Part shown: positions 1 to 64,000 of the stretch, piece by piece | Layout: the number at the start of each line of letters is the position of its first letter | How positions within the stretch are numbered: position 1 is the stretch's first letter | From: Bacteroidales bacterium | GTDB lineage: Bacteria; Bacteroidota; Bacteroidia; Bacteroidales; F082 | Length of the DNA stretch: 64,000 bases | Direction of reading: 5' to 3' | Assembly (NCBI GenBank): GCA_017477425.1 | Contig: JAFUVT010000014.1 | Coordinates: forward strand, 1-64,000 | Program-made: the position numbers and the translations under genes | The notes under the pieces: generated by a model | Told to the model about the DNA's origin: nothing | The model's input: only the letters and a program-made list of their open reading frames with translations | Database searches by the model: none

Positions 1-210
1 GTATCTTCCTGAATGCATAGCCTTGGGATTTAGGCCCCAAAGTTACTCACTCACTTCAAATCAAAAAATCAAAGAACGCTTATATTATACTATATTACAA
101 TAAGTTACAAACAAATTTCAAAAATTAACGCATCACTACTAACCCGAAACATGTATTTTTGCAGATGAATAATTGTTGACAAAGATTCTAAATTATATAA
201 TACACCATTT
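1..210. other. Non-coding stretch upstream of the DUF2971 gene
   Basis: No reading frame of substance is visible. The DNA is AT-rich from about 60 onward and carries the -7 element of the next gene. The first 50 bases are less AT-rich and could be the tail of something cut by the window edge, but nothing is recognisable. Confidence 0.5.
154..161 (+). promoter_or_regulatory. -7 promoter element of the DUF2971 gene
   Basis: TATTTTTG matches the Bacteroidetes -7 consensus TAnnTTTG exactly. It lies about 50 bases before the start codon at 211. Confidence 0.6.
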
Positions 211-1251
211 ATGGATAGAAATGAATTTGCAAAAAGACTAAAATCAATAACTGTATCAGAAGGCGTTACATCGGAAATTCTTAATCAAAGAGTTCTTCCC
301 ATTTCTGAAGCTCTTGTACAGATGATGCCTCAAAGTTTGTTCAGATATAGACCGTGTGACACTACTAATGAAATAGTTCTCGAAAGACAAATAGAGGCTT
401 TCAAGAATGACAAAGTCTTTGCGGTAACCGCGGACAAGTTTAATGACCCTTACGATACATTGGTGCGTTATGACACCAATGCAATCAAAGACTATATCAA
501 AGCCTCGATTTCGATGGATTCAATACTTCAAATAAAGAGTTATCTTGAACAAGGTAATGACTTTCCTGAATCAACAAAACAGATGTATCCCAAGGGTTTT
601 ATTGACAACCTAAAGAGTCAGATTCTTTCCCATAATATTGCTCTTATGGGAGATGCCATTGAAAACTATAAAAGTCAATTGCTATTAAGTATCGATTTTT
701 GGTTCCCAATAATTGCAGAGGTTAGTAAAAGATTTGTTACAATAGCGTGTTTTTGCGAAACGGTTCGATCCATACCGATGTGGAGCCATTATGCCAGTTC
801 TCATCAGGGATTCGCTTTAGAATATGATTTTAGGCCCACTTTGTCAAAAGGAATTGAGAATTGTGGGATTTATCCTGTAATATATGATGATGAGCGTATT
901 GATGCATCCATGTACATGGCATGTTCTTTTTTGAAATTGAACGGAATAAACATCAATAATCCAGATGCAATGTCACATATAAGGTGTTCACTGTACAAAG
1001 CCAAACTTTGGGAATATGAAAAAGAATGGCGTTTGCTAAACTATTCACAAAGGGATGTTTTTGATAATGAAGCATCGGTGATTCAATATAAGCCTTCTGC
1101 CATTTATTATGGTGCAAAAATGCAATTAAACATAAAAGAACAATTGCATGGAATCGCCAAGGATAAAAGAATTAATGAATACGAGATGTATATAGACGAT
1201 ACCTCCCCGAAGTATGAAATGTTATTTAGACCATATAATCCAGCAAACTAG
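211..1251 (+). CDS. DUF2971 domain protein
   Basis: 346 residues with the usual DUF2971 landmarks: an FRYRP block (residues 44-48), FNDPYD (77-82), a WSHYA block near residues 191-195 followed by GFALEYD, and a YEKEWRLL segment near residue 267. No signal peptide or membrane segment is seen. The biochemical function of DUF2971 is not established; its members are often found singly in accessory DNA and near defence genes. The gene is markedly more AT-rich than most of the window and stands alone behind its own promoter, consistent with recent acquisition. The family call is firm. Any role in defence is inference from the family's general distribution, because no defence gene is adjacent here. 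Confidence 0.85.
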   Translation: MDRNEFAKRLKSITVSEGVTSEILNQRVLPISEALVQMMPQSLFRYRPCDTTNEIVLERQIEAFKNDKVFAVTADKFNDPYDTLVRYDTNAIKDYIKASISMDSILQIKSYLEQGNDFPESTKQMYPKGFIDNLKSQILSHNIALMGDAIENYKSQLLLSIDFWFPIIAEVSKRFVTIACFCETVRSIPMWSHYASSHQGFALEYDFRPTLSKGIENCGIYPVIYDDERIDASMYMACSFLKLNGININNPDAMSHIRCSLYKAKLWEYEKEWRLLNYSQRDVFDNEASVIQYKPSAIYYGAKMQLNIKEQLHGIAKDKRINEYEMYIDDTSPKYEMLFRPYNPAN

Positions 1252-1588
1252 TACAACTTGGATTAACGAAGATGGTCCAATACTCCTTATGAACTTGTCA
1301 AAATCCATCAAAATCATTCAATATACCTACTTGCTTCTCCAACCCCCCTCTCCATTCCGCCAAAATCATGTACTTTTGCAAACCGTTCATCCCTTAGATA
1401 AGGCAGGGAACAGGCAGCGAACAACTCCCACCGTTTTCCAGTAGTTGTTCGATAGTTCTTCGATAAAATATCGAAAAAGTATCGAAGCTATAGCGAAGGA
1501 TTATCGAATAACATCCGAACTTGTTACCTGCTTGGTATGAAGCATATTTGAGACAAAACACTAATGGCAAACACTAAAAAAAGTAATT
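1252..1588. other. 337-base spacer with clustered TATCGAA repeats
   Basis: No convincing gene. The first half is nondescript. From about 1447 to 1512 the sequence repeats TTCGATA/TATCGAA words in both orientations, just upstream of the conserved protein at 1589. I see no clean TAnnTTTG element next to that gene. Confidence 0.5.
1459..1475. repeat. Short palindrome TTCGATA-AAA-TATCGAA
   Basis: Perfect 7-base arms around an AAA spacer. It sits inside a run of at least four more imperfect copies of the same word between 1447 and 1512. It could be a protein-binding cluster or a small RNA hairpin in the leader of the gene at 1589. Confidence 0.55.
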
Positions 1589-2311
1589 ATGGTAAAAATG
1601 AAAAAAATCACGGGGACGCAAATCATTGGCAAGATCCCTACACTAGGATTGACGAATTACATCAGAAATGGAGTGGTTGTTACGCGGCCATCCAACTCTG
1701 AAGGCAGACGCAGCAACTCGCGCAAGCAGTTCATCCAGCGGCAGCGGATGCGCCACACTATGGCCTTGTGGAAGGAACTGGCCCACTGCCGACCTATGTT
1801 CACCGAGGGGAAGACGACCTACCTCGGCTTCATCTCGTTGGCCAACCGGCTGCCTGCGGTCTACATCCCAAAACGCGGGCCAATGAGTGGTGCGGCACTG
1901 CTGATGCCCGACATCCCAGTGAGTGGCGGCACCTTGCAGCCCATCAAACAAGAACTAGGTGAGGTGGACGGCTCGCCGGCACTCATCACCAGTCTCGTGG
2001 CCAACAATCCGCAACCCTTCGAAAAGTATTTGTTTTATACTGCCGAACAGCGGTTCTACTGTGACAACGAATGCCCGATGGTGGACTTCCAAGTGCGAGA
2101 GGTGAAACTGAATGAGTTTGCCGAGGTGAACGGCTGTCTGGCCCTGGTGGACAACGACTTCGCCGACGACATGAAAGGCTGGGCGCTGGTGCGCGTGAAC
2201 GGCCAACGCTGCTCGTCGCAGGGCATCGTCACCCGCTGCACCTACTACGAGCAGTTCACCACGGAAGAAGCATTGCAGACGGCTGCCAAAAGCTATGGCG
2301 GACTGAAGTGA
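1589..2311 (+). CDS. Conserved Bacteroidales protein of unknown function
   Basis: 240 residues; soluble, with no signal peptide or transmembrane segment. The N-terminus (KITGTQIIGKIPTLG, then an R/S/N-rich basic stretch at about 33-53 with RRSNSRKQF and RQRMRH) resembles a family of lysine- and arginine-rich Bacteroides/Prevotella hypothetical proteins that often occur in several copies per genome. I recall the family only by its sequence pattern and know no function. The C-terminal half is acidic and may form a beta-rich domain. Two starts are possible, 1589 and 1598; I list the longer. The upstream TATCGAA repeat cluster may be regulatory. The leftward gene at 2401 converges on it across a shared terminator. 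Confidence 0.7.
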   Translation: MVKMKKITGTQIIGKIPTLGLTNYIRNGVVVTRPSNSEGRRSNSRKQFIQRQRMRHTMALWKELAHCRPMFTEGKTTYLGFISLANRLPAVYIPKRGPMSGAALLMPDIPVSGGTLQPIKQELGEVDGSPALITSLVANNPQPFEKYLFYTAEQRFYCDNECPMVDFQVREVKLNEFAEVNGCLALVDNDFADDMKGWALVRVNGQRCSSQGIVTRCTYYEQFTTEEALQTAAKSYGGLK

Positions 2312-2328
2312 GGCCGTTATTGAAAAAA

Positions 2329-2364
2329 AATCCGCAACCCAAGCTTATACCTGAGTTGCGGATT
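2329..2364 (-). terminator. Hairpin terminator with GGCTTGGG-type loop (copy 1)
   Basis: Perfect 10-base arms AATCCGCAAC/GTTGCGGATT enclose a loop containing CCCAAGC. Read leftward it ends in a run of T, so it terminates the gene at 2401-2721. The same arms and loop recur at 7799 and, with a CATCCGCAA-type stem, at 25283. Confidence 0.8.
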
Positions 2365-2400
2365 ATCTACTTGATTAAGTTCTTTACAGTGTATCAAACT

Positions 2401-2721
2401 TTATTCCGCCCCATTGCGGAGTTTCTCGTCCTCGGCTTTCATGCGCTCCTTGGCCTGTTCCACGGTTTCGCCTTCTTTGGCGAAGAATTTCATAATGAAG
2501 GCGTCGCTTACGCGGGTGAAGCCCTCCACCACGCCGTCTTGTATGGCGTTGTAGCCGCTCACCACACCGTTTTCAATGGCCTTGTAGCCTTTTACGACTC
2601 CGTTTTCGATGTTCTGCATTGTTGTCTTTACTGTGTCTTTTTTCATTTCTTCTGTGCTTTGGGCTGCGGCTCCAAGTGTGGCGGCCAGCAGCGCGGTTAA
2701 TGTTACAAGTGATTTTTTCAT
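2401..2721 (-). CDS. Small secreted protein with three 11-residue repeats
   Basis: 106 residues. The first 20 form a clear Sec signal peptide ending in AAAQS. The mature part carries three consecutive 11-residue units (about residues 39-71): NGVVKGYKAIE, NGVVSGYNAIQ and DGVVEGFTRVS. A charged helical tail rich in E and K follows. The pattern suggests an amphipathic helical repeat protein exported to the periplasm or cell surface. I do not recognise a named family. It is a single-gene unit that ends in the hairpin at 2329. The divergent AraC gene starts at 2847, so the 125-base spacer holds both promoters. Confidence 0.7.
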   Translation of the reverse strand: MKKSLVTLTALLAATLGAAAQSTEEMKKDTVKTTMQNIENGVVKGYKAIENGVVSGYNAIQDGVVEGFTRVSDAFIMKFFAKEGETVEQAKERMKAEDEKLRNGAE

Positions 2722-2791
2722 TTTGTTATCTTGTCTGATTTCGGTTGCAAAATTCGTACCTTTTCTGGCAAGAAATTCGACTTTTTTGCGC

Positions 2792-2827
2792 TATTTTTGG
2801 AACAAATGGTAAAAACAACTATTTTTG
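2792..2827 (+). promoter_or_regulatory. Double -7 element and inverted repeat before the first AraC gene
   Basis: Two TATTTTTG elements lie at 2792-2799 and 2820-2827. The second is 20 bases before the ATG at 2847. A near-perfect inverted repeat (TTTTTGGAACAAA facing TTTGTCCAAAAA, about 2794-2835) overlaps both elements and looks like an autoregulatory operator. A GGTAA lies between them at 2809-2813. Confidence 0.5.
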
Positions 2828-2846
2828 TCCAAAAATTTTGATTCTT

Positions 2847-3722
2847 ATGAAAAAGACCGTCAGCACCCTGAAACTGAAAGAGGCCGAAGTCACCCAAACG
2901 CTTGAAAACAAAGGCATCGACAACGATGTGATTTTGGTAAACGACTACCATTGTCCCTTTGGCGAGGGCGATCCGTTCAAGCCGGACGCCACTTCGGCCA
3001 TCCTTTATGAAAAAGGCTGGGTGGATGTCAACATCAATATGCAGCATTTCCACGTCGAAGCACCCGCCTTGCTCGTCTTTTTGGAGGATGCCATCATCGA
3101 ATACGGCGCGCAAAGCGACGACCTTCGAGCGGAGGTCGTCGTTATGTCGGGGCAGTTCACCCGCTCGCTATTCCAGAACGACAACAGTCTGGCGCAAGCG
3201 CTGTTTGTGTCTTTCTACCACAAGCCCCTTATCCAACTCAAAGAAGAGGAGTTGTTCATCTTCAACCGTTATTACCAGATGCTGGAGGACATCATCGACT
3301 ACCGCGACAACCCTTATCGCATCGAGACGGCGCGCCACCTCACTTTGGCGATGTTCTACGGCTTCACCTACCGCAACTATCCCGTTCAGGAACTGCAACG
3401 CTCCTCGCGGCAGGACGAAATCGTGACCCGTTTTATGGATTTGCTTCGGCTTCACCACAAACGCGAACACGAGCTGCAATTCTATGCCGACGCTTTGTTC
3501 ATCAGCATCAAGCACCTGTCGAACACGGTGAAAGCCGCCACGGGCAAGACCGCCGCCAAGTGGATTGAGGACTATGTCATCACGGAGAGCAAGGCACTGC
3601 TGCGCTCCACGGCGATGAGCGTCAGCCAAATCAGCGACGAGATGGGCTTCGCCGACCAATCGTTATTCGGCAAGTATTTCAAACGGGTGACGGGCATTTC
3701 GCCCAAGGAATACAGGAAATGA
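2847..3722 (+). CDS. AraC-family transcriptional regulator (first of five)
   Basis: 291 residues. The N-terminal ~190 residues form a divergent effector-binding domain. The C-terminal ~100 residues are a classic double helix-turn-helix AraC domain with ISDEMGFADQSLFGKYFKR and the signature ending GISPKEYRK. An in-frame ATG at 2745 is possible, but it would lie upstream of both -7 elements, so I chose 2847. The gene precedes the SDR/flavodoxin pair by 117 bases, and their promoter carries the CCG-N7-GGTAA box, so this protein is a candidate activator of that pair. The effector is unknown. Confidence 0.9.
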   Translation: MKKTVSTLKLKEAEVTQTLENKGIDNDVILVNDYHCPFGEGDPFKPDATSAILYEKGWVDVNINMQHFHVEAPALLVFLEDAIIEYGAQSDDLRAEVVVMSGQFTRSLFQNDNSLAQALFVSFYHKPLIQLKEEELFIFNRYYQMLEDIIDYRDNPYRIETARHLTLAMFYGFTYRNYPVQELQRSSRQDEIVTRFMDLLRLHHKREHELQFYADALFISIKHLSNTVKAATGKTAAKWIEDYVITESKALLRSTAMSVSQISDEMGFADQSLFGKYFKRVTGISPKEYRK

Positions 3723-3746
3723 AAGAATCCGATGATAAACTATAAT

Positions 3747-3761
3747 CCGCGATTTTGGTAA
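3747..3761 (+). promoter_or_regulatory. CCG-N7-GGTAA operator box upstream of the SDR operon
   Basis: AATCCG followed by seven bases and GGTAA, the same box found in front of four leftward redox genes. Here it ends 43 bases before the weak -7 element CACTTTTG (3805-3812). That is 21 bases, or two helical turns, further out than the 22-base spacing of the other four. A second GGTAA lies at 3769-3773. Confidence 0.55.
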
Positions 3762-3839
3762 AAACTTCGGTAATTAATTCACGAGGAAATTGGAAAAATT
3801 GTTTCACTTTTGCACCGTGAAACCAAAAGCAACAAGCAG

Positions 3840-4676
3840 ATGAAAAAAGAAGTATCCGTTTTGGTCGGTGCGGGTAGCATCGGGCAAGCCATCATCCGAA
3901 GAGTGTCGGCGGGAAAACACATCGTTTTGGCCGACTATAGCCTCGACAACGCCCAAAAGGCTGCGAAAACCCTTGAAGACGCAGGCTTTGAGTGCTCCAC
4001 CATCCAATGCGACCTCGGCTCGAAAGAGGACATTTTGAGACTCGTGGAGTTCGCCACCGGCAAAGGCGAAGTGAAATATATGGTGAACGCCGCTGGCGTG
4101 TCGCCGTCGCAGGCGCCCGTGCACCACATCCTGCAAGTGGATCTCTACGGCACCAGCGTGCTGATGGAGGAGTTCGGCAAAGTCATTGCCGAGGGCGGCA
4201 GCGGCATCATCATCTCGTCGCAGAGCGGGCACCGCCTGCCCGCCTTGCCGCAGGAGCAAAACGACGCCTTGGCAATGACGCCTTGCGAGGAGCTGCTGGA
4301 GTTGCCTTTCCTGAAGGAAATCACTGACACGCTGAAGGCCTACCAATACTCCAAGCGCTGCAATGTACTCCGCGTGATGTACGAGGCCAACCGTTGGGGC
4401 TTGCGCGGCGCCACCATCAACAGCATCAGCCCGGGCATCATCATCACGCCGTTGGCCAACGACGAACTGCACGGTCCACGCAAGGACGGCTACTTGAATA
4501 TGATTAAGGGGATGCCTGCCCGTCGCGCCGGCACACCCGATGAAGTGGGCGACTTGGCCGAGTTCCTGATGAGCAGCCGTGGCCGCTTCATCAACGGCGC
4601 CGACCTCCTCATCGATGGCGGTTGCACGGCCAGCTACTGGTACGGAGATTTGCAATACCTGAAAGCGACGCATTAA
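3840..4676 (+). CDS. Short-chain dehydrogenase/reductase (SDR)
   Basis: 278 residues. A Rossmann fold with a variant glycine motif (VLVGAGSIG, residues 7-15), D33 after the second strand, NAAG near 83, a catalytic Ser in SSQSG (126-130) and the YxxxK pair Y168/K172. About 27 more residues than usual separate the Ser from the Tyr, so the substrate lid is enlarged. The end (FINGADLLIDGGC) is typical of classical SDRs. It probably reduces a carbonyl with NAD(P)H; the substrate is unknown. I chose the ATG at 3840 because the earlier in-frame ATG (3810) would lie inside the promoter element. The flavodoxin follows after 15 bases, so the two form an operon flanked by AraC genes. Confidence 0.88.
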   Translation: MKKEVSVLVGAGSIGQAIIRRVSAGKHIVLADYSLDNAQKAAKTLEDAGFECSTIQCDLGSKEDILRLVEFATGKGEVKYMVNAAGVSPSQAPVHHILQVDLYGTSVLMEEFGKVIAEGGSGIIISSQSGHRLPALPQEQNDALAMTPCEELLELPFLKEITDTLKAYQYSKRCNVLRVMYEANRWGLRGATINSISPGIIITPLANDELHGPRKDGYLNMIKGMPARRAGTPDEVGDLAEFLMSSRGRFINGADLLIDGGCTASYWYGDLQYLKATH

Positions 4677-4691
4677 TAAAGTGATAATCAA

Positions 4692-5297
4692 ATGAAAACA
4701 AAATCAATTCTTATGGCAGTTGTGGTGCTTTTGATGGCCACGGGCTGCAACGCACAAAGCAAGCAAGAAGTCAAACCAACAAACAGTAAAGCAATGAGCA
4801 AATCCATCGTTATTTTCTTCTCCCACGCTGGCGACAACTACAGCGTTGGCAACATCGAGGTCGGCAACACCAAGATTGTGGCCGACTACATCAGCGACAT
4901 CATCGGTGCCGACCAGTTTGAGATCGTCACCCACAAGTACGACGGCATGGCCTACACGCCGCTTATCAACCTCGCCAAGGAAGAGGCCAACAACGGCGAG
5001 CTGCCGCCCTACGAAGGCCAGGCTCCCGACCTCAGCCAGTACGACACCGTCTTCATCGGCGGCCCTGTGTGGTGGGGCACCTATCCGCAGGTGATGTTCA
5101 CCCTGTTCAAAGACATCAACCTCGACGGCAAGACCGTCATCCCTTTCACCACCCACGAAGGCAGTGGCTTGGCCAGCTGCGTCAGCGACGTGAAGCGCGC
5201 CTTCCCGAAAGCCAATGTCACGGGCAGCTTCAGCATCGCCGGTCACGACGTGCGCAGCGGTCGCGCCAGAGTGGAAAAATGGCTTAAATCGCTATAA
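4692..5297 (+). CDS. Lipoprotein flavodoxin (flavodoxin_4-like)
   Basis: 201 residues. It begins with a lipoprotein signal (hydrophobic run, then ATGC with the lipid-attached Cys at 19), a ~15-residue linker, then a flavodoxin fold: IVIFFSHAGDNYSVGN as FMN phosphate loop, FIGGPVWWGTYP near 119-130 as the isoalloxazine-contacting loop, and a C-terminal strand/helix pair. Flavodoxins are normally cytoplasmic electron carriers, so an envelope-anchored one is notable; a second occurs at 23467. It is co-transcribed with the SDR and followed by an AraC gene with its own promoter. It probably acts in flavin-dependent reduction at the periplasmic face. The partner is unknown. Confidence 0.85.
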   Translation: MKTKSILMAVVVLLMATGCNAQSKQEVKPTNSKAMSKSIVIFFSHAGDNYSVGNIEVGNTKIVADYISDIIGADQFEIVTHKYDGMAYTPLINLAKEEANNGELPPYEGQAPDLSQYDTVFIGGPVWWGTYPQVMFTLFKDINLDGKTVIPFTTHEGSGLASCVSDVKRAFPKANVTGSFSIAGHDVRSGRARVEKWLKSL

Positions 5298-5341
5298 GCA
5301 ATCGGAAAGCTAACCATCGGTGCAAGAATGGCATTTTTTGC

Positions 5342-5349
5342 TATTTTTG
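5342..5349 (+). promoter_or_regulatory. -7 promoter element of the second AraC gene
   Basis: TATTTTTG, 20 bases before the ATG at 5370. It excludes the upstream in-frame ATG at 5328, which would precede transcription. Confidence 0.6.
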
Positions 5350-5369
5350 CACCAGTTTTTTTCAAGAAA

Positions 5370-6284
5370 ATGATTCACTACGAGACCATACAGCAGTTCA
5401 ATGATATGCTGGGCGTGGAGACCTTGCATCCGATGGTGAGCGTTGTCCACTTGGACGACGCCCGCCAGATGCACCACATGCTGCACACCAACGGCTTCTA
5501 CAGCGTGATGCTGAAGGACGAGAAATTCTGCGACATCATCTACGGACGCTCGCGCTACGACTACGACAAAGGCTCGGTGGTATGCACCGCCCCGATGCAG
5601 GTGGTGGGTATCGCGCCGACCAACAAGGCTCTGGGCGACGAGGCCCAAGAGCTGTTCCAACCCGTCGGCTGGGGATTGTTTTTCGCGCCCGAGCTGATTC
5701 ACGGCACCTCGTTGGCGAGGAACCTGAAGGAATACACATTCTTCGACTATCAGGCGAATGAGGCCCTGCACCTCTCGGAACGCGAGCGCGAGGTCTTCCT
5801 GCATTGCCTTGGCGAAATCCAGACCGAGCTCAACCACGACATCGACCGCCTGACGCGCCGCCTCGTGGTGTCGAACATCGAAATCCTGCTCGATCACCTG
5901 CTGCGTTTCTACGAGCGGCAGTTCATCACCCGCGAGGTCGTCAACTCCGACCTGCTTATGCGTTTCGAGAAGATCTTGTCCCATTATTTCGAGGGCGACA
6001 ATGCCCTGAAAAACGGTCTGCCCACGGTGCGTTATTGCGCCTCCGAACTCTGCCTCTCGCCCAATTATTTCGGCGACCTCATCAAGAAGGAGACGGGCAA
6101 GACCGCGCAAGAGCACATCAAGCTGCACACCCTTGACGCCATCAAACGGGAACTCGCGGACTCGTCGAAAAGCATCGGCGAGGTGGCCTACAGCCTCGGA
6201 TTCCAGTATCAGCAACATCTCAGCCGCTTCTTCAAGAAAGAGACCGGAATGACCCCAGTAGAATATCGGCTGAAGTCGGCTTGA
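5370..6284 (+). CDS. AraC-family transcriptional regulator (second of five)
   Basis: 304 residues. The C-terminal DNA-binding domain is clear: CASELCLSPNYFGDLIKKETG as the first helix-turn-helix, then IGEVAYSLGFQYQQHLSRFFKK and the family ending MTPVEYR. The N-terminal 190 residues resemble AraC sensor domains of Bacteroidetes that lie next to oxidoreductases, with an HxxPELIHGTSL-like cupin remnant. It lies 72 bases after the flavodoxin and has its own -7 element. It may act on the SDR/flavodoxin pair together with the first AraC protein. The effector is unknown. Confidence 0.9.
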   Translation: MIHYETIQQFNDMLGVETLHPMVSVVHLDDARQMHHMLHTNGFYSVMLKDEKFCDIIYGRSRYDYDKGSVVCTAPMQVVGIAPTNKALGDEAQELFQPVGWGLFFAPELIHGTSLARNLKEYTFFDYQANEALHLSEREREVFLHCLGEIQTELNHDIDRLTRRLVVSNIEILLDHLLRFYERQFITREVVNSDLLMRFEKILSHYFEGDNALKNGLPTVRYCASELCLSPNYFGDLIKKETGKTAQEHIKLHTLDAIKRELADSSKSIGEVAYSLGFQYQQHLSRFFKKETGMTPVEYRLKSA

Positions 6285-6430
6285 GGGCTTTATTATCATT
6301 TACAGAGTCATCGCCATTCAAACGGAAACGCCGAATCGAGAGCATTCGACCATTTAACACCAATGAACCAACGCCGTGCGGGCAATAAAAACATCCGCAT
6401 AGCGTTTTTTTAGAAGAAACAACATAGACC

Positions 6431-6949
6431 ATGGAGAAAAAACCGTTATATCGTAAAGTGAACAAGATAACTCATAACGGGGTCCGATACTACTGTCAGG
6501 AAACAGATAGATATAGAAACGAGCGTCATAAGAAAAGAGATGTGTTGCCAACACGATTACCCATTAAGCGAAAACAGAGCAGACATGAAAATGACTATGC
6601 CCCATTATACAAGTTTTTGCTGTCGCGAGTAGGCTACAACTGGGAAGAGGTATTCAGGGAATGTGTATCACGATTGGACAAGACTGATCCGATATTTGAC
6701 ATGGTCGTAAATGTAAATCAGAAAGGAGTTGTCGTTGATACAACGGTAAAATATCCTGAGGGATTGCCCAAAGAATTTCATGACTTCAGGGCTTGCGACG
6801 ACAGCCAAACATATTGGTCAACATTGCGTGTCGATGACAATGGGCTGTTGCAGTATGTCGATGAGAACTATATCATTGATATTAACGATGAGTTATTTGG
6901 AACATTGACCGCAAGCTGGAATGGACACCCAATTTACCCGTCTAAATAA
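6431..6949 (+). CDS. Hypothetical basic/acidic protein
   Basis: 172 residues. The N-terminal 55 residues are very basic (many K, R and Y, with no hydrophobic signal), then a segment PLYKFLLSRVGYNWEEVFRE, then an acidic C-terminus ending in a WNGHPIYPSK tail. The middle is reminiscent of small proteins with an R-VG-x-W-x-x-V-[FY]-x-E motif that I have seen in diverse bacteria without a function. The gene is more AT-rich than its neighbours and stands next to a toxin-antitoxin-like pair, which suggests accessory DNA. No clear -7 element was found. The start at 6431 is the only sensible one. Confidence 0.6.
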   Translation: MEKKPLYRKVNKITHNGVRYYCQETDRYRNERHKKRDVLPTRLPIKRKQSRHENDYAPLYKFLLSRVGYNWEEVFRECVSRLDKTDPIFDMVVNVNQKGVVVDTTVKYPEGLPKEFHDFRACDDSQTYWSTLRVDDNGLLQYVDENYIIDINDELFGTLTASWNGHPIYPSK

Positions 6950-6951
6950 TA

Positions 6952-6967
6952 AATCCGCAACCCAAGC
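6952..6967 (-). repeat. Half copy of the GGCTTGGG hairpin element (copy 2)
   Basis: AATCCGCAACCCAAGC matches the left arm and loop of the elements at 2329 and 7799. The right arm is missing because the antitoxin-like gene ends there (stop at 6968). It looks like an element truncated by, or partly overwritten by, the gene end. Confidence 0.6.
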
Positions 6968-7246
6968 CTAATTCGGCACCGAAATAAGCGGCACATCCAA
7001 CACGACGGAAATCCTTGCCAAAGTGGATAGCGTGAAGTTGTGGCCGCCGCCAAGCCAGCGTGATACGGCAGCGGCAGATGTGCCGAGGCGTTGGGCAAGT
7101 TCCTTCTGCGTCATGCCTTTGGCTTTCAGTGCATCGTCAATCTCGTCGGCAATATGGAATGACCATTCCATTTGCTGCCTTAAATCCTTTGGGGTAGCCG
7201 CCAAAGCATCGTGGAAATGCTTTGCCCCTGTTACATCTTGTTTCAT
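6968..7246 (-). CDS. XRE-family antitoxin-like HTH protein
   Basis: 92 residues. The helix-turn-helix lies at about 44-80 (MTQKELAQRLGTSAAAVSRWLGGG, then LARISVVLDVPL), the Cro/C1 fold typical of HigA-type antitoxins. The start ATG overlaps the stop of the upstream gene by four bases (ATGA at 7243-7246), so the two are translationally coupled. The order is toxin first and antitoxin second, as in HigBA. It presumably binds its own promoter and neutralises the partner. Confidence 0.8.
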   Translation of the reverse strand: MKQDVTGAKHFHDALAATPKDLRQQMEWSFHIADEIDDALKAKGMTQKELAQRLGTSAAAVSRWLGGGHNFTLSTLARISVVLDVPLISVPN

Positions 7247-7722
7247 AGGTCGTACTCTTTATCGTCAACACCAATTATTTCTGTTTTCTCAATGCGCACA
7301 ATGCCCTTTTTGATGTCCGCTTTGAGCAATGCATCAAGTTTCTGAAGACTAATGACATATCCGTTTAGCGTGTCATCTTCTTCATGTGTGCGCGTGGTTT
7401 TTACGCCGCCGTTGCCAACAATCAGCACACTGTCAGACAAGCGAAGGCAATAAAGGCGCAAGGAATTCTTATAGACAGGCAATGCCACTACATTGTCACC
7501 AGCCTTGCCCTCATAACGGAAATTCCGTTCCTTGAAACCTCTCACATTCATCATCAAGTCAATCTGGTTAAGGATTTGCTGAAGGTCGCTGCTGCGCTCC
7601 GCATCGTTGATGAATTTGGAGTAAAAGTTGTCGAATTCAGACATACCTTCACCTTCAAAGATGATGGTGAACAATCCTGCTTTTTCGGTTTGCTCTACTG
7701 ATAGTATCGTCGCTTTAGTCAT
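7243..7722 (-). CDS. Probable toxin partner of the XRE protein
   Basis: 159 residues; soluble. The centre (FKERNFRYEGKAGDNVVALP, then NSLRLYCLRLSDSVLIVGNGG and KTTRTHEEDDTL) fits RelE/HigB- or Gp49-like toxins found in Bacteroidetes, where a basic beta-sheet face and an RLYCLR strand precede a glycine turn. I do not see a complete catalytic signature, so the toxin assignment rests mainly on position: four-base overlap with an XRE protein, toxin-first order and a dedicated -7 element at 7744. It could instead be a metabolic regulator. Confidence 0.6.
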   Translation of the reverse strand: MTKATILSVEQTEKAGLFTIIFEGEGMSEFDNFYSKFINDAERSSDLQQILNQIDLMMNVRGFKERNFRYEGKAGDNVVALPVYKNSLRLYCLRLSDSVLIVGNGGVKTTRTHEEDDTLNGYVISLQKLDALLKADIKKGIVRIEKTEIIGVDDKEYDL

Positions 7723-7743
7723 AAGTTTTTCGTTTTATCGAGG

Positions 7744-7751
7744 CAAAAATA
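7744..7751 (-). promoter_or_regulatory. -7 promoter element of the toxin-antitoxin-like pair
   Basis: Reads TATTTTTG leftward, 21 bases before the ATG at 7722. Confidence 0.6.
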
Positions 7752-7798
7752 CGACATTTTTTTGAGACGATTATCTTTTAAGGCAATTTTTTGCAAAA

Positions 7799-7834
7799 AA
7801 TCCGCAACCCAAGCCTGCGCCCGAATTGCGGATT
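7799..7834 (-). terminator. Hairpin terminator with GGCTTGGG loop (copy 3)
   Basis: Arms AATCCGCAA/TTGCGGATT with loop CCCAAGCCTGCGCCCGA. Read leftward it is followed by a T run, directly after the stop of the hydrolase at 7846. It is nearly identical to the element at 2329. Confidence 0.8.
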
Positions 7835-7845
7835 GCGTCTTTCAA

Positions 7846-8982
7846 TCATTTCAGATTCTCATTGAAGAACGCCGCCATCTTGTCGTAGGGGACGACGCCG
7901 GCTTCGTCGTCGTATAGGTCCACATGGCTGGCGCCGGGGATAATCATGAGTTCCTTGTTGCCGACCACGATGCTCTTTAAAGGCGTTTCAACAGGTTTGT
8001 CGCTTTTCTCAATGTTTTCAGGGATTTGTGGTTTTACACCTGTCATCTTCTCGAAGGCATACTCGCTGAAGTAGCGGCTGTGGGCTTTCTCGCCGTGGAT
8101 GAGCAGGACGGGATTCTCGATTTCGTGCGCCCAGCAGAGCAATGGTTGGTTGAGGAACGACTGCGTGCCGATGACGTTCCAACCGTCGGTCGAGTTGCCG
8201 CTGCGCTCATGGTAGCCGCGTGGGCATTTGTAGTAGGCGTGATAGTCCTTCACAAACCAAGGGGCATCCTCGGGCAATGGGTCGACGACACCGCCGGCAC
8301 GCTTGTAGGTGCCATTCTTGTAGTCTTCGGTGCGTTGGGCGGCGATGGCCTTGCGTTGCTCCATACGGGCCTCGGGGCTGTTGGCGCTGCCAAAGTAGCC
8401 TTCGGCGGCAATCTTGCTCATGTCGTACATCGTGGCAGCGACGGTGGCCTTGATGCGCGGATCGATGGCGGCAGCGTTGACGGCCATGCCACCAAAACCA
8501 CAGATGCCGATAATGCCGATGCGCTCTGGGTCAACCTTGTCGAGGTTGGAAAGGAAATCGACAGCAGCGAGGAAGTCCTCGGTGTTGATGTCGGGCGAAG
8601 CCATGCGGCGAGGCTCTCCCCCACTCTCACCCGTAAATGATGGGTCGAAAGCGATGACCAGGAAACCATGTTCCGCCATGTGCTGGGCATAGAGGCCAGA
8701 ACTTTGCTCTTTCACCGCTCCAAACGGACCGCTCACTGCGATGGCGGGCAATTTGTCCGTTGCGCCTTTGGGCGTGTACATATCCGCCGCCAGTTCAATG
8801 CCATACCTGTTGTGGAACGTCACTTTCTGGTGCTCCACCTTGTCGCTCTTGGGGAACTTCTTGTCCCATTCTTGTGTCAATTTCAATGTTGTCATTGGGT
8901 TTTCGTTTTGATTAATCGATTCTTTTTGTGTGCAAGCCGTGAGCATCAGTGCTACGGCAATGATGGTTAAAGCCTTTTTCAT
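7846..8982 (-). CDS. Alpha/beta hydrolase lipoprotein with Cys nucleophile elbow
   Basis: 378 residues. It begins with a lipoprotein signal (LMLTAC, Cys at 16), then an alpha/beta hydrolase of the dienelactone-hydrolase/YcjY-like group. The nucleophile elbow is GICGFGG near residue 160, with Cys where most esterases have Ser, as in dienelactone hydrolases. PVLLIHGEKAHSRYF supplies the acid region and GASHVDLYD the catalytic His. It is probably anchored in the envelope and acts on small esters, lactones or thioesters; the substrate is unknown. It follows the metallophosphoesterase by three bases, so they form an operon ending in the hairpin at 7799. Confidence 0.85.
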   Translation of the reverse strand: MKKALTIIAVALMLTACTQKESINQNENPMTTLKLTQEWDKKFPKSDKVEHQKVTFHNRYGIELAADMYTPKGATDKLPAIAVSGPFGAVKEQSSGLYAQHMAEHGFLVIAFDPSFTGESGGEPRRMASPDINTEDFLAAVDFLSNLDKVDPERIGIIGICGFGGMAVNAAAIDPRIKATVAATMYDMSKIAAEGYFGSANSPEARMEQRKAIAAQRTEDYKNGTYKRAGGVVDPLPEDAPWFVKDYHAYYKCPRGYHERSGNSTDGWNVIGTQSFLNQPLLCWAHEIENPVLLIHGEKAHSRYFSEYAFEKMTGVKPQIPENIEKSDKPVETPLKSIVVGNKELMIIPGASHVDLYDDEAGVVPYDKMAAFFNENLK

Positions 8983-8985
8983 ATT

Positions 8986-10101
8986 CTATTCTTTTGGTTT
9001 CAAATGGATTACAGTGACTTCGCTATCCGTTCCAATGCGAAGCGGAAGCCCAAAGGTGCCGCTGCCGCAAGAGACATAAACGGCCATGTTGCCACGCTGG
9101 TACAGGCCACGGTTATATTCAAACAGCCTGTTGTTGATGAGCGTCACAGGGAAGAACTGACCGCCGTGGGTGTGACCCGACAAATAAAGGTCGGCACCAG
9201 CTTCCTCAATGTATTTGGCGCCCACGGGGCTGTGATGCAACACCACCGTCGGCATCGAGCTTGATACACCCATCTTGGGCATGGCGCTTTTTATGGTCTC
9301 GTCGCCCTTTGCCGCGTGCATGTCGTCGCGCGCGTTTTCGTCGGCCACCATATAATCCAGGCCTACAATCTGCAAACCTGCATATTCCACCGCCTCGTTT
9401 TCCAAGACGCGCATTCCCGCCTTGCGGCACATTTCCTTGATGCGGTCGGCATCCACGTAGGTGTCGTGGTTGCCATCGACGAAAAACACAGGCGCTTTCA
9501 GTTGCTTCATGGGCGAAATGACCTCCTCCGAACAATTGTACCAGCTCTCGATGAAGTCGCCCGTGAAGAAGACGACATCAGGATTGGCGCTGTTCACCAT
9601 GTCCACTAACTTTTGCAAATGCTGTTTGCCACGGAAATGTCCCAAGTGGACATCGGTGAGTTGCACTGCCGTGACATCCTTCTCCAAATGCGGTAATGCT
9701 ATCGTGACCTCCTTCAACTTGGGTGATGCCGCATGGATGAAGCCATAGACCGAGGTGCAAAGTGTCAGGGCCAAAACGCAAAGGCCGAAGACGCCTTTCC
9801 CCAAAGGCACGACGAGATGCACCAAATCCACCAAAAGGTAAGCGAACAACAGGATGAGCAGGACAGCGCAAAGATAGCAAAAAAACACCGTCAGCAGATG
9901 CATGATGGGGCCCGTAGTGAACTTGGCCGCGTAAGTGCCCATCGCCGTTAGTGAAAGAACCAGTGCCGCACCGAAGCCGACATAACACCAAAGAGGACGG
10001 ATCCCCGTAAGCCATGCCGTGCGCGAAGCGATATACCAAACCGCAGTGCCAATAATGGCCAAAAAGACAATCATCACGACAGCCATACCTAAATCTTTCA
10101 T
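8986..10101 (-). CDS. Membrane-anchored metallophosphoesterase
   Basis: 371 residues. The N-terminal ~125 residues hold about four transmembrane segments. A calcineurin-like phosphoesterase follows with DVHLGH, GDFIE, GNHD (metal ligands), a VLHHSP histidine and GHTHGGQ. This matches the YkuE/YaeI-like family of membrane phosphoesterases. A longer reading frame begins at 10242, but the -7 element at 10129-10136 places transcription after it, so I start at ATG 10101 (MKDLGMAVV). It is the first gene of an operon with the hydrolase at 7846. The substrate may be a lipid pyrophosphate or a nucleotide; this is undetermined. Confidence 0.88.
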   Translation of the reverse strand: MKDLGMAVVMIVFLAIIGTAVWYIASRTAWLTGIRPLWCYVGFGAALVLSLTAMGTYAAKFTTGPIMHLLTVFFCYLCAVLLILLFAYLLVDLVHLVVPLGKGVFGLCVLALTLCTSVYGFIHAASPKLKEVTIALPHLEKDVTAVQLTDVHLGHFRGKQHLQKLVDMVNSANPDVVFFTGDFIESWYNCSEEVISPMKQLKAPVFFVDGNHDTYVDADRIKEMCRKAGMRVLENEAVEYAGLQIVGLDYMVADENARDDMHAAKGDETIKSAMPKMGVSSSMPTVVLHHSPVGAKYIEEAGADLYLSGHTHGGQFFPVTLINNRLFEYNRGLYQRGNMAVYVSCGSGTFGLPLRIGTDSEVTVIHLKPKE

Positions 10102-10128
10102 GTTAACCAGTTCATTATTATCGAAGTG

Positions 10129-10136
10129 CAAAAATA
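10129..10136 (-). promoter_or_regulatory. -7 promoter element of the metallophosphoesterase operon
   Basis: Reads TATTTTTG leftward, 27 bases before the chosen ATG at 10101. It rules out the longer reading frame from 10242. Confidence 0.65.
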
Positions 10137-10318
10137 AGCATTTTGTTTCATCTGATTGAACATGTTTATGTTGTAAGCCAACCGATTTCGCAGTTTTTTT
10201 GAAAAAAACAGGAACTCTGTACAAGATAGCATTGAAAAACAAGAATTTACCTGCCTTTCATAGAAAGCCAATCCACAACTCATAGTTTTGTCTATGGCCG
10301 CGCATAATTAAAAAAGAA

Positions 10319-10342
10319 GGGCCTGCTGTATTCAGCATGCCC
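10319..10342 (-). terminator. Intrinsic terminator of the beta-helix protein gene
   Basis: A GGGC-c-TGCTG/CAGCA-t-GCCC hairpin with a TATT loop. Read leftward it runs into a T-rich tract (CTTCTTTTTT). Confidence 0.7.
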
Positions 10343-10405
10343 CATACAAATGCAAATGAAACAAAATGTAGAATGAAAAAAAAGTATTATCCGTTTGGTT
10401 TAGAA

Positions 10406-11752
10406 TCAAAGTGTTTTTAATTGTTTTTTGCCATTTTGGATGTAGATACCTTGGAAATTGTCGGGCAAAGTGGTGCCGAGGCAACGACCATCTAAGGTAT
10501 AGATTTTGTCATCCTTGATGGGGGTTTCACTCGTGTTTTCTTCAATTCCCGTTCCATCGTTGATGGTACCCGAACCAGTTAGGTTGGTGTATGTTAGTGT
10601 GTAGCCGTTTTTATTGATTGTGCCATTGTTGACGATGGAGCATACGGAAGTGTTGGCAGTCAAGTTCCAAGTGGCATCGTCGTTAATGGTGACATTGGCT
10701 GTGTACCCCGAGTCGTATTTCACTTGACCGCTGTAAGCACCGTTGGAGAGAACGAGAGTGCCAACGGCGCCGCTGGTACTCCATTGAGAGTCGGCCATGA
10801 CGTACATGAGTATGTTGCTGGGTACGTTGACCGTGCAATTGTCGAGCGTACAAGTGGCCGTGACTGCCGTGGCCACTTCAAGCAACGGGGCGCTTGCATC
10901 GGTCATCGTCAGCGAGGTGCCGGTGATGGTCATCACGGGATTGTAGCCCGAGGCATCGCCGCTGCCGCTCTGCATCATCAGCAAGCCGCGCTCGCTTGAG
11001 CCGCTGCTCATGGTGCAGTTGGTCATGGTGACGCTGTTGTCGCCTTCGATGACAGCAATCTCGCCTTGGGCCGAAGTGCCAGTCAGGTCGGTGGCCGAAA
11101 TGGCACCTGTCGAATAAAGCACGGCGGAACGGTCGCCTTTGGCTGTGGCCGAGCCTCCCGTCACGCTGATGATGCCGCTGCCACGGTCGGTGGCTATCGT
11201 GCTGCTCGTTGCAGATTCGGTAGTGATGTCGACATCGGTGGCAATGATGGTGCCCCCGTATGTGGCATGTAGTCCGCGCGACACGCTGTTGCTGTTGACG
11301 ATAGTGATGCCGTCCGCATAAATGGTGGCCCCATTCGTGGCAAAGACGGCGTTGGCTCCTTGCGAGCTGGAGGTAATCGTGCCCCCTGCGATGTGAATGA
11401 TGGAGTTGGCGCCAGCGGTGGTGCTTTCGTAGTTGGTGCTGCTGGCCGCTCCAGCGTAGATGGTCGAGTTGTTGCCGTAGAAGCTCGAGTTGTCGCCCGA
11501 GGAGCCGTCGCCGGTCTTGGTGTAGGTGCAATTGTTCAAGTAAAGCGTGCCGTTGCTCACCTGAACGGCGTTATAGTACTGCGTCGAGCAGTTGAAAATC
11601 TGGTCGTTGAGTGTGACCGTGGAGCCGTCGCTCAATGTGTAAGTGGCACCTTGTGGATAAGTGGGCGACGTGTCGCCTGGCGGTTGGGCCATCAGGCCGA
11701 TGCTGAAACTAAGGGTCAGCACGAGAATAAGAATGTGTTTGCTCATTTTCAT
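10406..11752 (-). CDS. Secreted Ser/Thr-rich beta-helix surface protein
   Basis: 448 residues. A Sec signal peptide (ending LMAQ, ~22 residues), then about 340 residues extremely rich in S, T, G and N with irregular ~20-residue units (ITIVNSN, VDITTESA, ITGTSLTMTD), the look of a right-handed parallel beta-helix as in pectate-lyase-like adhesins. The last ~37 residues (DDKIYTLDGRCLG, then QGIYIQNGKKQLKTL) form the short C-terminal domain common on exported Bacteroidales proteins. I see no catalytic residues, so a surface or structural role is more likely than a lyase. It is transcribed alone, divergent from the AraC gene at 11898. Confidence 0.78.
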   Translation of the reverse strand: MKMSKHILILVLTLSFSIGLMAQPPGDTSPTYPQGATYTLSDGSTVTLNDQIFNCSTQYYNAVQVSNGTLYLNNCTYTKTGDGSSGDNSSFYGNNSTIYAGAASSTNYESTTAGANSIIHIAGGTITSSSQGANAVFATNGATIYADGITIVNSNSVSRGLHATYGGTIIATDVDITTESATSSTIATDRGSGIISVTGGSATAKGDRSAVLYSTGAISATDLTGTSAQGEIAVIEGDNSVTMTNCTMSSGSSERGLLMMQSGSGDASGYNPVMTITGTSLTMTDASAPLLEVATAVTATCTLDNCTVNVPSNILMYVMADSQWSTSGAVGTLVLSNGAYSGQVKYDSGYTANVTINDDATWNLTANTSVCSIVNNGTINKNGYTLTYTNLTGSGTINDGTGIEENTSETPIKDDKIYTLDGRCLGTTLPDNFQGIYIQNGKKQLKTL

Positions 11753-11802
11753 TATTGGTTTAGATTTGTTCGGTTCTTAATTACGAATGTACAAAAAAAC
11801 GC

Positions 11803-11820
11803 AATCGGTTGCAACCGATT
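11803..11820. promoter_or_regulatory. Perfect 18-base palindrome between divergent genes
   Basis: AATCGGTTGCAACCGATT, perfectly symmetric, 51 bases from the beta-helix gene start and 66 bases before the -7 element of the AraC gene. A second inverted repeat, ATCCGA/TCGGAT, lies at about 11832-11858. It is likely an operator for the divergent pair. Confidence 0.5.
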
Positions 11821-11885
11821 TCTACCGTTTTATCCGAATCTTATGGCAAAAAGTCGGATTTCTGTTTCTGAGAACAAAAAAAACG

Positions 11886-11893
11886 TATTTTTG
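11886..11893 (+). promoter_or_regulatory. -7 promoter element of the third AraC gene
   Basis: TATTTTTG ends only four bases before the ATG at 11898. The transcript therefore starts at or just after that codon. Confidence 0.6.
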
Positions 11894-11897
11894 TAGC

Positions 11898-12752
11898 ATG
11901 AAACCGAAAGAAAAACAGCCTCACCCCTTACTCATGTACTCTGACAGAATCCGTGCGGAGGGCATCCTTGTGTTCAACAACGTCACGGATTTGCCGGCGG
12001 TTGATGAGCCATTCGTCTCGCCCGACTATGTGATTTGCATCGGGCAACGCGGCGTGATGAACCTCATGTACGACGTCTATCCCGATGTGGCCAAAGCCCA
12101 TACCGTGGCCGTCGTTTTCCCCAACCACGCGCTTACGATGGTGGACAAGACCGACGACTACAAGGCCACACTCGTTGTGGTTTCCGCCTCGGTGATGAGC
12201 GAGCCGAAGTTGCAGATCATCAACCATTTCCGTTATCGTTACGAGCAACAACCTCGGGTGACGCTCAACGCGCACGACTTCAAAATCATCATGCACATCG
12301 TGGAAGTACTAAGCGAGACCTCCACCCTCGACATTCCGAACCGGCGGACGATTATGGTCCGACAAATAGACTTTCTCCTGAGGATGCTCAACTATTATCG
12401 GCAGAAGATACTGAACGACGAAACGACGACCAAATGCATCAGTGCACAGTTCCACGCGGCCCTCAACGAGCATTTCCGCGAGCATCGCAACGTGGCTTAC
12501 TACGCCAATCTGGCTTGCCTTTCGCCCAAATATTTCGGTACGGTCATCCACGAGCAGACGGGCCAAACGGCCTCTTATTGGATTAACGCCAAGGTGATAG
12601 CTGAGGCCAAAAGGCTGCTGCACACGCTCCCCAATCTCTCGGTCAAGGGCGTGGCCGACATGTTAGGCTTCAATGACCAGAACGACTTCAGCCGCTATTT
12701 CAAGAAGGAAACGGAAATGTCGCCGAGCGAATTTCGGGATGGCAAACAATGA
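11898..12752 (+). CDS. AraC-family transcriptional regulator (third of five)
   Basis: 284 residues. The C-terminal AraC domain has ANLACLSPKYFGTVIHEQTG, then GVADMLGFNDQNDFSRYFKK and the MSPSEFR ending. The N-terminal ~165 residues form a sensor domain without a recognised ligand. The start is ambiguous: the -7 element ends at 11893, so ATG 11898 would give a leaderless message, while ATG 11934 (MYSDRIRAEG) would give a ~35-base leader. Upstream in-frame starts (11787) precede the promoter and are excluded. It is divergent from the beta-helix gene, with a perfect palindrome in between, and is followed by the M61-like peptidase, which has its own promoter. Confidence 0.87.
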   Translation: MKPKEKQPHPLLMYSDRIRAEGILVFNNVTDLPAVDEPFVSPDYVICIGQRGVMNLMYDVYPDVAKAHTVAVVFPNHALTMVDKTDDYKATLVVVSASVMSEPKLQIINHFRYRYEQQPRVTLNAHDFKIIMHIVEVLSETSTLDIPNRRTIMVRQIDFLLRMLNYYRQKILNDETTTKCISAQFHAALNEHFREHRNVAYYANLACLSPKYFGTVIHEQTGQTASYWINAKVIAEAKRLLHTLPNLSVKGVADMLGFNDQNDFSRYFKKETEMSPSEFRDGKQ

Positions 12753-12770
12753 AAATGACGGATGTTTTCA

Positions 12771-12778
12771 TACTTTTG
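12771..12778 (+). promoter_or_regulatory. -7 promoter element of the M61-like peptidase
   Basis: TACTTTTG, 23 bases before the ATG at 12802. It supports 12802 rather than the upstream in-frame ATG at 12673, which lies inside the AraC gene. Confidence 0.6.
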
Positions 12779-12801
12779 CATTCGTATTAAATCAGAATCC
12801 G

Positions 12802-14214
12802 ATGAGAAAAATGTTTTTTGTGGCAATGGCCACCCTGCTTTTTGCCGCCTGCACCCCGACCACGCAACACATTGATTATGTGCTTTCCTGGGAAGGCGAT
12901 GGGATAGGCGTTTCCGTCAGTTTGACCTCGCCCGACGACACGGTGCCGTTCACCTACGCTTCCGAAAACGGTGGAATGACCGACCAGATGAGCTGGTTTC
13001 AGGATTTAGTCGTCGAGAAAGGCCAAGTGCTGGTGGACTCGGCCTCGCTTTCGCTGGCTGTTATGCCCGAGCACGGACAAGCCCGATTCTCGTATGTCGT
13101 CCGCTGCACCTTGCCCAAGGGCTATGGCTCACCGGGCGGCTGTCTGTGGGACGTGTTCCGCCCCGACTTCGACAGCGTGATGCTGTTCACCCGCACGGAA
13201 AACCTGTTTGCCGTGCCTTCCGAGAACGACACGATGCCCGTTTCGGTCACTTGGACATCGGTGCCCGACTATCCCGTTTTCTGCCTCTACAACGCTGGAA
13301 AAGGAACCGGGCCTTTCGAAGGGAAAGTCAGCGACATCGCTTGGTCGGTCATGGCGGGCGACCCCTTGCTGACCGTCGACTCCGTGATGGTCAACGGGAA
13401 CCTCCATTATCTGGTCACGGCGCTGCGGAAAAACGCCGAAATGAACAAAGCCGACCTCACCGGCTATTTCAAGGACTTCTATACGGCCATTTCCGACTTC
13501 TGGGCCGAGGACTACGACGGTCCCTATTCGATGCTGTTTTTCCCCTTCCGCCGCAATACCTGGGAGGCGACGGGCAACGGCTTCACCAATGGCTTTGTCT
13601 CACGCTACGACGCCACCGCCGACACCATCCTGACGCTAAGCCGACGGGATTTGTTTACCCACGAAGTCGGGCACAAATGGCTTGCCGACGGTCCGGCCTG
13701 GTTCTCCGAAGGCTTCAACGAGATGCAGACGGGCTACCAACTCGTGGCTTCGGGCTTGGACGAGCCTGACTATTTCGCCACCTACTTCAACCACGCCCTT
13801 GCCGGACTTTACCACAACCCCCATCGCAACGCCCCTGGCGAAGAGGCCGACGAGAAGTTTTGGGACGATGGTGAATACATCTGGCTGTTGTACTGGCGCG
13901 GCTTCAGCTACGCCTTCCACTTGGCGGGCATTTACGAAAAGGAGACAGGCGAACCTAACGCCTGGAAGCCCATGATGCAAGCCGTCAAGCCCTTCCTCGA
14001 CAGCTTCACTGAAGAGAAGTTCCTCGACGCAATGTCGGGCCTGATGGACCGCGACCGCCTCGAAAGAGACTACCGAAAATACATTCTGGAAGGCCAGGAC
14101 TTCGATTTTCTTCCCGACGACCTGCCCTCGGGCTGCGCTATCATCCATCGCGACGACGGAGCGCCTCAGCTCATGATTACGGACACGGCAGCATTCGCCT
14201 TGCATTTCAAATGA
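12802..14214 (+). CDS. M61-like zinc metallopeptidase lipoprotein
   Basis: 470 residues. A lipoprotein signal (LLFAAC, Cys at 14), a beta-rich N-terminal domain of ~230 residues, then a gluzincin catalytic region: HEVGHKW near residues 287-293 supplies the HExxH zinc site, and WFSEGFNEMQ, ~13 residues later, supplies the third ligand Glu. This order and the GPAWFSEGF wording match M61 (glycyl aminopeptidase-like) enzymes. It is probably a surface or periplasmic aminopeptidase. The PDZ domain of many M61 proteins is missing; the chain ends about 170 residues after the zinc site. Confidence 0.82.
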   Translation: MRKMFFVAMATLLFAACTPTTQHIDYVLSWEGDGIGVSVSLTSPDDTVPFTYASENGGMTDQMSWFQDLVVEKGQVLVDSASLSLAVMPEHGQARFSYVVRCTLPKGYGSPGGCLWDVFRPDFDSVMLFTRTENLFAVPSENDTMPVSVTWTSVPDYPVFCLYNAGKGTGPFEGKVSDIAWSVMAGDPLLTVDSVMVNGNLHYLVTALRKNAEMNKADLTGYFKDFYTAISDFWAEDYDGPYSMLFFPFRRNTWEATGNGFTNGFVSRYDATADTILTLSRRDLFTHEVGHKWLADGPAWFSEGFNEMQTGYQLVASGLDEPDYFATYFNHALAGLYHNPHRNAPGEEADEKFWDDGEYIWLLYWRGFSYAFHLAGIYEKETGEPNAWKPMMQAVKPFLDSFTEEKFLDAMSGLMDRDRLERDYRKYILEGQDFDFLPDDLPSGCAIIHRDDGAPQLMITDTAAFALHFK

Positions 14215-14337
14215 AAGCCTCGTGCCTGCGGCTGAAGTTTTGTAGACGAAGGATATTGGATTTTTATTACACCCAATCGAAATATCGGGGATTATCCATG
14301 TCATAGTTGTATTTTTGCAGCCGTTATTGCTCACTGT

Positions 14338-14625
14338 ATGAATTACACTGGAATCATCATAGGCGCGGCCACCTTCCTTTGCATCGGGGTGTTTCATCCC
14401 ATCGTCATCAAGGCCGAGTATCATTTCGGAGTGGGCTGTTGGTGGGCCTTTTTATTGGTAGGTTTGGGTTGTGTGACGGCTTCGTTGTTTGTGAGCGCCA
14501 TGATACCGTCCACCATCCTTGGCGTGCTGGCCTTCTCGTCATTCTGGTCCATCTTGGAGCTTTTCAAACAACGCGAACGCGTCAGGAAAGGGTGGTTCCC
14601 GAAAAAACCAAAGAAAGTCATTTAG
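14338..14625 (+). CDS. DUF4491 family small membrane protein
   Basis: 95 residues with three transmembrane segments. The sequence pattern (MNYTGIIIGAATFLCIGVFH, FHPIVIKAEYHFG, CWWAFL, LELFKQRERVRKGWFPKKPK) is the DUF4491 family, common in Bacteroidales and of unknown function. The -7 element TATTTTTG lies at 14311-14318, so the start at 14338 is secure. It is a single-gene unit. Confidence 0.92.
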   Translation: MNYTGIIIGAATFLCIGVFHPIVIKAEYHFGVGCWWAFLLVGLGCVTASLFVSAMIPSTILGVLAFSSFWSILELFKQRERVRKGWFPKKPKKVI

Positions 14626-14632
14626 CAATGCA

Positions 14633-14803
14633 TTAGGCTGTCAGCTCCACGATGGCACTTGCCTCGTTGCCGATGGCGAGTGCGATGACGAAGCCGTTCT
14701 CGATTTCGAAAAGGGTTGACGTCAAGGTGTCGCCCAGTTTGGCGGCCACGCGGTATTCCACACGAAGGCCCTTCACGACGATGCGGTAATGCGGAGGGTA
14801 GGA
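14633..14803 (-). pseudogene. C-terminal remnant, possibly of an acyl-ACP thioesterase
   Basis: A 56-codon open stretch without a start codon, closed upstream by an in-frame stop. It would read as RIVVKGLRVEYRVAAKLGDT, then a strand ending ASAIVELTA before TAA. The VEYR-x-x-AKLGDTL pattern looks like the last hot-dog strands of an acyl-ACP or acyl-CoA thioesterase. The coding bias resembles the neighbours, so this seems to be the tail of a deleted gene. The family guess is tentative. Confidence 0.4.
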
Positions 14804-14841
14804 TTAGGAATGGAACTTTCATTTCGATTCATAAAAAGCAA

Positions 14842-15621
14842 TCATCCCAGCACGACATCAAGTACCATCATCAGCACGAAGCCAATGGCAAAGCCGACGG
14901 TGGAAAGGTTGGAATGTGTACCTTGCGAGGCTTCTGGAATAAGCTCTTCCACCACCACGTAGAACATGGCGCCTGCCGCAAAAGCCAACAGGTAAGGCAA
15001 AGCCGGCACCATCAGCGAAGCTAACAAGATGACAAGCAATCCGCCCAAAGGCTCCACGGCACCACTTAGGCTGCCAATGAAGAACGAACGCCATTTGCTG
15101 TTGCCTGCCGCCCGCATGGGCATGGAGATGATGGCACCCTCGGGCACGTTCTGGATGGCAATGCCGATGCTGACGGCCAACGCGCTTGCAACGGATAGTC
15201 CGGCAGCACCTTCTTTGGCGCCGGCAAACACCACACCGACGGCCATGCCTTCCGGTAAATTATGGATGGTGACGGCCAAGGCCAACATCGCTGTGCGCGA
15301 GATTTTGGAACGCGGACCTTCCGGCGTGTTGGAACCCAAGTGCAGGTGAGGCGTCACCTCGTCGAGCAGCAGCAGGAAGCCCATTCCTAACAAGAAACCC
15401 ACCACAGCGGGCACGACCGACCCTTTGCCAGCGTCGGCACCCATCTCCATAGCGGGAATCAGCAGCGACCACACCGAAGCGGCCACCATCACGCCCGAGG
15501 CGAAACCTAACAGCGACTTTTGCAGACGAACCGACATCTCGTCTTTCATCAGGAAGACGAAAGCCGAACCGAGCATCGTACCAAGTAAGGGTATCAGCAG
15601 TCCTATTACAATTGCTATCAT
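14842..15621 (-). CDS. ZIP-family divalent metal transporter
   Basis: 259 residues with eight predicted transmembrane segments. The two metal-binding helices carry HNLPEG (residues 120-125) and QNVPEG (157-162), the ZIP/ZupT signature, and an acidic EEL near the C-terminus. A histidine-containing loop (PHLHLG, 91-96) follows segment three. It probably imports zinc, iron or manganese across the inner membrane. I use ATG 15621 rather than 15657 because the terminator hairpin of the upstream gene (15638-15673) overlaps the longer start. The hairpin separates it from the small HTH gene, although leaky read-through is possible. Confidence 0.9.
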   Translation of the reverse strand: MIAIVIGLLIPLLGTMLGSAFVFLMKDEMSVRLQKSLLGFASGVMVAASVWSLLIPAMEMGADAGKGSVVPAVVGFLLGMGFLLLLDEVTPHLHLGSNTPEGPRSKISRTAMLALAVTIHNLPEGMAVGVVFAGAKEGAAGLSVASALAVSIGIAIQNVPEGAIISMPMRAAGNSKWRSFFIGSLSGAVEPLGGLLVILLASLMVPALPYLLAFAAGAMFYVVVEELIPEASQGTHSNLSTVGFAIGFVLMMVLDVVLG

Positions 15622-15637
15622 TTTGCAAAGAAATGAA

Positions 15638-15673
15638 AAATTCGCGAAACGACCCAAGCCTTTTCGCGAATTT
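15638..15673 (-). terminator. Hairpin terminator with CCCAAGCC loop (divergent copy)
   Basis: Perfect 12-base arms AAATTCGCGAAA/TTTCGCGAATTT around a loop containing CCCAAGCC, the same loop as the elements at 2329, 7799 and 25283 but on a different stem. Read leftward it ends in TTTTT. It terminates the small HTH gene. Confidence 0.75.
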
Positions 15674-15694
15674 CGGGTTTCGGATTCAACCGCT

Positions 15695-15758
15695 TTATGC
15701 CTTGTTGAACTTCTCTTTGCCTTGCTTGCAGCGGGGGCATGTTAGACTTCAACAGGAC
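15695..15758 (-). pseudogene. Out-of-frame zinc-ribbon-like tail of the HTH protein
   Basis: Directly after the stop of the small HTH gene, the +1 frame reads LTCPRCKQGKEKFNKA and a stop. That looks like a functional CPxC knuckle and tail. One or two small frameshifts would fuse it to the HTH protein, so the present gene may be a truncated version, or a translational frameshift might be used. Confidence 0.4.
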
Positions 15759-15932
15759 TCACTTTGCCGGTTCCCACTTGCAGCGGACGGGCGACACGAT
15801 GGCGCCTTCCTTTTTCAGTTCGGCGAAAGCCTTGTCGACTTCCTTGCGGTCGGCGTTCAAAGCCTTGGTGACGTCGCCAGCCGAAACGGGTTTGCCTGCT
15901 TCGCGCATGGCTTGCAATACTTGTTCTTTCAT
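15759..15932 (-). CDS. Small winged-helix DNA-binding protein
   Basis: 57 residues. The helix-turn-helix core is KPVSAGDVTKALNADRKEVD (residues 14-33), followed by the wing EGAIVSPVRCKWEPAK. It resembles tiny Bacteroidetes transcriptional regulators. It lies 57 bases after the radical SAM gene and probably belongs to the same leftward operon. A conserved-looking CPRC tail is out of frame downstream (15695-15758). Confidence 0.75.
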   Translation of the reverse strand: MKEQVLQAMREAGKPVSAGDVTKALNADRKEVDKAFAELKKEGAIVSPVRCKWEPAK

Positions 15933-15989
15933 AATTTTAATGATTTAAGTGTTAAGGTATTAGTGAATTGAATAATTTGTATTGGTTTA

Positions 15990-17093
15990 TTATGCTAACA
16001 TTTGCTTTACTTCATCCTGATGTTCAAAGAGCGTGCAGCCGCCGGTGTGCTCCCAGTTGAGGGCGTTGGCCGCCCTGATTCTCTTGAACAGCGGCGATTG
16101 CATGGCGCCCTTCAGGCCGAGGTCGATGACATTGCTGTCGCTGAACGGCGAGAAGGGACAAGGCTCGGCCGAGCCGTCGGGACCAATGTGGAAGAATCCG
16201 CGACCCGATGCCAGACAGCCGCCGCTCTCTTTCTCGTCGCCCGGAAAAGAGAAGAAAATCAACTCGGGGAAGGCCGTGCGGCGTTGCTCAAGCAGGTCTT
16301 CCATCTCGCGGACGTGCTCGTCGCTGAGAGCCAGATGCTCGGTGCCAGACTCGGTGGGGACATATTCCACATAGAACACGATTTTGCAGCCCAGTTCGAT
16401 GAGTCGGGCGATGAATTCCGATGAAGTAACGAAGCGGTAGTTCTCCGTCGTCACCGTAATGCTGGTTCCGAAGAACAGGTCCTCGGCGGCCAAGGCCTCC
16501 ATCGCTTGCATGGCGCGTTTGAAGACGCCTTGTCCGCGACGCTGGTCGGTGCCCATCGCCGTCCCTTCAATGCTGATGATGGGAATCATGTTAAGGTGGT
16601 CGCGCCAGAAAGCCATTTGCGACGAGCCGATGAGGGTGCCGTTGGTGAAGACAGGGAAAATCATGTCGCCCACCGTGGCCACTTTTTCGAGGATATCGCG
16701 GCGCATTAGCGGCTCACCACCTGCCAGCAACGAGAAGTTGACACCCAACTCGGCGGCTTCGGTGAAGATGCCATGCCATTGTTCGGGCGTCAAAGAGGGC
16801 TTGCGACCATCGGCTTCATCGTTGGCGATGCCGTTGCTGCGGGCATAGCAGCCCTTGCAATGCAGGTTGCACGTCGTGGCGATGCTGCTGATGAGGAACG
16901 GAGGCACGTCGAGGTTTTCCGTCTCCTTGATTTTGCGCCGGCGTTTCTCCGACTTCTCAAACGAACGCTGCATCTTGAAGGCAAACCGGGCCTCGCGCGG
17001 ATTGGAAAGCACGTTTTTGTAAGCCTTCGCCATGAAGTTGCGGATGCCATTGTTCATGTATTCCGCCAAGTCAAAGTTTTTCTTTTCTTCCAT
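15990..17093 (-). CDS. Radical SAM enzyme with SPASM-like C-terminus
   Basis: 367 residues. The CxxxCxxC cluster motif is CNLHCKGCY (C75, C79, C82). GGEP near residue 126 binds SAM. The C-terminal region holds GGCLASGRGFFHIGPDG and EPCPFSP with spaced cysteines, like a short SPASM domain that binds an auxiliary iron-sulfur cluster. An N-terminal ~65-residue basic helical extension precedes the barrel. SPASM proteins modify peptides or mature enzymes; no precursor peptide is visible nearby. The neighbours are a ferritin-like protein upstream and the small HTH plus ZIP transporter downstream, suggesting a metal- or iron-linked locus. Confidence 0.85.
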   Translation of the reverse strand: MEEKKNFDLAEYMNNGIRNFMAKAYKNVLSNPREARFAFKMQRSFEKSEKRRRKIKETENLDVPPFLISSIATTCNLHCKGCYARSNGIANDEADGRKPSLTPEQWHGIFTEAAELGVNFSLLAGGEPLMRRDILEKVATVGDMIFPVFTNGTLIGSSQMAFWRDHLNMIPIISIEGTAMGTDQRRGQGVFKRAMQAMEALAAEDLFFGTSITVTTENYRFVTSSEFIARLIELGCKIVFYVEYVPTESGTEHLALSDEHVREMEDLLEQRRTAFPELIFFSFPGDEKESGGCLASGRGFFHIGPDGSAEPCPFSPFSDSNVIDLGLKGAMQSPLFKRIRAANALNWEHTGGCTLFEHQDEVKQMLA

Positions 17094-17197
17094 GGTTTCT
17101 ATAGTATGATGATGTTGATCATGACGAAGGCTTCATTTTCGGGTTCGGTTTAAGGCTTAGGGAAAAGCCGGTTTTGCGCACTGATTGCTCGCGGCAA

Positions 17198-17659
17198 TTA
17201 CATCATGGCGATGAGGAAGTTCTCGTAGCCCAGCTTCTCGATGTAATGGAGATACTGTGCTTCCCAAGCCATGTGCTCTTTCTCGCCGTCAATCCATTTG
17301 TAGATCAGCTTCTGGGTGGGATAGTCGTCGGCGAAGGCTTCGGCCATCTCGCTCATCATCCTCACGGCATCCGGATTGTAATCCGACTCGATTTGCTGCT
17401 TCGGGTCGTCGTAGAACGGGAATTCCATCGTTTTCATGGCCTCTTGCAGGTCGGCGGGCTTGCAGCCAAGTTCCACCAAGCGGTTCAGCACTTCCTCGGC
17501 CTCGTCCCATTCCTCTTCAGCTTCCTCTTTCCATTTGTCGGCCAGCTTGTTCCAGCCGTTCAGACGGTCGTAGGCCGAGAAGGCGAAATGTTGCTTGCTG
17601 TTGCCAAACCAGGCAGCGCCAAACATGGCAAACTGTTTCAATGCTTCATCTTTTGTCAT
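17198..17659 (-). CDS. Ferritin-like helical protein
   Basis: 153 residues, all helical and acidic. Likely di-metal ligands are in KEEAEEEWDEAEEVLN (45-60) and GEKEHMAWEAQYLHYIEKLG (125-144), where an ExxH pair sits in the last helix. This pattern fits a ferritin-like four-helix bundle (Dps or bacterioferritin relatives). The N-terminal helix (FAMFGAAWFGNSKQH) is unusual, with several aromatic residues. It has its own -7 element at 17719 and heads the group that continues with the radical SAM gene. The family fit is moderate; the oligomeric form is unknown. Confidence 0.65.
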   Translation of the reverse strand: MTKDEALKQFAMFGAAWFGNSKQHFAFSAYDRLNGWNKLADKWKEEAEEEWDEAEEVLNRLVELGCKPADLQEAMKTMEFPFYDDPKQQIESDYNPDAVRMMSEMAEAFADDYPTQKLIYKWIDGEKEHMAWEAQYLHYIEKLGYENFLIAMM

Positions 17660-17718
17660 AATTCTTGATTTTTAAAGTGGTTTATTAAAGGTTATGAATG
17701 AATTTATAAATTGCGGCG

Positions 17719-17726
17719 CAAAGATA
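17719..17726 (-). promoter_or_regulatory. -7 promoter element of the ferritin-like/radical SAM unit
   Basis: Reads TATCTTTG leftward, 59 bases before the ATG at 17659. Confidence 0.55.
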
Positions 17727-17803
17727 AAACATCTATCGGAAATATAAAACATTCCAAATGTGCAAAAATTGGTTTGAAACGAACATTGTATTGAAAATCT
17801 CCT

Positions 17804-17811
17804 TATTTTTG
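17804..17811 (+). promoter_or_regulatory. -7 promoter element of the fourth AraC gene
   Basis: TATTTTTG, 17 bases before the ATG at 17829. Confidence 0.6.
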
Positions 17812-17828
17812 CGCGAAACGACAAGGAT

Positions 17829-18701
17829 ATGTACCGACTGCGTGATTTCTTGATATCCGTGATGGGAGACAACCCCCAAGCGATTCCTTCCGACGAGTTA
17901 GCTTGTACCGAAACCAACCTTGAAAGGACTTTCTACACCAACAAGATGCAGGATTCGCTGTCGGCCTACACCTATACGCTCGTGGACCGAGGCTGGCTCA
18001 ACCTGAAATACAACAACCGTCCCCTTCGGTTGGAGCGCGGCGACCTCTATATCTATTCTCCTGGTTTTCAGGTGTCTGTCGAGAGCGGTTCCGATGATTT
18101 TCACACCATCTGCCTTTTGGCCGACGAAAACATGACCCTCGAAATGCCCGCCATTCGCGACATCATTCGCACGGCCTATTTGCCCGTTGCGGAATGGGGA
18201 CAGCCTGTCGTAAGAGTTCCAGAGCCTTATTTTGGCCGCCTTTGGCATCGTATGACAGAAATCATTGAATATCAGCACTCCAGCCACCGTTTTCGCGACG
18301 AAGCCCTTCGCACGCTCTACACCCTTTTTGTGCTCGACCTGACCGACATCCAGGAAAGAGCGGTGGTCAGCCACAAATACAGCGAGCGCATCACGGAGCT
18401 GTTCATCGGGTTTATGCGCCTCTTGCCGAAGCATTTCGTTGAGCATCACGACATTGGCTTCTATGCCTCCGAACTTTGCATTACCACCACCCACCTCTCG
18501 CGCATCGTGAGGCAGATTACGGGGCGCACAGTCGTCGATTACATCAACCAGATGCTTTTGATGGAGGCCTCGTGGCTGCTGCGGACCACCGACTTGAGCA
18601 TCGCCGAAGTCGCCGAGCGCCTGCACTTTGCCGACCAGTCGAGTTTCGGGAAGTTCTTCCAACGACGGAAGGGCGTTTCGCCGAAGGCTTATCGGAAATA
18701 A
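17829..18701 (+). CDS. AraC-family transcriptional regulator (fourth of five)
   Basis: 290 residues. The C-terminal domain has ASELCITTTHLSRIVRQITG and VAERLHFADQSSFGKFFQRR, ending GVSPKAYRK. The N-terminal domain carries a cupin-like half-barrel (RPLRLERGDLYIYSPG, then CLLADENMTLEM). It is convergent with the YqhD-type alcohol dehydrogenase across a shared terminator, and divergent from the ferritin-like gene. By analogy with E. coli YqhC, which controls yqhD and dkgA, it may respond to reactive aldehydes. This is inference from context. Confidence 0.9.
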   Translation: MYRLRDFLISVMGDNPQAIPSDELACTETNLERTFYTNKMQDSLSAYTYTLVDRGWLNLKYNNRPLRLERGDLYIYSPGFQVSVESGSDDFHTICLLADENMTLEMPAIRDIIRTAYLPVAEWGQPVVRVPEPYFGRLWHRMTEIIEYQHSSHRFRDEALRTLYTLFVLDLTDIQERAVVSHKYSERITELFIGFMRLLPKHFVEHHDIGFYASELCITTTHLSRIVRQITGRTVVDYINQMLLMEASWLLRTTDLSIAEVAERLHFADQSSFGKFFQRRKGVSPKAYRK

Positions 18702-18746
18702 TCACCGTATTTGAGGATGATGCATTTAGTATGCAAAACCACAAAA

Positions 18747-18772
18747 AAGGTGCAACCCCATAGTTGCACCTT
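18747..18772 (-). terminator. Hairpin between convergent AraC and alcohol dehydrogenase genes
   Basis: Perfect 10-base arms AAGGTGCAAC/GTTGCACCTT around CCCATA. A T run follows in the leftward reading, so it terminates the dehydrogenase at 18798. It may also serve the AraC gene. Confidence 0.75.
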
Positions 18773-18797
18773 GAAAATGATAGATTAGTGTCAGATT

Positions 18798-19961
18798 TTA
18801 AAGGCTCGCCATCAAAATCTCCTCGATATCCTTTTCGCTGAGCGGTGCGTAGGCGTGGTCGAGGCCTTCGTTGACGGCGATGTGATGGGCCATCTCGCCG
18901 ATACGGCTGTCGTCAATGCCCACCTCGCGGAGGTGCATCGGGATGCCGATGCTCTCGAAGAACTTGTAGGTCGCGTCGATGGCTTTCTCGGCGATTTCCT
19001 TCTCGGGCAGCGTCGCGTCGATGCCAAACACGTTGATGCCGTATTTCACGAAGCGCGGCAGCGTGTGGTCGTTCAGGATATGCTTCATCCAGCGCGGGGT
19101 GATGATGGCCAGACCTTCGCCGTGGGTGATGTCGTAGTAGGCGCTCAGGGCGTGCTCAATGCCGTGACAGGGCCAGCCCGACGGACTGTTGCCAAGCGAG
19201 AGGATGCGGTTGCAGCCGTAGGTGCAGCAGAGCATCATCTCGGCGCGCGCGGTGTAGTCGGTGGGGTTTTCGATGCACTTGCGCCCGTTCACCATCAGGC
19301 TGCGCAACATCGACTCGCAGAAGCCGTCGTTGAGCAAGGTGGTGTCCTCGGTGAAGTACTGCTCGATGGTGTGGTTCATAGCGTCGGCAATGCCAGCAGC
19401 AGTCTGTTTCTTCGACACGCTGAAGGTATACGTCGGGTCGAGGAACGAAACGCGAGGATAAAGCAGCGGGTCGACATAGCCGATCTTGTCGTTGGTCTCG
19501 GTGCGCGAGATGACGCCACCCGCGTCGTATTCGCTACCCGTGGCCGCCAAAGTGATGATGTCGACGATGGGCAACGCGGCCTTGGCCTTCACCTTGTAGG
19601 AAATCAGGTCCCACGGGTCGCCGTCGTAGCAAGCGCCGGCAGCGATGGCCTTGGAGCAGTCGAGCACCGAGCCGCCACCCACCGAAAGGATGACGTCGAT
19701 GTGGTGTTCCTTGCAAAGGCGCACGCCTTCAAGGACGCTGGGGTCGTACTTGGGATTCGGCTGGATGCCAGGGAGTTCCACGATTTCATAGCCTTTCAGC
19801 AGGTCGAGCACCTTCTGGTAAAGGCCGATTTTCTTGATGCTGCCTCCGCCGTAGGTGAGGAGGACTTTCTTCCCGAAGTCAGCCATGACTTCCGGGAGTT
19901 TCTCGACGACGCCTTCGCCAAAGATGAGGCGCGTCGGGGTCATGTAATTGAAGTTCTGCAT
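18798..19961 (-). CDS. Iron-containing alcohol dehydrogenase (YqhD/BDH type)
   Basis: 387 residues, full length for the family. GGGSVLDCSKAIAAG (about 95-109) is the nucleotide-binding turn; ADAMNHTIEQY and CHGIEHALSAYYDITHGEG hold the Asp and three His that bind the metal. The wording (SGWPCHGIEHALS) is closest to the NADPH-dependent butanol dehydrogenase/YqhD branch, which reduces diverse aldehydes to alcohols. It lies last in the leftward redox island, with its own -7 element at 20008-20015 overlapping the end of the upstream hydrolase. A role in aldehyde detoxification or fermentation is likely. The gene symbol is not certain, so I leave it blank. Confidence 0.93.
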   Translation of the reverse strand: MQNFNYMTPTRLIFGEGVVEKLPEVMADFGKKVLLTYGGGSIKKIGLYQKVLDLLKGYEIVELPGIQPNPKYDPSVLEGVRLCKEHHIDVILSVGGGSVLDCSKAIAAGACYDGDPWDLISYKVKAKAALPIVDIITLAATGSEYDAGGVISRTETNDKIGYVDPLLYPRVSFLDPTYTFSVSKKQTAAGIADAMNHTIEQYFTEDTTLLNDGFCESMLRSLMVNGRKCIENPTDYTARAEMMLCCTYGCNRILSLGNSPSGWPCHGIEHALSAYYDITHGEGLAIITPRWMKHILNDHTLPRFVKYGINVFGIDATLPEKEIAEKAIDATYKFFESIGIPMHLREVGIDDSRIGEMAHHIAVNEGLDHAYAPLSEKDIEEILMASL

Positions 19962-20007
19962 AGGTCTGTTTTTCTAATTATTGTCCTAATGATGGATGAT
20001 TTCTGCG

Positions 20008-20015
20008 CAAAATTA
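20008..20015 (-). promoter_or_regulatory. -7 promoter element of the alcohol dehydrogenase
   Basis: Reads TAATTTTG leftward, 46 bases before the ATG at 19961. It overlaps the last codon and stop of the hydrolase gene, so the dehydrogenase can be expressed separately. Confidence 0.5.
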
Positions 20016-21089
20016 CAATTTCTTTTCCAACCATTCGGCAATCAAGTCGGCAATTTCGGCATTGTTCATCTCTTGGAACATGAAATGGCTGTTGCCCTTG
20101 ATGCCCTTTTCGGGAAGATAGACGACCGTGGCATCGCCGCCGTCGGCATTGTAATGTTCGGCGAAGTCGCGGCATTGGTTGAGCACCATCTGCCAGAAGC
20201 CGGTGGACTGGATGTCCTCAGGACCGTTCTCTATGTAGTCGCCGAAAAGGAACAGCATCGGCACCTTGGCTTCGACGAACTTCTGGTATTCCGGCGAGCC
20301 GACCATCGGAGCGAAGCCAGGCTCCACGGCGACGATGGCCGCCATGTTCTCGGCATCGGTGGCCCAGCCCACACGACCGCCTTGCGAATGGGTGATGTAG
20401 ATGCTCTTGTTGCCCGTCATCTTGCGGACATCCGCCAGCACCGCGCTCAAGGCCTGACCGAAGAGTGGTTCATCGTAGTTGCCGCTGTTGGGTGTCATCT
20501 GGCAGAAGAACTGGTTTTGCGCCTCGTTGCCAGCGGGGAACTGCGAGCCTTCGTAGCGCTCGGGCGCCACGCGGCCGATGCGGAAATGGGTATACCAAGC
20601 CTGCTCCCCGACCTTGTAGTGCGTGCCGTCCACATCGCCCGGGTCGTTGACGATCTCCTCGGTGGCAGCGGCGGCACCACGACGCGGCTGGTCCACCAAA
20701 AACACCGAATAGCCTTTTTTCAGGAAAAGGTCGGCCCAACCCTCGTGACCATCGGGCGTCGATTGCCAGCCCGTGCGGGTCTGTCCGTAGCCGTGCAGGA
20801 AGACCACCGGCAGCCCGTTGCCGCCAGTGGGGATTTGGTAGAACGTGTTGGAGTGATCGACATGGGTTGTCGTGCCCTTACGGGTTGGATCCATCCAGTT
20901 TTGGGTGGGGTCGTATTCGCCTGGGATGGGGTCGGTCACCCGCCCGCCCGACGAGAACACGCCTTGCTTTTCGATGACGAGACATTGCGGCTCGGTGTTT
21001 TGATTCTTGGGTTCAGGTTGATGGTTGCACGCCGTCAGGCTTGCCAGAACAAGCAGCATCGTGGCTGCGAATTTGATTGGTTTATTCAT
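20013..21089 (-). CDS. Alpha/beta hydrolase lipoprotein
   Basis: 358 residues. A lipoprotein signal (LASLTAC, Cys at 21), then an alpha/beta hydrolase: VVFLHGYGQTRTGW for the oxyanion loop, ITHSQGGRVG with the Ser nucleophile near 236, LFLFGDYIE for the acid region and KGNSHFMFQEMNN for the catalytic His near 337. The sequence resembles secreted esterases of the 'alpha/beta fold hydrolase' type often co-located with AraC and aldo/keto reductase genes. The promoter shows the CCG-N7-(TATAA) version of the shared operator box at the standard spacing. The substrate is unknown. Confidence 0.87.
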   Translation of the reverse strand: MNKPIKFAATMLLVLASLTACNHQPEPKNQNTEPQCLVIEKQGVFSSGGRVTDPIPGEYDPTQNWMDPTRKGTTTHVDHSNTFYQIPTGGNGLPVVFLHGYGQTRTGWQSTPDGHEGWADLFLKKGYSVFLVDQPRRGAAAATEEIVNDPGDVDGTHYKVGEQAWYTHFRIGRVAPERYEGSQFPAGNEAQNQFFCQMTPNSGNYDEPLFGQALSAVLADVRKMTGNKSIYITHSQGGRVGWATDAENMAAIVAVEPGFAPMVGSPEYQKFVEAKVPMLFLFGDYIENGPEDIQSTGFWQMVLNQCRDFAEHYNADGGDATVVYLPEKGIKGNSHFMFQEMNNAEIADLIAEWLEKKL

Positions 21090-21112
21090 TTTGCTCTATT
21101 TTGTATTTTCTG

Positions 21113-21157
21113 CAAAATAATGAAAAATCCCCGAAAATGATTTTATACATTTTTCGG
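21113..21157 (-). promoter_or_regulatory. Promoter and operator box of the hydrolase
   Basis: Read leftward: CCG (21155-21157), seven bases, TATAA (21143-21147, a variant of GGTAA), exactly 22 bases, then TTATTTTG (21113-21120) as a degenerate -7. The layout is identical to the aldo/keto reductase promoter at 22457. The poor -7 suggests activator dependence. Confidence 0.5.
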
Positions 21158-21162
21158 GGATT
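21126..21162 (-). terminator. Hairpin that may be both operator and terminator
   Basis: AATCCCCGAAAA/TTTTCGGGGATT, perfect 12-base arms, with TTTTT following in the leftward reading after the stop of the gene at 21197. It also contains the operator box of the next gene, so one sequence may end one transcript and regulate the next. Confidence 0.55.
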
Positions 21163-21196
21163 GTTTCACTTTTGGCGGTGAAGGTGCGTTTCTCCA

Positions 21197-22405
21197 TCAT
21201 TTGAAAACAACCACCTTCTTTACGGTTCCATCGCTCATAAGGATGATGTTGATGCCATTTTGCAAGGTGTTCACCTGCTTGCCATTCACCGTGAAAATCC
21301 GGACAGGTTCGATGTCGGTATTTATATCTTCATTTTCGGTGACGGCAGAGGGGGTGTAAGTGTGCTCATACTCGTAATCAACAAAATTGCCGAAGCCCCA
21401 ATTGCCGTACTGAAGATTGAACGACCTTCCCGCATCGCCCATGTCAATGCCTCTGATGGCTTCCATCTCTTCAGCGGACAGATCGAAGTCGAAAATGCTG
21501 ATGTTTTCGAGGATGTGGGCGGGGTTGGTCGAGCCAGGGACAGGGCAGAGACCTTCCTGTATGTGCCAGCGGAGAATGATCTGATAGACCGTTTTCCCGT
21601 GCGCTTGGGCTATCTGTTGGAGCGTGGGGTTGTTCACATCATTGCGGTTGTGGTTCAGCGGATACCAACATTCCACCTGCATATCGTAATTGTCGGCGTA
21701 AAGGGGTCTGGCGTCCGTTCTTTGGGCAAGCGGGTGACACTCTATCTGCGCGATTTGCGGCTTGATTTCCGCGTTTTGCAGGATATAGTTGAACGCTTCC
21801 ATCCGGTTGTCGAAATTGCTGATGCCGAGTGCCCTGATTCTGCCTGCCTTGTATTCGTCCTCCATCACGCGCCAGCAGGCAAGGATGTCCGTCAAAGTGC
21901 CGGCGGGGTGGTGGATATACACAAGGTCGATATAGTCGACTTGCAGCCTTTCGAGCATACCGTTAAACGCATTCTGCGCGTCGGCCAAATTGCCCGAGAT
22001 TTTGCTCGTCACCCAAATCTCTTCGCGGGGCACGCCGCTTTCCAGGATACCCCATCCCGTTCCGCGTTCGTTGTAGTAGAACATCGCATCGTCCAGATGG
22101 CGGTAGCCCGACTGAAGCGCCGAGATGACCATCCCATTGACGGTTTCGTTAAGTATTTGTCTCTGGTTTGGGCCTTCCAAACTCTGAACCTGGGTGCCAA
22201 GGCCGAAACGAGGCATCATTACGCCATTGTTGAGCCGCACCAGCGGGACACCCGCCACTGATGTGATATTGGATACGGCTTGAGGACCGCCGTCGGGAGT
22301 GTTGCCACCTGGCGCGGGTTGCGTCACTTCGTGGTCAAAATTCTGTGCAAAGGCACTGACACTCAACAGCACCGCTGCCAGCATCGTGAAAAGTCGAGTT
22401 TTCAT
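21197..22405 (-). CDS. Secreted aldo/keto reductase with C-terminal sorting-like tail
   Basis: 402 residues. A Sec signal peptide (residues 1-20, SAFAQ), ~30 residues of linker, then a complete aldo/keto reductase barrel: D105, Y110, K135 and H165 form the catalytic tetrad; IRALGISNFDNR and PVPGSTNP bind cofactor. After residue ~363 comes a C-terminal domain with PVRIFTVNGKQVNTLQNG and ending VKKVVVFK, like short Bacteroidales secretion tails. Aldo/keto reductases use NAD(P)H and are normally cytoplasmic, so export is unusual. The shared operator box precedes it. It may act on periplasmic or surface carbonyls, or use another cofactor. Confidence 0.88.
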   Translation of the reverse strand: MKTRLFTMLAAVLLSVSAFAQNFDHEVTQPAPGGNTPDGGPQAVSNITSVAGVPLVRLNNGVMMPRFGLGTQVQSLEGPNQRQILNETVNGMVISALQSGYRHLDDAMFYYNERGTGWGILESGVPREEIWVTSKISGNLADAQNAFNGMLERLQVDYIDLVYIHHPAGTLTDILACWRVMEDEYKAGRIRALGISNFDNRMEAFNYILQNAEIKPQIAQIECHPLAQRTDARPLYADNYDMQVECWYPLNHNRNDVNNPTLQQIAQAHGKTVYQIILRWHIQEGLCPVPGSTNPAHILENISIFDFDLSAEEMEAIRGIDMGDAGRSFNLQYGNWGFGNFVDYEYEHTYTPSAVTENEDINTDIEPVRIFTVNGKQVNTLQNGINIILMSDGTVKKVVVFK

Positions 22406-22456
22406 AGTTCGTTAGTTTGAGTTTATTATTAATTAGTTGAATCTTACTTGATTGCA

Positions 22457-22501
22457 CAAAGAAATAACTATTCCCCGAAATGGCTTTTACCATTTTTTCG
22501 G
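22457..22501 (-). promoter_or_regulatory. Promoter and operator box of the secreted aldo/keto reductase
   Basis: Read leftward: CCG (22499-22501), seven bases, GGTAA (22487-22491), 22 bases, then TTTCTTTG (22457-22464) as a weak -7. The box sits in a palindrome CCGAAAAAATGG/CCATTTCGGGG that mirrors the one before the hydrolase. Confidence 0.6.
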
Positions 22502-22533
22502 AAAGATTATCACTTTTTGCTTATTGGAGAAAT

Positions 22534-23340
22534 TTATTTCTCCCGAAACTCCGAAGGATACTTCCCCAAGAGGTTGAAGACATAGCGCGAGAAAAAGGCC
22601 TGTGAGGAGAAGTTGAACTCCTCGGCGATTTGGGCGAGTGTGACCGTCGGGTCCTTCAGCCTGCGCTGGATGTCGATGATGGTGAAGCGGTTGATCCAAT
22701 AATTGGCTGGGAAACCACTGACTTTCTTGCAGATGGATGAAAGGTGCTTCGCCGTCACGCAAAGCAGGTTGGCGTAATGGTTCAAGTCGCGGTGCTCCTT
22801 GTAGGCGCCGCTTTCGAGAAGGCTCATAAAGCCCCTGATCATCGCGGACTGTGTGTCGGAGAAGGTCGTTTCGCCGCCGTCGATGCGGATGTGGAAGTCG
22901 AAATAGTCCAAGAAAAGCGAGCGCAACGCCGAACTCAAGGCCTCTTTATAGAAATGGTGCCCCGTGTCGTTGAAGCGGTATTCCACCATCTTGAAATCGC
23001 TGCGGCACACCTCCTGATGCTTTTCGTCGAGCCACATCACAGGATTGTTGTAGAGCGCCATAATGCCCTTTGTGCCGTAGTTGCTTTCGGGCGACGACTG
23101 CACCAAGAAGGTGTTGTGCACATAGATGACCGTGACCTCGAAATCGTCGGTAGGCTCCACATCGAAAACCAACTTCGTGATGGTGATGATGGCGCAGTCG
23201 CCCGAACGGAGGGCGAAACGCTTCTCGTTGAAGACGAACTCGCAACCGCCGCCTTCGCAGAAGATGTGCGCCACATAATCCGCCACGCGGTCGGAGCCCA
23301 AACTGAACAGGTCTTTTTCTATGATTACTTCTTGCTGCAT
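22534..23340 (-). CDS. AraC-family transcriptional regulator (fifth of five)
   Basis: 268 residues. The N-terminal half is a cupin-type sensor (EKRFALRSGDCAIITITK). The C-terminal AraC domain has ANLLCVTAKHLSSICKKVSG and IAEEFNFSSQAFFSRYVF, with the ending YPSEFREK. An upstream ATG at 23379 overlaps the -7 element (23377-23384), so 23340 is the start. It lies between the decarboxylase-cupin/flavodoxin operon and the secreted aldo/keto reductase, all leftward. It is the best-placed candidate to bind the CCG-N7-GGTAA boxes that flank it. Confidence 0.9.
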   Translation of the reverse strand: MQQEVIIEKDLFSLGSDRVADYVAHIFCEGGGCEFVFNEKRFALRSGDCAIITITKLVFDVEPTDDFEVTVIYVHNTFLVQSSPESNYGTKGIMALYNNPVMWLDEKHQEVCRSDFKMVEYRFNDTGHHFYKEALSSALRSLFLDYFDFHIRIDGGETTFSDTQSAMIRGFMSLLESGAYKEHRDLNHYANLLCVTAKHLSSICKKVSGFPANYWINRFTIIDIQRRLKDPTVTLAQIAEEFNFSSQAFFSRYVFNLLGKYPSEFREK

Positions 23341-23376
23341 CGCGAAGTCAATGGGTAGAAACTTGGTATTTCGATG

Positions 23377-23384
23377 CAAAAATA
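23377..23384 (-). promoter_or_regulatory. -7 promoter element of the fifth AraC gene
   Basis: Reads TATTTTTG leftward, 36 bases before the ATG at 23340. It decides against the start at 23379. Confidence 0.65.
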
Positions 23385-23398
23385 GGAAAAAAAGAAAA

Positions 23399-23428
23399 AA
23401 GGCCGTCTCCTTTTCAGAAAACAGCCTT
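23399..23428 (-). terminator. Terminator of the decarboxylase-cupin/flavodoxin operon
   Basis: Arms AAGGCTGT/ACGGCCTT in the leftward reading (one G-U pair), followed by a long T-rich tract. It sits 39 bases past the flavodoxin stop. Confidence 0.6.
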
Positions 23429-23466
23429 GAAAAGCACGGTAATATTGCGATTACCGATGCGTGCGT

Positions 23467-24018
23467 TTAGTTCATCAAACGGCTCTCGCCCCAAGTGTAT
23501 TGCGGATAGGCTTTCTTGAGGTCGTTGGCCGAGCCGCTCACGCCGCTGCCGCCACTGGTGGCGAAGACGCACAAGGTCTTGCCGCTCAGGTCGTGGGCTT
23601 CGATGAAGGTGTTGATGATGGTGGGGGCGGTGTACCACCACACGGGGAAGCCGATCCAAACCACGTCGTAGTCGGCGATGTTCTCGCAACGGCCAGCGAT
23701 GGCGGGACGCGAACTCTTGTCGTTCATCTCGAGGGTCGAGCGCGACTGCTTGTCGCGCCAGTCGAGGTCGGCGTCGGTGTAGGGCACTTCGGGTGTGATT
23801 TCGTAAAGGTCGGCGTTCTTTTCTTTCGCCAGGCGTTGTGCGGCGGCCTTGGTGGTTCCCGTGGCCGAGAAGTAAACTACTAATGTCTTCATTTCCTTGT
23901 TCTCCTGTGTTTCTGTTGTTTGTGTTGCTTGTTTGTTTTCTTTCTTGTTGTTTCCTTGCGAGCAGGCCGTCAGGCTGATGCCGAGAATGGCCGCCAAAAT
24001 CATAATGTGTTTCTTCAT
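23467..24018 (-). CDS. Lipoprotein flavodoxin
   Basis: 183 residues. A lipoprotein signal (GISLTAC, Cys at 19), a ~23-residue polar linker rich in N, K, T and Q, then a flavodoxin domain: VVYFSATGTTKAAA as FMN phosphate loop (46-59), VVWIGFPVWWYTAP near 118-131, and CVFATSGGSGVSG near 149-161. It is like the protein at 4692 but shorter at the C-terminus. It follows the decarboxylase-cupin gene by 27 bases in one operon. An anchored flavodoxin next to secreted redox enzymes suggests flavin chemistry on the periplasmic side. Confidence 0.87.
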   Translation of the reverse strand: MKKHIMILAAILGISLTACSQGNNKKENKQATQTTETQENKEMKTLVVYFSATGTTKAAAQRLAKEKNADLYEITPEVPYTDADLDWRDKQSRSTLEMNDKSSRPAIAGRCENIADYDVVWIGFPVWWYTAPTIINTFIEAHDLSGKTLCVFATSGGSGVSGSANDLKKAYPQYTWGESRLMN

Positions 24019-24045
24019 TGTAATAGTGTTTTATTTGTTAATCGT

Positions 24046-25155
24046 TCAAAGTGCTGAATATTCCTCATCCCCAACCGCTTCTATCCATTCCGTGCTGTTG
24101 CCAGGCTGCACATCGGTGTGGTAGGTGAGGTGTTGCATCCAGCTGTCCTTGGCGGCACCGTGCCAATGCTTCACGCCCTCGGGGACGGCGATGACCACGC
24201 CGGGTTTCAGCTCGACGGGTTCCTTGCCCCATTCCTGATACCAGCCACGACCGCTCACGCAAACCAGCATCTGCACCGCACCGTGGTGGATGTGCCAATT
24301 GTTGCGACATCCCGGCTCAAAAGTGACATTGCACAGGCCACTTTGGTCGAGGATGGCGAGGTAGCTGTTGCCAACGAAATATTGCGCAAAGGCCGTATTC
24401 GGCTCGCCGAGCGGCCACACCGACGACGAATAGGCCACATCGGTCTTGCCGTCCACCGCCGTGGCGATGGCGGCACGGGCGCGTTGCGCTTCGGAAAGCA
24501 AGCCCTTGGCTTCGAGGGCATCGGGGATGGCACGAAGCTGGGCTTCGCTTACACCCATATTCAAGGCGCCACGCACGTGTGCCTGCAACTGCGGCATCAC
24601 ATTCTCCAGTCCACTCAGCGCGCTGACGGTGATAAGCTCGCGGTCGGCGAAGGTGAGGTTGTCGCGGGCAAAGATGTCGCCGAAAAGGTGGGCTTTCAGG
24701 TAGTAATCCTCGGCGGGACAGAAGGCGTAATCGAAGACGCGACCGCTCACCTGGGTCTGCACTTCGGTGCCTTGCTTCAAGGCGTCATAATCGCTCGGCA
24801 AGGGTGAAGCGTCCTCGCCTTCAAGGGTGGTTTTGCCTTCGTTTTTGCGCTGTTCCAACACCTTTTGCAAGGTGCCCAAAGCATTCAGTGAGCGCGGAAA
24901 ACCTGTGTAAGCGTAGAGTTGCGAAAGGGCTTCCTTCACTTGGCTGACGGTCAGGCCGGCATCCAGTCCTTCGTTGAGGGCTTGGCTCAAGGCCGCATAG
25001 TCGGCTTTGGCCTCGTTGCAGGCGATGGCCGACATACAGACTGCCTGCTCATTGTTGAAACTCAATGTATTCATCTCTTTTTTCGTTTCCGTTTTGCTGC
25101 CGCAAGAAGCCATCATTACGACTGTCGCGGCGAGAACCAAAGTCTTTTTATTCAT
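24046..25155 (-). CDS. Lipoprotein fusion of carboxymuconolactone decarboxylase-like and cupin domains
   Basis: 369 residues. A lipoprotein signal (MMASC, Cys at 18). Residues ~30-105 and ~145-225 are two CMD/AhpD-like helical domains (LTVSQVKEALSQLYAYTGFP; ELITVSALSGLENVMPQLQAHV). Residues ~255-360 form a cupin with WHIHHGAVQMLVCVSGRGWY and KPGVVIAVPEGVKHWHG, so the metal-binding His/Glu set is largely present. The usual CMD domain CxxC pair is absent, so AhpD-type peroxidase activity is unlikely. It is the first gene of an operon with the flavodoxin, behind a CCG-N7-GGTAA box. It may bind or convert small lactones, quinones or electrophiles. Confidence 0.88.
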   Translation of the reverse strand: MNKKTLVLAATVVMMASCGSKTETKKEMNTLSFNNEQAVCMSAIACNEAKADYAALSQALNEGLDAGLTVSQVKEALSQLYAYTGFPRSLNALGTLQKVLEQRKNEGKTTLEGEDASPLPSDYDALKQGTEVQTQVSGRVFDYAFCPAEDYYLKAHLFGDIFARDNLTFADRELITVSALSGLENVMPQLQAHVRGALNMGVSEAQLRAIPDALEAKGLLSEAQRARAAIATAVDGKTDVAYSSSVWPLGEPNTAFAQYFVGNSYLAILDQSGLCNVTFEPGCRNNWHIHHGAVQMLVCVSGRGWYQEWGKEPVELKPGVVIAVPEGVKHWHGAAKDSWMQHLTYHTDVQPGNSTEWIEAVGDEEYSAL

Positions 25156-25202
25156 AGTTCGATCATTTCAAAAACCACATCGCTCAATAAATTATGTCCG
25201 TG

Positions 25203-25247
25203 CAAAAATACAAGAAATCCACAAAAAAGGAGTTACCCATATTACGG
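25203..25247 (-). promoter_or_regulatory. Promoter and operator box of the decarboxylase-cupin operon
   Basis: Read leftward: AATCCG with CCG at 25245-25247, seven bases, GGTAA at 25233-25237, 22 bases, then TATTTTTG at 25203-25210. A perfect -7 with the full box. Confidence 0.65.
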
Positions 25248-25282
25248 ATTTTTTTGTATAAAATTCTCTGGGGCATAATGAA

Positions 25283-25320
25283 TCATCCGCAACCCAAGCC
25301 TTCGCCCGGATTGCGGATGA
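25283..25320 (-). terminator. Hairpin with GGCTTGGG loop (copy 4)
   Basis: Arms TCATCCGCAA/TTGCGGATGA with loop CCCAAGCCTTCGCCCGGA. It lies 23 bases past the stop of the acid phosphatase at 25343. No T run follows leftward here, so it may act by another mechanism, or as a processed RNA end. Confidence 0.65.
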
Positions 25321-25342
25321 ATTGATACTGGTCTTTTTTCCC

Positions 25343-26623
25343 TTATTTCGCGTCAATGCTTTCCTCAAACCGTTCCAAGAGTTCGTCCAAAAGATAAAGC
25401 CCGTCGGCATTAAGCTCCAATCCGATGAAATGAATCGGGAAGGTCACTGGAGGGTTGTCGAGGTCGAGAAGTGTCATTAGGCGTAGTTGCTCCGTGCTTT
25501 GATAGACAAGATGGACGGATGCAAAAAGTTGTCCTTCTGTGTTTTCCCATTTCTCAATAACCAACTTGCATCCGATGGGCGTCTTCTTCTCGATGGTTTG
25601 CGGCAGGCTGTAATCCTCTGCGTTGAGTGCCGCCAACACACTGCCAATGTTGGAGTCGTGGCCACAAAGGAAAGTGAATTTCCTTTCTTCGTTCTGCAGT
25701 TCCTCCAGCATCGTCAGCAAAAGCGGGCGCGCCACCTGTCGCGCCACCACAGGCGCGGTGAACAGCACATCGCCGTACCAATCCTTGATGGCCGAAATCT
25801 TTTCCCAATCCTCGAGTGTCAGCGTGTCGCCGAAGGCCGCCTTCACCGCATCGGGTTCCTCGTAATACTGGAGGACGAGCGCGTCGGCGGCTTGGCAGGC
25901 GAGGCGCAACGAGCCGCCCATGCCCGGCTCGCGGTTCTTGATGAGATAGACATGCGCGTCGTCGGTGCGGAAACGGCAAGTGTCGCCTTCGCGACAGGCA
26001 GCACTTTCCTCAATGTCAAGCACTTGCTCAAGCAACCTAAAGTTTTCTGTCATTTTCTCTCCTATTCCTACCAGCCCTTTCGCGCCGCCCATCGCGGCGA
26101 TTTGCCGTTGGGCAAGGGCCTTGAATTCGTCGTTGTCGTCGGTGATTTGCGGGTTGAAAACAGGGTCCATCTTGCCCACCTCGCGATGGCGCTCGATGCG
26201 GACGTTGGCCACGGGCAGCATCCCCGACGAGAAATATTGCGCCGTGGCAATAGTGCGCTGCAACGAATTGGCATAGAAGCGCATGGCACCTTCCTCGGGA
26301 ATTTCGTTCTCTTTCATCAGGCCTTCGCTGACGAGCCATTTGCGGAAATACTGGCCCATCATCGTTTCCAACGCGCCGCCGCGCAATGAGAGCTCGCTCG
26401 GCGCCGACGACCATGCAAACCACTCATGCGGCGTGATGCGCCGCAACGTGGAGCGTTTCCCCGAAATGGGCGAGCGGATGTTGTGCCGGCTCAGCACCAT
26501 GACTTCCTTTAAGGTATATTTGTCGAGGAAATCGGCAGGACGTTCCGTTTGCGCCGAAGCCCAAAAAGGCGCGAATCCAATGAGAATCAAGAAGATGATT
26601 GAATGACAACGAGACGAGTTCAT
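25343..26623 (-). CDS. Secreted histidine acid phosphatase-like protein
   Basis: 426 residues. A signal peptide (ending WASAQ, 25 residues). The histidine phosphatase branch 2 motif appears as SRHNIRSP (R46, H47, R50; the usual RHGxRxP has Gly instead of Asn), and the proton donor as CGHDSNI near residue 323. These are features of glucose-1-phosphatase and phytase relatives. It probably removes phosphate from sugar phosphates or inositol phosphates in the periplasm. ATG 26623 follows the -7 element at 26643-26650; the longer frame from 26686 precedes it. It lies inside the redox island but lacks the shared operator box. Confidence 0.88.
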   Translation of the reverse strand: MNSSRCHSIIFLILIGFAPFWASAQTERPADFLDKYTLKEVMVLSRHNIRSPISGKRSTLRRITPHEWFAWSSAPSELSLRGGALETMMGQYFRKWLVSEGLMKENEIPEEGAMRFYANSLQRTIATAQYFSSGMLPVANVRIERHREVGKMDPVFNPQITDDNDEFKALAQRQIAAMGGAKGLVGIGEKMTENFRLLEQVLDIEESAACREGDTCRFRTDDAHVYLIKNREPGMGGSLRLACQAADALVLQYYEEPDAVKAAFGDTLTLEDWEKISAIKDWYGDVLFTAPVVARQVARPLLLTMLEELQNEERKFTFLCGHDSNIGSVLAALNAEDYSLPQTIEKKTPIGCKLVIEKWENTEGQLFASVHLVYQSTEQLRLMTLLDLDNPPVTFPIHFIGLELNADGLYLLDELLERFEESIDAK

Positions 26624-26642
26624 GTTTTGCTGGTTTTGTTTG

Positions 26643-26650
26643 CAAAAATA
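26643..26650 (-). promoter_or_regulatory. -7 promoter element of the acid phosphatase
   Basis: Reads TATTTTTG leftward, 19 bases before ATG 26623. It rejects the in-frame ATG at 26686. Confidence 0.65.
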
Positions 26651-26694
26651 AAGGAATTTTGGGCGCAAAAACCGAATTCTCGTCATTTCCTTGC

Positions 26695-27540
26695 TTATCC
26701 GTAAGTCTCAATCAGATACTTCACAAACTGCGGGTCGGTGAAATTGATGGTGCCCGTGTCGTGTTGGTTCATCGTCGCGATTTGGGCCATATCCTCATCG
26801 GTGAGCGTGAAATCGAAGATGTTGAAATTCTGCTCCATACGCTCCTTGTGGCTGCTCTTTGGGATGGCCACGATGCCGCGTTGCGTGAGCCAACGGAGAG
26901 CCACTTGCGATGCGGTCTTGCCGTATTTGGCCCCGATGCCACCCAGCAGTTCGCTCTTGATGATGCCATCCACGCCCTGACCGCCGAGCGGACCCCAAGC
27001 CATCATCTTGGTGCCGAAAGCGGCCAGCTCGGGCTCGATGCCTTGTTGCTGGATCATAGCGTTGCATTGCAGCTGGTTGACCATAGGCTTCACCTCGACA
27101 TAATGGGCGAAGTCGAAGAAACGGGCGGCTTGGAAGTTGCTCACGCCGATGGCGCGCACCTTGCCGTCGCGATAGGCCTTTTCCATCGCGCGCCACGAGC
27201 CGAACACGTCGCCGTAGGCCTGATGGATGAGCAGCAGGTCGATGTAATCCGTTTTCAGCTTGCGCAGGCTCTCGTCGATGCTTTTGGCGGCCTTTTCTTC
27301 GCCCGCATTGCTGACCCATACCTTGGTGACGAGGAACAGCTCCTCGCGCTTGATGCCCGACTTGGCGATGGCCTCCCCTACCCCTTCCTCGTTGAAATAA
27401 GCCTGGGCCGTGTCGATGAGACGATAACCCACTGAAAGCGCGTCGCTTACGCAACGCTCCGCCTCTTGCGGCGGCACTTGGAACACTCCGTAACCTAAAA
27501 CCGGCATTTCGATGCCGTTTGACAATTTGATGTTTTGCAT
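26695..27540 (-). CDS. Cytoplasmic aldo/keto reductase (DkgA-like)
   Basis: 281 residues, no signal peptide. The tetrad is D43, Y48, K73 and H106, with LIDTAQAYFNEEGVG and LLLIHQAYGD around it, IGVSNFQAARF near 144, and the cofactor-binding IPKSSHKER near 239. This is the 2,5-diketo-gluconate/methylglyoxal reductase type of the superfamily, which uses NADPH to reduce small dicarbonyls and aldehydes. ATG 27540 is chosen because the longer start (27579) lies inside the -7 element. The shared operator box sits upstream at the standard 22-base spacing. With the YqhD-type dehydrogenase at 18798 it mirrors the E. coli yqhD-dkgA pair. Confidence 0.92.
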   Translation of the reverse strand: MQNIKLSNGIEMPVLGYGVFQVPPQEAERCVSDALSVGYRLIDTAQAYFNEEGVGEAIAKSGIKREELFLVTKVWVSNAGEEKAAKSIDESLRKLKTDYIDLLLIHQAYGDVFGSWRAMEKAYRDGKVRAIGVSNFQAARFFDFAHYVEVKPMVNQLQCNAMIQQQGIEPELAAFGTKMMAWGPLGGQGVDGIIKSELLGGIGAKYGKTASQVALRWLTQRGIVAIPKSSHKERMEQNFNIFDFTLTDEDMAQIATMNQHDTGTINFTDPQFVKYLIETYG

Positions 27541-27576
27541 AATATTCGATTTTAACGATTTACAAATTTGATGATG

Positions 27577-27621
27577 CAAAACTACAACTATTTTTCTTTG
27601 CGATGCTTACCTTTTTTACGG
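27577..27621 (-). promoter_or_regulatory. Promoter and operator box of the DkgA-like gene
   Basis: Read leftward: AATCCG with CCG at 27619-27621, seven bases, GGTAA at 27607-27611, 22 bases, then TAGTTTTG at 27577-27584. Confidence 0.65.
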
Positions 27622-27680
27622 ATTGTTTTGTAGAAAATCCCGATGAAAGGAAAGAAAAACCCGCAAATCGTTACAAAAGC

Positions 27681-28889
27681 TTAATGTTGCCCTTCACTTG
27701 TGCTTTTTGTATGGTCGCTCTCTGGCGGAAGACTCTGGAACCGCCTCGTAGCGAAGACCTGGACGAGGAACACGATGCATAGCACAAGACCTATTTTATA
27801 GGGTGCCGTCAAATCGTCGGGGCCAAAAACGGCTTTCGACAAAGGCGTGACGACTATCGGCGAGATGAACTGCCCCAGATAAAGCGCAGCGGAAAGCAAC
27901 GGCATCACCGTGGTGGCCGAGTCGCGCCCACCCTTGATGCTGGCGATGGTGTTGAGGTAAGGCACGCCCACGCCATTGGCCACGCCGATGCATACCGACC
28001 CAAGGAGGATCATCGCTATCGAGGGAATCAGGTAGGACGCATAGCCCAACAAAAAAAACGCTGGCGCGAAATACTTGATGGATTTTCGGAAACGACGCAT
28101 TAGGAAGCCGAAAACCAACCCCACGAAGAAGGCCACGACGTCCAAGCCGACCATAATCATTGTGATGATCTGTGTGGAAAGTCCCGTCTGCCGTGCCGCG
28201 ATGATGGCAAAGTTGGTGGGAAAGATGAAGAAAATCATCATCAGTAAGAGCATTCCCACGACGGAAGGATGAAACTTGAGCAGTTGCTTTGGCTGGAACG
28301 AAGCGCCTTGTCGTTCACCTTTGCCGAGTTGCTCATCGGGGAGCCACAGGCAGACCATCACCAGGGCGACGAGGCCGAGCAGATAGACCAAGAAGGCATA
28401 GTTCCACTCGATGGTGGCCAGCAGTCCCGCCAAAAGTGTCGCCACTACCCCACCCATCTGGTTCATCGCCGCCGAGAGGCCCATCAGGCGAGCTTGTTCC
28501 TCAGGCGGGAAATAATAGGCCAGCAGGCCCGTGGAGAGCGGCATAATCAGTCCGACGCTGATGCCGAGCAACGCCCTCAAAACCAAAAGCAATCCGATGC
28601 CGTCGACGAAGAAGCACCCCGCTCCTGCCACCACATAAAGCAGCAAGCCAATGATGGCGATGGCACGGGTGCGTAGCCTTCGGCTGACGGGACGGAAAAA
28701 CAAGTTGGTGAGGATAATCAGTAGCGCTGGCATGCTGACGATGAACTGTACAAGCAATGCCGGCGCATCGGCGAAGTGAGCCTTGATGATGCCCAATGCG
28801 GGCGCGATGGCGGCTCCTGCCATCACGGTGAGCAGCGACATCGAGAGGATGGTGGCCGTCACTCTTCTTGAAACGTTTGTGTTTGACAT
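27681..28889 (-). CDS. MFS transporter (drug-efflux type)
   Basis: 402 residues with twelve predicted transmembrane helices. The loop between helices 2 and 3 has NLFFRPVSRRLRTR, and helix 5 has AMNQMGGVVATLLAG, as in drug-efflux MFS proteins of the DHA1 group. The loop after helix 6 (PDEQLGKGERQG) is short. It likely exports a small toxic compound or metabolite. ATG 28889 is listed; 28916 is an in-frame alternative, and both lie downstream of the -7 element at 28961. It starts the leftward island and is divergent from tcdA. Confidence 0.9.
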   Translation of the reverse strand: MSNTNVSRRVTATILSMSLLTVMAGAAIAPALGIIKAHFADAPALLVQFIVSMPALLIILTNLFFRPVSRRLRTRAIAIIGLLLYVVAGAGCFFVDGIGLLLVLRALLGISVGLIMPLSTGLLAYYFPPEEQARLMGLSAAMNQMGGVVATLLAGLLATIEWNYAFLVYLLGLVALVMVCLWLPDEQLGKGERQGASFQPKQLLKFHPSVVGMLLLMMIFFIFPTNFAIIAARQTGLSTQIITMIMVGLDVVAFFVGLVFGFLMRRFRKSIKYFAPAFFLLGYASYLIPSIAMILLGSVCIGVANGVGVPYLNTIASIKGGRDSATTVMPLLSAALYLGQFISPIVVTPLSKAVFGPDDLTAPYKIGLVLCIVFLVQVFATRRFQSLPPESDHTKSTSEGQH

Positions 28890-28960
28890 AATCGAATCGG
28901 AGTTTTCGAGGCGCACCTCACACAGCTCTACCAGGCTGCTTCAATGGTTAAAATCGGCTG

Positions 28961-28968
28961 CAAAAATA
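28961..28968 (-). promoter_or_regulatory. -7 promoter element of the MFS transporter gene
   Basis: Reads TATTTTTG leftward, 71 bases before ATG 28889. The divergent tcdA promoter begins 33 bases away. Confidence 0.55.
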
Positions 28969-29000
28969 CGAAAAAATGTCCAAGTTCGATGATAAAACCT

Positions 29001-29008
29001 TATCTTTG
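29001..29008 (+). promoter_or_regulatory. -7 promoter element of tcdA
   Basis: TATCTTTG, 33 bases before ATG 29042. Confidence 0.6.
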
Positions 29009-29041
29009 CTGCCCATCTCGCAACAACCATGACTCTATAAG

Positions 29042-29851
29042 ATGACCATTGAAAACGCCATATTCAACCGCCTGAACCTGCTCGTTGGCGAGGAGACGAT
29101 GGAGCGCATCAGCAGCAAGCGCGTCATCATCTTCGGCTTGGGCGGTGTTGGGAGCTGGTGCGCTGAGAGCCTCGTGCGCAGCGGCATCCGCCATCTCACC
29201 ATCGTCGACAGCGACTGCGTGTGCATCACCAACGTTAACCGCCAGCTGCAAGCCACCACCAAGACGGTGGGACAAATCAAAGTGGAGGTACTGAAGGAGC
29301 GCCTTTTACAAATCAACCCACAAGCCGAAATCAACGCGATGCAGGAGATTTATTCCGCAGAAAACGCCGAGAGATTCCAACTTGAGACCTACGACTACAT
29401 CATCGATGCCATCGACAGCCTCAAGGACAAGGTGCACCTCATCTTGCATGCCACCGCCTGTCAAGGCAAGCTGTTTTCGGCCATGGGTGCCGCCCTCAAG
29501 ATGGATCCGACCAAGGTACAGGTGGCCGAGTTTTGGGAAGTGCAAGGTTGCCCTTTGGCACGCGCTATCCGCAAGCGTTTCAAGAAGATGGACGAGTATC
29601 CGAAGAAAAAGTTCAAATGCGTCTTCTCGCCGGAGGTGCTGCCCAACAAAGGTGCGGCCAGCTCTTGTGGCACCAGTGCCTGCATGTGCCCCAAAGCCAT
29701 CATCGCGGCGGGCAACCCCGAACTCCTCAATCACGAATGGTGTTCATCGAAAGCCCAAATCAACGGCACCACGGCGCATATCACGGCCATCTTCGGCTTC
29801 ATGATTGCTGGATTGGTGATAGAGGACATCTATAACCACGCGGTTTCATAA
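29042..29851 (+). CDS. tcdA: tRNA threonylcarbamoyladenosine dehydratase
   Basis: 269 residues, an E1-like ThiF/MoeB fold. FGLGGVGSWCAESLVRSG (31-48) binds ATP, VDSDCVCITNVNRQ is the activation loop, IIDAIDSLKDK follows. SSCGTSACMCPK near 212-223 supplies the catalytic-region cysteines, and NGTTAHITAIFG is the C-terminal signature. TcdA (CsdL) cyclises t6A37 to ct6A37 in ANN-decoding tRNAs, using ATP. It is a housekeeping tRNA-modification gene, divergent from the MFS gene and followed 60 bases later by an SDR. Confidence 0.95.
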   Translation: MTIENAIFNRLNLLVGEETMERISSKRVIIFGLGGVGSWCAESLVRSGIRHLTIVDSDCVCITNVNRQLQATTKTVGQIKVEVLKERLLQINPQAEINAMQEIYSAENAERFQLETYDYIIDAIDSLKDKVHLILHATACQGKLFSAMGAALKMDPTKVQVAEFWEVQGCPLARAIRKRFKKMDEYPKKKFKCVFSPEVLPNKGAASSCGTSACMCPKAIIAAGNPELLNHEWCSSKAQINGTTAHITAIFGFMIAGLVIEDIYNHAVS

Positions 29852-29911
29852 CTGAATTGCTAAACAACAAGAATCATTCTTGAACAACTATACAACGACA
29901 AACTCCCAACA

Positions 29912-30751
29912 ATGAACAAATCCGACAAAAAAATCATCCTCCTCACCGGTGCCAGCAGTGGCATTGGTTATGATGCCGCTTTGATGCTCGCCGAGCAGGG
30001 TCATAAGGTGTATGCCGCCGCTCGTAGAGTCGAGAAGATGGAGCCGCTACGTGAGAAAGGTGTCATCCCCATCAGAATGGACGTCACAGATGAAAGCTCG
30101 ATGGCCGAAGGCGTGAAAACGGTCCTTGACGCTGATGGGCGCATCGATGTCCTCATCAACAACGCCGGTTACGGTTATTTTGGAGCCATAGAAAACGTAC
30201 CCATGGAAGACGCGCGACGGCAAATCGAGGTCAACGTGTTTGGCCTGGCCCGTTTATGCCAAATGGTGCTTCCCATCATGCGCAACCAGGGCTCGGGACG
30301 CATCATCAACACTTCGTCGGTGGCAGGCAAAGCAGTGCTTTACTATGGCGGCTGGTATCACGTTTCCAAATACTCAGTCGAGGCTTTTAGCGATGCCCTC
30401 CGCATGGAGATGAAACCCTTCGGCATCGACGTGGTGATGATTGAGCCAGGAGGCATCAAGACGGAATGGGGGCATATTGCCGCCGACCATCTGGCGGCAT
30501 CGTCGAAGGATACACCTTACGAGGCCACAGCCCTCAACGAATCGAGAGCGTTCCATTGGATCTATGACTCAAAATTCCTCTCGAAGCCATCGGTGGTGGC
30601 GAAGGCCATCAGCAGGGCGGTAAACAGCCGTCACCCACTGGCTCGATATAGGATTGGCGCTTACTCAGGTGCCATCGTGTTCTTCCACTGGCTCTTGCCT
30701 ACCCGCTGGTGGGATGCGCTGATGCGCGTGTTGGGCAAGGTGAAAAAGTGA
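29912..30751 (+). CDS. SDR with C-terminal hydrophobic tail (ketoreductase)
   Basis: 279 residues. GASSGIG (13-19), NNAGYG near 91 and the YxxxK pair in WYHVSKYSVEAF near 149-153 mark a classical SDR. The last ~40 residues contain a hydrophobic stretch (GAYSGAIVFFHWLLP) that could touch the membrane. This resembles SDRs acting on lipids such as 3-ketosphinganine or retinol-type substrates. It converges on the acyl ligase/ACP/GNAT operon with a 24-base gap, which makes a 3-ketosphinganine reductase or ceramide-pathway role plausible. Without a biochemical marker this stays inference. Confidence 0.85.
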   Translation: MNKSDKKIILLTGASSGIGYDAALMLAEQGHKVYAAARRVEKMEPLREKGVIPIRMDVTDESSMAEGVKTVLDADGRIDVLINNAGYGYFGAIENVPMEDARRQIEVNVFGLARLCQMVLPIMRNQGSGRIINTSSVAGKAVLYYGGWYHVSKYSVEAFSDALRMEMKPFGIDVVMIEPGGIKTEWGHIAADHLAASSKDTPYEATALNESRAFHWIYDSKFLSKPSVVAKAISRAVNSRHPLARYRIGAYSGAIVFFHWLLPTRWWDALMRVLGKVKK

Positions 30752-30775
30752 TTGAACGAAAAGAGTGAAAATAAA

Positions 30776-31891
30776 TCAAATCTCTTTCTTATACGCTCTT
30801 CGGCGCATGAACGGGACGGTTTTGTACTCACCGAAAAGCGACTGAACCTTGTAGTTCTCTTCCAATTGCGGATTCATGATGATGGTGCCGATGCCGCGCC
30901 TGATGCAATTCTCATGCAGGTATTTGAACAGCAACACGGGTATTCCACATTGCTGATATTCAGGCATAACGCCCATAATCAAGGCCTCGAGGGTGTCGTT
31001 TTTCTTCAAAGCCTTAAGGATATTGACGAAACCGAAGGGGAACAAGCGTCCGTTGCTTTTCTTCACGGCCTTGGAGAGTGAGGGCACACAGAAAAGGAAG
31101 CCCACAGGCTTGTCTTGATCGTTGACGGCCACAGCCACAAAGTCCTTGTCCAAAATGGGCACGTAGGTCTTCAGGTAGGCCGCAATCTGCTTGTCGGTCA
31201 AAGGCGAGAAGCCGTGCAACGGGGCGAAGGCCTCGTTGTACATATGGAAAATCTCCATGCCATAGCGCTTGCCCATCTCCTTCATGCTCTTGGGTTGAAC
31301 GACGTGCACCTTAAAACGCTCTTCAATCAGATGGGTAAATTGGAACATCTGGGGCAGTTCCTTGCTCACCTCAAGCGTGCGCTGCGTCCAGTCGACATCT
31401 TTGACGAAGCCCATCTTTTCGAGCATGGTGCCATAATACGGAAAGTTGTAGAGACAGGTGAATGGGCTGAGATGCTCAAAACCTTCAACGAGCAAGCCCT
31501 CCTTGTCCATGTCGGTGAAGCCCCACGGGCCGTGCATCTCGGTACGTCCGCGCTGTTTGCCCCACGCCACCACGGTGTCGATCAGGGCATGAAGCACTTC
31601 CTCGTCCTCGATGAAGTCAAGCCAACCGAAGCGGACGATGTTCTTTGCATCGTCAGCCTTATGGTTGATGATGGCGGCCACACGTCCGACGATTTCCTCG
31701 CCACGATAGGCCAAGAAACAATCGGCTTCGCAAAACTCATAGGCACCATTTTTCTCGGGATTGAAGGTATCGTATTCGTCGCCTTCAAGGGCGGGCACCC
31801 AATTCTCGCAGTTCTTGTAGAGTTTGAGGGGAAAAGCCACAAACTGTTTCATCTGCTTGTGGCTTTCCACCTTCTTGATTGTAATGGACAT
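30776..31891 (-). CDS. GNAT-fold N-acyltransferase (YghO-like; candidate ceramide synthase)
   Basis: 371 residues. The N-terminal region (MKQFVAFPLKLYKNCENWVP, residues 14-33), the FLAYRGEEIVGRVAAIINH block and the GPWGFTDMDKEGLLVEGFEH stretch match the large GNAT/YghO-like family. Caulobacter bacterial ceramide synthase belongs to this general group, to my knowledge. The C-terminal GNAT domain has ALIMGVMPEYQQCGIPVLLF as its acyl-carrier loop. The gene lies 2 bases after an acyl carrier protein and follows an acyl ligase, so it probably transfers an acyl chain from ACP to an amine. Confidence 0.82.
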   Translation of the reverse strand: MSITIKKVESHKQMKQFVAFPLKLYKNCENWVPALEGDEYDTFNPEKNGAYEFCEADCFLAYRGEEIVGRVAAIINHKADDAKNIVRFGWLDFIEDEEVLHALIDTVVAWGKQRGRTEMHGPWGFTDMDKEGLLVEGFEHLSPFTCLYNFPYYGTMLEKMGFVKDVDWTQRTLEVSKELPQMFQFTHLIEERFKVHVVQPKSMKEMGKRYGMEIFHMYNEAFAPLHGFSPLTDKQIAAYLKTYVPILDKDFVAVAVNDQDKPVGFLFCVPSLSKAVKKSNGRLFPFGFVNILKALKKNDTLEALIMGVMPEYQQCGIPVLLFKYLHENCIRRGIGTIIMNPQLEENYKVQSLFGEYKTVPFMRRRAYKKEI

Positions 31892-31893
31892 AG

Positions 31894-32136
31894 TTATAGT
31901 GTTGTGTGTGTTTCGACGTAATCGAGCACCTCCCCTACTGTGGTGAACTTGGGCGTGCCTTCAAACTTGAATTGGAATTTGGTCTCGATGGCCAAACTCA
32001 AGAGCAAGATGGTCAGCGAGTCAAGGCCCAAGTCTCGAACCAGTTGTGATTCATCGGTGACCAAATCCAAGTCCATCGAGGGCTTGATTACCTTCAGGAT
32101 TTCTTTCAATCCGTCCAATATGGTTTCTCTTTGCAT
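31894..32136 (-). CDS. Acyl carrier protein
   Basis: 80 residues, a four-helix ACP. The phosphopantetheine site is Ser40 in LGLDSLT. The chain has a long first helix and an acidic-to-neutral helix 2 (SLTILLLSLAIETKF), typical of specialised ACPs rather than the housekeeping one. It sits between the acyl ligase (6-base gap) and the GNAT acyltransferase (2-base gap), so the three act together: the ligase loads the ACP and the acyltransferase unloads it. It needs a phosphopantetheinyl transferase that is not in this window. Confidence 0.93.
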   Translation of the reverse strand: MQRETILDGLKEILKVIKPSMDLDLVTDESQLVRDLGLDSLTILLLSLAIETKFQFKFEGTPKFTTVGEVLDYVETHTTL

Positions 32137-32142
32137 AGCGGC

Positions 32143-33630
32143 TTAATTTCTTGATACTTTCATGGCTCCAGTACGCTTGAAGTCCTCCTTGCGCACGGTG
32201 ATTTTGCTGACTTGATGGGTGGTGGGCAACGTGGCGTTGACTTTGCCGACCAAGTCCTTGAAATAGGCTTCCACCTCTTCCCACGGTGTGTCGCCGAAAT
32301 CGTCGATGCGCGGATAGATCTCGATGGCAATCACGCCGCGACCATCCACCTCTTCTTCCTTGACAAGGCAGTCGCGGAGCTTCGGGTCTTGGTAGAAAGG
32401 CTCCTCGATGCTTTCGGGGCTGACGTTTTCGCCATTGGCGAGAATGATAAGGTTCTTGATACGACCCACAATATACATGTAACCTTCTTCGTCGAAGCGC
32501 ACCAAGTCGCCAGTCTTCAGCCAGCCATCTTCGGTCATCACCTCAGCTGTCTTCTCAGGATCGCCGTAATAGCCGAGGAAGAGGTTGTCGCCCTTGATCC
32601 ACAGCTCGCCGTCGACTACCTTCAGCTCTTGCTCGGGATACACCTTACCGACCGACGTGGGTCTTTCCTTCACATCGACGTTACCCGTGGTCAGGTTGGC
32701 CGTCTCAGTCATGCCGTAGCCTTCAAAGAGGCTGATGCCCAACTCGTCAAACTCTTTGATGAGTTTAGGAGGCACGTTGGCAGCGCCCGAGATGATGAAC
32801 TTCAAGTTGCCCCCAAGGAAGGGCTTGCCGTACAACTTGACCAGACCCAAAAGGATCTCGCAAATGCCAGGAACAGCCACCAAGCATGTAGGCTTGATGA
32901 CGGGGAATTTGGTGATGGTTTCCTTGGTGTTGGATGCGGCATACCATGCACCACCTTCGTGAAGCACCGACAAGGTGCTGCGAATCAGGCCAAACACATG
33001 GCTGAGAGGCAACACGCAGGCATAACGATGGTGGCCAAGCTGTGAGCCAGGGGCATAAACGCCGTTCAACGCGCCGCGCATCAGGGCTCGATGCGGCAAG
33101 ACAGCGCCTTTGGGCGCACCCGTAGTGCCACCCGTGAAGAAGATGGCAGCGGCATCGTCCTTGTCGACCACGGCGACAGGAGCCTTCTGTTCGGCGCAAT
33201 CGGTGATGGCAACGGCCTTGCAGGGCACGCCAGCGACGGCTTCGGCAAAGTCCTTGCCATAGGCGATGACCTTCACGCCAAACTTCATGCAGCAACCCAC
33301 AATGGCTTGCGGTGGAAGCTGTGCCGGCAGGTTGATGGCTACATACCCCGCAGAAGTAACAGCCAGAAACATCTCAACGGCATCAACCGTAGTGTTGTCC
33401 AAGATGGCTACTTTGTCGCCTTTTTGCAGGCCAAACGAATTGAGCAAAGCGCGTTTGCGGGCAATGGTCTCGCAGACTTCTTTATAATTGTAAGTGTTCA
33501 CCGTGTCGGAAAGACAGGGCAAATCCGACCACTTCTGTTCAATCCAAGTCACAAACTCGGGAAGGGTCGGGATGTAGTGCAACTGCGCGAGTTCCTCGGC
33601 AGGAAGCATACTTTTGAAATAATCTTGCAT
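32143..33630 (-). CDS. AMP-forming acyl-CoA/acyl-ACP ligase
   Basis: 495 residues, ANL superfamily. FTGGTTGAPKGAVLPH (P-loop, near 168-183), EGYGMTE (near 317-323), GWLKTGDLVRFDEEGYMYIVG (adenylate-binding hinge) and the C-terminal catalytic Lys in TGAMKVSRN are all visible. It activates a fatty acid with ATP and most likely passes it to the ACP encoded directly downstream. ATG 33630 follows the -7 element at 33670; an in-frame ATG at 33699 precedes it. It is the first gene of the three-gene operon. Confidence 0.92.
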   Translation of the reverse strand: MQDYFKSMLPAEELAQLHYIPTLPEFVTWIEQKWSDLPCLSDTVNTYNYKEVCETIARKRALLNSFGLQKGDKVAILDNTTVDAVEMFLAVTSAGYVAINLPAQLPPQAIVGCCMKFGVKVIAYGKDFAEAVAGVPCKAVAITDCAEQKAPVAVVDKDDAAAIFFTGGTTGAPKGAVLPHRALMRGALNGVYAPGSQLGHHRYACVLPLSHVFGLIRSTLSVLHEGGAWYAASNTKETITKFPVIKPTCLVAVPGICEILLGLVKLYGKPFLGGNLKFIISGAANVPPKLIKEFDELGISLFEGYGMTETANLTTGNVDVKERPTSVGKVYPEQELKVVDGELWIKGDNLFLGYYGDPEKTAEVMTEDGWLKTGDLVRFDEEGYMYIVGRIKNLIILANGENVSPESIEEPFYQDPKLRDCLVKEEEVDGRGVIAIEIYPRIDDFGDTPWEEVEAYFKDLVGKVNATLPTTHQVSKITVRKEDFKRTGAMKVSRN

Positions 33631-33669
33631 AGTAATAGAATTTGTCGTTTTCAACAAAAATTGAAGCGG

Positions 33670-33677
33670 CAAAGATA
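33670..33677 (-). promoter_or_regulatory. -7 promoter element of the acyl ligase/ACP/GNAT operon
   Basis: Reads TATCTTTG leftward, 39 bases before ATG 33630. It excludes the in-frame start at 33699. Confidence 0.65.
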
Positions 33678-33721
33678 GGGAAAATCGTTTTTCCTTCAAA
33701 ATAAAATGTCCAAGAAGTGTT

Positions 33722-34822
33722 TTATTTGGCCACGATTACCTTAGCGGTTCCGCTCTCTCTTTTGACGAAATAGACGCCTTCGGGCATTCCACTGAGATCG
33801 ATGCAGGCCGTACCGGACTGAACCTCTTGCCTGACGACCACACGTCCTTGTACGTCGATCACCTCGACAGTCGAAGTTTCCTCCACTTCCATGTTGAACA
33901 CTCCTTGGGTCGGATTGGGCCAAATGTTGAGGCGGCCTGTTGGGATTTCTGTGACGCCATCGTCGATGACTTTCCGAGTGAAGAATTCATGGATGAGGTT
34001 CATGTAGCTGGCGTCGTATTGGGCGTCGCTGTGGTACCATGTGTGGGTACCGCCCACGACCTTGATGTGCTCTAACTCGGTGCCGCAGTCGTATGTGTAG
34101 CGGATGAACCGCAGCCCATCATTGTGTGTGTCGGGCAACGTGTCTATTTCGGGTTCACCATCACAGCTGTTGGCATTTTGCCAGTATTCGAGTATGGCTT
34201 CAACGCTGAGTCCGAGCGTGCCGCCAAACACTTGCGAAGTGCCGTCGTAATTGACTACATTGTCGCTCGTGCCGTGGATGTGAAGCATCCTAACGGGAGA
34301 CACTGGGTTCAACTCGCTCATCGCGAAGGTGATAAGACCGCTGACGGGGGCGCAACCTGCGATGCGGTCGCCATGTTCAATGGCCATACGGTGGGTCATG
34401 AAGCCTCCCATTGAGAAGCCAGTGAAGAAAACGCTATCGAGGTTGATGTGGTAAGGTTCGGCCAATGAGTCAACCAAAGCCATCAGGAAGCCCGAATCAT
34501 CGATGTTGCTGCTCATCATGCCAGCATTCCACATCGTGAACCCCGACTGTGGCAAAGCTTGTGGCACCAGGATGACCCAACCGAAGTCCTCGGCAATCTG
34601 TTGGAAGTTGTACTCGCTGTCGACGCGTGTAATGTTGTCGCCCAATCCGTGCAAGAAAAACAATACTGGGACAGGCTTCTCCACCCCCTGAGGTGCCCTA
34701 ACGAGGTATTCTCGGTTAGTGCCTTGCCAAGGGAAAGTCTGGATTTGGGCAAACAAAGTGCCGCAGATAGAAAACAGTGCCATTATCGCACCGAACTTAA
34801 AGAGTCTGGTAGCTTTCATCAT
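33722..34822 (-). CDS. Secreted esterase (PHB-depolymerase/LpqC-like) with T9SS type A tail
   Basis: 366 residues. A signal peptide ending LFAQ. The esterase domain has FFLHGLGDN, the nucleophile elbow GFSMGGFMTH near 141-150, the acid in HIHGTSDNVVNY and the His in VGGTHTWYH, as in CE1-type feruloyl esterase/PHB depolymerase relatives. The last ~70 residues are a textbook type IX sorting domain: IWPNPTQGVFNMEV, VIDVQGRVV, then GMPEGVYFVK and TAKVIVAK. So it is exported through the outer membrane by T9SS. It likely attacks plant-derived ester links. Start: MM at 34822/34819, after the -7 at 34845. Confidence 0.9.
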   Translation of the reverse strand: MMKATRLFKFGAIMALFSICGTLFAQIQTFPWQGTNREYLVRAPQGVEKPVPVLFFLHGLGDNITRVDSEYNFQQIAEDFGWVILVPQALPQSGFTMWNAGMMSSNIDDSGFLMALVDSLAEPYHINLDSVFFTGFSMGGFMTHRMAIEHGDRIAGCAPVSGLITFAMSELNPVSPVRMLHIHGTSDNVVNYDGTSQVFGGTLGLSVEAILEYWQNANSCDGEPEIDTLPDTHNDGLRFIRYTYDCGTELEHIKVVGGTHTWYHSDAQYDASYMNLIHEFFTRKVIDDGVTEIPTGRLNIWPNPTQGVFNMEVEETSTVEVIDVQGRVVVRQEVQSGTACIDLSGMPEGVYFVKRESGTAKVIVAK

Positions 34823-34844
34823 AGTTGGTTTATAATTATCGTTG

Positions 34845-34852
34845 CAAAAATA
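34845..34852 (-). promoter_or_regulatory. -7 promoter element of the T9SS esterase
   Basis: Reads TATTTTTG leftward, 22 bases before ATG 34822. Confidence 0.6.
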
Positions 34853-34947
34853 AGGATTTTCAAATAATGTTTTTACAGAGTGGAATATTTGTACGACAAT
34901 TCGTAGCAATAATCAAGAAATCTTTTCCTTCATTGAGATATTTACCG

Positions 34948-34955
34948 TACTTTTG
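34948..34955 (+). promoter_or_regulatory. -7 promoter element of the M16 protease
   Basis: TACTTTTG, 55 bases before ATG 35011. An in-frame ATG at 34825 lies upstream of it and is rejected. Confidence 0.6.
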
Positions 34956-35010
34956 CCAAATCAAATTCATTTGGTCAGCCGACAACAATCTAACAATTAA
35001 ATATCTAAAA

Positions 35011-37944
35011 ATGAAAAGATTACAAAAAAGCAGAAAGGTCGTACTGCTATTGGGTACGGCATTGCTTTTGCTTGTTTCGTCATGCACGAAGAAGCAAGAA
35101 AGCAAGTACAAATTTGAGACGGTGAAGGGCGACCCCACCGAGACACGCATCTACACGCTCGACAACGGACTGAAAGTCTACCTGAGCGTCAACCAAGAGG
35201 AGCCGCGCATCCAAACCTACATCGCCGTGCGCACCGGCTCGAAGAACGACCCCGCCGAAACGACGGGCTTGGCCCACTACCTTGAGCATCTGATGTTCAA
35301 GGGCACGGACAAATACGGCACCACCGATGCCGAAGCCGAGAAGCCATTCCTTGACGACATCGAGGCACGTTACGAGAAATACCGCACCCTGACCGACCCC
35401 GAGGAACGCCGCATCGCCTACCATGAAATCGACTCGGTGAGCCAGCTGGCCGCCCAGTATTTCATCCCCAACGAGTACGACAAACTGATGTCGGCCATCG
35501 GCGCGGAAGGCACCAACGCCTACACCTCCAACGACGTGACTTGCTACACCGAGGACATCCCGTCCAACGAAGTCGAGAACTGGGCCAAGATCCAGGCCGA
35601 CCGTTTCATAAATATGGTCATCCGTGGTTTCCACACCGAGCTGGAAGCCGTGTATGAGGAATACAACATCGGCATCGCGCAGGACAGCCGCAAGTCGTGG
35701 GAAGCCCTGAGCGCCATGCTCTTCCCCACCCACCCCTACGGCACGCAGACCACCATCGGCACGCAGGATCACTTGAAGAATCCTTCGATTGTCAACATCA
35801 AGAACTACTTCAACAAGTGGTATCGCCCGAACAACGTGGCCATCTGCATGGCTGGCGACTTCAATCCCGACGAGGTGATTGCCATCATCGACAAGTATTT
35901 CGGCGAATGGCAGCCTGGCGAGGATGTGAAGCAACCTGAATTTGCCGCTTTGGCTCCCATCACTGCGCCTCGCGACACCACCGTCTACGGCCTCGAAGCC
36001 GAGAATGTGTGGCTGGGCTGGCGTTTCGACCGTGGCAACTCGCTGCAAAACGATACGTTGAACCTCATCGGCGAAATGTTGAACAACGGCACCGCCGGCC
36101 TCATCGACCTCGACATCAACCAACAGATGAAGATGTTGGGCGCCTGGGCGGGCTCACAAACCCTCCGCGACTATTCCAGCTTCATTATGGGCGGCACGCC
36201 AAGACCTGGACAAAGCCTTGAGGAAGCCAAGGATTTGCTGCTGTCGGAAGTCGAAAAGCTGAAGAGCGGCGACTTCTCCGACGACCTGTTGCCTTCCGTC
36301 GTGAACAACAACAAGCTCGACTATTACAACTCCTTGGAAAGCAACATGGCTCGCGCCAACATGTTCGTCGACACCTATATTAATGAGGTGCCGTGGAGTC
36401 AGCAAGTCGGCTATCTCGACCGCATTTCCAACATCACCAAGGAACAGATTGTGGCCTTTGCCAACAAGCATTTCAACGACAACTATGTGGTGGTCTACAA
36501 GCGCCAAGGCGTGGACGAAAACCAAAAGAAAATCGACAAACCGGCCATCACACCCATCCCGACCAACCGCGACCTCGTGAGCGACTTCGTGAAGGAAGTG
36601 CAAGAGACTGAAGTGCAACCCATCCAGCCCCGTTTCGTCGACTTCAAGAAAGACCTGACCTTTGGCAAGACCGAGGCCAACCTGCCTTATATCTATGTCT
36701 ATAACAAGGAAAACGGCCGTTTCGTCCTTTCGTTCCGCTACGACTTTGGCAAGGATGCCGAACTGAAATACGACTATGCCGCCGATTATCTGGATTATCT
36801 CGGCACCGACAAGCTTAGCAACGAGCAAATCAAGCAGCAGTTCTACAAACTGGCATGCGAATACCGTATCATGGTGGGCGATCGTAGCATCAATGTCAAC
36901 TTGAGTGGTTTGAGCGAGAACATGCCCGAGGCCTTGGCTTTGCTTGAAGACATTTTGGAAAACGCCCAAGTCGACCAAGAAGCCTGGCAGATGTACGTCC
37001 AAATGACGATGCAAGCCCGCGACAATGCCAAGACGAACCAGAACCGCAACTTCAGCGCTTTGGTGAACTACGGACTCTATGGCCCCTACAACGCCAGCCG
37101 CAACATCCTTTCCAACAACCAGCTGCAGCAGCAAGACCCGCAGGAACTCCTCGATCTGATGAAGAACCTCAAGAACTATGAGCACACCGTCCTTTACTAT
37201 GGCCCAATGAGCGAGCAGGAAATGGCACAAGCCGTCACCGAGAACCACAAGACCTTGGCCGAGTTGCAAGCTGTTCCCGAAGGCAAGCACTACGAGCTGC
37301 AAGCCACGCCTGAGAACGAAATCCTCATTGCCCCTTACGATGCCAAGAACATCTATATGCGCATGATCCACAACGAGGAGCGTGAATGGAATCCTGACGA
37401 GGCCGCAGTGAAGGCTTTGTTCAACGAATACTACGGCGGCGGCATGAACACCATCGTGTTCCAAGAGATGCGTGAAGCTCGCGGTTTGGCCTACAACGCC
37501 TATGCCGCCTACATGACGCCCAGCTATAAGGAACAGCCCGAGTACTTCTTCACCCACATCATCACGCAAAACGACAAGATGATGGACTGCGTGAAGCACT
37601 TCCTCGAAATCCTTGACGAGATGCCGCAAAGCGAACAGGCCTTTGGCATCGCCAAAGAAGCCCTCACCAAGCGTCTGGCCAGTCAGCGCACCACCAAGTT
37701 CGGTCTCATCAACGCCTGGCTGACAGCCCAACAGCGTGGCATCGACTACGACCTCAACGAGCGCATCTACAACGCCTTGCCCAACATCACCTTGCAGGAC
37801 ATCGTGAAGTTTGAGCAAGAGCAGATGGCCAACAAGCCCTACCGCTATGTCATCCTCGGCGACGAGAAGGAACTCGACATGAAGGGCCTGCAAGAGTTTG
37901 GTCCCATCAAGCGCGTGAGCACGGAAGAAATCTTTGGGTATTGA
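35011..37944 (+). CDS. M16-family zinc peptidase lipoprotein
   Basis: 977 residues. A lipoprotein signal (LLLVSSC). The inverted zinc site HxxEH is HYLEHLMFKGT near residues 88-98, with the third Glu in ELEAVYEEYNIG ~75 residues later. The remaining ~700 residues contain the other M16 domains; the C-terminal copy begins near 570 (ANLPYIYVYNKENGR) and has no zinc site, as usual for full-length pitrilysin-like proteins. It sits in the envelope and degrades peptides or precursors. It stands alone and ends at the strong bidirectional terminator at 37955. Confidence 0.93.
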   Translation: MKRLQKSRKVVLLLGTALLLLVSSCTKKQESKYKFETVKGDPTETRIYTLDNGLKVYLSVNQEEPRIQTYIAVRTGSKNDPAETTGLAHYLEHLMFKGTDKYGTTDAEAEKPFLDDIEARYEKYRTLTDPEERRIAYHEIDSVSQLAAQYFIPNEYDKLMSAIGAEGTNAYTSNDVTCYTEDIPSNEVENWAKIQADRFINMVIRGFHTELEAVYEEYNIGIAQDSRKSWEALSAMLFPTHPYGTQTTIGTQDHLKNPSIVNIKNYFNKWYRPNNVAICMAGDFNPDEVIAIIDKYFGEWQPGEDVKQPEFAALAPITAPRDTTVYGLEAENVWLGWRFDRGNSLQNDTLNLIGEMLNNGTAGLIDLDINQQMKMLGAWAGSQTLRDYSSFIMGGTPRPGQSLEEAKDLLLSEVEKLKSGDFSDDLLPSVVNNNKLDYYNSLESNMARANMFVDTYINEVPWSQQVGYLDRISNITKEQIVAFANKHFNDNYVVVYKRQGVDENQKKIDKPAITPIPTNRDLVSDFVKEVQETEVQPIQPRFVDFKKDLTFGKTEANLPYIYVYNKENGRFVLSFRYDFGKDAELKYDYAADYLDYLGTDKLSNEQIKQQFYKLACEYRIMVGDRSINVNLSGLSENMPEALALLEDILENAQVDQEAWQMYVQMTMQARDNAKTNQNRNFSALVNYGLYGPYNASRNILSNNQLQQQDPQELLDLMKNLKNYEHTVLYYGPMSEQEMAQAVTENHKTLAELQAVPEGKHYELQATPENEILIAPYDAKNIYMRMIHNEEREWNPDEAAVKALFNEYYGGGMNTIVFQEMREARGLAYNAYAAYMTPSYKEQPEYFFTHIITQNDKMMDCVKHFLEILDEMPQSEQAFGIAKEALTKRLASQRTTKFGLINAWLTAQQRGIDYDLNERIYNALPNITLQDIVKFEQEQMANKPYRYVILGDEKELDMKGLQEFGPIKRVSTEEIFGY

Positions 37945-37954
37945 TTTCTGAATG

Positions 37955-37998
37955 AATAAAAAAAGAGGCTGAGCTTACGCTCAGCCTCTTTTTTTATT
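37955..37998. terminator. Bidirectional terminator between M16 protease and outer-membrane barrel
   Basis: A perfect 20-base palindrome: AATAAAAAAAGAGGCTGAGC, loop TTAC, then the exact complement. A and T runs on both sides serve both converging genes. The stop codon of the leftward gene (37994-37996) lies within the T run. Confidence 0.93.
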
Positions 37999-40654
37999 CT
38001 AACGAATCGCCCGTCTCGCTGCCGCCGTCCTTGGCTTGCTTTTCGAGTTCCATCTTACCGAAACGGAAAGTGACGCCAGCAGAGATGTAACGGCTGTTGA
38101 GCATCTTGTTGGTGCTATTGGACAGGTAATACGGGTTCAGGTTTTCGCTTCCCGAGCCAATCCTCGCGCCCCAATTGAAGATGTCCTGCACATTGACGAA
38201 GACCGACAAACGGCGCTTGAAGAAGTCGCTGCGAGCACCCAAGTTGAGGAAATATCGCGCCTTGCGCTCGCTCATCAGGCCGAGGGTGGGCGAAGTGTAG
38301 TTGGCCGAAGCGGTCAGCTGCAACTGGTTGAAAACCTTGGCCCAAGCGTTGACGCGCACGCTCCACGACCACTTGTCGCGCTGGTCGATTTGGTGGTTGA
38401 TGTTGCCCAGTTCGTCCACACGGTCGTATTCCATACGGTAGCCATAATCGTAGACATTGGCATAGAGGCGCACATTGAAGAAGCCCGTCGGACGATAAGT
38501 CATATTGAGCGAGGTGCCGTAGCGCCACGAAGTGCCCATATTATAAGGCATCGAATAGCTGACGATGCGGTCCAGATAGTCGTCGTACTCGGCATCGGTC
38601 AGTGAGCTGATTTCGTTGGTGCTCAACCGTCCGTAAGCCTCAATCCCGATGTTGCCAAAACGCTCGAAGAACTTCTGCCAACCCGCCTCCACGTTGTGGG
38701 TGTAACCGTTTTTCAGCCCATTGGGATTACCCACCGAGTAGCTATTCTCGCCGTAGCGACGGAAGCTGCTGAGTTGTTCGCCACGCGGGTGCGACATACG
38801 CATCGAGTAATTGAGTTTCAGGTTGTGCATGTCCTCGGTGCGGTAGGTCAAGTGGATTGAGGGACGAAGCGAGAGGAAATACAAGGTGCTGTCGTCGGCA
38901 AAAGGCATATCGCTGATGTAGTTGTAATAGAGCCGGTCGCCGCCAAAGCCGAGACCTGAACTCAGCGTGAATCCGCCCCAACGGTGCGTCCAGTTGACGT
39001 CGGCATTGGCACTAGATTCAGCACCTTGGAATTGATAGGTACGAAGCACGTCGACCAAGTTGCCGATCGTGTCGTTATAACGCCTGAAATCATTGTTGGA
39101 TTGTTGGTGGTCGAGTCGCAAGCCATAGCTCAGCTCGCCGTCCAAACTATAAGGATGGTTGTAACGGGCATCGAGATTTACGCCATAGCTTTTTGAATTG
39201 GAAAGCATGTATCGGTGCTCGTCGAGGTCGGTATAAACGTCATACATCCGGTTGTACCATTCCTCGCTATTGTTGTTGTTCAACCGCGTGTTCAGCCCGA
39301 GGCGGAAGTTATGACCCTCATTGTCGAACTTTTTCGTGTAGTCGGCACCCAAGTTTCCGAAAATAGACCTTGAATTGCTGTTATCGCGGGTCTCATCGGC
39401 ATAAAGCATTGAGAAAACAGGCATGGAATCCAAGTAATAATAGGTCTGCCTTTCGCCACGCAACATATCACTCCTGTTGCCGTTAATGAAGCCGCCAGCA
39501 TCGACAGAGAGGTCGCTCATCGAGTCGATTTCGTAAGCGAGATTCATGAAGAGGTTGCCGCTCATGCTGCGGTTATCACTGGTCTGGCTTGTGGTGTCGG
39601 CCCAAGTCACCTCATAGTCGTCCATTGTGGCGTTGTCGCGGCGGCGCAACGACCAGCTTTCGGAGGCGTTTTCACGGTCGCTATAACGCCCCGAGGCAAA
39701 CAGGTTGAGGCTCAGTTTTTCCTTCTTCCACATATAACTCACCCACGGCGAGACGAAAGGCTGGTTGGAGCCGTTGACGCCGAAGCTGACGAATTGGTTG
39801 CTCTTGATGTGCGCCGAAGTCACGATGTTGATGACCGCCTCAGCATCAGTGGCATATTTCGCCGATGGGTTGGTGATGGTCTCGATGCGCGCGATGGCGT
39901 TGGCGGGCAAGGTCTGGAGATAGGTTTTCAGGTTCTCCTCTGTGAGTTTCGAGGGCTTGTCGTTGACCCAAATCTCCACGCTCGACACGCCGCGCAACGT
40001 GATGTTGCCTTCCACGTCGACCTCCACGCCAGGCGCGTTCTGCAAGGCATCCTCGGTGGTTCCCGTCTGGATGGACGGGTCTTCGCTGACGTTGTAAATC
40101 AGTTTCTCGCCTTCCATGGCATACAGCGGTCGTTCGGCGGCCACTGTCACCTCGCCTAACGACGTCACGCCAGGATTGATGCGCAAGGTACCCAAATTGG
40201 TGTTGTTGGTCACCGTGAACGGCATGGAATAGGTTTCGTAGCCGATGGCCGAAACGCGCAGCAAAAACGCGCCTTGCGGCACTTGGCTGATTTCGAACAC
40301 ACCATCCATATTGCTGATGCCGCCTTTGACCAATGACGAATCGATGGAATCGAGAACCGCCACGTTGACGAAAGGCATCGTCTCGCCCGTCTTGGCGTCA
40401 CGCAACACGCCTGCCACCACAAAAGTGTCGCCTTCACGCACTTTCTTTTTCTGTTTCACGGTGGGCATATTGCCCTCGGTTTGGTCCCACTGACGGTCGC
40501 CGGGAGGACGCCCTCCTGGAGGTCTGCCGCCCGGTGGACGACCACCAGGAAAACCACCGCCACCGCCCGGAGGCTGGGCTATACAAAGAACGGTCGGGAC
40601 GACCAAAAGTAGGAAAGTCAAAAGTTTTGATGAGAATGATTTGTGCATAGTCAA
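37994..40654 (-). CDS. Outer-membrane beta-barrel receptor with carboxypeptidase-like domain
   Basis: 886 residues. A signal peptide ending in CIAQP, then a Pro/Gly/Arg-rich repeat zone (about 31-54: three GGRPP repeats), then an ~80-residue carboxypeptidase-regulatory-like beta sandwich (TFVVAGVLRDAKTGETMPFV), a plug (VTVAAERPLYAMEGEKLIYN, then DALQNAPGVEVDVEGNITLRG) and a ~620-residue barrel of the OMP_b-brl_3 type. Such TonB-dependent-like proteins import or bind large ligands, or take part in signalling. No SusD partner is nearby, so the substrate is unknown. The -7 element lies at 40667. Confidence 0.9.
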   Translation of the reverse strand: MTMHKSFSSKLLTFLLLVVPTVLCIAQPPGGGGGFPGGRPPGGRPPGGRPPGDRQWDQTEGNMPTVKQKKKVREGDTFVVAGVLRDAKTGETMPFVNVAVLDSIDSSLVKGGISNMDGVFEISQVPQGAFLLRVSAIGYETYSMPFTVTNNTNLGTLRINPGVTSLGEVTVAAERPLYAMEGEKLIYNVSEDPSIQTGTTEDALQNAPGVEVDVEGNITLRGVSSVEIWVNDKPSKLTEENLKTYLQTLPANAIARIETITNPSAKYATDAEAVINIVTSAHIKSNQFVSFGVNGSNQPFVSPWVSYMWKKEKLSLNLFASGRYSDRENASESWSLRRRDNATMDDYEVTWADTTSQTSDNRSMSGNLFMNLAYEIDSMSDLSVDAGGFINGNRSDMLRGERQTYYYLDSMPVFSMLYADETRDNSNSRSIFGNLGADYTKKFDNEGHNFRLGLNTRLNNNNSEEWYNRMYDVYTDLDEHRYMLSNSKSYGVNLDARYNHPYSLDGELSYGLRLDHQQSNNDFRRYNDTIGNLVDVLRTYQFQGAESSANADVNWTHRWGGFTLSSGLGFGGDRLYYNYISDMPFADDSTLYFLSLRPSIHLTYRTEDMHNLKLNYSMRMSHPRGEQLSSFRRYGENSYSVGNPNGLKNGYTHNVEAGWQKFFERFGNIGIEAYGRLSTNEISSLTDAEYDDYLDRIVSYSMPYNMGTSWRYGTSLNMTYRPTGFFNVRLYANVYDYGYRMEYDRVDELGNINHQIDQRDKWSWSVRVNAWAKVFNQLQLTASANYTSPTLGLMSERKARYFLNLGARSDFFKRRLSVFVNVQDIFNWGARIGSGSENLNPYYLSNSTNKMLNSRYISAGVTFRFGKMELEKQAKDGGSETGDSLE

Positions 40655-40666
40655 TTAATTAGGCCG

Positions 40667-40674
40667 CAAAGATA
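40667..40674 (-). promoter_or_regulatory. -7 promoter element of the outer-membrane barrel gene
   Basis: Reads TATCTTTG leftward, 12 bases before the first ATG at 40654. Confidence 0.55.
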
Positions 40675-40718
40675 GAACAAAAAACAATTACAGTAAGTTT
40701 AAATAAGGAAAAATAATG

Positions 40719-40726
40719 TAATTTTG
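40719..40726 (+). promoter_or_regulatory. -7 promoter element of the RND/MMPL gene
   Basis: TAATTTTG, 21 bases before ATG 40748. Confidence 0.6.
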
Positions 40727-40747
40727 CCGCCTCAATTTTCGACCATA

Positions 40748-43237
40748 ATGCATAGGATTTTTTTACCAATATTCCGTTTTTTTGATCAGCATAAACCTTT
40801 GATGTACATTATATTAGCAGTTACATCAATCCTATTCATCGTCTTTGGCCTACAACTCAAATATGAAGAAGACATCAGCAAATTGTTGCCCGAATCGAAC
40901 GTCGAGAGTCAATTGGCGTTCAGCTCCATCGAGCTGAAGGACAAAATCTATATCCAGGTTGCTTCTGCCGACGAACCGGTGGGGCCCGAAGTCCTGGCTG
41001 AACGCACAGAGGAATTCATCGACCTGCTATACGACCATGACTCGACGGGACAGTTCATTTCCAACGTCCTTTACAAATTGGAGCCCGAGTTGGCCTTGAA
41101 TGCCTTGGATTTCGTCTTGGAGCATATCCCCTCTTTCATCGACACTTCAGCCTATGCCGATTTTGAGAAAGCCCTTGAGCCTGAAGCGGTTGAAAAACAG
41201 ATGTGGGTCAACTACAACCAAATGATGGAAGACGAAACCGGCGACATCACCCAAGCCATTGCCTACGACCCGCTCAACCTGCGAGGCGTGGTGCTTGGCG
41301 ACGCCCTTGAAGGAGCCATAGGCAGTTTCACCCTCATCGACGGACAGCTGTTCTGTCCCGACAGCACCGTGGCCTTGGCCTACCTTGCACCTGCCTTCCG
41401 TTCGCTCAACTCATTGGCTTCCACCGAGTTCAGCCATATGCTCACCCAAGCCCAAAAGGAGTTTGAAACCGCACATCCCGACGTGAAAGTCCACGTGCAC
41501 GGCGACCCCATCGGCAGCGTTTCCAATGCTGGCCGCATCAAGTCAGACCTCGTCGTGACGGTGGGCATCTCCTTGGTCTTGATTTTGGTTCTTATCGGAT
41601 TGTGTTTCAGGAGCTTTTCGTTCATCTGGAAACTGTTGTTACCCATCCTTTATGGCACAGCGTTTTCGCTCGCCTGCATCTATTGGCTCAAAGGCGGCAT
41701 GTCGCTGATGGCGCTGGGACTGGGGGCCATCGTGCTCGGCGTGGCCATCAGCTACTGTTTGCACGTGCTCATTCACCATTTCTTCGTCGGCGACCCCGAA
41801 AAACTATTGCTGGACGAGTCGACGCCCGTGTCGTTGGGCTGTATCACCACGGTGGGTGCTTTCTGTAGCCTGCTCTTCACCGACAGCGACCTGCTCCGCG
41901 ACTTCGGCCTTTTCGCCTCATTTGCCTTGTTGGGTAGCACCCTGTTTGCGCTCGTTTTCCTGCCCCACTTCCTGCCCAAGCGCAAAGCCGCTGCCGACAG
42001 CAAGACGTTCCGCCGCATCTCGCGCCTCAACAACTTGCCTTTCGACAAGAAGCCTTGGGTCCTGGCCATGATAGTGGTCATCGTCGTCATCGGCATCATC
42101 TTCTCACCTAAAGTAAAGTTCGACAGCGACTTACGCAATCTCGACTATAACTCCTCTGCCGAAGTGGCCGCCGAGAGCCTGTTCAACGAGAAAAACAACG
42201 ATGGCTTCTACCATCTCTATTTCGCCACCGTTAGCACCAACATCGACGAGGCCTTGGAGGCCGACAAGTTGCTGATGCTCAGGCTGGATTCGCTCAAACA
42301 GAAAGGGTTGGTCCACCATTATTCCGACATGATTCCTAAGCTCTTCGTCACCCAAAAAGACCAAGAGCAACGCATCGCCGCATGGAACGCCTACTGGACC
42401 GAAGAAAGGAAAGCGGAAGCCATTCGCATGGTCGACAAAGGCGCTCATGAGTTCGGTCTCGACCCGATGATGTTCTACGAGTTCAAGGAACTGCTCAACG
42501 CCGAATACGAACCCGCCTCACTGCTGGAAAGCGGCGTGGTGCCGCCCAACCTGCTGAGCAACTTCATCGAATGCAACGCTGACAACCAATACATGGTCTT
42601 CACCGACGTCTCGATGCTGTTCGACGAGAAAGACATCGTCACCGACGCCTTGGTGGCCAACCCCAAGACCTTCGTCCTGGAGCCGTTCTATTATTGCAAG
42701 AGCATGGTCGAAGTCATCAACGACGACTTCAACATCGCCGTTTGGATTTCGTCGCTTTTCGTCCTGGTGATTCTGTTGCTGTCGTTCCGCAACATCATCA
42801 CGGCCCTGCTCTCCTTCCTACCCATGGTGTTCAGCTGGTTTATGGTGCAAGGCTATATGGCCCTTATCGGGCTGGAATTCAACCTAATCAACATCATCAT
42901 CTCCACCTTTATCTTCGGCGTGGGCGTCGACTATAGCATCTTCATCACCGAAGGCTTGCTCACACAAGCGCGGACGGGCAATCGCGACATCCTCACCTGG
43001 CACAAGGTGGCCATTTTCTTCTCTGCCGCCATCCTCGTCATCGTGGTATCGTCGCTGCTCTTTGCCGTGCACCCAGCCATCCGCTCCATCGGTCTGAGTA
43101 CGCTCATCGGCATGGCCTCCACCATCATGATTTCCTATTCGCTGCAGCCTTTTGTGTTCTGGCAGCTGATGAAGATTCCCGCCTACAAGCGCAGGGTGAT
43201 GAAAGGACAAGAAAAAGCAGAAAAAGACGACAAATAA
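40748..43237 (+). CDS. RND/MMPL-type exporter
   Basis: 829 residues. Two repeats of one plus five membrane helices with large periplasmic loops (residues ~40-255 and ~470-660). The second repeat carries FGVGVDYSIFITEGLL, the MMPL/RND signature; the first has GLGAIVLGVAISYCLHVLIHH. MMPL proteins export lipids or polyketide-like molecules. A LolA-like carrier follows 57 bases later in the same direction, a pairing known from aryl-polyene and other lipid-export loci. I find no ketosynthase or glycosyltransferase here, so the cargo is open. Confidence 0.92.
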   Translation: MHRIFLPIFRFFDQHKPLMYIILAVTSILFIVFGLQLKYEEDISKLLPESNVESQLAFSSIELKDKIYIQVASADEPVGPEVLAERTEEFIDLLYDHDSTGQFISNVLYKLEPELALNALDFVLEHIPSFIDTSAYADFEKALEPEAVEKQMWVNYNQMMEDETGDITQAIAYDPLNLRGVVLGDALEGAIGSFTLIDGQLFCPDSTVALAYLAPAFRSLNSLASTEFSHMLTQAQKEFETAHPDVKVHVHGDPIGSVSNAGRIKSDLVVTVGISLVLILVLIGLCFRSFSFIWKLLLPILYGTAFSLACIYWLKGGMSLMALGLGAIVLGVAISYCLHVLIHHFFVGDPEKLLLDESTPVSLGCITTVGAFCSLLFTDSDLLRDFGLFASFALLGSTLFALVFLPHFLPKRKAAADSKTFRRISRLNNLPFDKKPWVLAMIVVIVVIGIIFSPKVKFDSDLRNLDYNSSAEVAAESLFNEKNNDGFYHLYFATVSTNIDEALEADKLLMLRLDSLKQKGLVHHYSDMIPKLFVTQKDQEQRIAAWNAYWTEERKAEAIRMVDKGAHEFGLDPMMFYEFKELLNAEYEPASLLESGVVPPNLLSNFIECNADNQYMVFTDVSMLFDEKDIVTDALVANPKTFVLEPFYYCKSMVEVINDDFNIAVWISSLFVLVILLLSFRNIITALLSFLPMVFSWFMVQGYMALIGLEFNLINIIISTFIFGVGVDYSIFITEGLLTQARTGNRDILTWHKVAIFFSAAILVIVVSSLLFAVHPAIRSIGLSTLIGMASTIMISYSLQPFVFWQLMKIPAYKRRVMKGQEKAEKDDK

Positions 43238-43294
43238 AACGAAAAGGCACACTTTTTGTAATATCGGGCATTTTGTTTAGAAAATTCACAGAAA

Positions 43295-43819
43295 ATGAAA
43301 CACACTATACTGATGATCATCGCTTTGCTGTTTTCCGGCATGGCTTTCGCGCAACAAACCTACGACACCGATTTCACCCAAACCCACGTCATGAAGATTT
43401 CGGGCAAGACCAAAAACAAGGCGGGACACCTCATCTTCAATGGCAGCGACCAACTCTCCATGCAATACACCACTCCCGAAGGCGAGTATTTTGTCATCGA
43501 CGGTAACATGGTGAAAATCAACATGGACGGCAAAAAGGCCGAACTCGATGCCGAAAAGGTAAAAATGGTGAAGCTGCAACGTTCTACGTTGCTCAACTGC
43601 CTTTTAGGCAACTGGGAGCAAGCCGCCCAGGACAACAATGCTGACCTCACCGTCAACGAGGAAAAAGGACAGCGTGTTGTGCTCATCAAAGCCAAAGGCA
43701 AAGTGCCGAGAGGTGGCTACAACTCCGTCGAAATGACCTACAACATCGCTGACGGAAAGATGACCAAATTGGTCTTGGAAGAAGCCATCGGCGTGGTCAA
43801 CACCTACGAAATCAAATGA
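43295..43819 (+). CDS. LolA-like outer-membrane lipoprotein carrier protein
   Basis: 174 residues. A signal peptide ending MAFAQ. The mature half-barrel begins with FTQTHVMKISGKTKNKAGHL and includes IDGNMVKINMDGKKAELD, typical of LolA/LolB-fold proteins (the usual FxQ opening is present as DFTQT). The family shuttles hydrophobic ligands through the periplasm. Placed after an MMPL exporter, it probably carries that exporter's lipid or a lipoprotein. A paralogue elsewhere presumably serves the general Lol pathway. It converges on the GH3/beta-lactamase gene with a 46-base gap. Confidence 0.85.
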   Translation: MKHTILMIIALLFSGMAFAQQTYDTDFTQTHVMKISGKTKNKAGHLIFNGSDQLSMQYTTPEGEYFVIDGNMVKINMDGKKAELDAEKVKMVKLQRSTLLNCLLGNWEQAAQDNNADLTVNEEKGQRVVLIKAKGKVPRGGYNSVEMTYNIADGKMTKLVLEEAIGVVNTYEIK

Positions 43820-43865
43820 TTTTCTGGCAATAAGCACTCATCGCCAAGGCATTCACCAGCCTCGT

Positions 43866-46835
43866 TCATTCAGGAATGGGATAGGCTTGGTATAGAATGT
43901 CGTGCAAAGCCGTCCTGATGCCCGTCCTGACCAGCTTGTTAGGCTCGGCATCAGGATAGACGCGATTCGACAAGAAAATGATAATCAAATCGTTGGCAGG
44001 GTCGGCCCAAACGAAAGTCCCCGTGAATCCCGTATGGCCGAAACCACGCATCGAGCCCAGTTTGGAAGCCGTGCACGAGCCCTTCTTGTTGAGAGGCAAC
44101 TTATCGAAGCCGATGCCTCGCCTATTGTCGTTGCTGGCCGCGAAAGGCGCCTTCGTGAAATAGCGCACCGTTTCAGGCTTCAGGTATCGCACCCCTTGAT
44201 AGGTGCCTTCGTCGAGCAACATTTGCATCAACGCAGCCAGGTCATGGGCGTTCGCAAACAGTCCCGCATGCCCCGCCACACCACCGAACATGGCTGCCGC
44301 TTGGTCGTGCACGTCGCCCCAAATTAGCTGTTTACGGAAGACGGTGTCGTTCTCTGTCGGGGCAATTTGCTCGCGAGTGAAATGGTTCAAAGGCTGATAG
44401 CAGATGTGATTCAGGTTCATGGGGCCGTAATACTTCTCGTTCAGGTAATCCTCAATGGTTTGGTTGGTCAGCATTTTCACGATTTTGGGCATGTAATAGA
44501 AGCCCATATCGCTGTAAAGATATTTCTTTTTCCCCAAAGCCGTCTTCGAGACAGAATCGAAAATCCGGTCCTCGTAGTCATCAATAAGATAAAGGTTTTC
44601 GGCCACCCTAACGCCATGGTTTTCATCCAATTGGTCGCTATAGAATTCCTCCATGGGGCCGTTTTCATCAATCGTCACCTTATAAAAAGGCACCCAAGCT
44701 TTCAGTCCGGCTTGGTGAGTCATAATGTCGATGAGTTTCAGTTTGCCATGCGCTTTCCCTTTCAAATAGGGGAAAAAGTCGGCCAAAGTCTTGTTCAAGT
44801 CGATTAGTCCATCGTCATATAACTTCATGATAGCCAATGTAGAAGCGAATATTTTGGTACACGAAGCAATGTCGTACAGGTCATCGGGCTTCACTTTGTG
44901 GCCCCCGCCATAGGTGAAGTTGCCGAAACACTTGTCGTAGACCATCTTGCCATCTTTCATCGCCACAATCTGACATCCTGGATAGGCTCCTTTTCGGATG
45001 CCCAAACGTGCCACCGAATCCAGCTTTGAAACGTATTTCTCATCCAAAACGCCCGATGGAGTTGCCGTAACCGATTCATTTTGCAGCGTTTGAACGCCTT
45101 TCGACGGGATTTCCTTTGAAGGCAAAATATGGACTTTCTTTTCTGGAGCCATCGCCACCAAACCGTCGCCGCACTTGAATTTGTTCGTCGAAACGGGCAA
45201 AGTGCCTTTGGCCTCAAGCTCACCCGAAAGCAGCCTCACCACGGCGTCGACGGCTGGAACCTCGTCTTGGTAAGCCACCACCACACCCTTCACGCTATTG
45301 TTGATGCGGAACATATCCAAGGCATAGGGACAGGCAAACAAATTGAGGATCACGTCGTTCTGCGCGACCAGACGATTGAAGAACTTCACCGTCTCGTCGT
45401 TGATGCCATAGTTTTTGTTGGCGAACATCGTGGTTTTCTCGATGCTGACCACCACCAAATCATAGGCCTCCAATTGCTTCAGCCATTCCGCCGACTTGCT
45501 ACCGATGTTCTCTTTCGTGGTAACAAAAGATTTTGTGCTGAAACCTCTCTCAATCAACCCGTTATTCACATCGTTTTTGGTGTTGCCAATCGTCACCACC
45601 GCTATTTTCTTGTTGTTGGCCAAAGGCATCACCTGACTGTCGTTTCGCAGCAAAGTCACGGCCTCTTCATACAGCTGCTTTCGAAGGTCAAGATAGGATT
45701 TCTTTTTCAAGTCGTCCATCAGATTGGCAGTTGAGGCCGGTTGATAGTGATTTAAGCCAGCGCGATACTTATAGCGCAAGATTTTTTTGCAGCTTTCCTC
45801 CACTCTTGCGGCCGCTTGAGGGTCACGTTCCGCCGCCGCTTTGATGGTCTTGATGGCAAACGGCACATCGGTGGGCAATATCAGCACGTCGTTGCCAGCC
45901 ATGAACGCCACATAAGGCACGCTGTCCTGGCGCACTTTCTCCGAAACACCTTTCATATCCAAACCATCGGTGAAAATCAGGCCTTCGAAGCCCATTTCCT
46001 CTTTCAGCAAATCGGTCACCACGCCATGCGACAAAGAGGATGAGGTGTTCTTAACCGCCTCAATGGCAGGAAAATAGAGATGTCCAACCATCGCGCCGTT
46101 CACGCCTTCTTCAATCATGTAACGGAAAGGCGCCAACTCGATGTCGCGCACCTCTTCCATCGTGCGGGTCACGGTGGGCAAAGTCATGTGCGAGTCGGTG
46201 GCCGTATTGCCGTGACCTGGGAAATGCTTCATCGAGGTAATCAAACCTTTGCTTTGCATGCCTAATGCATAGGCAGCACCCTTCTCGCCCACCTTTTGCG
46301 GGTCTTCGCCAAAACTCCGCATGCCAATGATGGGGTTAGCCGGATTGGAGTTGACGTCCACCACTGGCGCAAAGTTGACCTGAATGCCCATACGTTGGCA
46401 TTGCTCGGCCACCTGCTGTCCCATCTCATAGAGGAGATCATCGTCGGTGATAGCGCCTAAAGTCATCTGATAAGGATACGACAACGTCTTTTTCACACGC
46501 ATTCCCAAGCCCCATTCGGCATCGATAGTGACCATCAAAGGCGTTTGTGCAAGTGCCTGCCAATCATTGGTTTGCTTCACTTGAGCCTCGGCATCGGCAC
46601 GGAAAAAGCACACGCCGCCAATGTTGTATTTTTTGATGTATTGTGCCACGTTTTCATAAAAAGGCTTGTCGGGCTGGTTGGCACGCATGCAAATCAACTG
46701 CGCCACACGTTGCTCCAAAGTCAAGCTGTTGTACACCGAATCCACCCAGCGCGATTCAGCGTCCTGGGCAAAGCATTGTCCCACCAACATCGTCAGTCCG
46801 ATGAGACCAAAAGAAATAGTTTGTTTGATATTCAT
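43866..46835 (-). CDS. Fusion of GH3 beta-N-acetylglucosaminidase and class C beta-lactamase-like serine hydrolase
   Basis: 989 residues. A signal peptide ending CFAQ. Residues ~30-350 are a NagZ-type GH3 barrel with KHFPGHGNTATDSH (203-216), which holds the His/Asp catalytic dyad. Residues ~370-580 are the GH3 C-terminal domain. Residues ~600-985 form a serine beta-lactamase/esterase domain with SxxK in SCTK near 657 and YSDMGF near 773. Such fusions are known in Bacteroidetes and probably clear peptidoglycan muropeptides. It is the last gene of the operon that starts at 51801. Confidence 0.93.
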   Translation of the reverse strand: MNIKQTISFGLIGLTMLVGQCFAQDAESRWVDSVYNSLTLEQRVAQLICMRANQPDKPFYENVAQYIKKYNIGGVCFFRADAEAQVKQTNDWQALAQTPLMVTIDAEWGLGMRVKKTLSYPYQMTLGAITDDDLLYEMGQQVAEQCQRMGIQVNFAPVVDVNSNPANPIIGMRSFGEDPQKVGEKGAAYALGMQSKGLITSMKHFPGHGNTATDSHMTLPTVTRTMEEVRDIELAPFRYMIEEGVNGAMVGHLYFPAIEAVKNTSSSLSHGVVTDLLKEEMGFEGLIFTDGLDMKGVSEKVRQDSVPYVAFMAGNDVLILPTDVPFAIKTIKAAAERDPQAAARVEESCKKILRYKYRAGLNHYQPASTANLMDDLKKKSYLDLRKQLYEEAVTLLRNDSQVMPLANNKKIAVVTIGNTKNDVNNGLIERGFSTKSFVTTKENIGSKSAEWLKQLEAYDLVVVSIEKTTMFANKNYGINDETVKFFNRLVAQNDVILNLFACPYALDMFRINNSVKGVVVAYQDEVPAVDAVVRLLSGELEAKGTLPVSTNKFKCGDGLVAMAPEKKVHILPSKEIPSKGVQTLQNESVTATPSGVLDEKYVSKLDSVARLGIRKGAYPGCQIVAMKDGKMVYDKCFGNFTYGGGHKVKPDDLYDIASCTKIFASTLAIMKLYDDGLIDLNKTLADFFPYLKGKAHGKLKLIDIMTHQAGLKAWVPFYKVTIDENGPMEEFYSDQLDENHGVRVAENLYLIDDYEDRIFDSVSKTALGKKKYLYSDMGFYYMPKIVKMLTNQTIEDYLNEKYYGPMNLNHICYQPLNHFTREQIAPTENDTVFRKQLIWGDVHDQAAAMFGGVAGHAGLFANAHDLAALMQMLLDEGTYQGVRYLKPETVRYFTKAPFAASNDNRRGIGFDKLPLNKKGSCTASKLGSMRGFGHTGFTGTFVWADPANDLIIIFLSNRVYPDAEPNKLVRTGIRTALHDILYQAYPIPE

Positions 46836-46857
46836 AGCAATTTGATTTTCAAATAAT

Positions 46858-47691
46858 TCAATTATTTTGTCTTAACCAAAACTTTAATTCATTCCAATCG
46901 TATGGTTTGCAAACGATAGTCCTGTCGGCATCCAAAACGAAGACCGTAGGCGTAGAAGTGACGTGGAAATCCATAAAAGCCTTACCATCCCAACGCAAAT
47001 CATCATAAAAATGGTATCCAAGCAAGTGCATTTTTTTTACCGTCGCTTTTACGTCCTCAAGACTATCCGCCAAAGCAAACGTAACCAATTCAAAATCAGT
47101 CTCCAAGTCGAGCTTTTTCCTGATTTGGCTCAAAAAATCATGGCAATATTCGCAGTCTGTCGACCAAAAAACGACAATGATACGCTGGGCCGTAGAGCCA
47201 TAGATATTATATGGTTCTCCATCAATGGTGACGCCGGAAAAATCAGGTGCCTTGACCCCGACACGAACTTTTTGATAAGGCTCGGCGATGGAATCCAAAC
47301 GCATTCCTTCTTCTATAGTTATCTCACCTTCAGCGAGTTGTGGATAGTTCAAAAGAAAATCCGTCACTTGATTTCGTCCCAGGTTTGAATAGCCATTGAG
47401 GGCAAAGCCCAAAATATATTCGTACATCCACATATTCACTTTGGCCTTGCCAAGCACGAATTTCAGTCCCTCAACCGACAGACTATCAAAGCGTTGTTCG
47501 TCGCCATCGGTAAACGAATAGAAAAAACCAACCAATTTGTCGGACAAATTTTGCGATGCAATCAACGTCGAATCGCTGAAATCAACATCGTCCCAATAGG
47601 CTCGCATCGTATCTGTCTGAGCCTTCAATGAATGCCCTGAAGAAACGAGAACAAACACAAAAACAATATAGATTAATCTTTTCATATTCAT
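46858..47691 (-). CDS. TlpA-like thioredoxin-fold protein
   Basis: 277 residues. A signal peptide ending LKAQ. The N-terminal ~130 residues form a helical domain seen in Bacteroidetes TlpA/DUF-type proteins; the C-terminal thioredoxin fold has KAPDFSG, the active site WSTDCEYCHDF (CxxC, near 179-189) and TSTPTVFVLD with the cis-Pro loop. It probably reduces or isomerises disulfides of exported proteins, perhaps of its operon neighbours. The gene is more AT-rich than the flanking ones. Confidence 0.87.
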   Translation of the reverse strand: MNMKRLIYIVFVFVLVSSGHSLKAQTDTMRAYWDDVDFSDSTLIASQNLSDKLVGFFYSFTDGDEQRFDSLSVEGLKFVLGKAKVNMWMYEYILGFALNGYSNLGRNQVTDFLLNYPQLAEGEITIEEGMRLDSIAEPYQKVRVGVKAPDFSGVTIDGEPYNIYGSTAQRIIVVFWSTDCEYCHDFLSQIRKKLDLETDFELVTFALADSLEDVKATVKKMHLLGYHFYDDLRWDGKAFMDFHVTSTPTVFVLDADRTIVCKPYDWNELKFWLRQNN

Positions 47692-47708
47692 GATTTTACG
47701 CTATCCGA

Positions 47709-48305
47709 TTAAATATCCAACTTCAACTGAATTGCCATATTGAAAGTCATTCGATGCAAAGGCGAAGTGCCAAAGTCGGCGATAGCTTTTTTATGCTCAG
47801 GAGTCGGATAGCCTTTGTTTTTCTTCCAATTGTAAACGGGAAACTGTTCGTCATATTGTGCCATCATCATATCCCTCGTGGTCTTGGCCAAGATGGAAGC
47901 CGCCGCAATAGACTGATATTTAGCGTCGCCCCCAACAATACATACGTGTTTCACCTTCTTGTATGGATTAAAGCGGTTGCCGTCAATGAGCAGCAACTCA
48001 GGTTGAAGCTTTAATTCATCTAAAGCCCTGTGCATCGCTAAGAATGAAGCATTTAAGATATTGATTTCATCAATCTCCTGTGCCGTGACAACACCTATGC
48101 CATACGACACAGCTTCCTTCATTACCATTTCACGCAATTGCATCCTTTTCTTTTCCGTAAGTTGCTTGGAATCATTGAGTTCAGGATAATCGGCATCTTT
48201 TCTCAGAATCACCGCAGCAGCCACCACCGGACCAGCAAGACAGCCTCTGCCCGCCTCGTCGCAACCCGCTTCAATCAAATCAGAATAATGTGTCAGCAAG
48301 CCCAT
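47709..48305 (-). CDS. rnhB: Ribonuclease HII
   Basis: 198 residues. [20 protein letters not shown] (residues 15-34) holds the first catalytic Asp-Glu pair, LLIDGN near 105 the third acidic residue and [21 protein letters not shown] the fourth region. RNase HII removes ribonucleotides from DNA and RNA primers, with Mg or Mn. It lies inside the six-gene operon with a 3-base gap to DUF6427. Confidence 0.96.
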
Positions 48306-48308
48306 GAT

Positions 48309-49292
48309 TCAAATCAGTTTGAAATAATAATGATTGGCAAACACGGCCATCAGAAAAACAACCAAGAACAAATTGGCCCATCCCGTATTGTTGATATACG
48401 AGAAAGCATACGACACCAATATGGATAAAACAATGAATATCAAGCCGTTCATCAAGACATTACCGCCTAAAAACAGCAATAATACAGCAAAGGCCAGCAT
48501 GATATAAGTCATCGAAATCTTGCTTCTCACCGCCACTGTTTTCTCAAAATTGGCATTGACTCCCCCGAACATCAGGAACATTGTAGAAGCAAAAAGAACG
48601 ACTAAAAGAGTGATTGTCTTTAAGTTAAAACCTTCAACCGAGAATTGGATTGAAGTGAAATAGTCTGAATAGCCTTGGATCAGCAACTTGAAGTCGCCAA
48701 ACAAAAACACGTCAACAAAATAGACGAAATAGACAAAGAGGAAACCGAACAAAGGCACCAACTGGAGGCGTAGCGACCCATTCTTGGCCATCGGCATTAC
48801 GATCATTATCCATAATACCAGCACGATGGAAGGGAAATAACAAAGGGTTGCCAAAGCCAAATAAACACCCACCTTCATCAAGTTCATCTCAGGGCTGGGA
48901 AGTTGGTAGGCATCAAACAAGTTCTTGATCACCAACAAGATAAAGAAAGCAGACAAAGCAAATGGATAAAAATTTGTCTGCGTACCGGTAAGGCTCATCA
49001 ACACAACAAAGACAAAAGCGCCCATTGTACTCACCTTGCCCACAATCTGGTTTTTGATCAACATCGCATTGAATATCAGCGTCTCAAGCACCAAAAGGAG
49101 GAAAGTGAAAGCATGTTGAAGGATAGGGGAATAACTCAGCCAATGGTCAACCAAATTGTAGATGGGTGTCACTGGATTGGTTAAACCCGTGGTCAACTTC
49201 CCCGACGCAAACGACGGTATCCACAAGGCGATAGTCATCAACGCAATCACCACATACTGAATGGCATAGCTCTGTCTGAAAAACTTAATCAT
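48309..49292 (-). CDS. DUF6427-like polytopic membrane protein
   Basis: 327 residues with about ten transmembrane helices and almost no soluble part. The first helix, MIKFFRQSYAIQYVVIALMT, and a GVYLALATLCYFPSIVLVLW helix near residues 140-160 match a Bacteroidetes-only family (DUF6427) without known function. Its ATG overlaps the purD stop by four bases (49289-49292), so translation is coupled. It is relatively AT-rich. Confidence 0.78.
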   Translation of the reverse strand: MIKFFRQSYAIQYVVIALMTIALWIPSFASGKLTTGLTNPVTPIYNLVDHWLSYSPILQHAFTFLLLVLETLIFNAMLIKNQIVGKVSTMGAFVFVVLMSLTGTQTNFYPFALSAFFILLVIKNLFDAYQLPSPEMNLMKVGVYLALATLCYFPSIVLVLWIMIVMPMAKNGSLRLQLVPLFGFLFVYFVYFVDVFLFGDFKLLIQGYSDYFTSIQFSVEGFNLKTITLLVVLFASTMFLMFGGVNANFEKTVAVRSKISMTYIMLAFAVLLLFLGGNVLMNGLIFIVLSILVSYAFSYINNTGWANLFLVVFLMAVFANHYYFKLI

Positions 49293-50659
49293 TGTAGTTT
49301 CATTAAATCAAGTCCGATGTCGTGGCGGTAGTTGGCACCATCAAAATGGATTTTCTCCACCTCACGGTAGGCCAAATTTCGTGCTTCCTCGATGGTATTG
49401 CCATGAGCCGTCACCGCAATGACACGGCCACCCGACGTAACCACTTCGTTATCAGCATTGAAAGATGTTCCTGCATGGAATGCCACAACGTCTTTCAAGC
49501 CGTTCAAGCCGTTCATCACTTTCCCTTTTTCATAGGCCTCGGGATAGCCGCCCGAGACCATCATCACCGTGACCGCCGTCTTGTCGCTCTTGGCATAATG
49601 AACTTCATTTAGGCGACCGTCGGCGCAAGCGCCGAGCATATCCACGAAGTCGCCCTCGATACGGGTCATCACCGCTTCAGTCTCCGGGTCGCCCATGCGC
49701 ACGTTGTATTCAATGACGTATGGATTGCCGCCATCGTTCATCAAACCCAAGAAAATGAAGCCTTTATAGTCGATGCCTTCGGCTTTCAGTCCCTTCAACG
49801 TCGGTTTCACGATACGCTCTTCCACCCGATTCAGAAACTCCGCCGTGCAGAATGGCACTGGCGAAACCGCACCCATGCCGCCCGTGTTCAGGCCCGTATC
49901 GCCGTCGCCAATACGCTTGTAATCCTTGGCTTCGGGCAACAAAACATAGTGTTCGCCATCGGTCAAGACGAAAACGGAAACCTCGATACCTTTCAGGAAC
50001 TCCTCGATGACCACCGTCGCTGAGGCCGACCCAAACTTGCCGTCAAGCATCTTGCCCAATTCCTCTTTGGCTTCTTGCAAGTCGTTGAGGATCAGTACGC
50101 CTTTACCAGCGGCAAGACCATCAGCCTTCAAGACATACGGTGCTTTCACGCTCTCGAGGAAACGACAGCCCGCTTCCAGGTTTTCCTTGTTGACCTTGAA
50201 GCATTTTGCCGTCGGGATGCCGTATTTTTCCATAAAATCCTTGGCGAAGGCCTTCGACCCTTCAAGTTGAGCCCCACGCTTGTCGGGACCGATGATTTTC
50301 ACTCCATGAAGATCGGCATCCGACTTGAAGAAATCGACGATACCGTCCACCAAAGGCTGCTCAGGTCCCACCACAACGATGTTGATATTTTGCTTTAAGC
50401 AGAAGTCTTTTACAGATTCAAAATCAGATGGTTTTATATTCACATTCATACCCACATTTGCCGTTCCGGCATTGCCTGGAGCGATGTAAAGGCGTGCGCC
50501 CTCGCTTTGCGCCAATTTCCAAGCCAAAGCGTGTTCGCGTCCGCCCGAACCCAGCACCAGCACGTTTTTCTCCACCAAAGTGACATGCTGTCCTTGGACT
50601 TCCTTCCAATCCGCTGCATCTTTCTTATTATCAGCAGGATACATGATTATTTTAGCCAT
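49289..50659 (-). CDS. purD: Phosphoribosylamine-glycine ligase
   Basis: 456 residues. GARS synthetase of purine synthesis: NVLVLGSGGREHALAWKL (32-49), the ATP-grasp core APYVLKADGLAAGKGV near 172, TGGMGAVSP near 265 and VRMGDPETE near 320. It makes GAR from phosphoribosylamine, glycine and ATP. The N-terminus is about 31 residues longer than usual (the enzyme normally begins at the NVLVLGSGG strand); the extension MAKIIMYPADNKK has no counterpart I know. GTG at about 50572 is an alternative start. It follows the GT4 gene by 14 bases. Confidence 0.94.
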   Translation of the reverse strand: MAKIIMYPADNKKDAADWKEVQGQHVTLVEKNVLVLGSGGREHALAWKLAQSEGARLYIAPGNAGTANVGMNVNIKPSDFESVKDFCLKQNINIVVVGPEQPLVDGIVDFFKSDADLHGVKIIGPDKRGAQLEGSKAFAKDFMEKYGIPTAKCFKVNKENLEAGCRFLESVKAPYVLKADGLAAGKGVLILNDLQEAKEELGKMLDGKFGSASATVVIEEFLKGIEVSVFVLTDGEHYVLLPEAKDYKRIGDGDTGLNTGGMGAVSPVPFCTAEFLNRVEERIVKPTLKGLKAEGIDYKGFIFLGLMNDGGNPYVIEYNVRMGDPETEAVMTRIEGDFVDMLGACADGRLNEVHYAKSDKTAVTVMMVSGGYPEAYEKGKVMNGLNGLKDVVAFHAGTSFNADNEVVTSGGRVIAVTAHGNTIEEARNLAYREVEKIHFDGANYRHDIGLDLMKLQ

Positions 50660-50673
50660 ATTGATTGTATTTA

Positions 50674-51801
50674 TTATTCATTAATCGCTTTCATCAAACA
50701 ATGCCAAATGTCGGCAGCGGCTTTGTCCCATGAGAACACCTGCGCCCGTTCGCGCCCCTTTTCTATCAGGTTTTGACGCACGTTTTCGTCCAGCATCTCC
50801 GTCATGCCTTCGGCAATCGAAGCCTCGCTGAACGGATCGACGAGCAAAGCCGCGTCGTCGGCCACCTCGGGCATGGAGGTCACATTGGATGTGATGACGG
50901 GCGTGTCGCAACGGAAAGCCTCCAAAATCGGGATGCCAAAGCCCTCAAAATAAGACACATACACCGAAGCCAAGGCCGATGCTGTCACCTTGTGCAGGTC
51001 CTCGGCACTCAGTCGTCCCGTAAAGACCACCTCATCCTTGAAGCGCATAGAGCTGTAGGCCTGCTCGATCGGCTCCGACCACCAACGCTTCTCCCCTACA
51101 ATCAACAACTTAACATTGGAAGGCGTTTGGCTTTTAAACAAGTCGAAGGCCGTAAACAGTCGCGCCAAGTTCTTGCGAGGATGCAACGAACCGACAAACA
51201 TGAAGTAAGGATTTCCAGCCGTGTACTTTGCTCGTACAACCGCTTGTTCTTCATCAGGAATCGGCGCAAACTTCTCATTCACACCGTTATACGCCACATC
51301 AATCTTCTCAGGCTCGATGCCATAGCAATCGACAATGTCTTGTTTCGAGAACTCCGAAACCGTGACGATGCGTTTTGCCTTTCGCGCAAATTTCGGGAAA
51401 TATTTCTTGTAGTGCCAAAGATGGATCTTCGGCATATCCTTCGGGAAATGCTCGAAGTTAAGGTCATGGAATTGAGCTACTTGCGGCACTTTACTCCGCA
51501 AACTCAGATAGCCATCAGGCGAGAAGAACAAGTCAGGCTTGATACGCTTCAACGCTTTTGTGACCGAGAACTCGAAAAACCAAATAAACAGGAACGGATG
51601 GCGCGCCTGAGGGAACAACACCACTGGCTTAACGTTATCTGCGAAAAGAAACATCGGATCAGGCGCGCGGTCGAAGAGAAAATAAAACTCCACTTCGGGA
51701 TGGCTTTTCACCATGCGACGCAAGGTCTCATAGGCCACCCATCCAATCCCTTCGAGTCTGTCTTTCAGTAACAAACGCGTATTAACTGCGATTTTCATCA
51801 T
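50674..51801 (-). CDS. GT4-family glycosyltransferase
   Basis: 375 residues, GT-B fold. The C-terminal half has YFMFVGSLHPRKNLARL (near 199-215), KLLIVGEKRWW, and the nucleotide-sugar site SYFEGFGIPILEAFRC with the EGFGIPILEA motif (EX7E type). This is the GT4 group that builds polysaccharides or lipid-linked sugars. The acceptor is unknown. It is the first gene of the operon GT-purD-DUF6427-rnhB-TlpA-GH3, with its promoter at 51853. Start: MMK at 51801 or MK at 51798. Confidence 0.92.
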   Translation of the reverse strand: MMKIAVNTRLLLKDRLEGIGWVAYETLRRMVKSHPEVEFYFLFDRAPDPMFLFADNVKPVVLFPQARHPFLFIWFFEFSVTKALKRIKPDLFFSPDGYLSLRSKVPQVAQFHDLNFEHFPKDMPKIHLWHYKKYFPKFARKAKRIVTVSEFSKQDIVDCYGIEPEKIDVAYNGVNEKFAPIPDEEQAVVRAKYTAGNPYFMFVGSLHPRKNLARLFTAFDLFKSQTPSNVKLLIVGEKRWWSEPIEQAYSSMRFKDEVVFTGRLSAEDLHKVTASALASVYVSYFEGFGIPILEAFRCDTPVITSNVTSMPEVADDAALLVDPFSEASIAEGMTEMLDENVRQNLIEKGRERAQVFSWDKAAADIWHCLMKAINE

Positions 51802-51852
51802 TCTGTTTTACACTCGTTTTCATGCAGTCATTCCAACTGCTGTTTTACTTCG

Positions 51853-51860
51853 CAAAGATA
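51853..51860 (-). promoter_or_regulatory. -7 promoter element of the six-gene operon
   Basis: Reads TATCTTTG leftward, 51 bases before ATG 51801. The five downstream gaps are 14, overlap of 4, 3, 17 and 22 bases, with no other terminator or -7 element seen, so one transcript may run to 43866. Confidence 0.65.
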
Positions 51861-51913
51861 CAAATTTTACCTTCATCATCACCTTTCCTATTAGAATTGA
51901 ATTGGATTTTTAT

Positions 51914-51921
51914 TACTTTTG
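51914..51921 (+). promoter_or_regulatory. -7 promoter element of the DUF5060/GH5-like gene
   Basis: TACTTTTG, 24 bases before ATG 51946. An in-frame ATG at 51919 overlaps it and is rejected. Confidence 0.6.
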
Positions 51922-51945
51922 CTCCGAATAAAACCATACAACGCC

Positions 51946-54063
51946 ATGAAAAAAGCTGTCATTATCTCTTTTTTGACCTTATTATGTGCCTTCGGCTATG
52001 GCCAACCGGCCTTCTCCAACCTGTCATTTCTCCAGTCAGTGAATGTCTTTGACCTTTACGAATTGTCGTTCCAACTGGGGACTTATTCCAATCCCTACGA
52101 CCCGGAAGTCATCGATGTCTTTGCCGAGTTCGTCGGTCCCGATGGCAAGGTCTTCAAGGTCAACGGTTTCTATTACGAAGGTTACACCTTCCAACAGAAA
52201 AACGATTATGAAGTTGCCTCGGCAACCCGTGACAACGGTTGGCGTGTAAGGTTCACGCCCAATCAAACTGGAAGATGGCACTTCAGCCTTCATGCCGTCG
52301 ACAGCAAAGGCAGGAGCACCTATTCTGCCGACAATCAGGTTCAGTTTGCCTTTGAATGCAAGCCTGCCAACAATGCGCAAGGCTTTATCAGCCAAGCCGA
52401 CACTAGATATTTGAAACGTGAGGTTGTGTCTAACGGGACCTTAAAAAGCCAAGCCTTCTACCCTATCGGACCCAATTTGGCATGGTATTCCTATAAAGAC
52501 TCGAAATACTTTCCCAAAGGCATCTATGACTACAATTATTACCTTGATGAGATGGCTGGCAGCGTCAACTACATTCGCATCTGGCTTTCGCGGTACCAAT
52601 ATCTCTCGCTCTACGGGCCGGAATACACCCAAATGAAGGACAACAAGCCCACGGTTTATTTTGACTCGTCACTCAACCAGAAAGACGCCGCCGAGCTCGA
52701 CCACATCATCGAATATGCCTCAAAAAAAGGCATTGCCGTCATGCCATCCATTTTCAACTTTGGCGACTTTAGCAATAAACACCAAAGCTCCAGCCGATGG
52801 GACAACAACCCATACAATACAGTGCTCGGCTTGAAGTCACCAGGACAATTCTTCGCCAACAGGAAAGCCAAAAGGGTTGCCAAAAACCTGATTCGATATA
52901 TCGTCACACGCTGGGGCTACGCCACCAACATCGTTTGCTGGGAACTCTGGAACGAGGTAAACAGCGTCGACCGAGGCACCCTCACGGAGATGTCGTTCCA
53001 CACCGACATTGTAGAATGGCACAGCGAAATGGCCGACTACATCCGCTCCATCGACCCCTTCGAACATCTGATCAGCACCTCGCTCAGCACCTTCCCCGAG
53101 AAAGAATACTTAGGAGAGAACCTCTTCAAGAACCTCGACATCGTCCAATACCACACTTATGGCAACATCCAGAAAGCCAAGTCGAAAGAGCAACGCACAA
53201 GGCAATTGTACGAAAAATTCGCACTTTATCATCCGGTCTACCCCAGCAAACCTCTTTTCGGTGGTGAGTTTGGCTTTGGGCAATCGACGAGTAACGTCAA
53301 ATACCAAGACAAAGACCCGCACGGCTTCGACACACACAATTGCATCTGGTCGTCATTTTTCTCTGGAACGATGGGCTCGGCCTCTTTTTGGTTCTGGGAC
53401 TATCTTAGAGACAACAAGTTGCTCCGTATCCACGAGCCCTTGTTGAACTATAGCAAAAACATCCCATGCCTCTCCGACACTTTTGAGCCAAACACCACCG
53501 CCTCCATTTTCAAGAAGAAATTGTCATGCCCCAACGGCATCGAGACCTATTATCTGGCCAGCGCCGCACAGGACACGCTCTATGGCTGGTGCCAAGATAC
53601 CGCTTTCAGCTACCAGGCCCTACGCCGACTTACCGACAAGGAAATCAAGGACGGGCACTTCGTCGACAATGCAAAAGTTGACTCGAAAGGTTATGTCTAC
53701 ACGATGGACAAGAATAAAAGGCCAAAACCATGCTCCAAGAGCAACGGCATCACCATTCCCATCAGCGAACAACCTGTTGGCACTCAATATAATGTAAGAT
53801 GGTTTGACGGTGAAACGGGACTTGAAATCGTTGGTGAACGTACCACAGTAGAAGTGCAACGCGACTGGAGAAAGAACCAATACATCAAAATCGAGTTCCC
53901 ATCGACAATTCGCGACCTAAAGAAACATCAAATCAACAACGCTTACGGTGACGCGGCCTTCATCATCATCGCCAATAACGGCACACAAAAAGAGAGCAGC
54001 GCCAAAAGCACTGCTCCCAATAAGACTAAAACGATTCACGTCAAACGCGGCTCGAATCAATAA
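51946..54063 (+). CDS. DUF5060 plus GH5-like glycoside hydrolase
   Basis: 705 residues. A signal peptide ending GYGQ. Residues ~25-130 form the DUF5060 beta-sandwich ([20 protein letters not shown], then [14 protein letters not shown]). Residues ~150-480 form a TIM barrel with CWELWNEVN near 325-333 (acid/base Glu) and LFGGEFGFG near 437 (nucleophile Glu), as in clan GH-A families. The C-terminal ~200 residues are beta-rich and may be a domain for carbohydrate binding. It likely cleaves a polysaccharide outside the cytoplasm. Its last bases overlap the end of ahcY by 7 nt, in convergent orientation. Confidence 0.87.
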
Positions 54064-55487
54064 CGGTAAATGTCTGATTTGTAAGGGCCATCAACGGGAA
54101 CGCCGATGTAGTCGGCCTGCTTCTGCGTGAGTTTGGTCAGCTTTACGCCAATCTTTTCAAGGTGCAGGCGGGCGACTTCCTCGTCCAAGTACTTCGGCAG
54201 GCAGTAGACACCTACTTTATATTGGCCGCGCTTCTCCCAAAGGTCCATCTGGGCCAAGGTTTGGTTGGTGAACGAGTTGCTCATCACGAAACTGGCGTGA
54301 CCCGTGGCGCAACCGAGGTTGACCAGTCGGCCCGAAGCCAGCAGGAAAATGCAGTGACCGTCCTCGAAGACGTACTTGTCGACTTGCGGCTTGATATTGA
54401 TTTTCTCCTTCAATTCCTTGGCGTTCTCCAAACGATCCACCTGGATTTCGTTGTCGAAGTGACCGATGTTGCACACGATGGCTTGGTCCTTCATTTGCAG
54501 GATGTGTTCCAGCGTAATCACGTCGCAGTTGCCCGTCGTGGTGACGAAGATGTTGCCTTCCTTGACAGCCTCCTCCATCGTGGTCACCTCAAAGCCTTCC
54601 ATGGCGGCTTGCAGGGCGCAGATGGGGTCGATTTCGGTGACGAGGACGCGAGCGCCATAGCTCTTCATCGAGTGCGAGCAGCCCTTGCCCACTTCGCCGT
54701 AGCCGCAAACGACCACGACCTTGCCGGCAATCATCACGTCGGTGGCGCGCTTGATGCCGTCGGCCAGCGACTCGCGGCAGCCGTAAAGGTTGTCGAACTT
54801 CGACTTGGTCACCGAGTCGTTCACGTTGATGGCAGGCACCAACAACTCGCCGCGCTCGTGCATCTGATACAAGCGGTGCACGCCTGTGGTGGTCTCTTCC
54901 GAAACACCCTTCCAGTTGGAAACAACTGTATGCCAGAAGGTTGGATTCTCTTTATAAGTTGCCTTGATGACGCTCATCAGCGCGGCTTCCTCGGCGCTAC
55001 CTGTGGGCGCGTCAAGAAGTTTGGGGTCATTTTCGCAGGCGTAACCCTTGTGAATCAGCAAGGTGGCATCGCCGCCATCGTCCACAATCAAATCCGGACC
55101 CGTGCCGTCGGGGAAAGTGATGGCGCGTTTGGTGCACCACCAATAATCCTCAAGGGTCTCGCCTTTCCAAGCGAAGACCGCCGTTCCTGTCTCGGCGATG
55201 GCCGCCGCAGCGTGGTCCTGCGTAGAATAAATGTTGCAGCTGCACCAGCGCACCGTGGCACCGAGTTCCACCAAAGTCTCAATCAGGCAGGCGGTTTGGA
55301 TGGTCATGTGCAGCGAGCCCATGATTTTGGCACCTTTCAGCGGCTTCGTGTCGCCGTATTTCTTGCGCAGCGACATCAGTCCTGGCATTTCGTGTTCCGA
55401 CACCTCGATTTCCTTTCTGCCCCAAGCGGCCAGGTTCATGTCGGCCACTAAATAAGGCAGATTATTGTCTAAAAGTCTGTTATCCAT
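54057..55487 (-). CDS. ahcY: Adenosylhomocysteinase
   Basis: 476 residues, full length. The N-terminal substrate domain has [20 protein letters not shown] (13-32) and the [15 protein letters not shown] block; the NAD-binding domain has [20 protein letters not shown] near 270-289, and the C-terminus ends SDIYRY, needed for activity in this family. It splits S-adenosylhomocysteine to adenosine and homocysteine, relieving inhibition of methyltransferases. The promoter is at 55526. There is no SAH riboswitch: the leader is only about 35 bases. Confidence 0.97.
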
Positions 55488-55525
55488 TTGTTTATCTGTT
55501 TTGTTTAACTTTCAATACGAAAGGG

Positions 55526-55533
55526 CAAAATTA
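55526..55533 (-). promoter_or_regulatory. -7 promoter element of ahcY
   Basis: Reads TAATTTTG leftward, 38 bases before ATG 55487. Confidence 0.55.
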
Positions 55534-55593
55534 GTCATTTTTCCAACATCACCGTATGGAAAAAGAACATTTTGCCATTTCCCTCGAATTTTC

Positions 55594-55601
55594 TACTTTT
55601 G
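55594..55601 (+). promoter_or_regulatory. -7 promoter element of the MATE gene
   Basis: TACTTTTG, 27 bases before ATG 55629. Confidence 0.55.
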
Positions 55602-55628
55602 CACGCCCAAAAAACGGGCTGAATAGTA

Positions 55629-56933
55629 ATGGAACAACGCGAATCCACACGGAAGCAACTGCTACGCTATGCCCTGCCGAGCATCATCGGAATGCTTATC
55701 GTGGGCTTGCAGACCATCATCGATGGGCTGTTTGTCAGCCGTGGCGTGGGCGCCTTGGGCTTAGCCGCTGTCAACCTGAGTATGCCGCTCATCAGCGTGA
55801 TGCTCAGCGTGGCCATTATGATCATCTCGGGCGGCATCGTCATCGCCGGCATCGCCCAAGGGCGCGGAGACGAGGAACGCGTGAAGGGCTACACCACCCT
55901 CACCTTCGTCGTTTTACTCGCCACGATTTTGTTCCTTTCCGCCTTGGTTGCGCTGAATCTCAAGCGGTTGTGTTATTTCTTGGGCAGCAACGACGAGGTG
56001 TATCCTTTTGTGCGACAGTATTTGGGCATCATCGGCTGCGGCTTCATTTTCTATTGCATCCCCAACTTCACCGAGGCCTTCACCCGCCTGCGTGGCAGGC
56101 CCAACTGGGTCTTCACCAGCGGCGTGATTTGCTGCGTGGTGAATGTCGTGCTGGATTATTTCTTCGTGCTGCGTTTCGGCTGGGGCGTGGCGGGTGCCGC
56201 CATCGCCACTTGTATCGCCAACACCTCGGCGGCTTTGGTGCTGCTCCACAACGTGCGTTTCGGCAAACTCGTCGGCGGCGAGCGCGAAATCAGGAAGATT
56301 TTCTACAACGGCTCGTCCGAGATGCTGACTTCGATGTCGGCGGCCGTCACAACTTACATCTTTAATATTGTGCTCATGCGCGACATCGGGCCGAAGGGAG
56401 TGGCGGCGCTCACCATCGTCTGCTATTTCAACTTCATCGTCAACATGTCGATTTTCGGGCTGTCGCAGGCCTTGTACCCGCTGATGTCATACAGCGTCGG
56501 TGCAAAGGATTACAAGCGCATCAAGTCGTTGCTTTTCAATTCGATGCTGTTTGGTGGCTGCATTGGCGTGGGCGTTTATTTGGTCGTGTTGGTCTTCAAG
56601 CAAGGCATCGTCGGGGCGTTTTCTGAAGGCGACCCCGAGCTGCACGAACTGGCCATCGTCGCCACCACCTACGTCACCTTGCACTACCTCGTTTCTTTCG
56701 TCAATATCGTGGCCAGCAGTTTCCACACAGCCATCGAGCGACCATTGGAATCAGTTGTCATCGCCTTGTGCCGCAGCATCGTCTTTGTGCTGATTCCGTT
56801 GTTCGTCCTCACGCCTATCATCGGGCAATTGGGCATTTGGCTCAGCATGCCGATTGCTGAGGTGCTGACTTTGCTTGTCAGCGTGCCGCTGATGTGGCGG
56901 TCGTTGCGGGGATTAAAATCCCCGATGAAATAG
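55629..56933 (+). CDS. MATE-family efflux transporter
   Basis: 434 residues with twelve predicted helices. RKQLLRYALPSIIGMLIVGL and IIDGLFVSRGVGALGLAAVN near the N-terminus, and GAMNI-like FNFIVNMSIFGLSQALYPLM in the second half, are MATE landmarks. The family exports cationic drugs or metabolites with Na+ or H+. The C-terminal helix ends in the short basic tail RSLRGLKSPMK. The SPFH gene follows 110 bases later with its own promoter, so the two are probably separate units. Confidence 0.93.
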   Translation: MEQRESTRKQLLRYALPSIIGMLIVGLQTIIDGLFVSRGVGALGLAAVNLSMPLISVMLSVAIMIISGGIVIAGIAQGRGDEERVKGYTTLTFVVLLATILFLSALVALNLKRLCYFLGSNDEVYPFVRQYLGIIGCGFIFYCIPNFTEAFTRLRGRPNWVFTSGVICCVVNVVLDYFFVLRFGWGVAGAAIATCIANTSAALVLLHNVRFGKLVGGEREIRKIFYNGSSEMLTSMSAAVTTYIFNIVLMRDIGPKGVAALTIVCYFNFIVNMSIFGLSQALYPLMSYSVGAKDYKRIKSLLFNSMLFGGCIGVGVYLVVLVFKQGIVGAFSEGDPELHELAIVATTYVTLHYLVSFVNIVASSFHTAIERPLESVVIALCRSIVFVLIPLFVLTPIIGQLGIWLSMPIAEVLTLLVSVPLMWRSLRGLKSPMK

Positions 56934-57005
56934 GGTCGCCCTTACAGGGCTCTGCGGAAATCCAAAAAACCTTAGAAAAGTCCTACCAATTTGTAAGAAA
57001 AAATG

Positions 57006-57013
57006 TATTTTTG
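57006..57013 (+). promoter_or_regulatory. -7 promoter element of the prohibitin-like gene
   Basis: TATTTTTG, 30 bases before ATG 57044. It rejects the in-frame ATG at 56894, which lies inside the MATE gene. Confidence 0.6.
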
Positions 57014-57043
57014 CCCAATCAATCATCAATAAAAAACAAGCAA

Positions 57044-57850
57044 ATGCCACAAAACATCGTTATCAACAACAACAAGAAAATCGGTCGCTACATCCTTTGG
57101 GGTGTATTGGTGTTTTTAGCCATCATCGTCCTCTCCTCCTCTTTCTACACCATCCGCTCGACGGAGCGTGGCGTGCTTTCCACCTTCGGCAAGATGAGCG
57201 ACGACGTCATCGACGACGGCCTGCACATGAAAATTCCGTTCATCCAGACCGTCAAGCGCGTGAACGTGCAACAGAAGAAATTCGACGGACGCGAGAACAG
57301 CTACACCCGCGACGTGCAGACCTCGGAAGTGGAATACACCATCAACTACGACCTGGTGCGCGAGAACGTCAGCAAGCTGATGAAGAACGTCGGCGACGAC
57401 TACCACAACCGCATCGTGGTGCCCTTCATCCGCTCGGCCATGAAGGAGTCGTTCGGCAACTTTGCCGCCACCGAAATCGTGGAGAACCGCGACGAGGTGC
57501 GCCGTCAAATCGAGCAGCAGCTGCGCGAGACGCTGGACGCCACCTATTTCACCAACGTGCAGTTCCAATTAGTCAACATCGACTTCGACGACGACTTCGA
57601 GACCGCCATCAAAGAGAAACAGGTGGCCGAGCAGAACGCCCTGAAGGCCAAAAATGTCACTATCCAGGTTGAAGAGCAAGCCAAGCAGACCAAAATCAAA
57701 GCCGAGGCCGAAGCCGAAGCCATGAGCATCAAGGCGGCCGCCTTGGAGAGCAACCCCAAACTGGTGAACTACGAAGCCGTGCAAAAGTGGAACGGCCAAC
57801 TGCCGCAGTATATGCTGGGCAACTCAGTGCCGTTTATTGATTTGAAGTAA
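57044..57850 (+). CDS. Prohibitin-like SPFH/band 7 protein
   Basis: 268 residues. One N-terminal transmembrane helix (YILWGVLVFLAIIVLSSSF, about 14-32), an SPFH domain (GVLSTFGKM, PFIQTVKRVNVQQKKFDGR) and a long C-terminal Ala/Glu/Lys coiled coil (AEAEAEAMSIKAAALESNPK near 222-241). Such proteins assemble into ring-like membrane scaffolds and often control the FtsH protease. No NfeD or FtsH partner is next to it. Confidence 0.92.
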   Translation: MPQNIVINNNKKIGRYILWGVLVFLAIIVLSSSFYTIRSTERGVLSTFGKMSDDVIDDGLHMKIPFIQTVKRVNVQQKKFDGRENSYTRDVQTSEVEYTINYDLVRENVSKLMKNVGDDYHNRIVVPFIRSAMKESFGNFAATEIVENRDEVRRQIEQQLRETLDATYFTNVQFQLVNIDFDDDFETAIKEKQVAEQNALKAKNVTIQVEEQAKQTKIKAEAEAEAMSIKAAALESNPKLVNYEAVQKWNGQLPQYMLGNSVPFIDLK

Positions 57851-57854
57851 AAAG

Positions 57855-59786
57855 TCAATACTTCCACTCCACCATCACCTCAAAGCTCCGCCCAGGCATG
57901 GCCCGCCAAATAACGTTTTGGTAGTCTTTGCCGGTGAGGTTGTTGCAACGCAATTCAAGGCGGAACTTCTTGATTTGCTTGCCGATGCTGATGTGATGCA
58001 GGACGTACGACGGCAGGTCGTAGGCGAAAAACTGCTGCTCGTTGTAGGAAGTGCTTCGACGCCCAGTGATTTCAAGGGTATAGCCCAAATTCCAGGTCTT
58101 CCATTGCGTGTTGAGGAAGAAGTTGGCGTGATGGCGCGGGATGTAGATGAGCTGCTTGCCGTTGGTGCCTTGCGCAAAAGCCTTCTCGCTCTCGTCGGTG
58201 GTGACGGTGAAGACGTAATTACCCGACAGCGTGACCTTCCAATTTTCCTTAACAAAAGCCGCATCGATGTGGTTCTCAATGCCTCGGGCAAACACCTTCG
58301 ACACGTTTTCGGGCACCCAGAAACGATACGAAGTCGGCATCCACTGGATCCAGTTCTTCACATTAGAGAAATAGCCGCCCGTGCGAAGGTCGAGCTTGAA
58401 AGGGCCTTTCTGGAGGCCGTATTTCACGGCCAAGTCGACGGTGCGACCATTCTCTGGCAACAGGTCGGGATTGCCGCCCGGATACCAATAGAGGTCGTTC
58501 AGCGAAGGGTTGCGATAGTTGTGGCTGTAACCTAAAGTGAAACTCAAAGCCTTGAAGAACGGCAGTTGATACGAGAAAGTGGCCGTTGGGAACAAGCCCA
58601 TGGGCTTGCCGTCGGTCCAGTCGTAACGGGCCGTGAGGTTGAGTTCGGCGCACTCGAAAGGCTGTCCATTGAGGGCGGCGTATGCAGAGACCAAATCTCT
58701 GGTTTTCAAGCCTTCGTAATTGTTGCTCCTCACCTGCTCGTTATCCCATTGCAGCTTGGCCTTCAAGGTCCAGCTTTTGTAAAGTTGCTGGTCCAAATTG
58801 GCGATTTGGTGCAAAACCAAGGCATGGTTTTCCGAATTAATGAAGGTGACCGAGTCGTTGGTGACGGGGTTCCGCGTCAGCAGGAAATAACGCTGGTTCT
58901 CCACGAAGGCCGCCGACTTCAGCTGCAGGCTACCCGTGTTCCAATAGGTTTTGAACGAAACAAAGTTACGCGAGAAATTGTCCCGCGTCCACTCTTCCGA
59001 GTTGACGTTGAACACGTTAGGCATAATCGGAGGCAGGTTCCGCTTGTTCCATTGATTCCACGACGAGACATTGATGACACATTTTTTAAGCAAGAAACTC
59101 ACTTCGGGCATCACGCCGTAGTCAACGAAATCGGCATTACGCTGCTTCATGGTTTGGTGCGGAATAGTGGCCAGGTTCTCGTACTCAAAGTCGTTGTCCG
59201 ACGAGTTGCGATAGGCCTTCACGCGAAACGAAAACCATTTGCCATAGTTGCCCACCGTAATAAAGCTCCCAAGGGTGTTGAAGCTACCGTAGGTTTGTTT
59301 GAAGTCGAGCAAAAGGCCGCTCCCAAAGCGATTGCTGTTGTCGATGTTGACTGTGCCGCCCAGTCCGCCGCTATTATTCGAGGTGCCACTGCCCCAATTG
59401 AGGCTGACATCGTCGGCCAAAAAGACAGGAATCGTGCTGAAATCGACCTGCCCCAATGTGGGCGCATTGAGTTGGAAGCCGTTCCATAACACAAGGGTAT
59501 GGCTCGCCGTCGTCCCACGAAACGAGGCTGTCGACGTGCCGCCAGGACCGTAGGTCTTGATGAAAACCGGACTGTGCTGGATGAGCAAATCGGCGAGGTT
59601 GGAAGTGCTTTTCGATTGCAGCACGAGGGTATCCAACTTCTTCGCCACCAAGGGTTTCAGCACGTCAACGCCCATTTTCTCGGCAGTCACTTCAACGGCA
59701 TTCAGCTGGATGGTGTCCTGCGCATTGAGCCGCAAAAACGCCAAACAGAACAAACAGAAAACCATATGTCGCCTTAGCTTGAGCAT
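57855..59786 (-). CDS. TonB-dependent outer-membrane receptor (BtuB-like)
   Basis: 643 residues. A signal peptide ending RLNAQ. The plug starts IQLNAVEVTAEKMG and includes STASFRGTTASHTLVLWNG and GSGTSNNSGGLGGTVNID. The ~500-residue barrel ends in MVEWKY, an aromatic terminal strand. Unlike SusC-type proteins it lacks the carboxypeptidase-like N-terminal domain, so it resembles small siderophore or cobalamin receptors. No cobalamin riboswitch is in front (the leader is about 15 bases). I start at ATG 59786, because the longer start (59816) precedes the -7 element at 59804. Confidence 0.9.
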   Translation of the reverse strand: MLKLRRHMVFCLFCLAFLRLNAQDTIQLNAVEVTAEKMGVDVLKPLVAKKLDTLVLQSKSTSNLADLLIQHSPVFIKTYGPGGTSTASFRGTTASHTLVLWNGFQLNAPTLGQVDFSTIPVFLADDVSLNWGSGTSNNSGGLGGTVNIDNSNRFGSGLLLDFKQTYGSFNTLGSFITVGNYGKWFSFRVKAYRNSSDNDFEYENLATIPHQTMKQRNADFVDYGVMPEVSFLLKKCVINVSSWNQWNKRNLPPIMPNVFNVNSEEWTRDNFSRNFVSFKTYWNTGSLQLKSAAFVENQRYFLLTRNPVTNDSVTFINSENHALVLHQIANLDQQLYKSWTLKAKLQWDNEQVRSNNYEGLKTRDLVSAYAALNGQPFECAELNLTARYDWTDGKPMGLFPTATFSYQLPFFKALSFTLGYSHNYRNPSLNDLYWYPGGNPDLLPENGRTVDLAVKYGLQKGPFKLDLRTGGYFSNVKNWIQWMPTSYRFWVPENVSKVFARGIENHIDAAFVKENWKVTLSGNYVFTVTTDESEKAFAQGTNGKQLIYIPRHHANFFLNTQWKTWNLGYTLEITGRRSTSYNEQQFFAYDLPSYVLHHISIGKQIKKFRLELRCNNLTGKDYQNVIWRAMPGRSFEVMVEWKY

Positions 59787-59803
59787 CGCCTGAAAAAGTG
59801 GCG

Positions 59804-59811
59804 CAAAATTA
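59804..59811 (-). promoter_or_regulatory. -7 promoter element of the TonB-type receptor
   Basis: Reads TAATTTTG leftward, 17 bases before ATG 59786. It directly abuts the terminator of the upstream gene. Confidence 0.6.
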
Positions 59812-59817
59812 CACAAA

Positions 59818-59850
59818 AAACCGCGAGAAAGCCAAACTTTCCCACGGTTT
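59818..59850 (-). terminator. Terminator of the MORN-repeat gene
   Basis: AAACCG..GAAAG facing CTTTC..CGGTTT with loop CCAAA. Read leftward it ends in TTTTTT. Confidence 0.8.
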
Positions 59851-59872
59851 CCTGCAAAACCAAACGATTTGG

Positions 59873-60550
59873 TTATTTCTTCTTGGCGTCCTTTTTTTCA
59901 TCATTGGCAGCTTTCGACTGCACCTTTTGCTCGTAGGTCTTTTTCTTTCCTTGCAACTTGTTGTTTTTGTAGGTTGCCTCGCTCTTCAGCTGGCCATCTG
60001 GATAGAAGGTCTCCTGCTTGCCGTCAAAACCGCCATTTTTGTACTGGATGGTCATTTTCTTTTGGCCACCTTCGTAATACCAAGTGGTCAAACCGTCGCG
60101 CTGGCCGTCCTTGTATTCAGAGACTTCAAGGTTGCCACCCTTTTCGTAGCAGATGATCTGATGGCCGTCAAGTTGGCCGTTCTTGTAGGTGTTGAGCTTC
60201 GAAAGACGTCCGCCGCGATACCATTCGCTGGTCTCACCGTCGAGCACATCGTTCTTATACTCAGCCTTTTTGGTGATGGAACCCGTCTTGTCGATGTCGA
60301 CACTGACGCCATTGCGCTTACCGTTTTGGTAATTCACGATTCGTTTTGGCAGGTAGGTGTTGCTGTTGTAATACTCCATCCATACGCCTTCCTTTTGGCC
60401 ATTCATCACCATGCCTTCGATGGTGCTGTCTGATGTCGTGGTCTTGAATTTGCCGTTAGGGGCTTTCTTCACGTCGACACTTTCGATGGTTTGGGCGAAC
60501 ATGGGCATCGCAAACAAAACCATCATAATGAGAATCAAACTTTTACGCAT
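59873..60550 (-). CDS. Secreted MORN/YwqK-like repeat protein
   Basis: 225 residues. A signal peptide ending PMFAQ. From about residue 45 it is built of ~22-residue MORN-type beta repeats: GQKEGVWMEYYNS, GKRNGVSVDIDKTG, DVLDGETSEWYRGG, GQLDGHQIICYEKGG, GQRDGLTTWYYEGG and GFDGKQETFYPDG. The C-terminus is Lys-rich. Databases call such proteins YwqK-family antitoxins, but the protein is exported and there is no toxin partner here, so I read it as a surface or periplasmic repeat protein. It has its own -7 element at 60576. Confidence 0.85.
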   Translation of the reverse strand: MRKSLILIMMVLFAMPMFAQTIESVDVKKAPNGKFKTTTSDSTIEGMVMNGQKEGVWMEYYNSNTYLPKRIVNYQNGKRNGVSVDIDKTGSITKKAEYKNDVLDGETSEWYRGGRLSKLNTYKNGQLDGHQIICYEKGGNLEVSEYKDGQRDGLTTWYYEGGQKKMTIQYKNGGFDGKQETFYPDGQLKSEATYKNNKLQGKKKTYEQKVQSKAANDEKKDAKKK

Positions 60551-60575
60551 AATATTCCTTGTTTTTAAGATGTGA

Positions 60576-60583
60576 CAAAATTA
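60576..60583 (-). promoter_or_regulatory. -7 promoter element of the MORN-repeat gene
   Basis: Reads TAATTTTG leftward, 25 bases before ATG 60550. Confidence 0.5.
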
Positions 60584-60673
60584 TAAAAAACCATCCAAAC
60601 CATTACAATTTTCGTGCAAATTCTTCAAGATTCAGTTTTTTTTCGCATTTTTGAGGCCTAAATCAGAAGCAAA

Positions 60674-60973
60674 ATGAAGAAAATCGAAGTCAAGAACTTT
60701 AAGCTCTACACCACTGCAGTCATCAGCATCGAGTGGAAAGAGGACCTCCTCAACGTCAACCTCGACCTTGCTATGATGTTGAAAATGATGAAGATAGAAG
60801 GTCTCACCGAAGCCAACATCGACTATTACAGTCGCGCGGGACAGCCCATCCCCTTCAAGAAGGTGACGCTCCTGCTCTTCCAAGACGACGACAAGCCCGG
60901 ACAATACTACACCGACGAGTCGTTTGAGGAAGACGACGACCCGACGGTGTTCTATGTAGAGATAAAAGAATGA
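60674..60973 (+). CDS. Small acidic hypothetical protein
   Basis: 99 residues, soluble. It opens with a beta strand pair (MKKIEVKNFKLYTTAVISIE), then two Met/Leu-rich helices (NLDLAMMLKMMKIEG), then strands and an acidic end (FEEDDDPTVFYVEIKE). I do not recognise a family. It lies alone on the + strand between leftward genes, with a partial -7 (CATTTTTG) ahead, and its end is 29 bases from the NfnAB-like stop. Codon use resembles the neighbours, so it is probably a real gene. Confidence 0.65.
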   Translation: MKKIEVKNFKLYTTAVISIEWKEDLLNVNLDLAMMLKMMKIEGLTEANIDYYSRAGQPIPFKKVTLLLFQDDDKPGQYYTDESFEEDDDPTVFYVEIKE

Positions 60974-61002
60974 TTTTGGAGCCGCGTGCGGCTCCAAAAT
61001 CA

Positions 61003-63273
61003 TCAATGTAACGATTTAACGTACTCGTCGATCGCCTTGGCGGCTTTCTTGCCGGCACCCATGGCGAGGATGACTGTGGCGGCACCACTCACGGCATCGC
61101 CACCAGCGAAAATGCCTGGGCGCGAGGTCGTCCCGACCTCATCGGCCACGATACAGCCCTTGCGGTTCAACTCGAGGTTGCGCGTCGTGCTGCCAATCAG
61201 CGGGTTAGGCGAAGTGCCCAAAGCCATGATGATCATGTCCACATCCAGCACAAACTCCGAGTCCTTAATCGGCACGGGACTACGGCGGCCCGAAGCATCA
61301 GGCTCGCCCAGTTCGCATTTCACGCACTTGAAGCCGATCACCCAGCCGTTTTCGTCGCCTAAAACCTCAACGGGAGCCGTCAACAGGTCGAAGATGACGC
61401 CTTCTTCCTTGGCGTGATGCACCTCCTCTACCCTTGCAGGCAGTTCAGCCTCGCTGCGACGATAGACGATATGCACCTCAGCGCCGAGACGCAAAGCGGT
61501 ACGCGCAGCGTCCATGGCCACGTTGCCGCCACCTACCACAGCGACTTTCTTGCCGACGTAGTTCGGGGTCTCGTAACCGTCCTTATAGGCAAAGAGCAGG
61601 TTGTTGCGGGTCAGGAACTCGTTGGCCGAAACCACACCGCAGAGGTTTTCGCCCGGCACGTTGAGCATCATTGGGAAACCAGCGCCCGAGCCTACGAAGA
61701 CGGCCTCGAAGCCCTCACGGTGCATCAGCTCATCGATGGTGATGGTGCGACCGACGACCACGTCCTTCTCGAACTTGGCCCCCAGACGGCGCACACTCTC
61801 CACTTCTTTCTTCACGACGGTGTCCTTAGGCAGACGGAACGATGGGATGCCATACACCAACACACCACCCATCTCATGCAAGGCCTCGAAGATGGTGACG
61901 TCGTATCCCATCGAGAGCAAGTCCTTGGCGCAAGTCAAGCCGGATGGACCGCTACCGATGATGGCCACCTTATGCCCGTTCGGGATGCTCTGGCTGTTGA
62001 AATGCAGGTCGTGTTCGATGGCATAGTCGCCGACGAAACGCTCCAGCTTGCCGATGGCGATAGGCTCAAACTTCTTGCCCATCACGCAACTGCCTTCGCA
62101 CTGCGTCTCTTGCGGGCACACACGACCGCACACTGCCGGCAGCGCCGAGTCACAACTGATGACGCCAGCGGCGCCCTCGAAGTCGCCCTTGGCCACGCGA
62201 GCGATGAAGCCCGGAATGTTCACATTCACAGGGCAATGTGCCACACATTGCGGGTTCTTGCAGTTGAGGCAGCGTTGGGCTTCCATGATGGCCATGTCGG
62301 CAGAATAGCCCAAGCAGACCTCATCGAAGTTGTGGGCGCGGATTTCGGGTTTCTGCTCGAGGCATGGGATGCGTTTCTTCTTATCGAAGCTCTCTTCCGA
62401 GATGCCGCCGATATGGCACTCGTGACCTTCGGCTTTCTCTTCGGCTTCGAGTTGTTTGCGCGTCACCACATTATTATACATGGCCTGACGCTTCATGGCG
62501 CCGTCGAAGTCGACATCACGGCCCAAGAACTCGGGACCGTCGATGCAGGTGAACTTGGTCTTGCCGCCAATGCTGACGCGGCAAGCGCCGCACATGCCCG
62601 TGCCGTCCACCATAATCGAGTTGAGCGACACTGTGCAGCGGATACCCAGTTCCTCGCAGGTCTTGGTGGCGAATTTCATCATAATCATCGGGCCGATAGC
62701 CACGGCTTCGTCATACTGCTTACCGCTGGCCACCAACTGACGCAACACATCGGTCACCAAGCCTTTACGACCCGTGGAGCCATCATCGGAAGTGACATAC
62801 AGGTTGCTGACGCTCGACAGTTCCTTTTCGAAAATCAGCAGGTCCTTGGTGCGGGCGCCGATGATGCAGTCCGACATGCAGCCATGCTCATACAACCACT
62901 TGACTTGCGGATAGATAGGTGCAATGCCCACGCCTCCGCCGATGAAGACGAAGCTACGCTTACGCAACTCCTCAGCCGTCATGTTGACGAACTCGGAAGG
63001 CTTGCCCAAAGGGCCCACCACGTCGGCAAAACGGTCGCCGACCTTGTATTCCGCCATCTTCCTCGTCGACTCACCAATGGCCTTGAAGACGATGGTCACT
63101 GTGCCCTTCTCACGATGATAGTCACTGATGGTCAAAGGAATACGCTCAGAATTTTCCTCCATTTTTACTATCAGGAATTGTCCAGGCAGTGCCGAATGGG
63201 CAATTCTTGGCGCAGCCAATTCCATGAGGTAGGTCTCGGCCGCGAAGGTTTCTTTGTGTAAAATTTCAAACAT
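61003..63273 (-). CDS. NfnAB-like fused ferredoxin:NADP oxidoreductase / glutamate-synthase small-subunit homologue
   Basis: 756 residues. Residues ~1-280 match the DHODB electron-transfer/NfnA subunit: GGGVGIAPIYPQVKWLYEHG for NAD(P), GTGMCGACRVS plus TCIDGPEF for a [2Fe-2S] site. Residues ~300-755 match NfnB/GltD: CLNCKNPQCVAHCPV and CGRVCPQETQCEGSC bind two [4Fe-4S] clusters, GSGPSGLTCAK binds FAD and GGGNVAMDAARTA binds NADPH. Separate Nfn subunits bifurcate electrons between NADH, ferredoxin and NADPH; the one-chain form is found in many Bacteroidales. It is transcribed alone from a -7 at 63319. The true reaction in this phylum is still assigned by homology only. Confidence 0.93.
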   Translation of the reverse strand: MFEILHKETFAAETYLMELAAPRIAHSALPGQFLIVKMEENSERIPLTISDYHREKGTVTIVFKAIGESTRKMAEYKVGDRFADVVGPLGKPSEFVNMTAEELRKRSFVFIGGGVGIAPIYPQVKWLYEHGCMSDCIIGARTKDLLIFEKELSSVSNLYVTSDDGSTGRKGLVTDVLRQLVASGKQYDEAVAIGPMIMMKFATKTCEELGIRCTVSLNSIMVDGTGMCGACRVSIGGKTKFTCIDGPEFLGRDVDFDGAMKRQAMYNNVVTRKQLEAEEKAEGHECHIGGISEESFDKKKRIPCLEQKPEIRAHNFDEVCLGYSADMAIMEAQRCLNCKNPQCVAHCPVNVNIPGFIARVAKGDFEGAAGVISCDSALPAVCGRVCPQETQCEGSCVMGKKFEPIAIGKLERFVGDYAIEHDLHFNSQSIPNGHKVAIIGSGPSGLTCAKDLLSMGYDVTIFEALHEMGGVLVYGIPSFRLPKDTVVKKEVESVRRLGAKFEKDVVVGRTITIDELMHREGFEAVFVGSGAGFPMMLNVPGENLCGVVSANEFLTRNNLLFAYKDGYETPNYVGKKVAVVGGGNVAMDAARTALRLGAEVHIVYRRSEAELPARVEEVHHAKEEGVIFDLLTAPVEVLGDENGWVIGFKCVKCELGEPDASGRRSPVPIKDSEFVLDVDMIIMALGTSPNPLIGSTTRNLELNRKGCIVADEVGTTSRPGIFAGGDAVSGAATVILAMGAGKKAAKAIDEYVKSLH

Positions 63274-63318
63274 GATTTATAGGATAATGAGTTAGTTTTT
63301 CAGCGGTGTTTTTCACCG

Positions 63319-63326
63319 CAAAGATA
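63319..63326 (-). promoter_or_regulatory. -7 promoter element of the NfnAB-like gene
   Basis: Reads TATCTTTG leftward, 45 bases before ATG 63273. Confidence 0.6.
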
Positions 63327-63380
63327 TAAATTTTAATAAAGCGACAACAAAAAGGGACGTTTTTTCGGCAAAAGCAAAAA

Positions 63381-63408
63381 AAAGCCCCGAGGGCGTCCTC
63401 GAGGCTTT
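63381..63408 (-). terminator. Terminator of the TPR protein gene
   Basis: AAAGCC-C-CGAGG facing CCTCG-A-GGCTTT with loop GCGT, and a T run leftward. Confidence 0.85.
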
Positions 63409-63430
63409 GTATCATTGACAAAACGTGATC

Positions 63431-64000
63431 TTATTCAGCATCCAAAGCCTTGGCTTCTTCATTCATCTTGAGTTGCACATACATGGTCTTCAAGACGTTC
63501 TTGACCTCAGGCGTAGGCTGGGCTTCATAAGCTTGCTTCACGTAAGGGAGGCCCGTGCGCACCAACTCTTCGGCTTGCTCAACCAAGGCGGTGTATTCCT
63601 TCTGCTTGTCGAGAGGAAGCTCGTTGGCTTGAGTCTTCAGCTTGTTCGACATGGTGATGTACATGGCGCCCAAGTTGTAGATGGCATCATAATAATCAGG
63701 ATTGATCTTGATGGCTTCCTCATAGTTTTGGATGGCCTTCTCGGTGTCGTAGACGCCTTCATTGGCTTCGTCGCCGTAGATGGTACCAAGCACGAAGCAA
63801 AGCTGGGCGTTGTTAGGATCGAGTTCACGCAGCTTGTTGAGGTCGTTGATGGCTTCTGCGCCCTTGCCTTCCTTCAGGTAAGCGTTCACCTTTTCAAGGG
63901 TGAGGTTGGGGTCGCCAGGATTCACCTCCAAGCCTTGGTTGATCATCTGCATGGCCATGTCAGCGTTGTCCAATCCATTGTAGCAAGCAGCCAGATGACG
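63431..64000 (-). CDS. Tetratricopeptide-repeat protein, 5' part cut by window edge
   Basis: 190 residues of the C-terminal part are present; the frame stays open to the last base (RHLAACYNGLDNADMAM leads into the visible part), so the start lies beyond the window. The TTG at 63971-63973 is an internal codon. It contains TPR units with 34-residue spacing (AINDLNKLRELDPNNAQLCF; AIQNYEEAIKINPDYYDAIY) and a C-terminal helix EVKNVLKTMYVQLKMNEEA. TPR proteins are scaffolds for assembly; the partner is unknown. Confidence 0.85.
   Translation of the reverse strand, partial: RHLAACYNGLDNADMAMQMINQGLEVNPGDPNLTLEKVNAYLKEGKGAEAINDLNKLRELDPNNAQLCFVLGTIYGDEANEGVYDTEKAIQNYEEAIKINPDYYDAIYNLGAMYITMSNKLKTQANELPLDKQKEYTALVEQAEELVRTGLPYVKQAYEAQPTPEVKNVLKTMYVQLKMNEEAKALDAE

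Follow-up and report, generated by a model that had tools for sequence, protein, structure and literature searches.

The gene at positions 21197..22405 (minus strand) of the window, by which we mean the whole 64,000-nucleotide stretch of DNA that was analysed, encodes an exported aldo/keto reductase (AKR) of 402 aa, defined from its open reading frame with an ATG start and from Pfam. Export signals, intact catalytic residues, a changed cofactor pocket, purifying selection and, among relatives, fusions to flavodoxins are all read directly from the sequences. The gene product is most likely a catalytically competent AKR functioning outside the cytoplasm, its activity being predicted from these features. 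Our preferred reading, to which we give a probability of about 0.4, is that it would be an active extracytoplasmic reductase working on NAD(H) and coupled to an exported flavodoxin; activity, cofactor, electron flow, substrate and surface location are in this reading what we infer.

The N-terminus, MKTRLFTMLAAVLLSVSAFA followed by Q, is a Sec signal peptide according to our own rule and to reading by eye (residues 1-20, 22346..22405, minus), and it is conserved in relatives. An earlier note on this DNA had proposed this peptide ahead of the AKR, together with a complete catalytic tetrad, and had pointed to a start codon that removes the peptide as what would speak against export. Both features are borne out, the former by the N-terminal sequence and by the export signals of the relatives described below, and no such start codon precedes the AKR domain: as the stop-to-stop frame is only 404 aa long, the ATG at 22405 is about the earliest possible start, and alternative starts dropping the signal peptide would fall within the domain. 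The signal peptide is followed by a conserved linker (NFDHEVTQPAPGG..DGGPQAVSNIT; residues 21-54, 22244..22345, minus), delimited by alignment and modelled with partly low confidence. The (beta/alpha)8 domain itself (residues 55-325, 21431..22243, minus) is supported by Pfam, where PF00248 matches residues 80-320 (E 2.5e-38, 132 bits vs a cut-off of 24), by a structural model and by Foldseek, which retrieves solely AKR structures among the best 50 matches listed. The model, built from a 21-sequence alignment, has a mean pLDDT of 82.9; most of the barrel exceeds 90, and residues 367-400 form a small tail of three strands. The tetrad D105, Y110, K135 and H165 (stretch 21911..22093, minus) is intact and invariant across the same alignment, and the dN/dS of the AKR domain is 0.013-0.094 in the unsaturated pairs, which indicates strong purifying selection.

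Relatives were searched in one genome per species, over 84,980 species. This yielded 15 AKRs of 60-88% identity, found in several families of Bacteroidota (from Geofilum to Segatella maculosa), in a record titled Roseburia and in a Butyrivibrio, with the reservation that titles of metagenome-assembled records may be misassigned. An export signal is present at the start of 15/15 (by our own rule and by eye, of Sec type in nine and of lipoprotein type in six), including two relatives that are defective beyond the signal, L046 by a broken frame and L055 by ending at a contig edge. In L046 (6001-7257), the frame of the exported AKR is broken directly after the signal peptide. As to the combination of signal peptide, AKR and tail, which the earlier note suggested looking for in other genomes, six of these exported relatives have a T9SS-like tail (L042, L043, L045, L049, L050, L053). 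A dockerin tail is found in L044 (PF00404, E 5.5e-8) and, by the same sequence, in L047, and there is no C-terminal addition in L048, L051, L052, L054 and L056. Two lipoproteins have further domains at the N-terminus, L048 fn3/DUF4959 and L051 an InlB-type repeat. That one conserved enzyme should be equipped with several export devices is difficult to account for unless it works outside, and the sequences strongly support export as a family property of these AKRs and no accident of the window gene. A search of plasmids turned up 1115 matching records; in each of them, less than 80% of the protein is covered at any single place, and identity stays below 60%.

The short C-terminal tail of the window AKR (residues about 358-402, 21200..21334, minus), recognized from profiles and from the model, has T9SS-like beta strands. 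The earlier description of this tail as sorting-like is thus reasonable as to likeness, whereas its role in sorting is not proven. On the one hand, the genome has a T9SS, with GldM and SprA found and 142 matches to TIGR04183, the curated model of T9SS type A tails, at E <= 1, most of them above the cut-off; scored with a profile built from 30 T9SS tails of the same genome, the window tail obtains 6.6 bits, a score reached by 4/296 reported shuffles, and the six other AKR tails obtain between 0.9 and 7.2 bits, a level reached by 0 to 29 shuffles. A profile made from all seven AKR tails has 8 non-self matches in the genome at E <= 10, and 4 of the 8 lie on TIGR04183 tails, in the same strand. 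On the other hand, the curated models TIGR04183 and PF18962 do not match the AKR tail at E <= 1, and give no support to a standard T9SS domain. Judging from these comparisons, the tail, which is short, seems to be related to the C-terminal half of the T9SS sorting domain, and is a candidate signal. The one clear non-self match of the seven-tail profile is a protein of the window (10406-11752, minus; 448 aa) with a signal peptide and no Pfam match, which ends in the same type of short tail (E 4.5e-5).

AKRs normally grip the 2'-phosphate of NADPH by a Lys/Arg pair. This NADPH-type pair is absent at the 2'-phosphate site of the window AKR: in the cofactor loop VPGSTNPAHILEN (residues 289-301, 21503..21541, minus), delimited by alignment and by a PDB match, the Lys and the Arg are replaced by G291 and H297. 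A cytosolic AKR paralogue of the same window (26695..27579, minus; Pfam, alignment) has the normal Lys/Arg pocket, its loop reading IPKS....R, and serves as an internal control. Among PDB entries, the pocket segment is matched best by 1M9H, a mutant reportedly made to accept or use NADH. Its title gives F22Y, K232G and a replaced Arg238. According to a passage of PMC4580623, 1M9H carries K232G and R238H. The window AKR retains Ser196, Asn197, Gln220 and Trp247, as well as Glu300/Asn301. From AKR structures, we take the first four, with Trp247 as the stacking aromatic, to be the nicotinamide side of the site and the last two to be its adenine side. The loss of the pair makes NADPH improbable as the preferred cofactor, and NADH-type binding or a non-diffusible source appears more likely than NADPH, judging from the pocket sequence. 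The earlier note had stressed that an exported NAD(P)H-dependent enzyme implies either a different cofactor or a non-enzymatic role; the puzzle is real and the NADPH clamp is lost, but the second branch is disfavoured by the invariant tetrad and by a dN/dS of 0.01-0.09.

The relation between pocket and export was surveyed in 295 genomes of the order Bacteroidales, using a mixed AKR profile at E <= 1e-50. A match was found in 79 genomes, for a total of 102 matches including two of the window genome. The 100 others were taken with their flanks; L115 (stop) and L147 (interrupted signal) were set aside and two weaker AKRs of the flanks were added, giving 100 rows. In L147, an AKR that follows a lipoprotein signal (about 4890-5786) is interrupted by an in-frame TGA. 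AKRs with the Lys/Arg pair are exported in 0/74 rows, vs 14/26 for AKRs without it. The Lys/Arg rows were classed by our rule, their extensions before the domain being at most 25 residues, and six of the rows without the pair (L090, L122, L125, L136, L142, L170) were missed by this rule and read as exported by eye.

On a tree built from 123 AKR domains of the survey and the relatives (5 of the 128 profile matches being left off, namely L046, L055, L115, L147 and the fragment L045 12820-13152), the exported forms make up two clades, with 2 label changes vs a mean of 29 after shuffling. The first clade comprises 26 rows with Sec or lipoprotein signals, including the window AKR, and is present in 6/294 other survey genomes in addition to the window genome. 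The second, present in 7 survey genomes, comprises 7 rows with R/H pockets; six of them (L122, L123, L124, L125, L129 and L130, at about 4800-6000 in each) have Tat-like RRxF signals, and L121 is a lipoprotein. None of the 33 exported AKRs on the tree keeps Lys/Arg, and all tetrad residues are retained in the exported rows. As the pocket change accompanied export just twice on the tree, the origins are too few for a statistical test.

In Clostridia, 17/245 genomes have an AKR match, with 25 matches. Eight of these AKRs, each with Gly/His, are exported (L196, L197, L198, L200, L203, L204, L205, L208), and none of the 6 Lys/Arg rows is exported, L209 and L218 belonging to one genome. Six further rows lie outside this classing of pocket and export (two in L194, two in L195, L206 6132-7001 and L210). 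The rule that Gly/His means exported holds in the Bacteroidales survey but fails here, given six Gly/His AKRs without an export signal (L199, L201, L202, L206 5249-6100, L207, L211), so that the pocket change is by itself no marker of export. Two exported clostridial AKRs (L208 1198-2760 and L204 3974-5578) have an N-terminal Cyclophil_like2 (PF18050) domain, and in L204 an exported protein made of Cu_amine_oxidN1 and flavodoxin overlaps the AKR.

In the window, a lipoprotein flavodoxin (Flavodoxin_4 by Pfam; 23467..24018, minus, the same strand as the AKR) is located one gene away from the AKR, an AraC-type regulator lying between them (22534..23379, minus; Pfam). A flavodoxin is adjacent to the AKR at L049, L050, L007 and L008, and near it at other relatives. 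Around the Sec/lipoprotein clade, flavodoxins are within 5 kb of 14/26 AKRs vs 16/90 (p 0.0006), a value inflated by the fact that most rows were picked as relatives of the window AKR. In the unbiased survey, flavodoxins within 5 kb are not enriched at exported AKRs (3/14 vs 14/86 for the others; Fisher p 0.70), none is nearby in the Tat clade (0/7), and exported flavodoxins also adjoin cytosolic AKRs. Neighbourhood as proof of coupling is rejected for lack of enrichment in that survey.

Stronger evidence for the flavodoxin link than these counts is provided by fusions, in which flavodoxin and AKR form a single exported lipoprotein: L053, L136/L142 (another subclade, one genome) and L197 (Clostridia), that is, at least three places and two phyla. 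Both Pfam domains are confirmed in L053, L136 and L197. When the L053 fusion is modelled, its two domains are separated by a linker of low confidence (191-229), and a pTM of 0.47 leaves the model silent on contact between them. Exported flavodoxins are also fused to a BD-FAE/Abhydrolase_3 esterase-like alpha/beta hydrolase (L217 695-2335; L202 7371-8744), the kind of gene found beside the window AKR. In one of the lipoprotein flavodoxins (L045 9415-10206), the first strand is followed by an inserted DGVDATTGAT that resembles a site flavinylated by ApbE. The window genome has one ApbE. The flavodoxin at L052 2966-3640 has a degenerate form of this insertion. The motif is absent in both window flavodoxins, at 23467-24018 and at 4692-5297 (plus strand; a second lipoprotein flavodoxin by Pfam). 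The latter keeps a Met directly before the flavodoxin domain, as many exported flavodoxins do, which is perhaps an old or second start.

Other genes around the window AKR encode a lipoprotein alpha/beta hydrolase downstream (20013..21089, minus; Pfam), which has relatives of 80-82% identity at two AKR loci, a lipoprotein with CMD and cupin domains (24046..25155, minus; Pfam, curated models) and a cytosolic iron-containing alcohol dehydrogenase (18798..19961, minus; Pfam, curated models). One guess at the substrate is plant-derived carbonyls, as hinted by the esterase-like, CMD and cupin lipoproteins and by the origin of several relatives from herbivore guts.

According to our preferred reading, the AKR would be exported by Sec, and its tail may take it across the outer membrane by the T9SS. 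It would then bind NAD(H), held or scavenged outside, NAD(H) being the most likely cofactor because the NADPH phosphate clamp is gone, and would reduce (or oxidise) carbonyl compounds outside the cytoplasm. Its reducing power would most likely come from the exported FMN flavodoxin encoded by a neighbouring gene; in some relatives, flavodoxin and AKR are one polypeptide.

Several other explanations have been weighed against this one. The exported AKR could scavenge NAD(P)H from lysed cells or from host or food cells, the flavodoxin being uninvolved. The intact tetrad, the retained adenine-side Glu/Asn and the lack of flavodoxin enrichment near exported AKRs in the survey are all consistent with scavenging, which we nevertheless hold to be unlikely in view of the repeated fusions of flavodoxin and AKR in single exported lipoproteins. 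Somewhat less probable still is an enzyme with a captive cofactor, in the manner of periplasmic glucose-fructose oxidoreductase, where the dinucleotide stays bound while one substrate is oxidised and another reduced. Tat signals export folded, cofactor-loaded proteins, and the RRxF signals of the separate exported clade (L122-L125, L129, L130) would suit such an enzyme; the window clade, however, uses Sec, so that its protein passes in an unfolded state and has to acquire the cofactor outside. Electrons could also be received directly from FMN, nicotinamide being absent. Although the fusions to Flavodoxin_4 and the lost phosphate clamp would agree with a direct transfer, we regard it as improbable, since the retention of Ser196, Asn197, Gln220, Trp247 and Glu300/Asn301 suggests a dinucleotide.

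The two remaining explanations do away with extracytoplasmic catalysis, and we give each of them very little credence. The dockerin and repeat domains of relatives are what could be expected of a non-enzymatic surface protein (an adhesin or binding protein) using the AKR fold as a scaffold, a role to which the invariant tetrad and the dN/dS of 0.01-0.09 are opposed. A spurious signal peptide on a cytoplasmic enzyme would conform to the norm of the AKR family and to the cytosolic neighbour at 26695-27579. It is rejected on account of the export signals, of different types, in all 15 relatives, and the N-terminal extension of about 55 residues, with no start dropping the signal before the domain, also argues against it.

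The preferred reading, an NAD(H)-dependent reductase coupled to an exported flavodoxin, could be part of a wider, cross-phylum extracytoplasmic redox module, a proposal that we make tentatively and hold as possible rather than probable. AKRs would run on flavin electrons from exported flavodoxins, often within one fused lipoprotein, the nicotinamide being kept captive, recycled while on the enzyme or not needed at all, and they would be displayed by whichever export device the host has (T9SS-like tail, dockerin or lipid anchor). The usual view of AKRs is that of NADPH-dependent enzymes of the cytosol. In the conserved exported clade, with its altered cofactor pocket and its fusions to flavodoxin, it can be tested directly whether a nicotinamide-type reductase works outside the cytoplasm, and where its electrons come from. 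A positive answer would mean that Bacteroidota and Clostridia of the gut and rumen reduce sugars, aldehydes or plant phenolics at the cell surface in a way not yet described. Searches of open-licence PMC papers gave no account of an exported AKR, which does not imply absence in print, and the word 'aldo' is absent from the main text of two flavinylation papers (PMC11334425, PMC8238504).

Among known systems, the extracytosolic Flavodoxin_4 proteins that are flavinylated by ApbE, as described in PMC11334425, resemble ours by the exported Flavodoxin_4, by the L045 insertion and by the presence of ApbE in the window genome, and differ from the window flavodoxins, which are without the motif. Closest to the window AKR, with the same fold and tetrad, are the 2,5-diketo-D-gluconate reductases (DkgA, 1MZR; DKGR A, 1A80/1HW6) and the YvgN-type AKRs, with a sequence match to YvgN at E 3.7e-55 and, among the Foldseek matches listed, TM scores (target) of 0.86-0.93 to 4q3m, 1mzr and 3d3f. 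Unlike them, it is exported and has Gly/His instead of Lys/Arg in the pocket, and it stays below the cut-off of the DkgA 2,5-didehydrogluconate reductase equivalog (NF008598; 184 bits vs 425). It shares with 1M9H, an engineered form of DKGR A, the Gly and the His at the two 2'-phosphate-binding positions, but that enzyme is engineered and cytosolic, whereas the changes of the window AKR are natural. Glucose-fructose oxidoreductase is periplasmic, depends on nicotinamide, has another fold and is exported by Tat; the window AKR is comparable to it as a nicotinamide-type enzyme outside the cytoplasm, and differs from it in being an AKR exported by Sec.

Follow-up and report, generated by a model that had tools for sequence, protein, structure and literature searches.

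A ligase, acyl carrier protein and GNAT trio as a candidate N-acylation module for sphingolipids in a gut Bacteroidales genome

Results

The window analysed here is a stretch of 64,000 nucleotides (positions 1-64,000 of contig JAFUVT010000014.1, assembly GCA_017477425.1) from the genome of a gut Bacteroidales bacterium (F082). It contains a trio of genes encoding an AMP-forming fatty acid ligase, a specialised acyl carrier protein (ACP) and a GNAT-type N-acyltransferase, on which the gene of an SDR oxidoreductase converges (Table 1). All four reading frames are intact, with 6 bp between ligase and ACP, 2 bp between ACP and GNAT, and 24 bp between the stop codons of the GNAT and the SDR, which confirms the gene order and the 6- and 2-base gaps described in the initial annotation. 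A Bacteroidetes-type promoter is predicted upstream of the ligase; the pattern has 8 matches in the whole window, for 2.27 expected. A T9SS esterase gene (33722-34909) adjoins the trio here as well as in genome G182, the only one where this position is conserved, and was left out of the system.

Table 1 Genes and predicted promoter of the trio locus (positions within the window).
Feature	Position	Strand	Description
AMP-forming fatty acid ligase / acyl-ACP synthetase	32143-33630	-	495 aa from ATG, first gene of the trio; PF00501 AMP-binding, 195 bits
Specialised acyl carrier protein	31894-32136	-	80 aa; PF00550 PP-binding, 25.8 bits; GLDSL phosphopantetheine site
YghO/bCerS-type tandem-GNAT N-acyltransferase	30776-31891	-	371 aa; Acetyltransf_1, 22.2 bits
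SDR oxidoreductase, converging on the trio	29912-30751	+	279 aa; adh_short, 161 bits
Bacteroidetes-type promoter match, upstream of the ligase	33670-33699	-	TATCTTTG, 19-base spacer, TTG; predicted by pattern search

The GNAT is homologous over its full length to E. coli YghO (29.7% identity in 390 alignment columns, E 6.5e-46), which supports its earlier description as a YghO-like protein; in E. coli B, yghO adjoins the genes of a fatty acyl-AMP ligase, an epimerase, an ACP and SPT. The AF2 model of the window protein (pLDDT 92.4, pTM 0.88) displays a tandem-GNAT fold, and a fold search with this model matched, along the whole chain, the tandem GNATs 7q3a (Z 22.7, rmsd 3.5, 304 aligned) and 5kf1 (Z 22.0, rmsd 3.6, 296 aligned), followed by N-myristoyltransferases (Z about 14.7). 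No ceramide synthase structure is among the fold matches listed, and a PDB search with the sequence returned nothing at E<=1. The predicted model thus resembles tandem GNATs in general, and its matches pick out no single substrate.

The ligase displays the motifs TGGTTG, GYGMTE and TGD and the C-terminal lysine of RTGAMK, and the DSL attachment motif of the ACP is located at residue 39. With the PP-binding model the ACP scores 25.8 bits, far less than the 58.8 and 51.7 bits of two further PP-binding proteins encoded in the genome. At E<=1e-60 the ligase is found in only 4 of 119 genomes of the order, the ACP being adjacent in all four. Two genomes having neither the GNAT nor SPT (G018 and G081) encode the same ligase-ACP pair in the order PlsC-like acyltransferase-ligase-ACP, and the pair therefore seems to serve, and to feed, the neighbouring acyltransferase. 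The pair of G018 and G081, of the same family as that of the window, recalls the acyl-ACP synthetase and PlsC modules of fatty acid salvage, although in the window the acyltransferase is a GNAT and not PlsC.

The initial annotation was right in stating that the palmitoyltransferase is not in the window: SPT is encoded on another contig (G000:C31:135189-136373), within a GNAT-SPT-SDR operon whose GNAT is 37% identical to that of the window. Of the proteins of the genome, the SDR of this operon scores highest with the model of KdsR, the 3-ketosphinganine reductase (NF049977; 332 bits, cut-off 400); in Bacteroides thetaiotaomicron this reductase is BT_0972 (PMC9278070). The window is not the main ceramide locus of the genome, and since the SPT operon has its own second GNAT, the trio is not the sole candidate ceramide synthase. 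An alpha-oxoamine synthase on contig C39 was also considered as SPT and rejected; it is a weaker match with a threonine-dehydrogenase-like neighbour, and was judged to be a 2-amino-3-ketobutyrate CoA ligase.

The SDR of the window, previously described as lipid-type and as part of the set, does not keep this place. Its best model is NCBIfam PRK06182, a generic oxidoreductase (392 bits, above cut-off), whereas with the KdsR model it reaches 213 bits, and it is 36% identical to the SDR of C31. None of the other trios has an orthologue next to it, not even that of G182, which is 93% identical. The window SDR is a classical SDR and gave no match with the epimerase-type reductase of E. coli; the cluster holds no reductase of the CerR type. 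Because its position is not conserved and its score is below the KdsR cut-off, we rejected this SDR as a member of the system and judge it to be an accidental neighbour of the trio.

Within the clade of the window GNAT, ligase, ACP and GNAT occur together at 15 of 22 loci, in at least 4 gene orders, and this association exceeds chance. At least three distinct gene neighbourhoods surround the trio core. In five sister species (G234, G250, G243, G211 and G198), trio genes run convergently towards those of a KdsR-like SDR and SPT; the GNATs of these trios are 87-89% identical, and the value for SPT is 87-91%. The same convergent arrangement is found in G214 and G230 with 0.9-2.9 kb between, while in G176 the trio and the flanking genes are kept and the SPT and SDR between them are missing. 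Three genomes (G243, G185 and G221) appear to carry two SPTs, one with the trio and the second with the other GNAT. In 12 of the 37 genomes of the order that have SPT, a member of the wider GNAT family is encoded no more than 350 bp from it, in several of them with a CerR-like reductase coming next, and the order SPT-GNAT-CerR-like was found in G100, G150, G157, G074 and at locus L272.

These linkages bear on the possibility that the trio is a general cassette for scavenging free fatty acids, in which exogenous fatty acids would be loaded by the ligase and the ACP, and the GNAT would acylate some other amine, or a lipid, that has no relation to sphingoid bases. The ligase-ACP pair beside a PlsC-like acyltransferase fits such a cassette, as does the presence of the GNAT family in 59 of 82 genomes of the order that have no SPT. 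We nevertheless consider it improbable, given that the family is repeatedly and directly linked to SPT and CerR-like genes, that the trio itself is linked to SPT, and that every genome of the order with SPT, 37 in number, also has the family (Fisher p 9e-5).

Outside the genus, SPT is present in 11 of 13 trio genomes, compared with 37 of 119 genomes in the order. Among the 99 genomes of the genus, the window-type GNAT is found in 40, SPT in 42, and both in 36 (Fisher p 2.5e-16). The co-inheritance with spt for which the initial annotation had asked is thus visible in the counts, but it reflects few independent events: phylogenetically independent pairs gave about 6 well-supported contrasts, 2-3 of them in the same direction, which is not significant alone. 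Absences are uncertain because many of the genomes are MAGs.

The genome also encodes, on contig C2, the cysteate fatty acyltransferase SulA (572 bits to structure 7u7h, and 538 bits to 28eh, a cysteate-C-fatty acyltransferase), with an SDR adjoining it divergently; SulA is present in 164 of 173 genomes of the family. Sulfonolipid synthesis, through SulA/CFAT (alfi_1224 of Alistipes finegoldii) and 3-ketocapnine reductase, is a parallel chemistry, and two papers on it name no sulfonolipid N-acyltransferase gene (PMC9304779, PMC11211663). In the main rival reading, the trio would N-acylate capnine, the base coming from SulA, and complete sulfonolipids, or would acylate both capnine and sphinganine. 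The genomes G232 (100% complete), G207 (96%), G176 and G299, which have the trio and SulA without SPT, are consistent with this, whereas G243 (93% complete), G290, G291 and G303 have the trio and SPT without SulA. Moreover, the trio is missing from most SulA genomes of the genus, and in the loci compared it is physically linked to SPT and never to SulA, which makes a role in sulfonolipids rather unlikely.

Discussion

Sphingolipids of gut Bacteroidetes influence host immunity and metabolism, and N-acylation is among the steps of their synthesis that are least settled genetically. We propose, with a probability of about 60%, that the three genes form a module for the N-acylation of sphingolipids. 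In it, the ligase would adenylate a free long-chain fatty acid and load it onto the phosphopantetheine arm of its dedicated ACP, and the GNAT would move the chain from this acyl-ACP, and not from acyl-CoA, onto the amino group of a long-chain base, yielding a (keto)dihydroceramide. The base would be sphinganine or 3-ketosphinganine, provided by the SPT and the SDR encoded on C31. The proposal draws on what can be read from sequence, namely gene identities, motifs, fold, homology to YghO and bCerS, the linkage of the trio, and the linkage of both the trio and the GNAT family to SPT. Several observations count against it: the near-complete genomes G232 and G207, both with SulA, have the trio without SPT, G176 has kept the trio but neither SPT nor the SDR, the co-occurrence within the genus reflects few independent events, and the SPT operon of the window's own genome already has a GNAT. 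With SPT on C31 accompanied by this second GNAT, the trio would be a second N-acyl route, probably differently supplied, with its own fatty-acid-activating pair. The reading of the initial annotation is supported in part: it holds for the YghO-like GNAT, whose family and trio are linked to SPT in other genomes, but not for the SDR.

Bacterial ceramide synthases (bCerS) reportedly include CCNA_01212/CC_1154 of Caulobacter, YghO of E. coli and, by homology, BF9343_4218 of Bacteroides fragilis. As relatives of ceramide synthase have been described in Bacteroides before, on the basis of homology, the trio is a variant within a known type. The window GNAT shares with bCerS the size class of about 370-380 residues, a YghO likeness over the whole length, and a family linked to SPT and CerR. 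It differs in being about 30% identical to YghO, with which the sequence comparison was made, in being a paralogue besides the GNAT of the SPT operon, and in being accompanied by a ligase and an ACP rather than by SPT.

The parallel with Caulobacter drawn at the outset holds for the presence of ligase, ACP and GNAT, the ligase and specialised ACP having intact motifs as in a Caulobacter/E. coli-type ceramide cluster, but SPT is absent from the cluster in the window genome and present in that of sister species. In Caulobacter and in Rhodobacteria, the ligase AasR and the ACP AcpR are required for the formation of 3-oxo-sphinganine by SPT (PMC9386255), whereas the pair of the window tracks the N-acyltransferase. 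In both cases an AMP-forming ligase is encoded together with a specialised ACP, and the genetic context is one of sphingolipids. However, the window ligase is of another type (495 aa, against 562 aa for the E. coli fatty acyl-AMP ligase) with two local matches to E. coli AasR (34% and 29%), and the short ACP shows no match to E. coli AcpR below E 10. If, as in Caulobacter, the pair supplied SPT with acyl-ACP in the first step and the GNAT used another donor, this would agree with the convergent neighbourhood of trio and SPT in sister species. Such a role is very improbable, since the ligase and ACP are no clear orthologues of AasR and AcpR, stay with the GNAT in genomes without SPT and are missing from most genomes in which SPT comes with a different GNAT, and since the SPTs of Bacteroidetes are reported to use acyl-CoA (PMC11324152).

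More tentatively, and on the doubtful side, some rumen and hindgut Bacteroidales may have two parallel routes of ceramide N-acylation, the basic GNAT of the SPT operon and a ligase-ACP-GNAT salvage route in which a private carrier would be loaded with free fatty acids of dietary or host origin; the active route would set the N-acyl chain of ceramides, and perhaps also that of sulfonolipids. For these species, the GNAT of the trio is a concrete candidate enzyme for N-acylation in the synthesis of sphingolipids as well as sulfonolipids. If the N-acylation module that we propose is correct, Bacteroidales would resemble Proteobacteria in using a private ACP, but one attached to the second acylation and not to the first, and environmental fatty acids could enter bacterial ceramides directly through a ceramide-synthase-like enzyme with its own activating pair.

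Results

Gene organisation

The initial annotation had proposed that a ligase, an acyl carrier protein (ACP), a GNAT acyltransferase and an SDR form a ceramide-synthesis system, and the window sequence and Pfam domains confirm that all four genes are intact. The first three (here the trio, a name also used for their counterparts in relatives) are separated by 6 bases (ligase-ACP) and 2 bases (ACP-GNAT), and are read as one putative operon. A Bacteroidetes-type promoter pattern, with 8 matches in the window against 2.3 expected, has one of them at 33670-33699. The ACP looks specialised, because two PP-binding proteins elsewhere in the genome score stronger.

Features of the trio region and of related loci in the same genome (contigs C2, C12 and C31 lie outside the window)
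Feature	Position	Strand	Remarks
Ligase	32143-33630	minus	expected ligase motifs present
ACP	31894-32136	minus	GLDSL motif
GNAT	30776-31891	minus	
SDR	29912-30751	plus	ends 24 bases from GNAT stop
Promoter match	33670-33699		TATCTTTG, TTG upstream
Thioesterase remnant	14639-14782	minus	48 residues
SPT	C31:135189-136373		closest solved structures 8guh and 3a2b, annotated serine palmitoyltransferases, 554 bits
SulA and divergent SDR	C2:104541-106602		L049 6326-8606
ACP-SDR-SDR-AMP-ligase-ACP cassette	C12:92203-95603		L050 6203-9603

The SDR could not be retained as part of the system, as no orthologue was found beside any other trio, including that of G182, a genome whose GNAT is 93% identical to the window's and where the esterase on the trio's other side is conserved. 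Among curated models PRK06182 fits it best, it falls below the cut-off for 3-ketosphinganine reductase (KdsR), and its place next to the trio is most likely accidental.

Identity of the GNAT

E. coli BL21 YghO, whose gene adjoins a fatty acyl-AMP ligase - epimerase - ACP - spt set, aligns with the window GNAT over its full length (30% identity, E 6.5e-46). The AlphaFold model (pLDDT 92.4) is a tandem GNAT. Closest to it among solved structures are acetyltransferases of the tandem GNAT type, at Z about 22, while N-myristoyltransferases reach Z about 14.7; a PDB sequence search found no relative. What these comparisons settle is the predicted fold, not the substrate. A third clade of YghO-like proteins, distant at about 25% identity and about 400 aa long (G101, L055 7176-8399; G100, L066 7911-9080), is common across the order, including genomes without serine palmitoyltransferase (SPT).

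Association with SPT

Across the order, the GNAT family occurs in 96 of 119 genomes and SPT in 37; all 37 SPT genomes carry it, versus 59 of the 82 without SPT (Fisher p 9e-5). By gene coordinates, 12 of these 37 have a GNAT no more than about 350 bp from SPT. Several genomes show the order SPT-GNAT-CerR-like, the third gene resembling the E. coli epimerase-type reductase, and a quickly built tree places the window's protein with a set including these GNATs (SH-aLRT 94), with the C31 GNAT apart. One such locus (G150, L166 4421-11758) reads DUF5686 outer membrane protein - SPT - GNAT - CerR-like - small protein - PAP2_3 (IPC-synthase-like), and resembles an almost complete inositol-phosphoceramide locus, in a genome of the same family.

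In five sister species (G234, G250, G243, G211, G198; GNAT 87-89% identical to the window's) a KdsR-like SDR with SPT behind it converges on the trio, leaving a gap of a few bases. For G214 and G230 this SDR and SPT lie 0.9-2.9 kb from the trio, adjoined by an acyl-ACP thioesterase. The trio core was found in at least three distinct flanking contexts; it is separate from the SPT operon in G182, G213, G225 and the window's genome, and G243, G185 and G221 apparently have two SPT loci each, the trio accompanying one of them and the other GNAT the second. Among 99 genomes of the genus, the window-type GNAT occurs in 40, SPT in 42 and both in 36, a raw p of 2.5e-16 that rests on few independent events, the pair test falling short of significance. 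Beyond the genus, SPT accompanies the trio in 11 of 13 genomes.

The G234 ligase gene is broken over two reading frames (L102 6117-7531), by either pseudogenisation or assembly error. The lone window remnant matches, at 83% identity, the C-terminus of the acyl-ACP thioesterase found within the trio/SPT cluster of G214, G230 and G176; since no full-length thioesterase gene was seen in the window, the remnant appears to be left over from a cluster that was rearranged.

The ligase-ACP pair

Of 22 loci of the window GNAT clade, 15 keep the pair, arranged in no fewer than four gene orders; these loci come from named Bacteroidales MAGs, mostly of rumen and hindgut, and two of the other seven are truncated at contig ends. 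In two genomes lacking both GNAT and SPT, it adjoins a PlsC-like acyltransferase (G018, L155 6945-9365; G081, L156 6985-9363).

Discussion

The analysis establishes sequence, fold, linkage and co-occurrence directly, while the trio's reaction, acyl donor and substrate are inferred. In the simplest reading, the pair would load free fatty acid for whichever acyltransferase adjoins, whereas in Caulobacter the ligase and ACP serve SPT, which requires them for 3-oxo-sphinganine formation (PMC9386255).

The strongest of the rival explanations is that the trio N-acylates capnine, the sulfonolipid base; it is less likely than a role on sphingoid bases. Two genomes (G232, 100% complete; G207, 96%) have the trio and SulA, the cysteate fatty acyltransferase, with SPT absent, and G176 keeps the trio while SPT and the KdsR-like SDR are cleanly missing from between neighbours that are otherwise conserved; many compared genomes are MAGs, which makes gene absences soft. 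At this G176 site (L153 3597-10589) the glycosyltransferase and thioesterase genes, which in sister genomes flank the two missing genes, are separated by about 15 bp. However, trio-SulA linkage was never observed in the genomes compared, and G243, G290, G291 and G303 combine trio and SPT with no SulA match. A dual role, on capnine and sphingoid base, is possible.

Caulobacter bacterial ceramide synthase (bCerS) and its B. fragilis homologue BF9343_4218 are already published, CerS relatives are listed for Prevotella copri (PMC10865984), and the three genes were found apart in sphingolipid-producing Bacteroidota (PMC11334938). A search of mostly open-access papers returned no private ligase-ACP pair tied to the N-acyltransferase in Bacteroidales.

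On contig C31 of the window's genome, SPT is preceded by another GNAT, which shares 37% identity with the one in the window, and followed by the best KdsR-like SDR of the genome. On C2, SulA lies beside a divergent SDR, likely a 3-ketocapnine reductase, so that sulfonolipid genes share the genome with SPT. The surroundings of the C12 cassette look like a surface polysaccharide locus. With both the SPT operon, including its own GNAT, and SulA present, this bacterium is likely to produce sphingolipids as well as sulfonolipids, and the trio would serve as a second N-acyl module.
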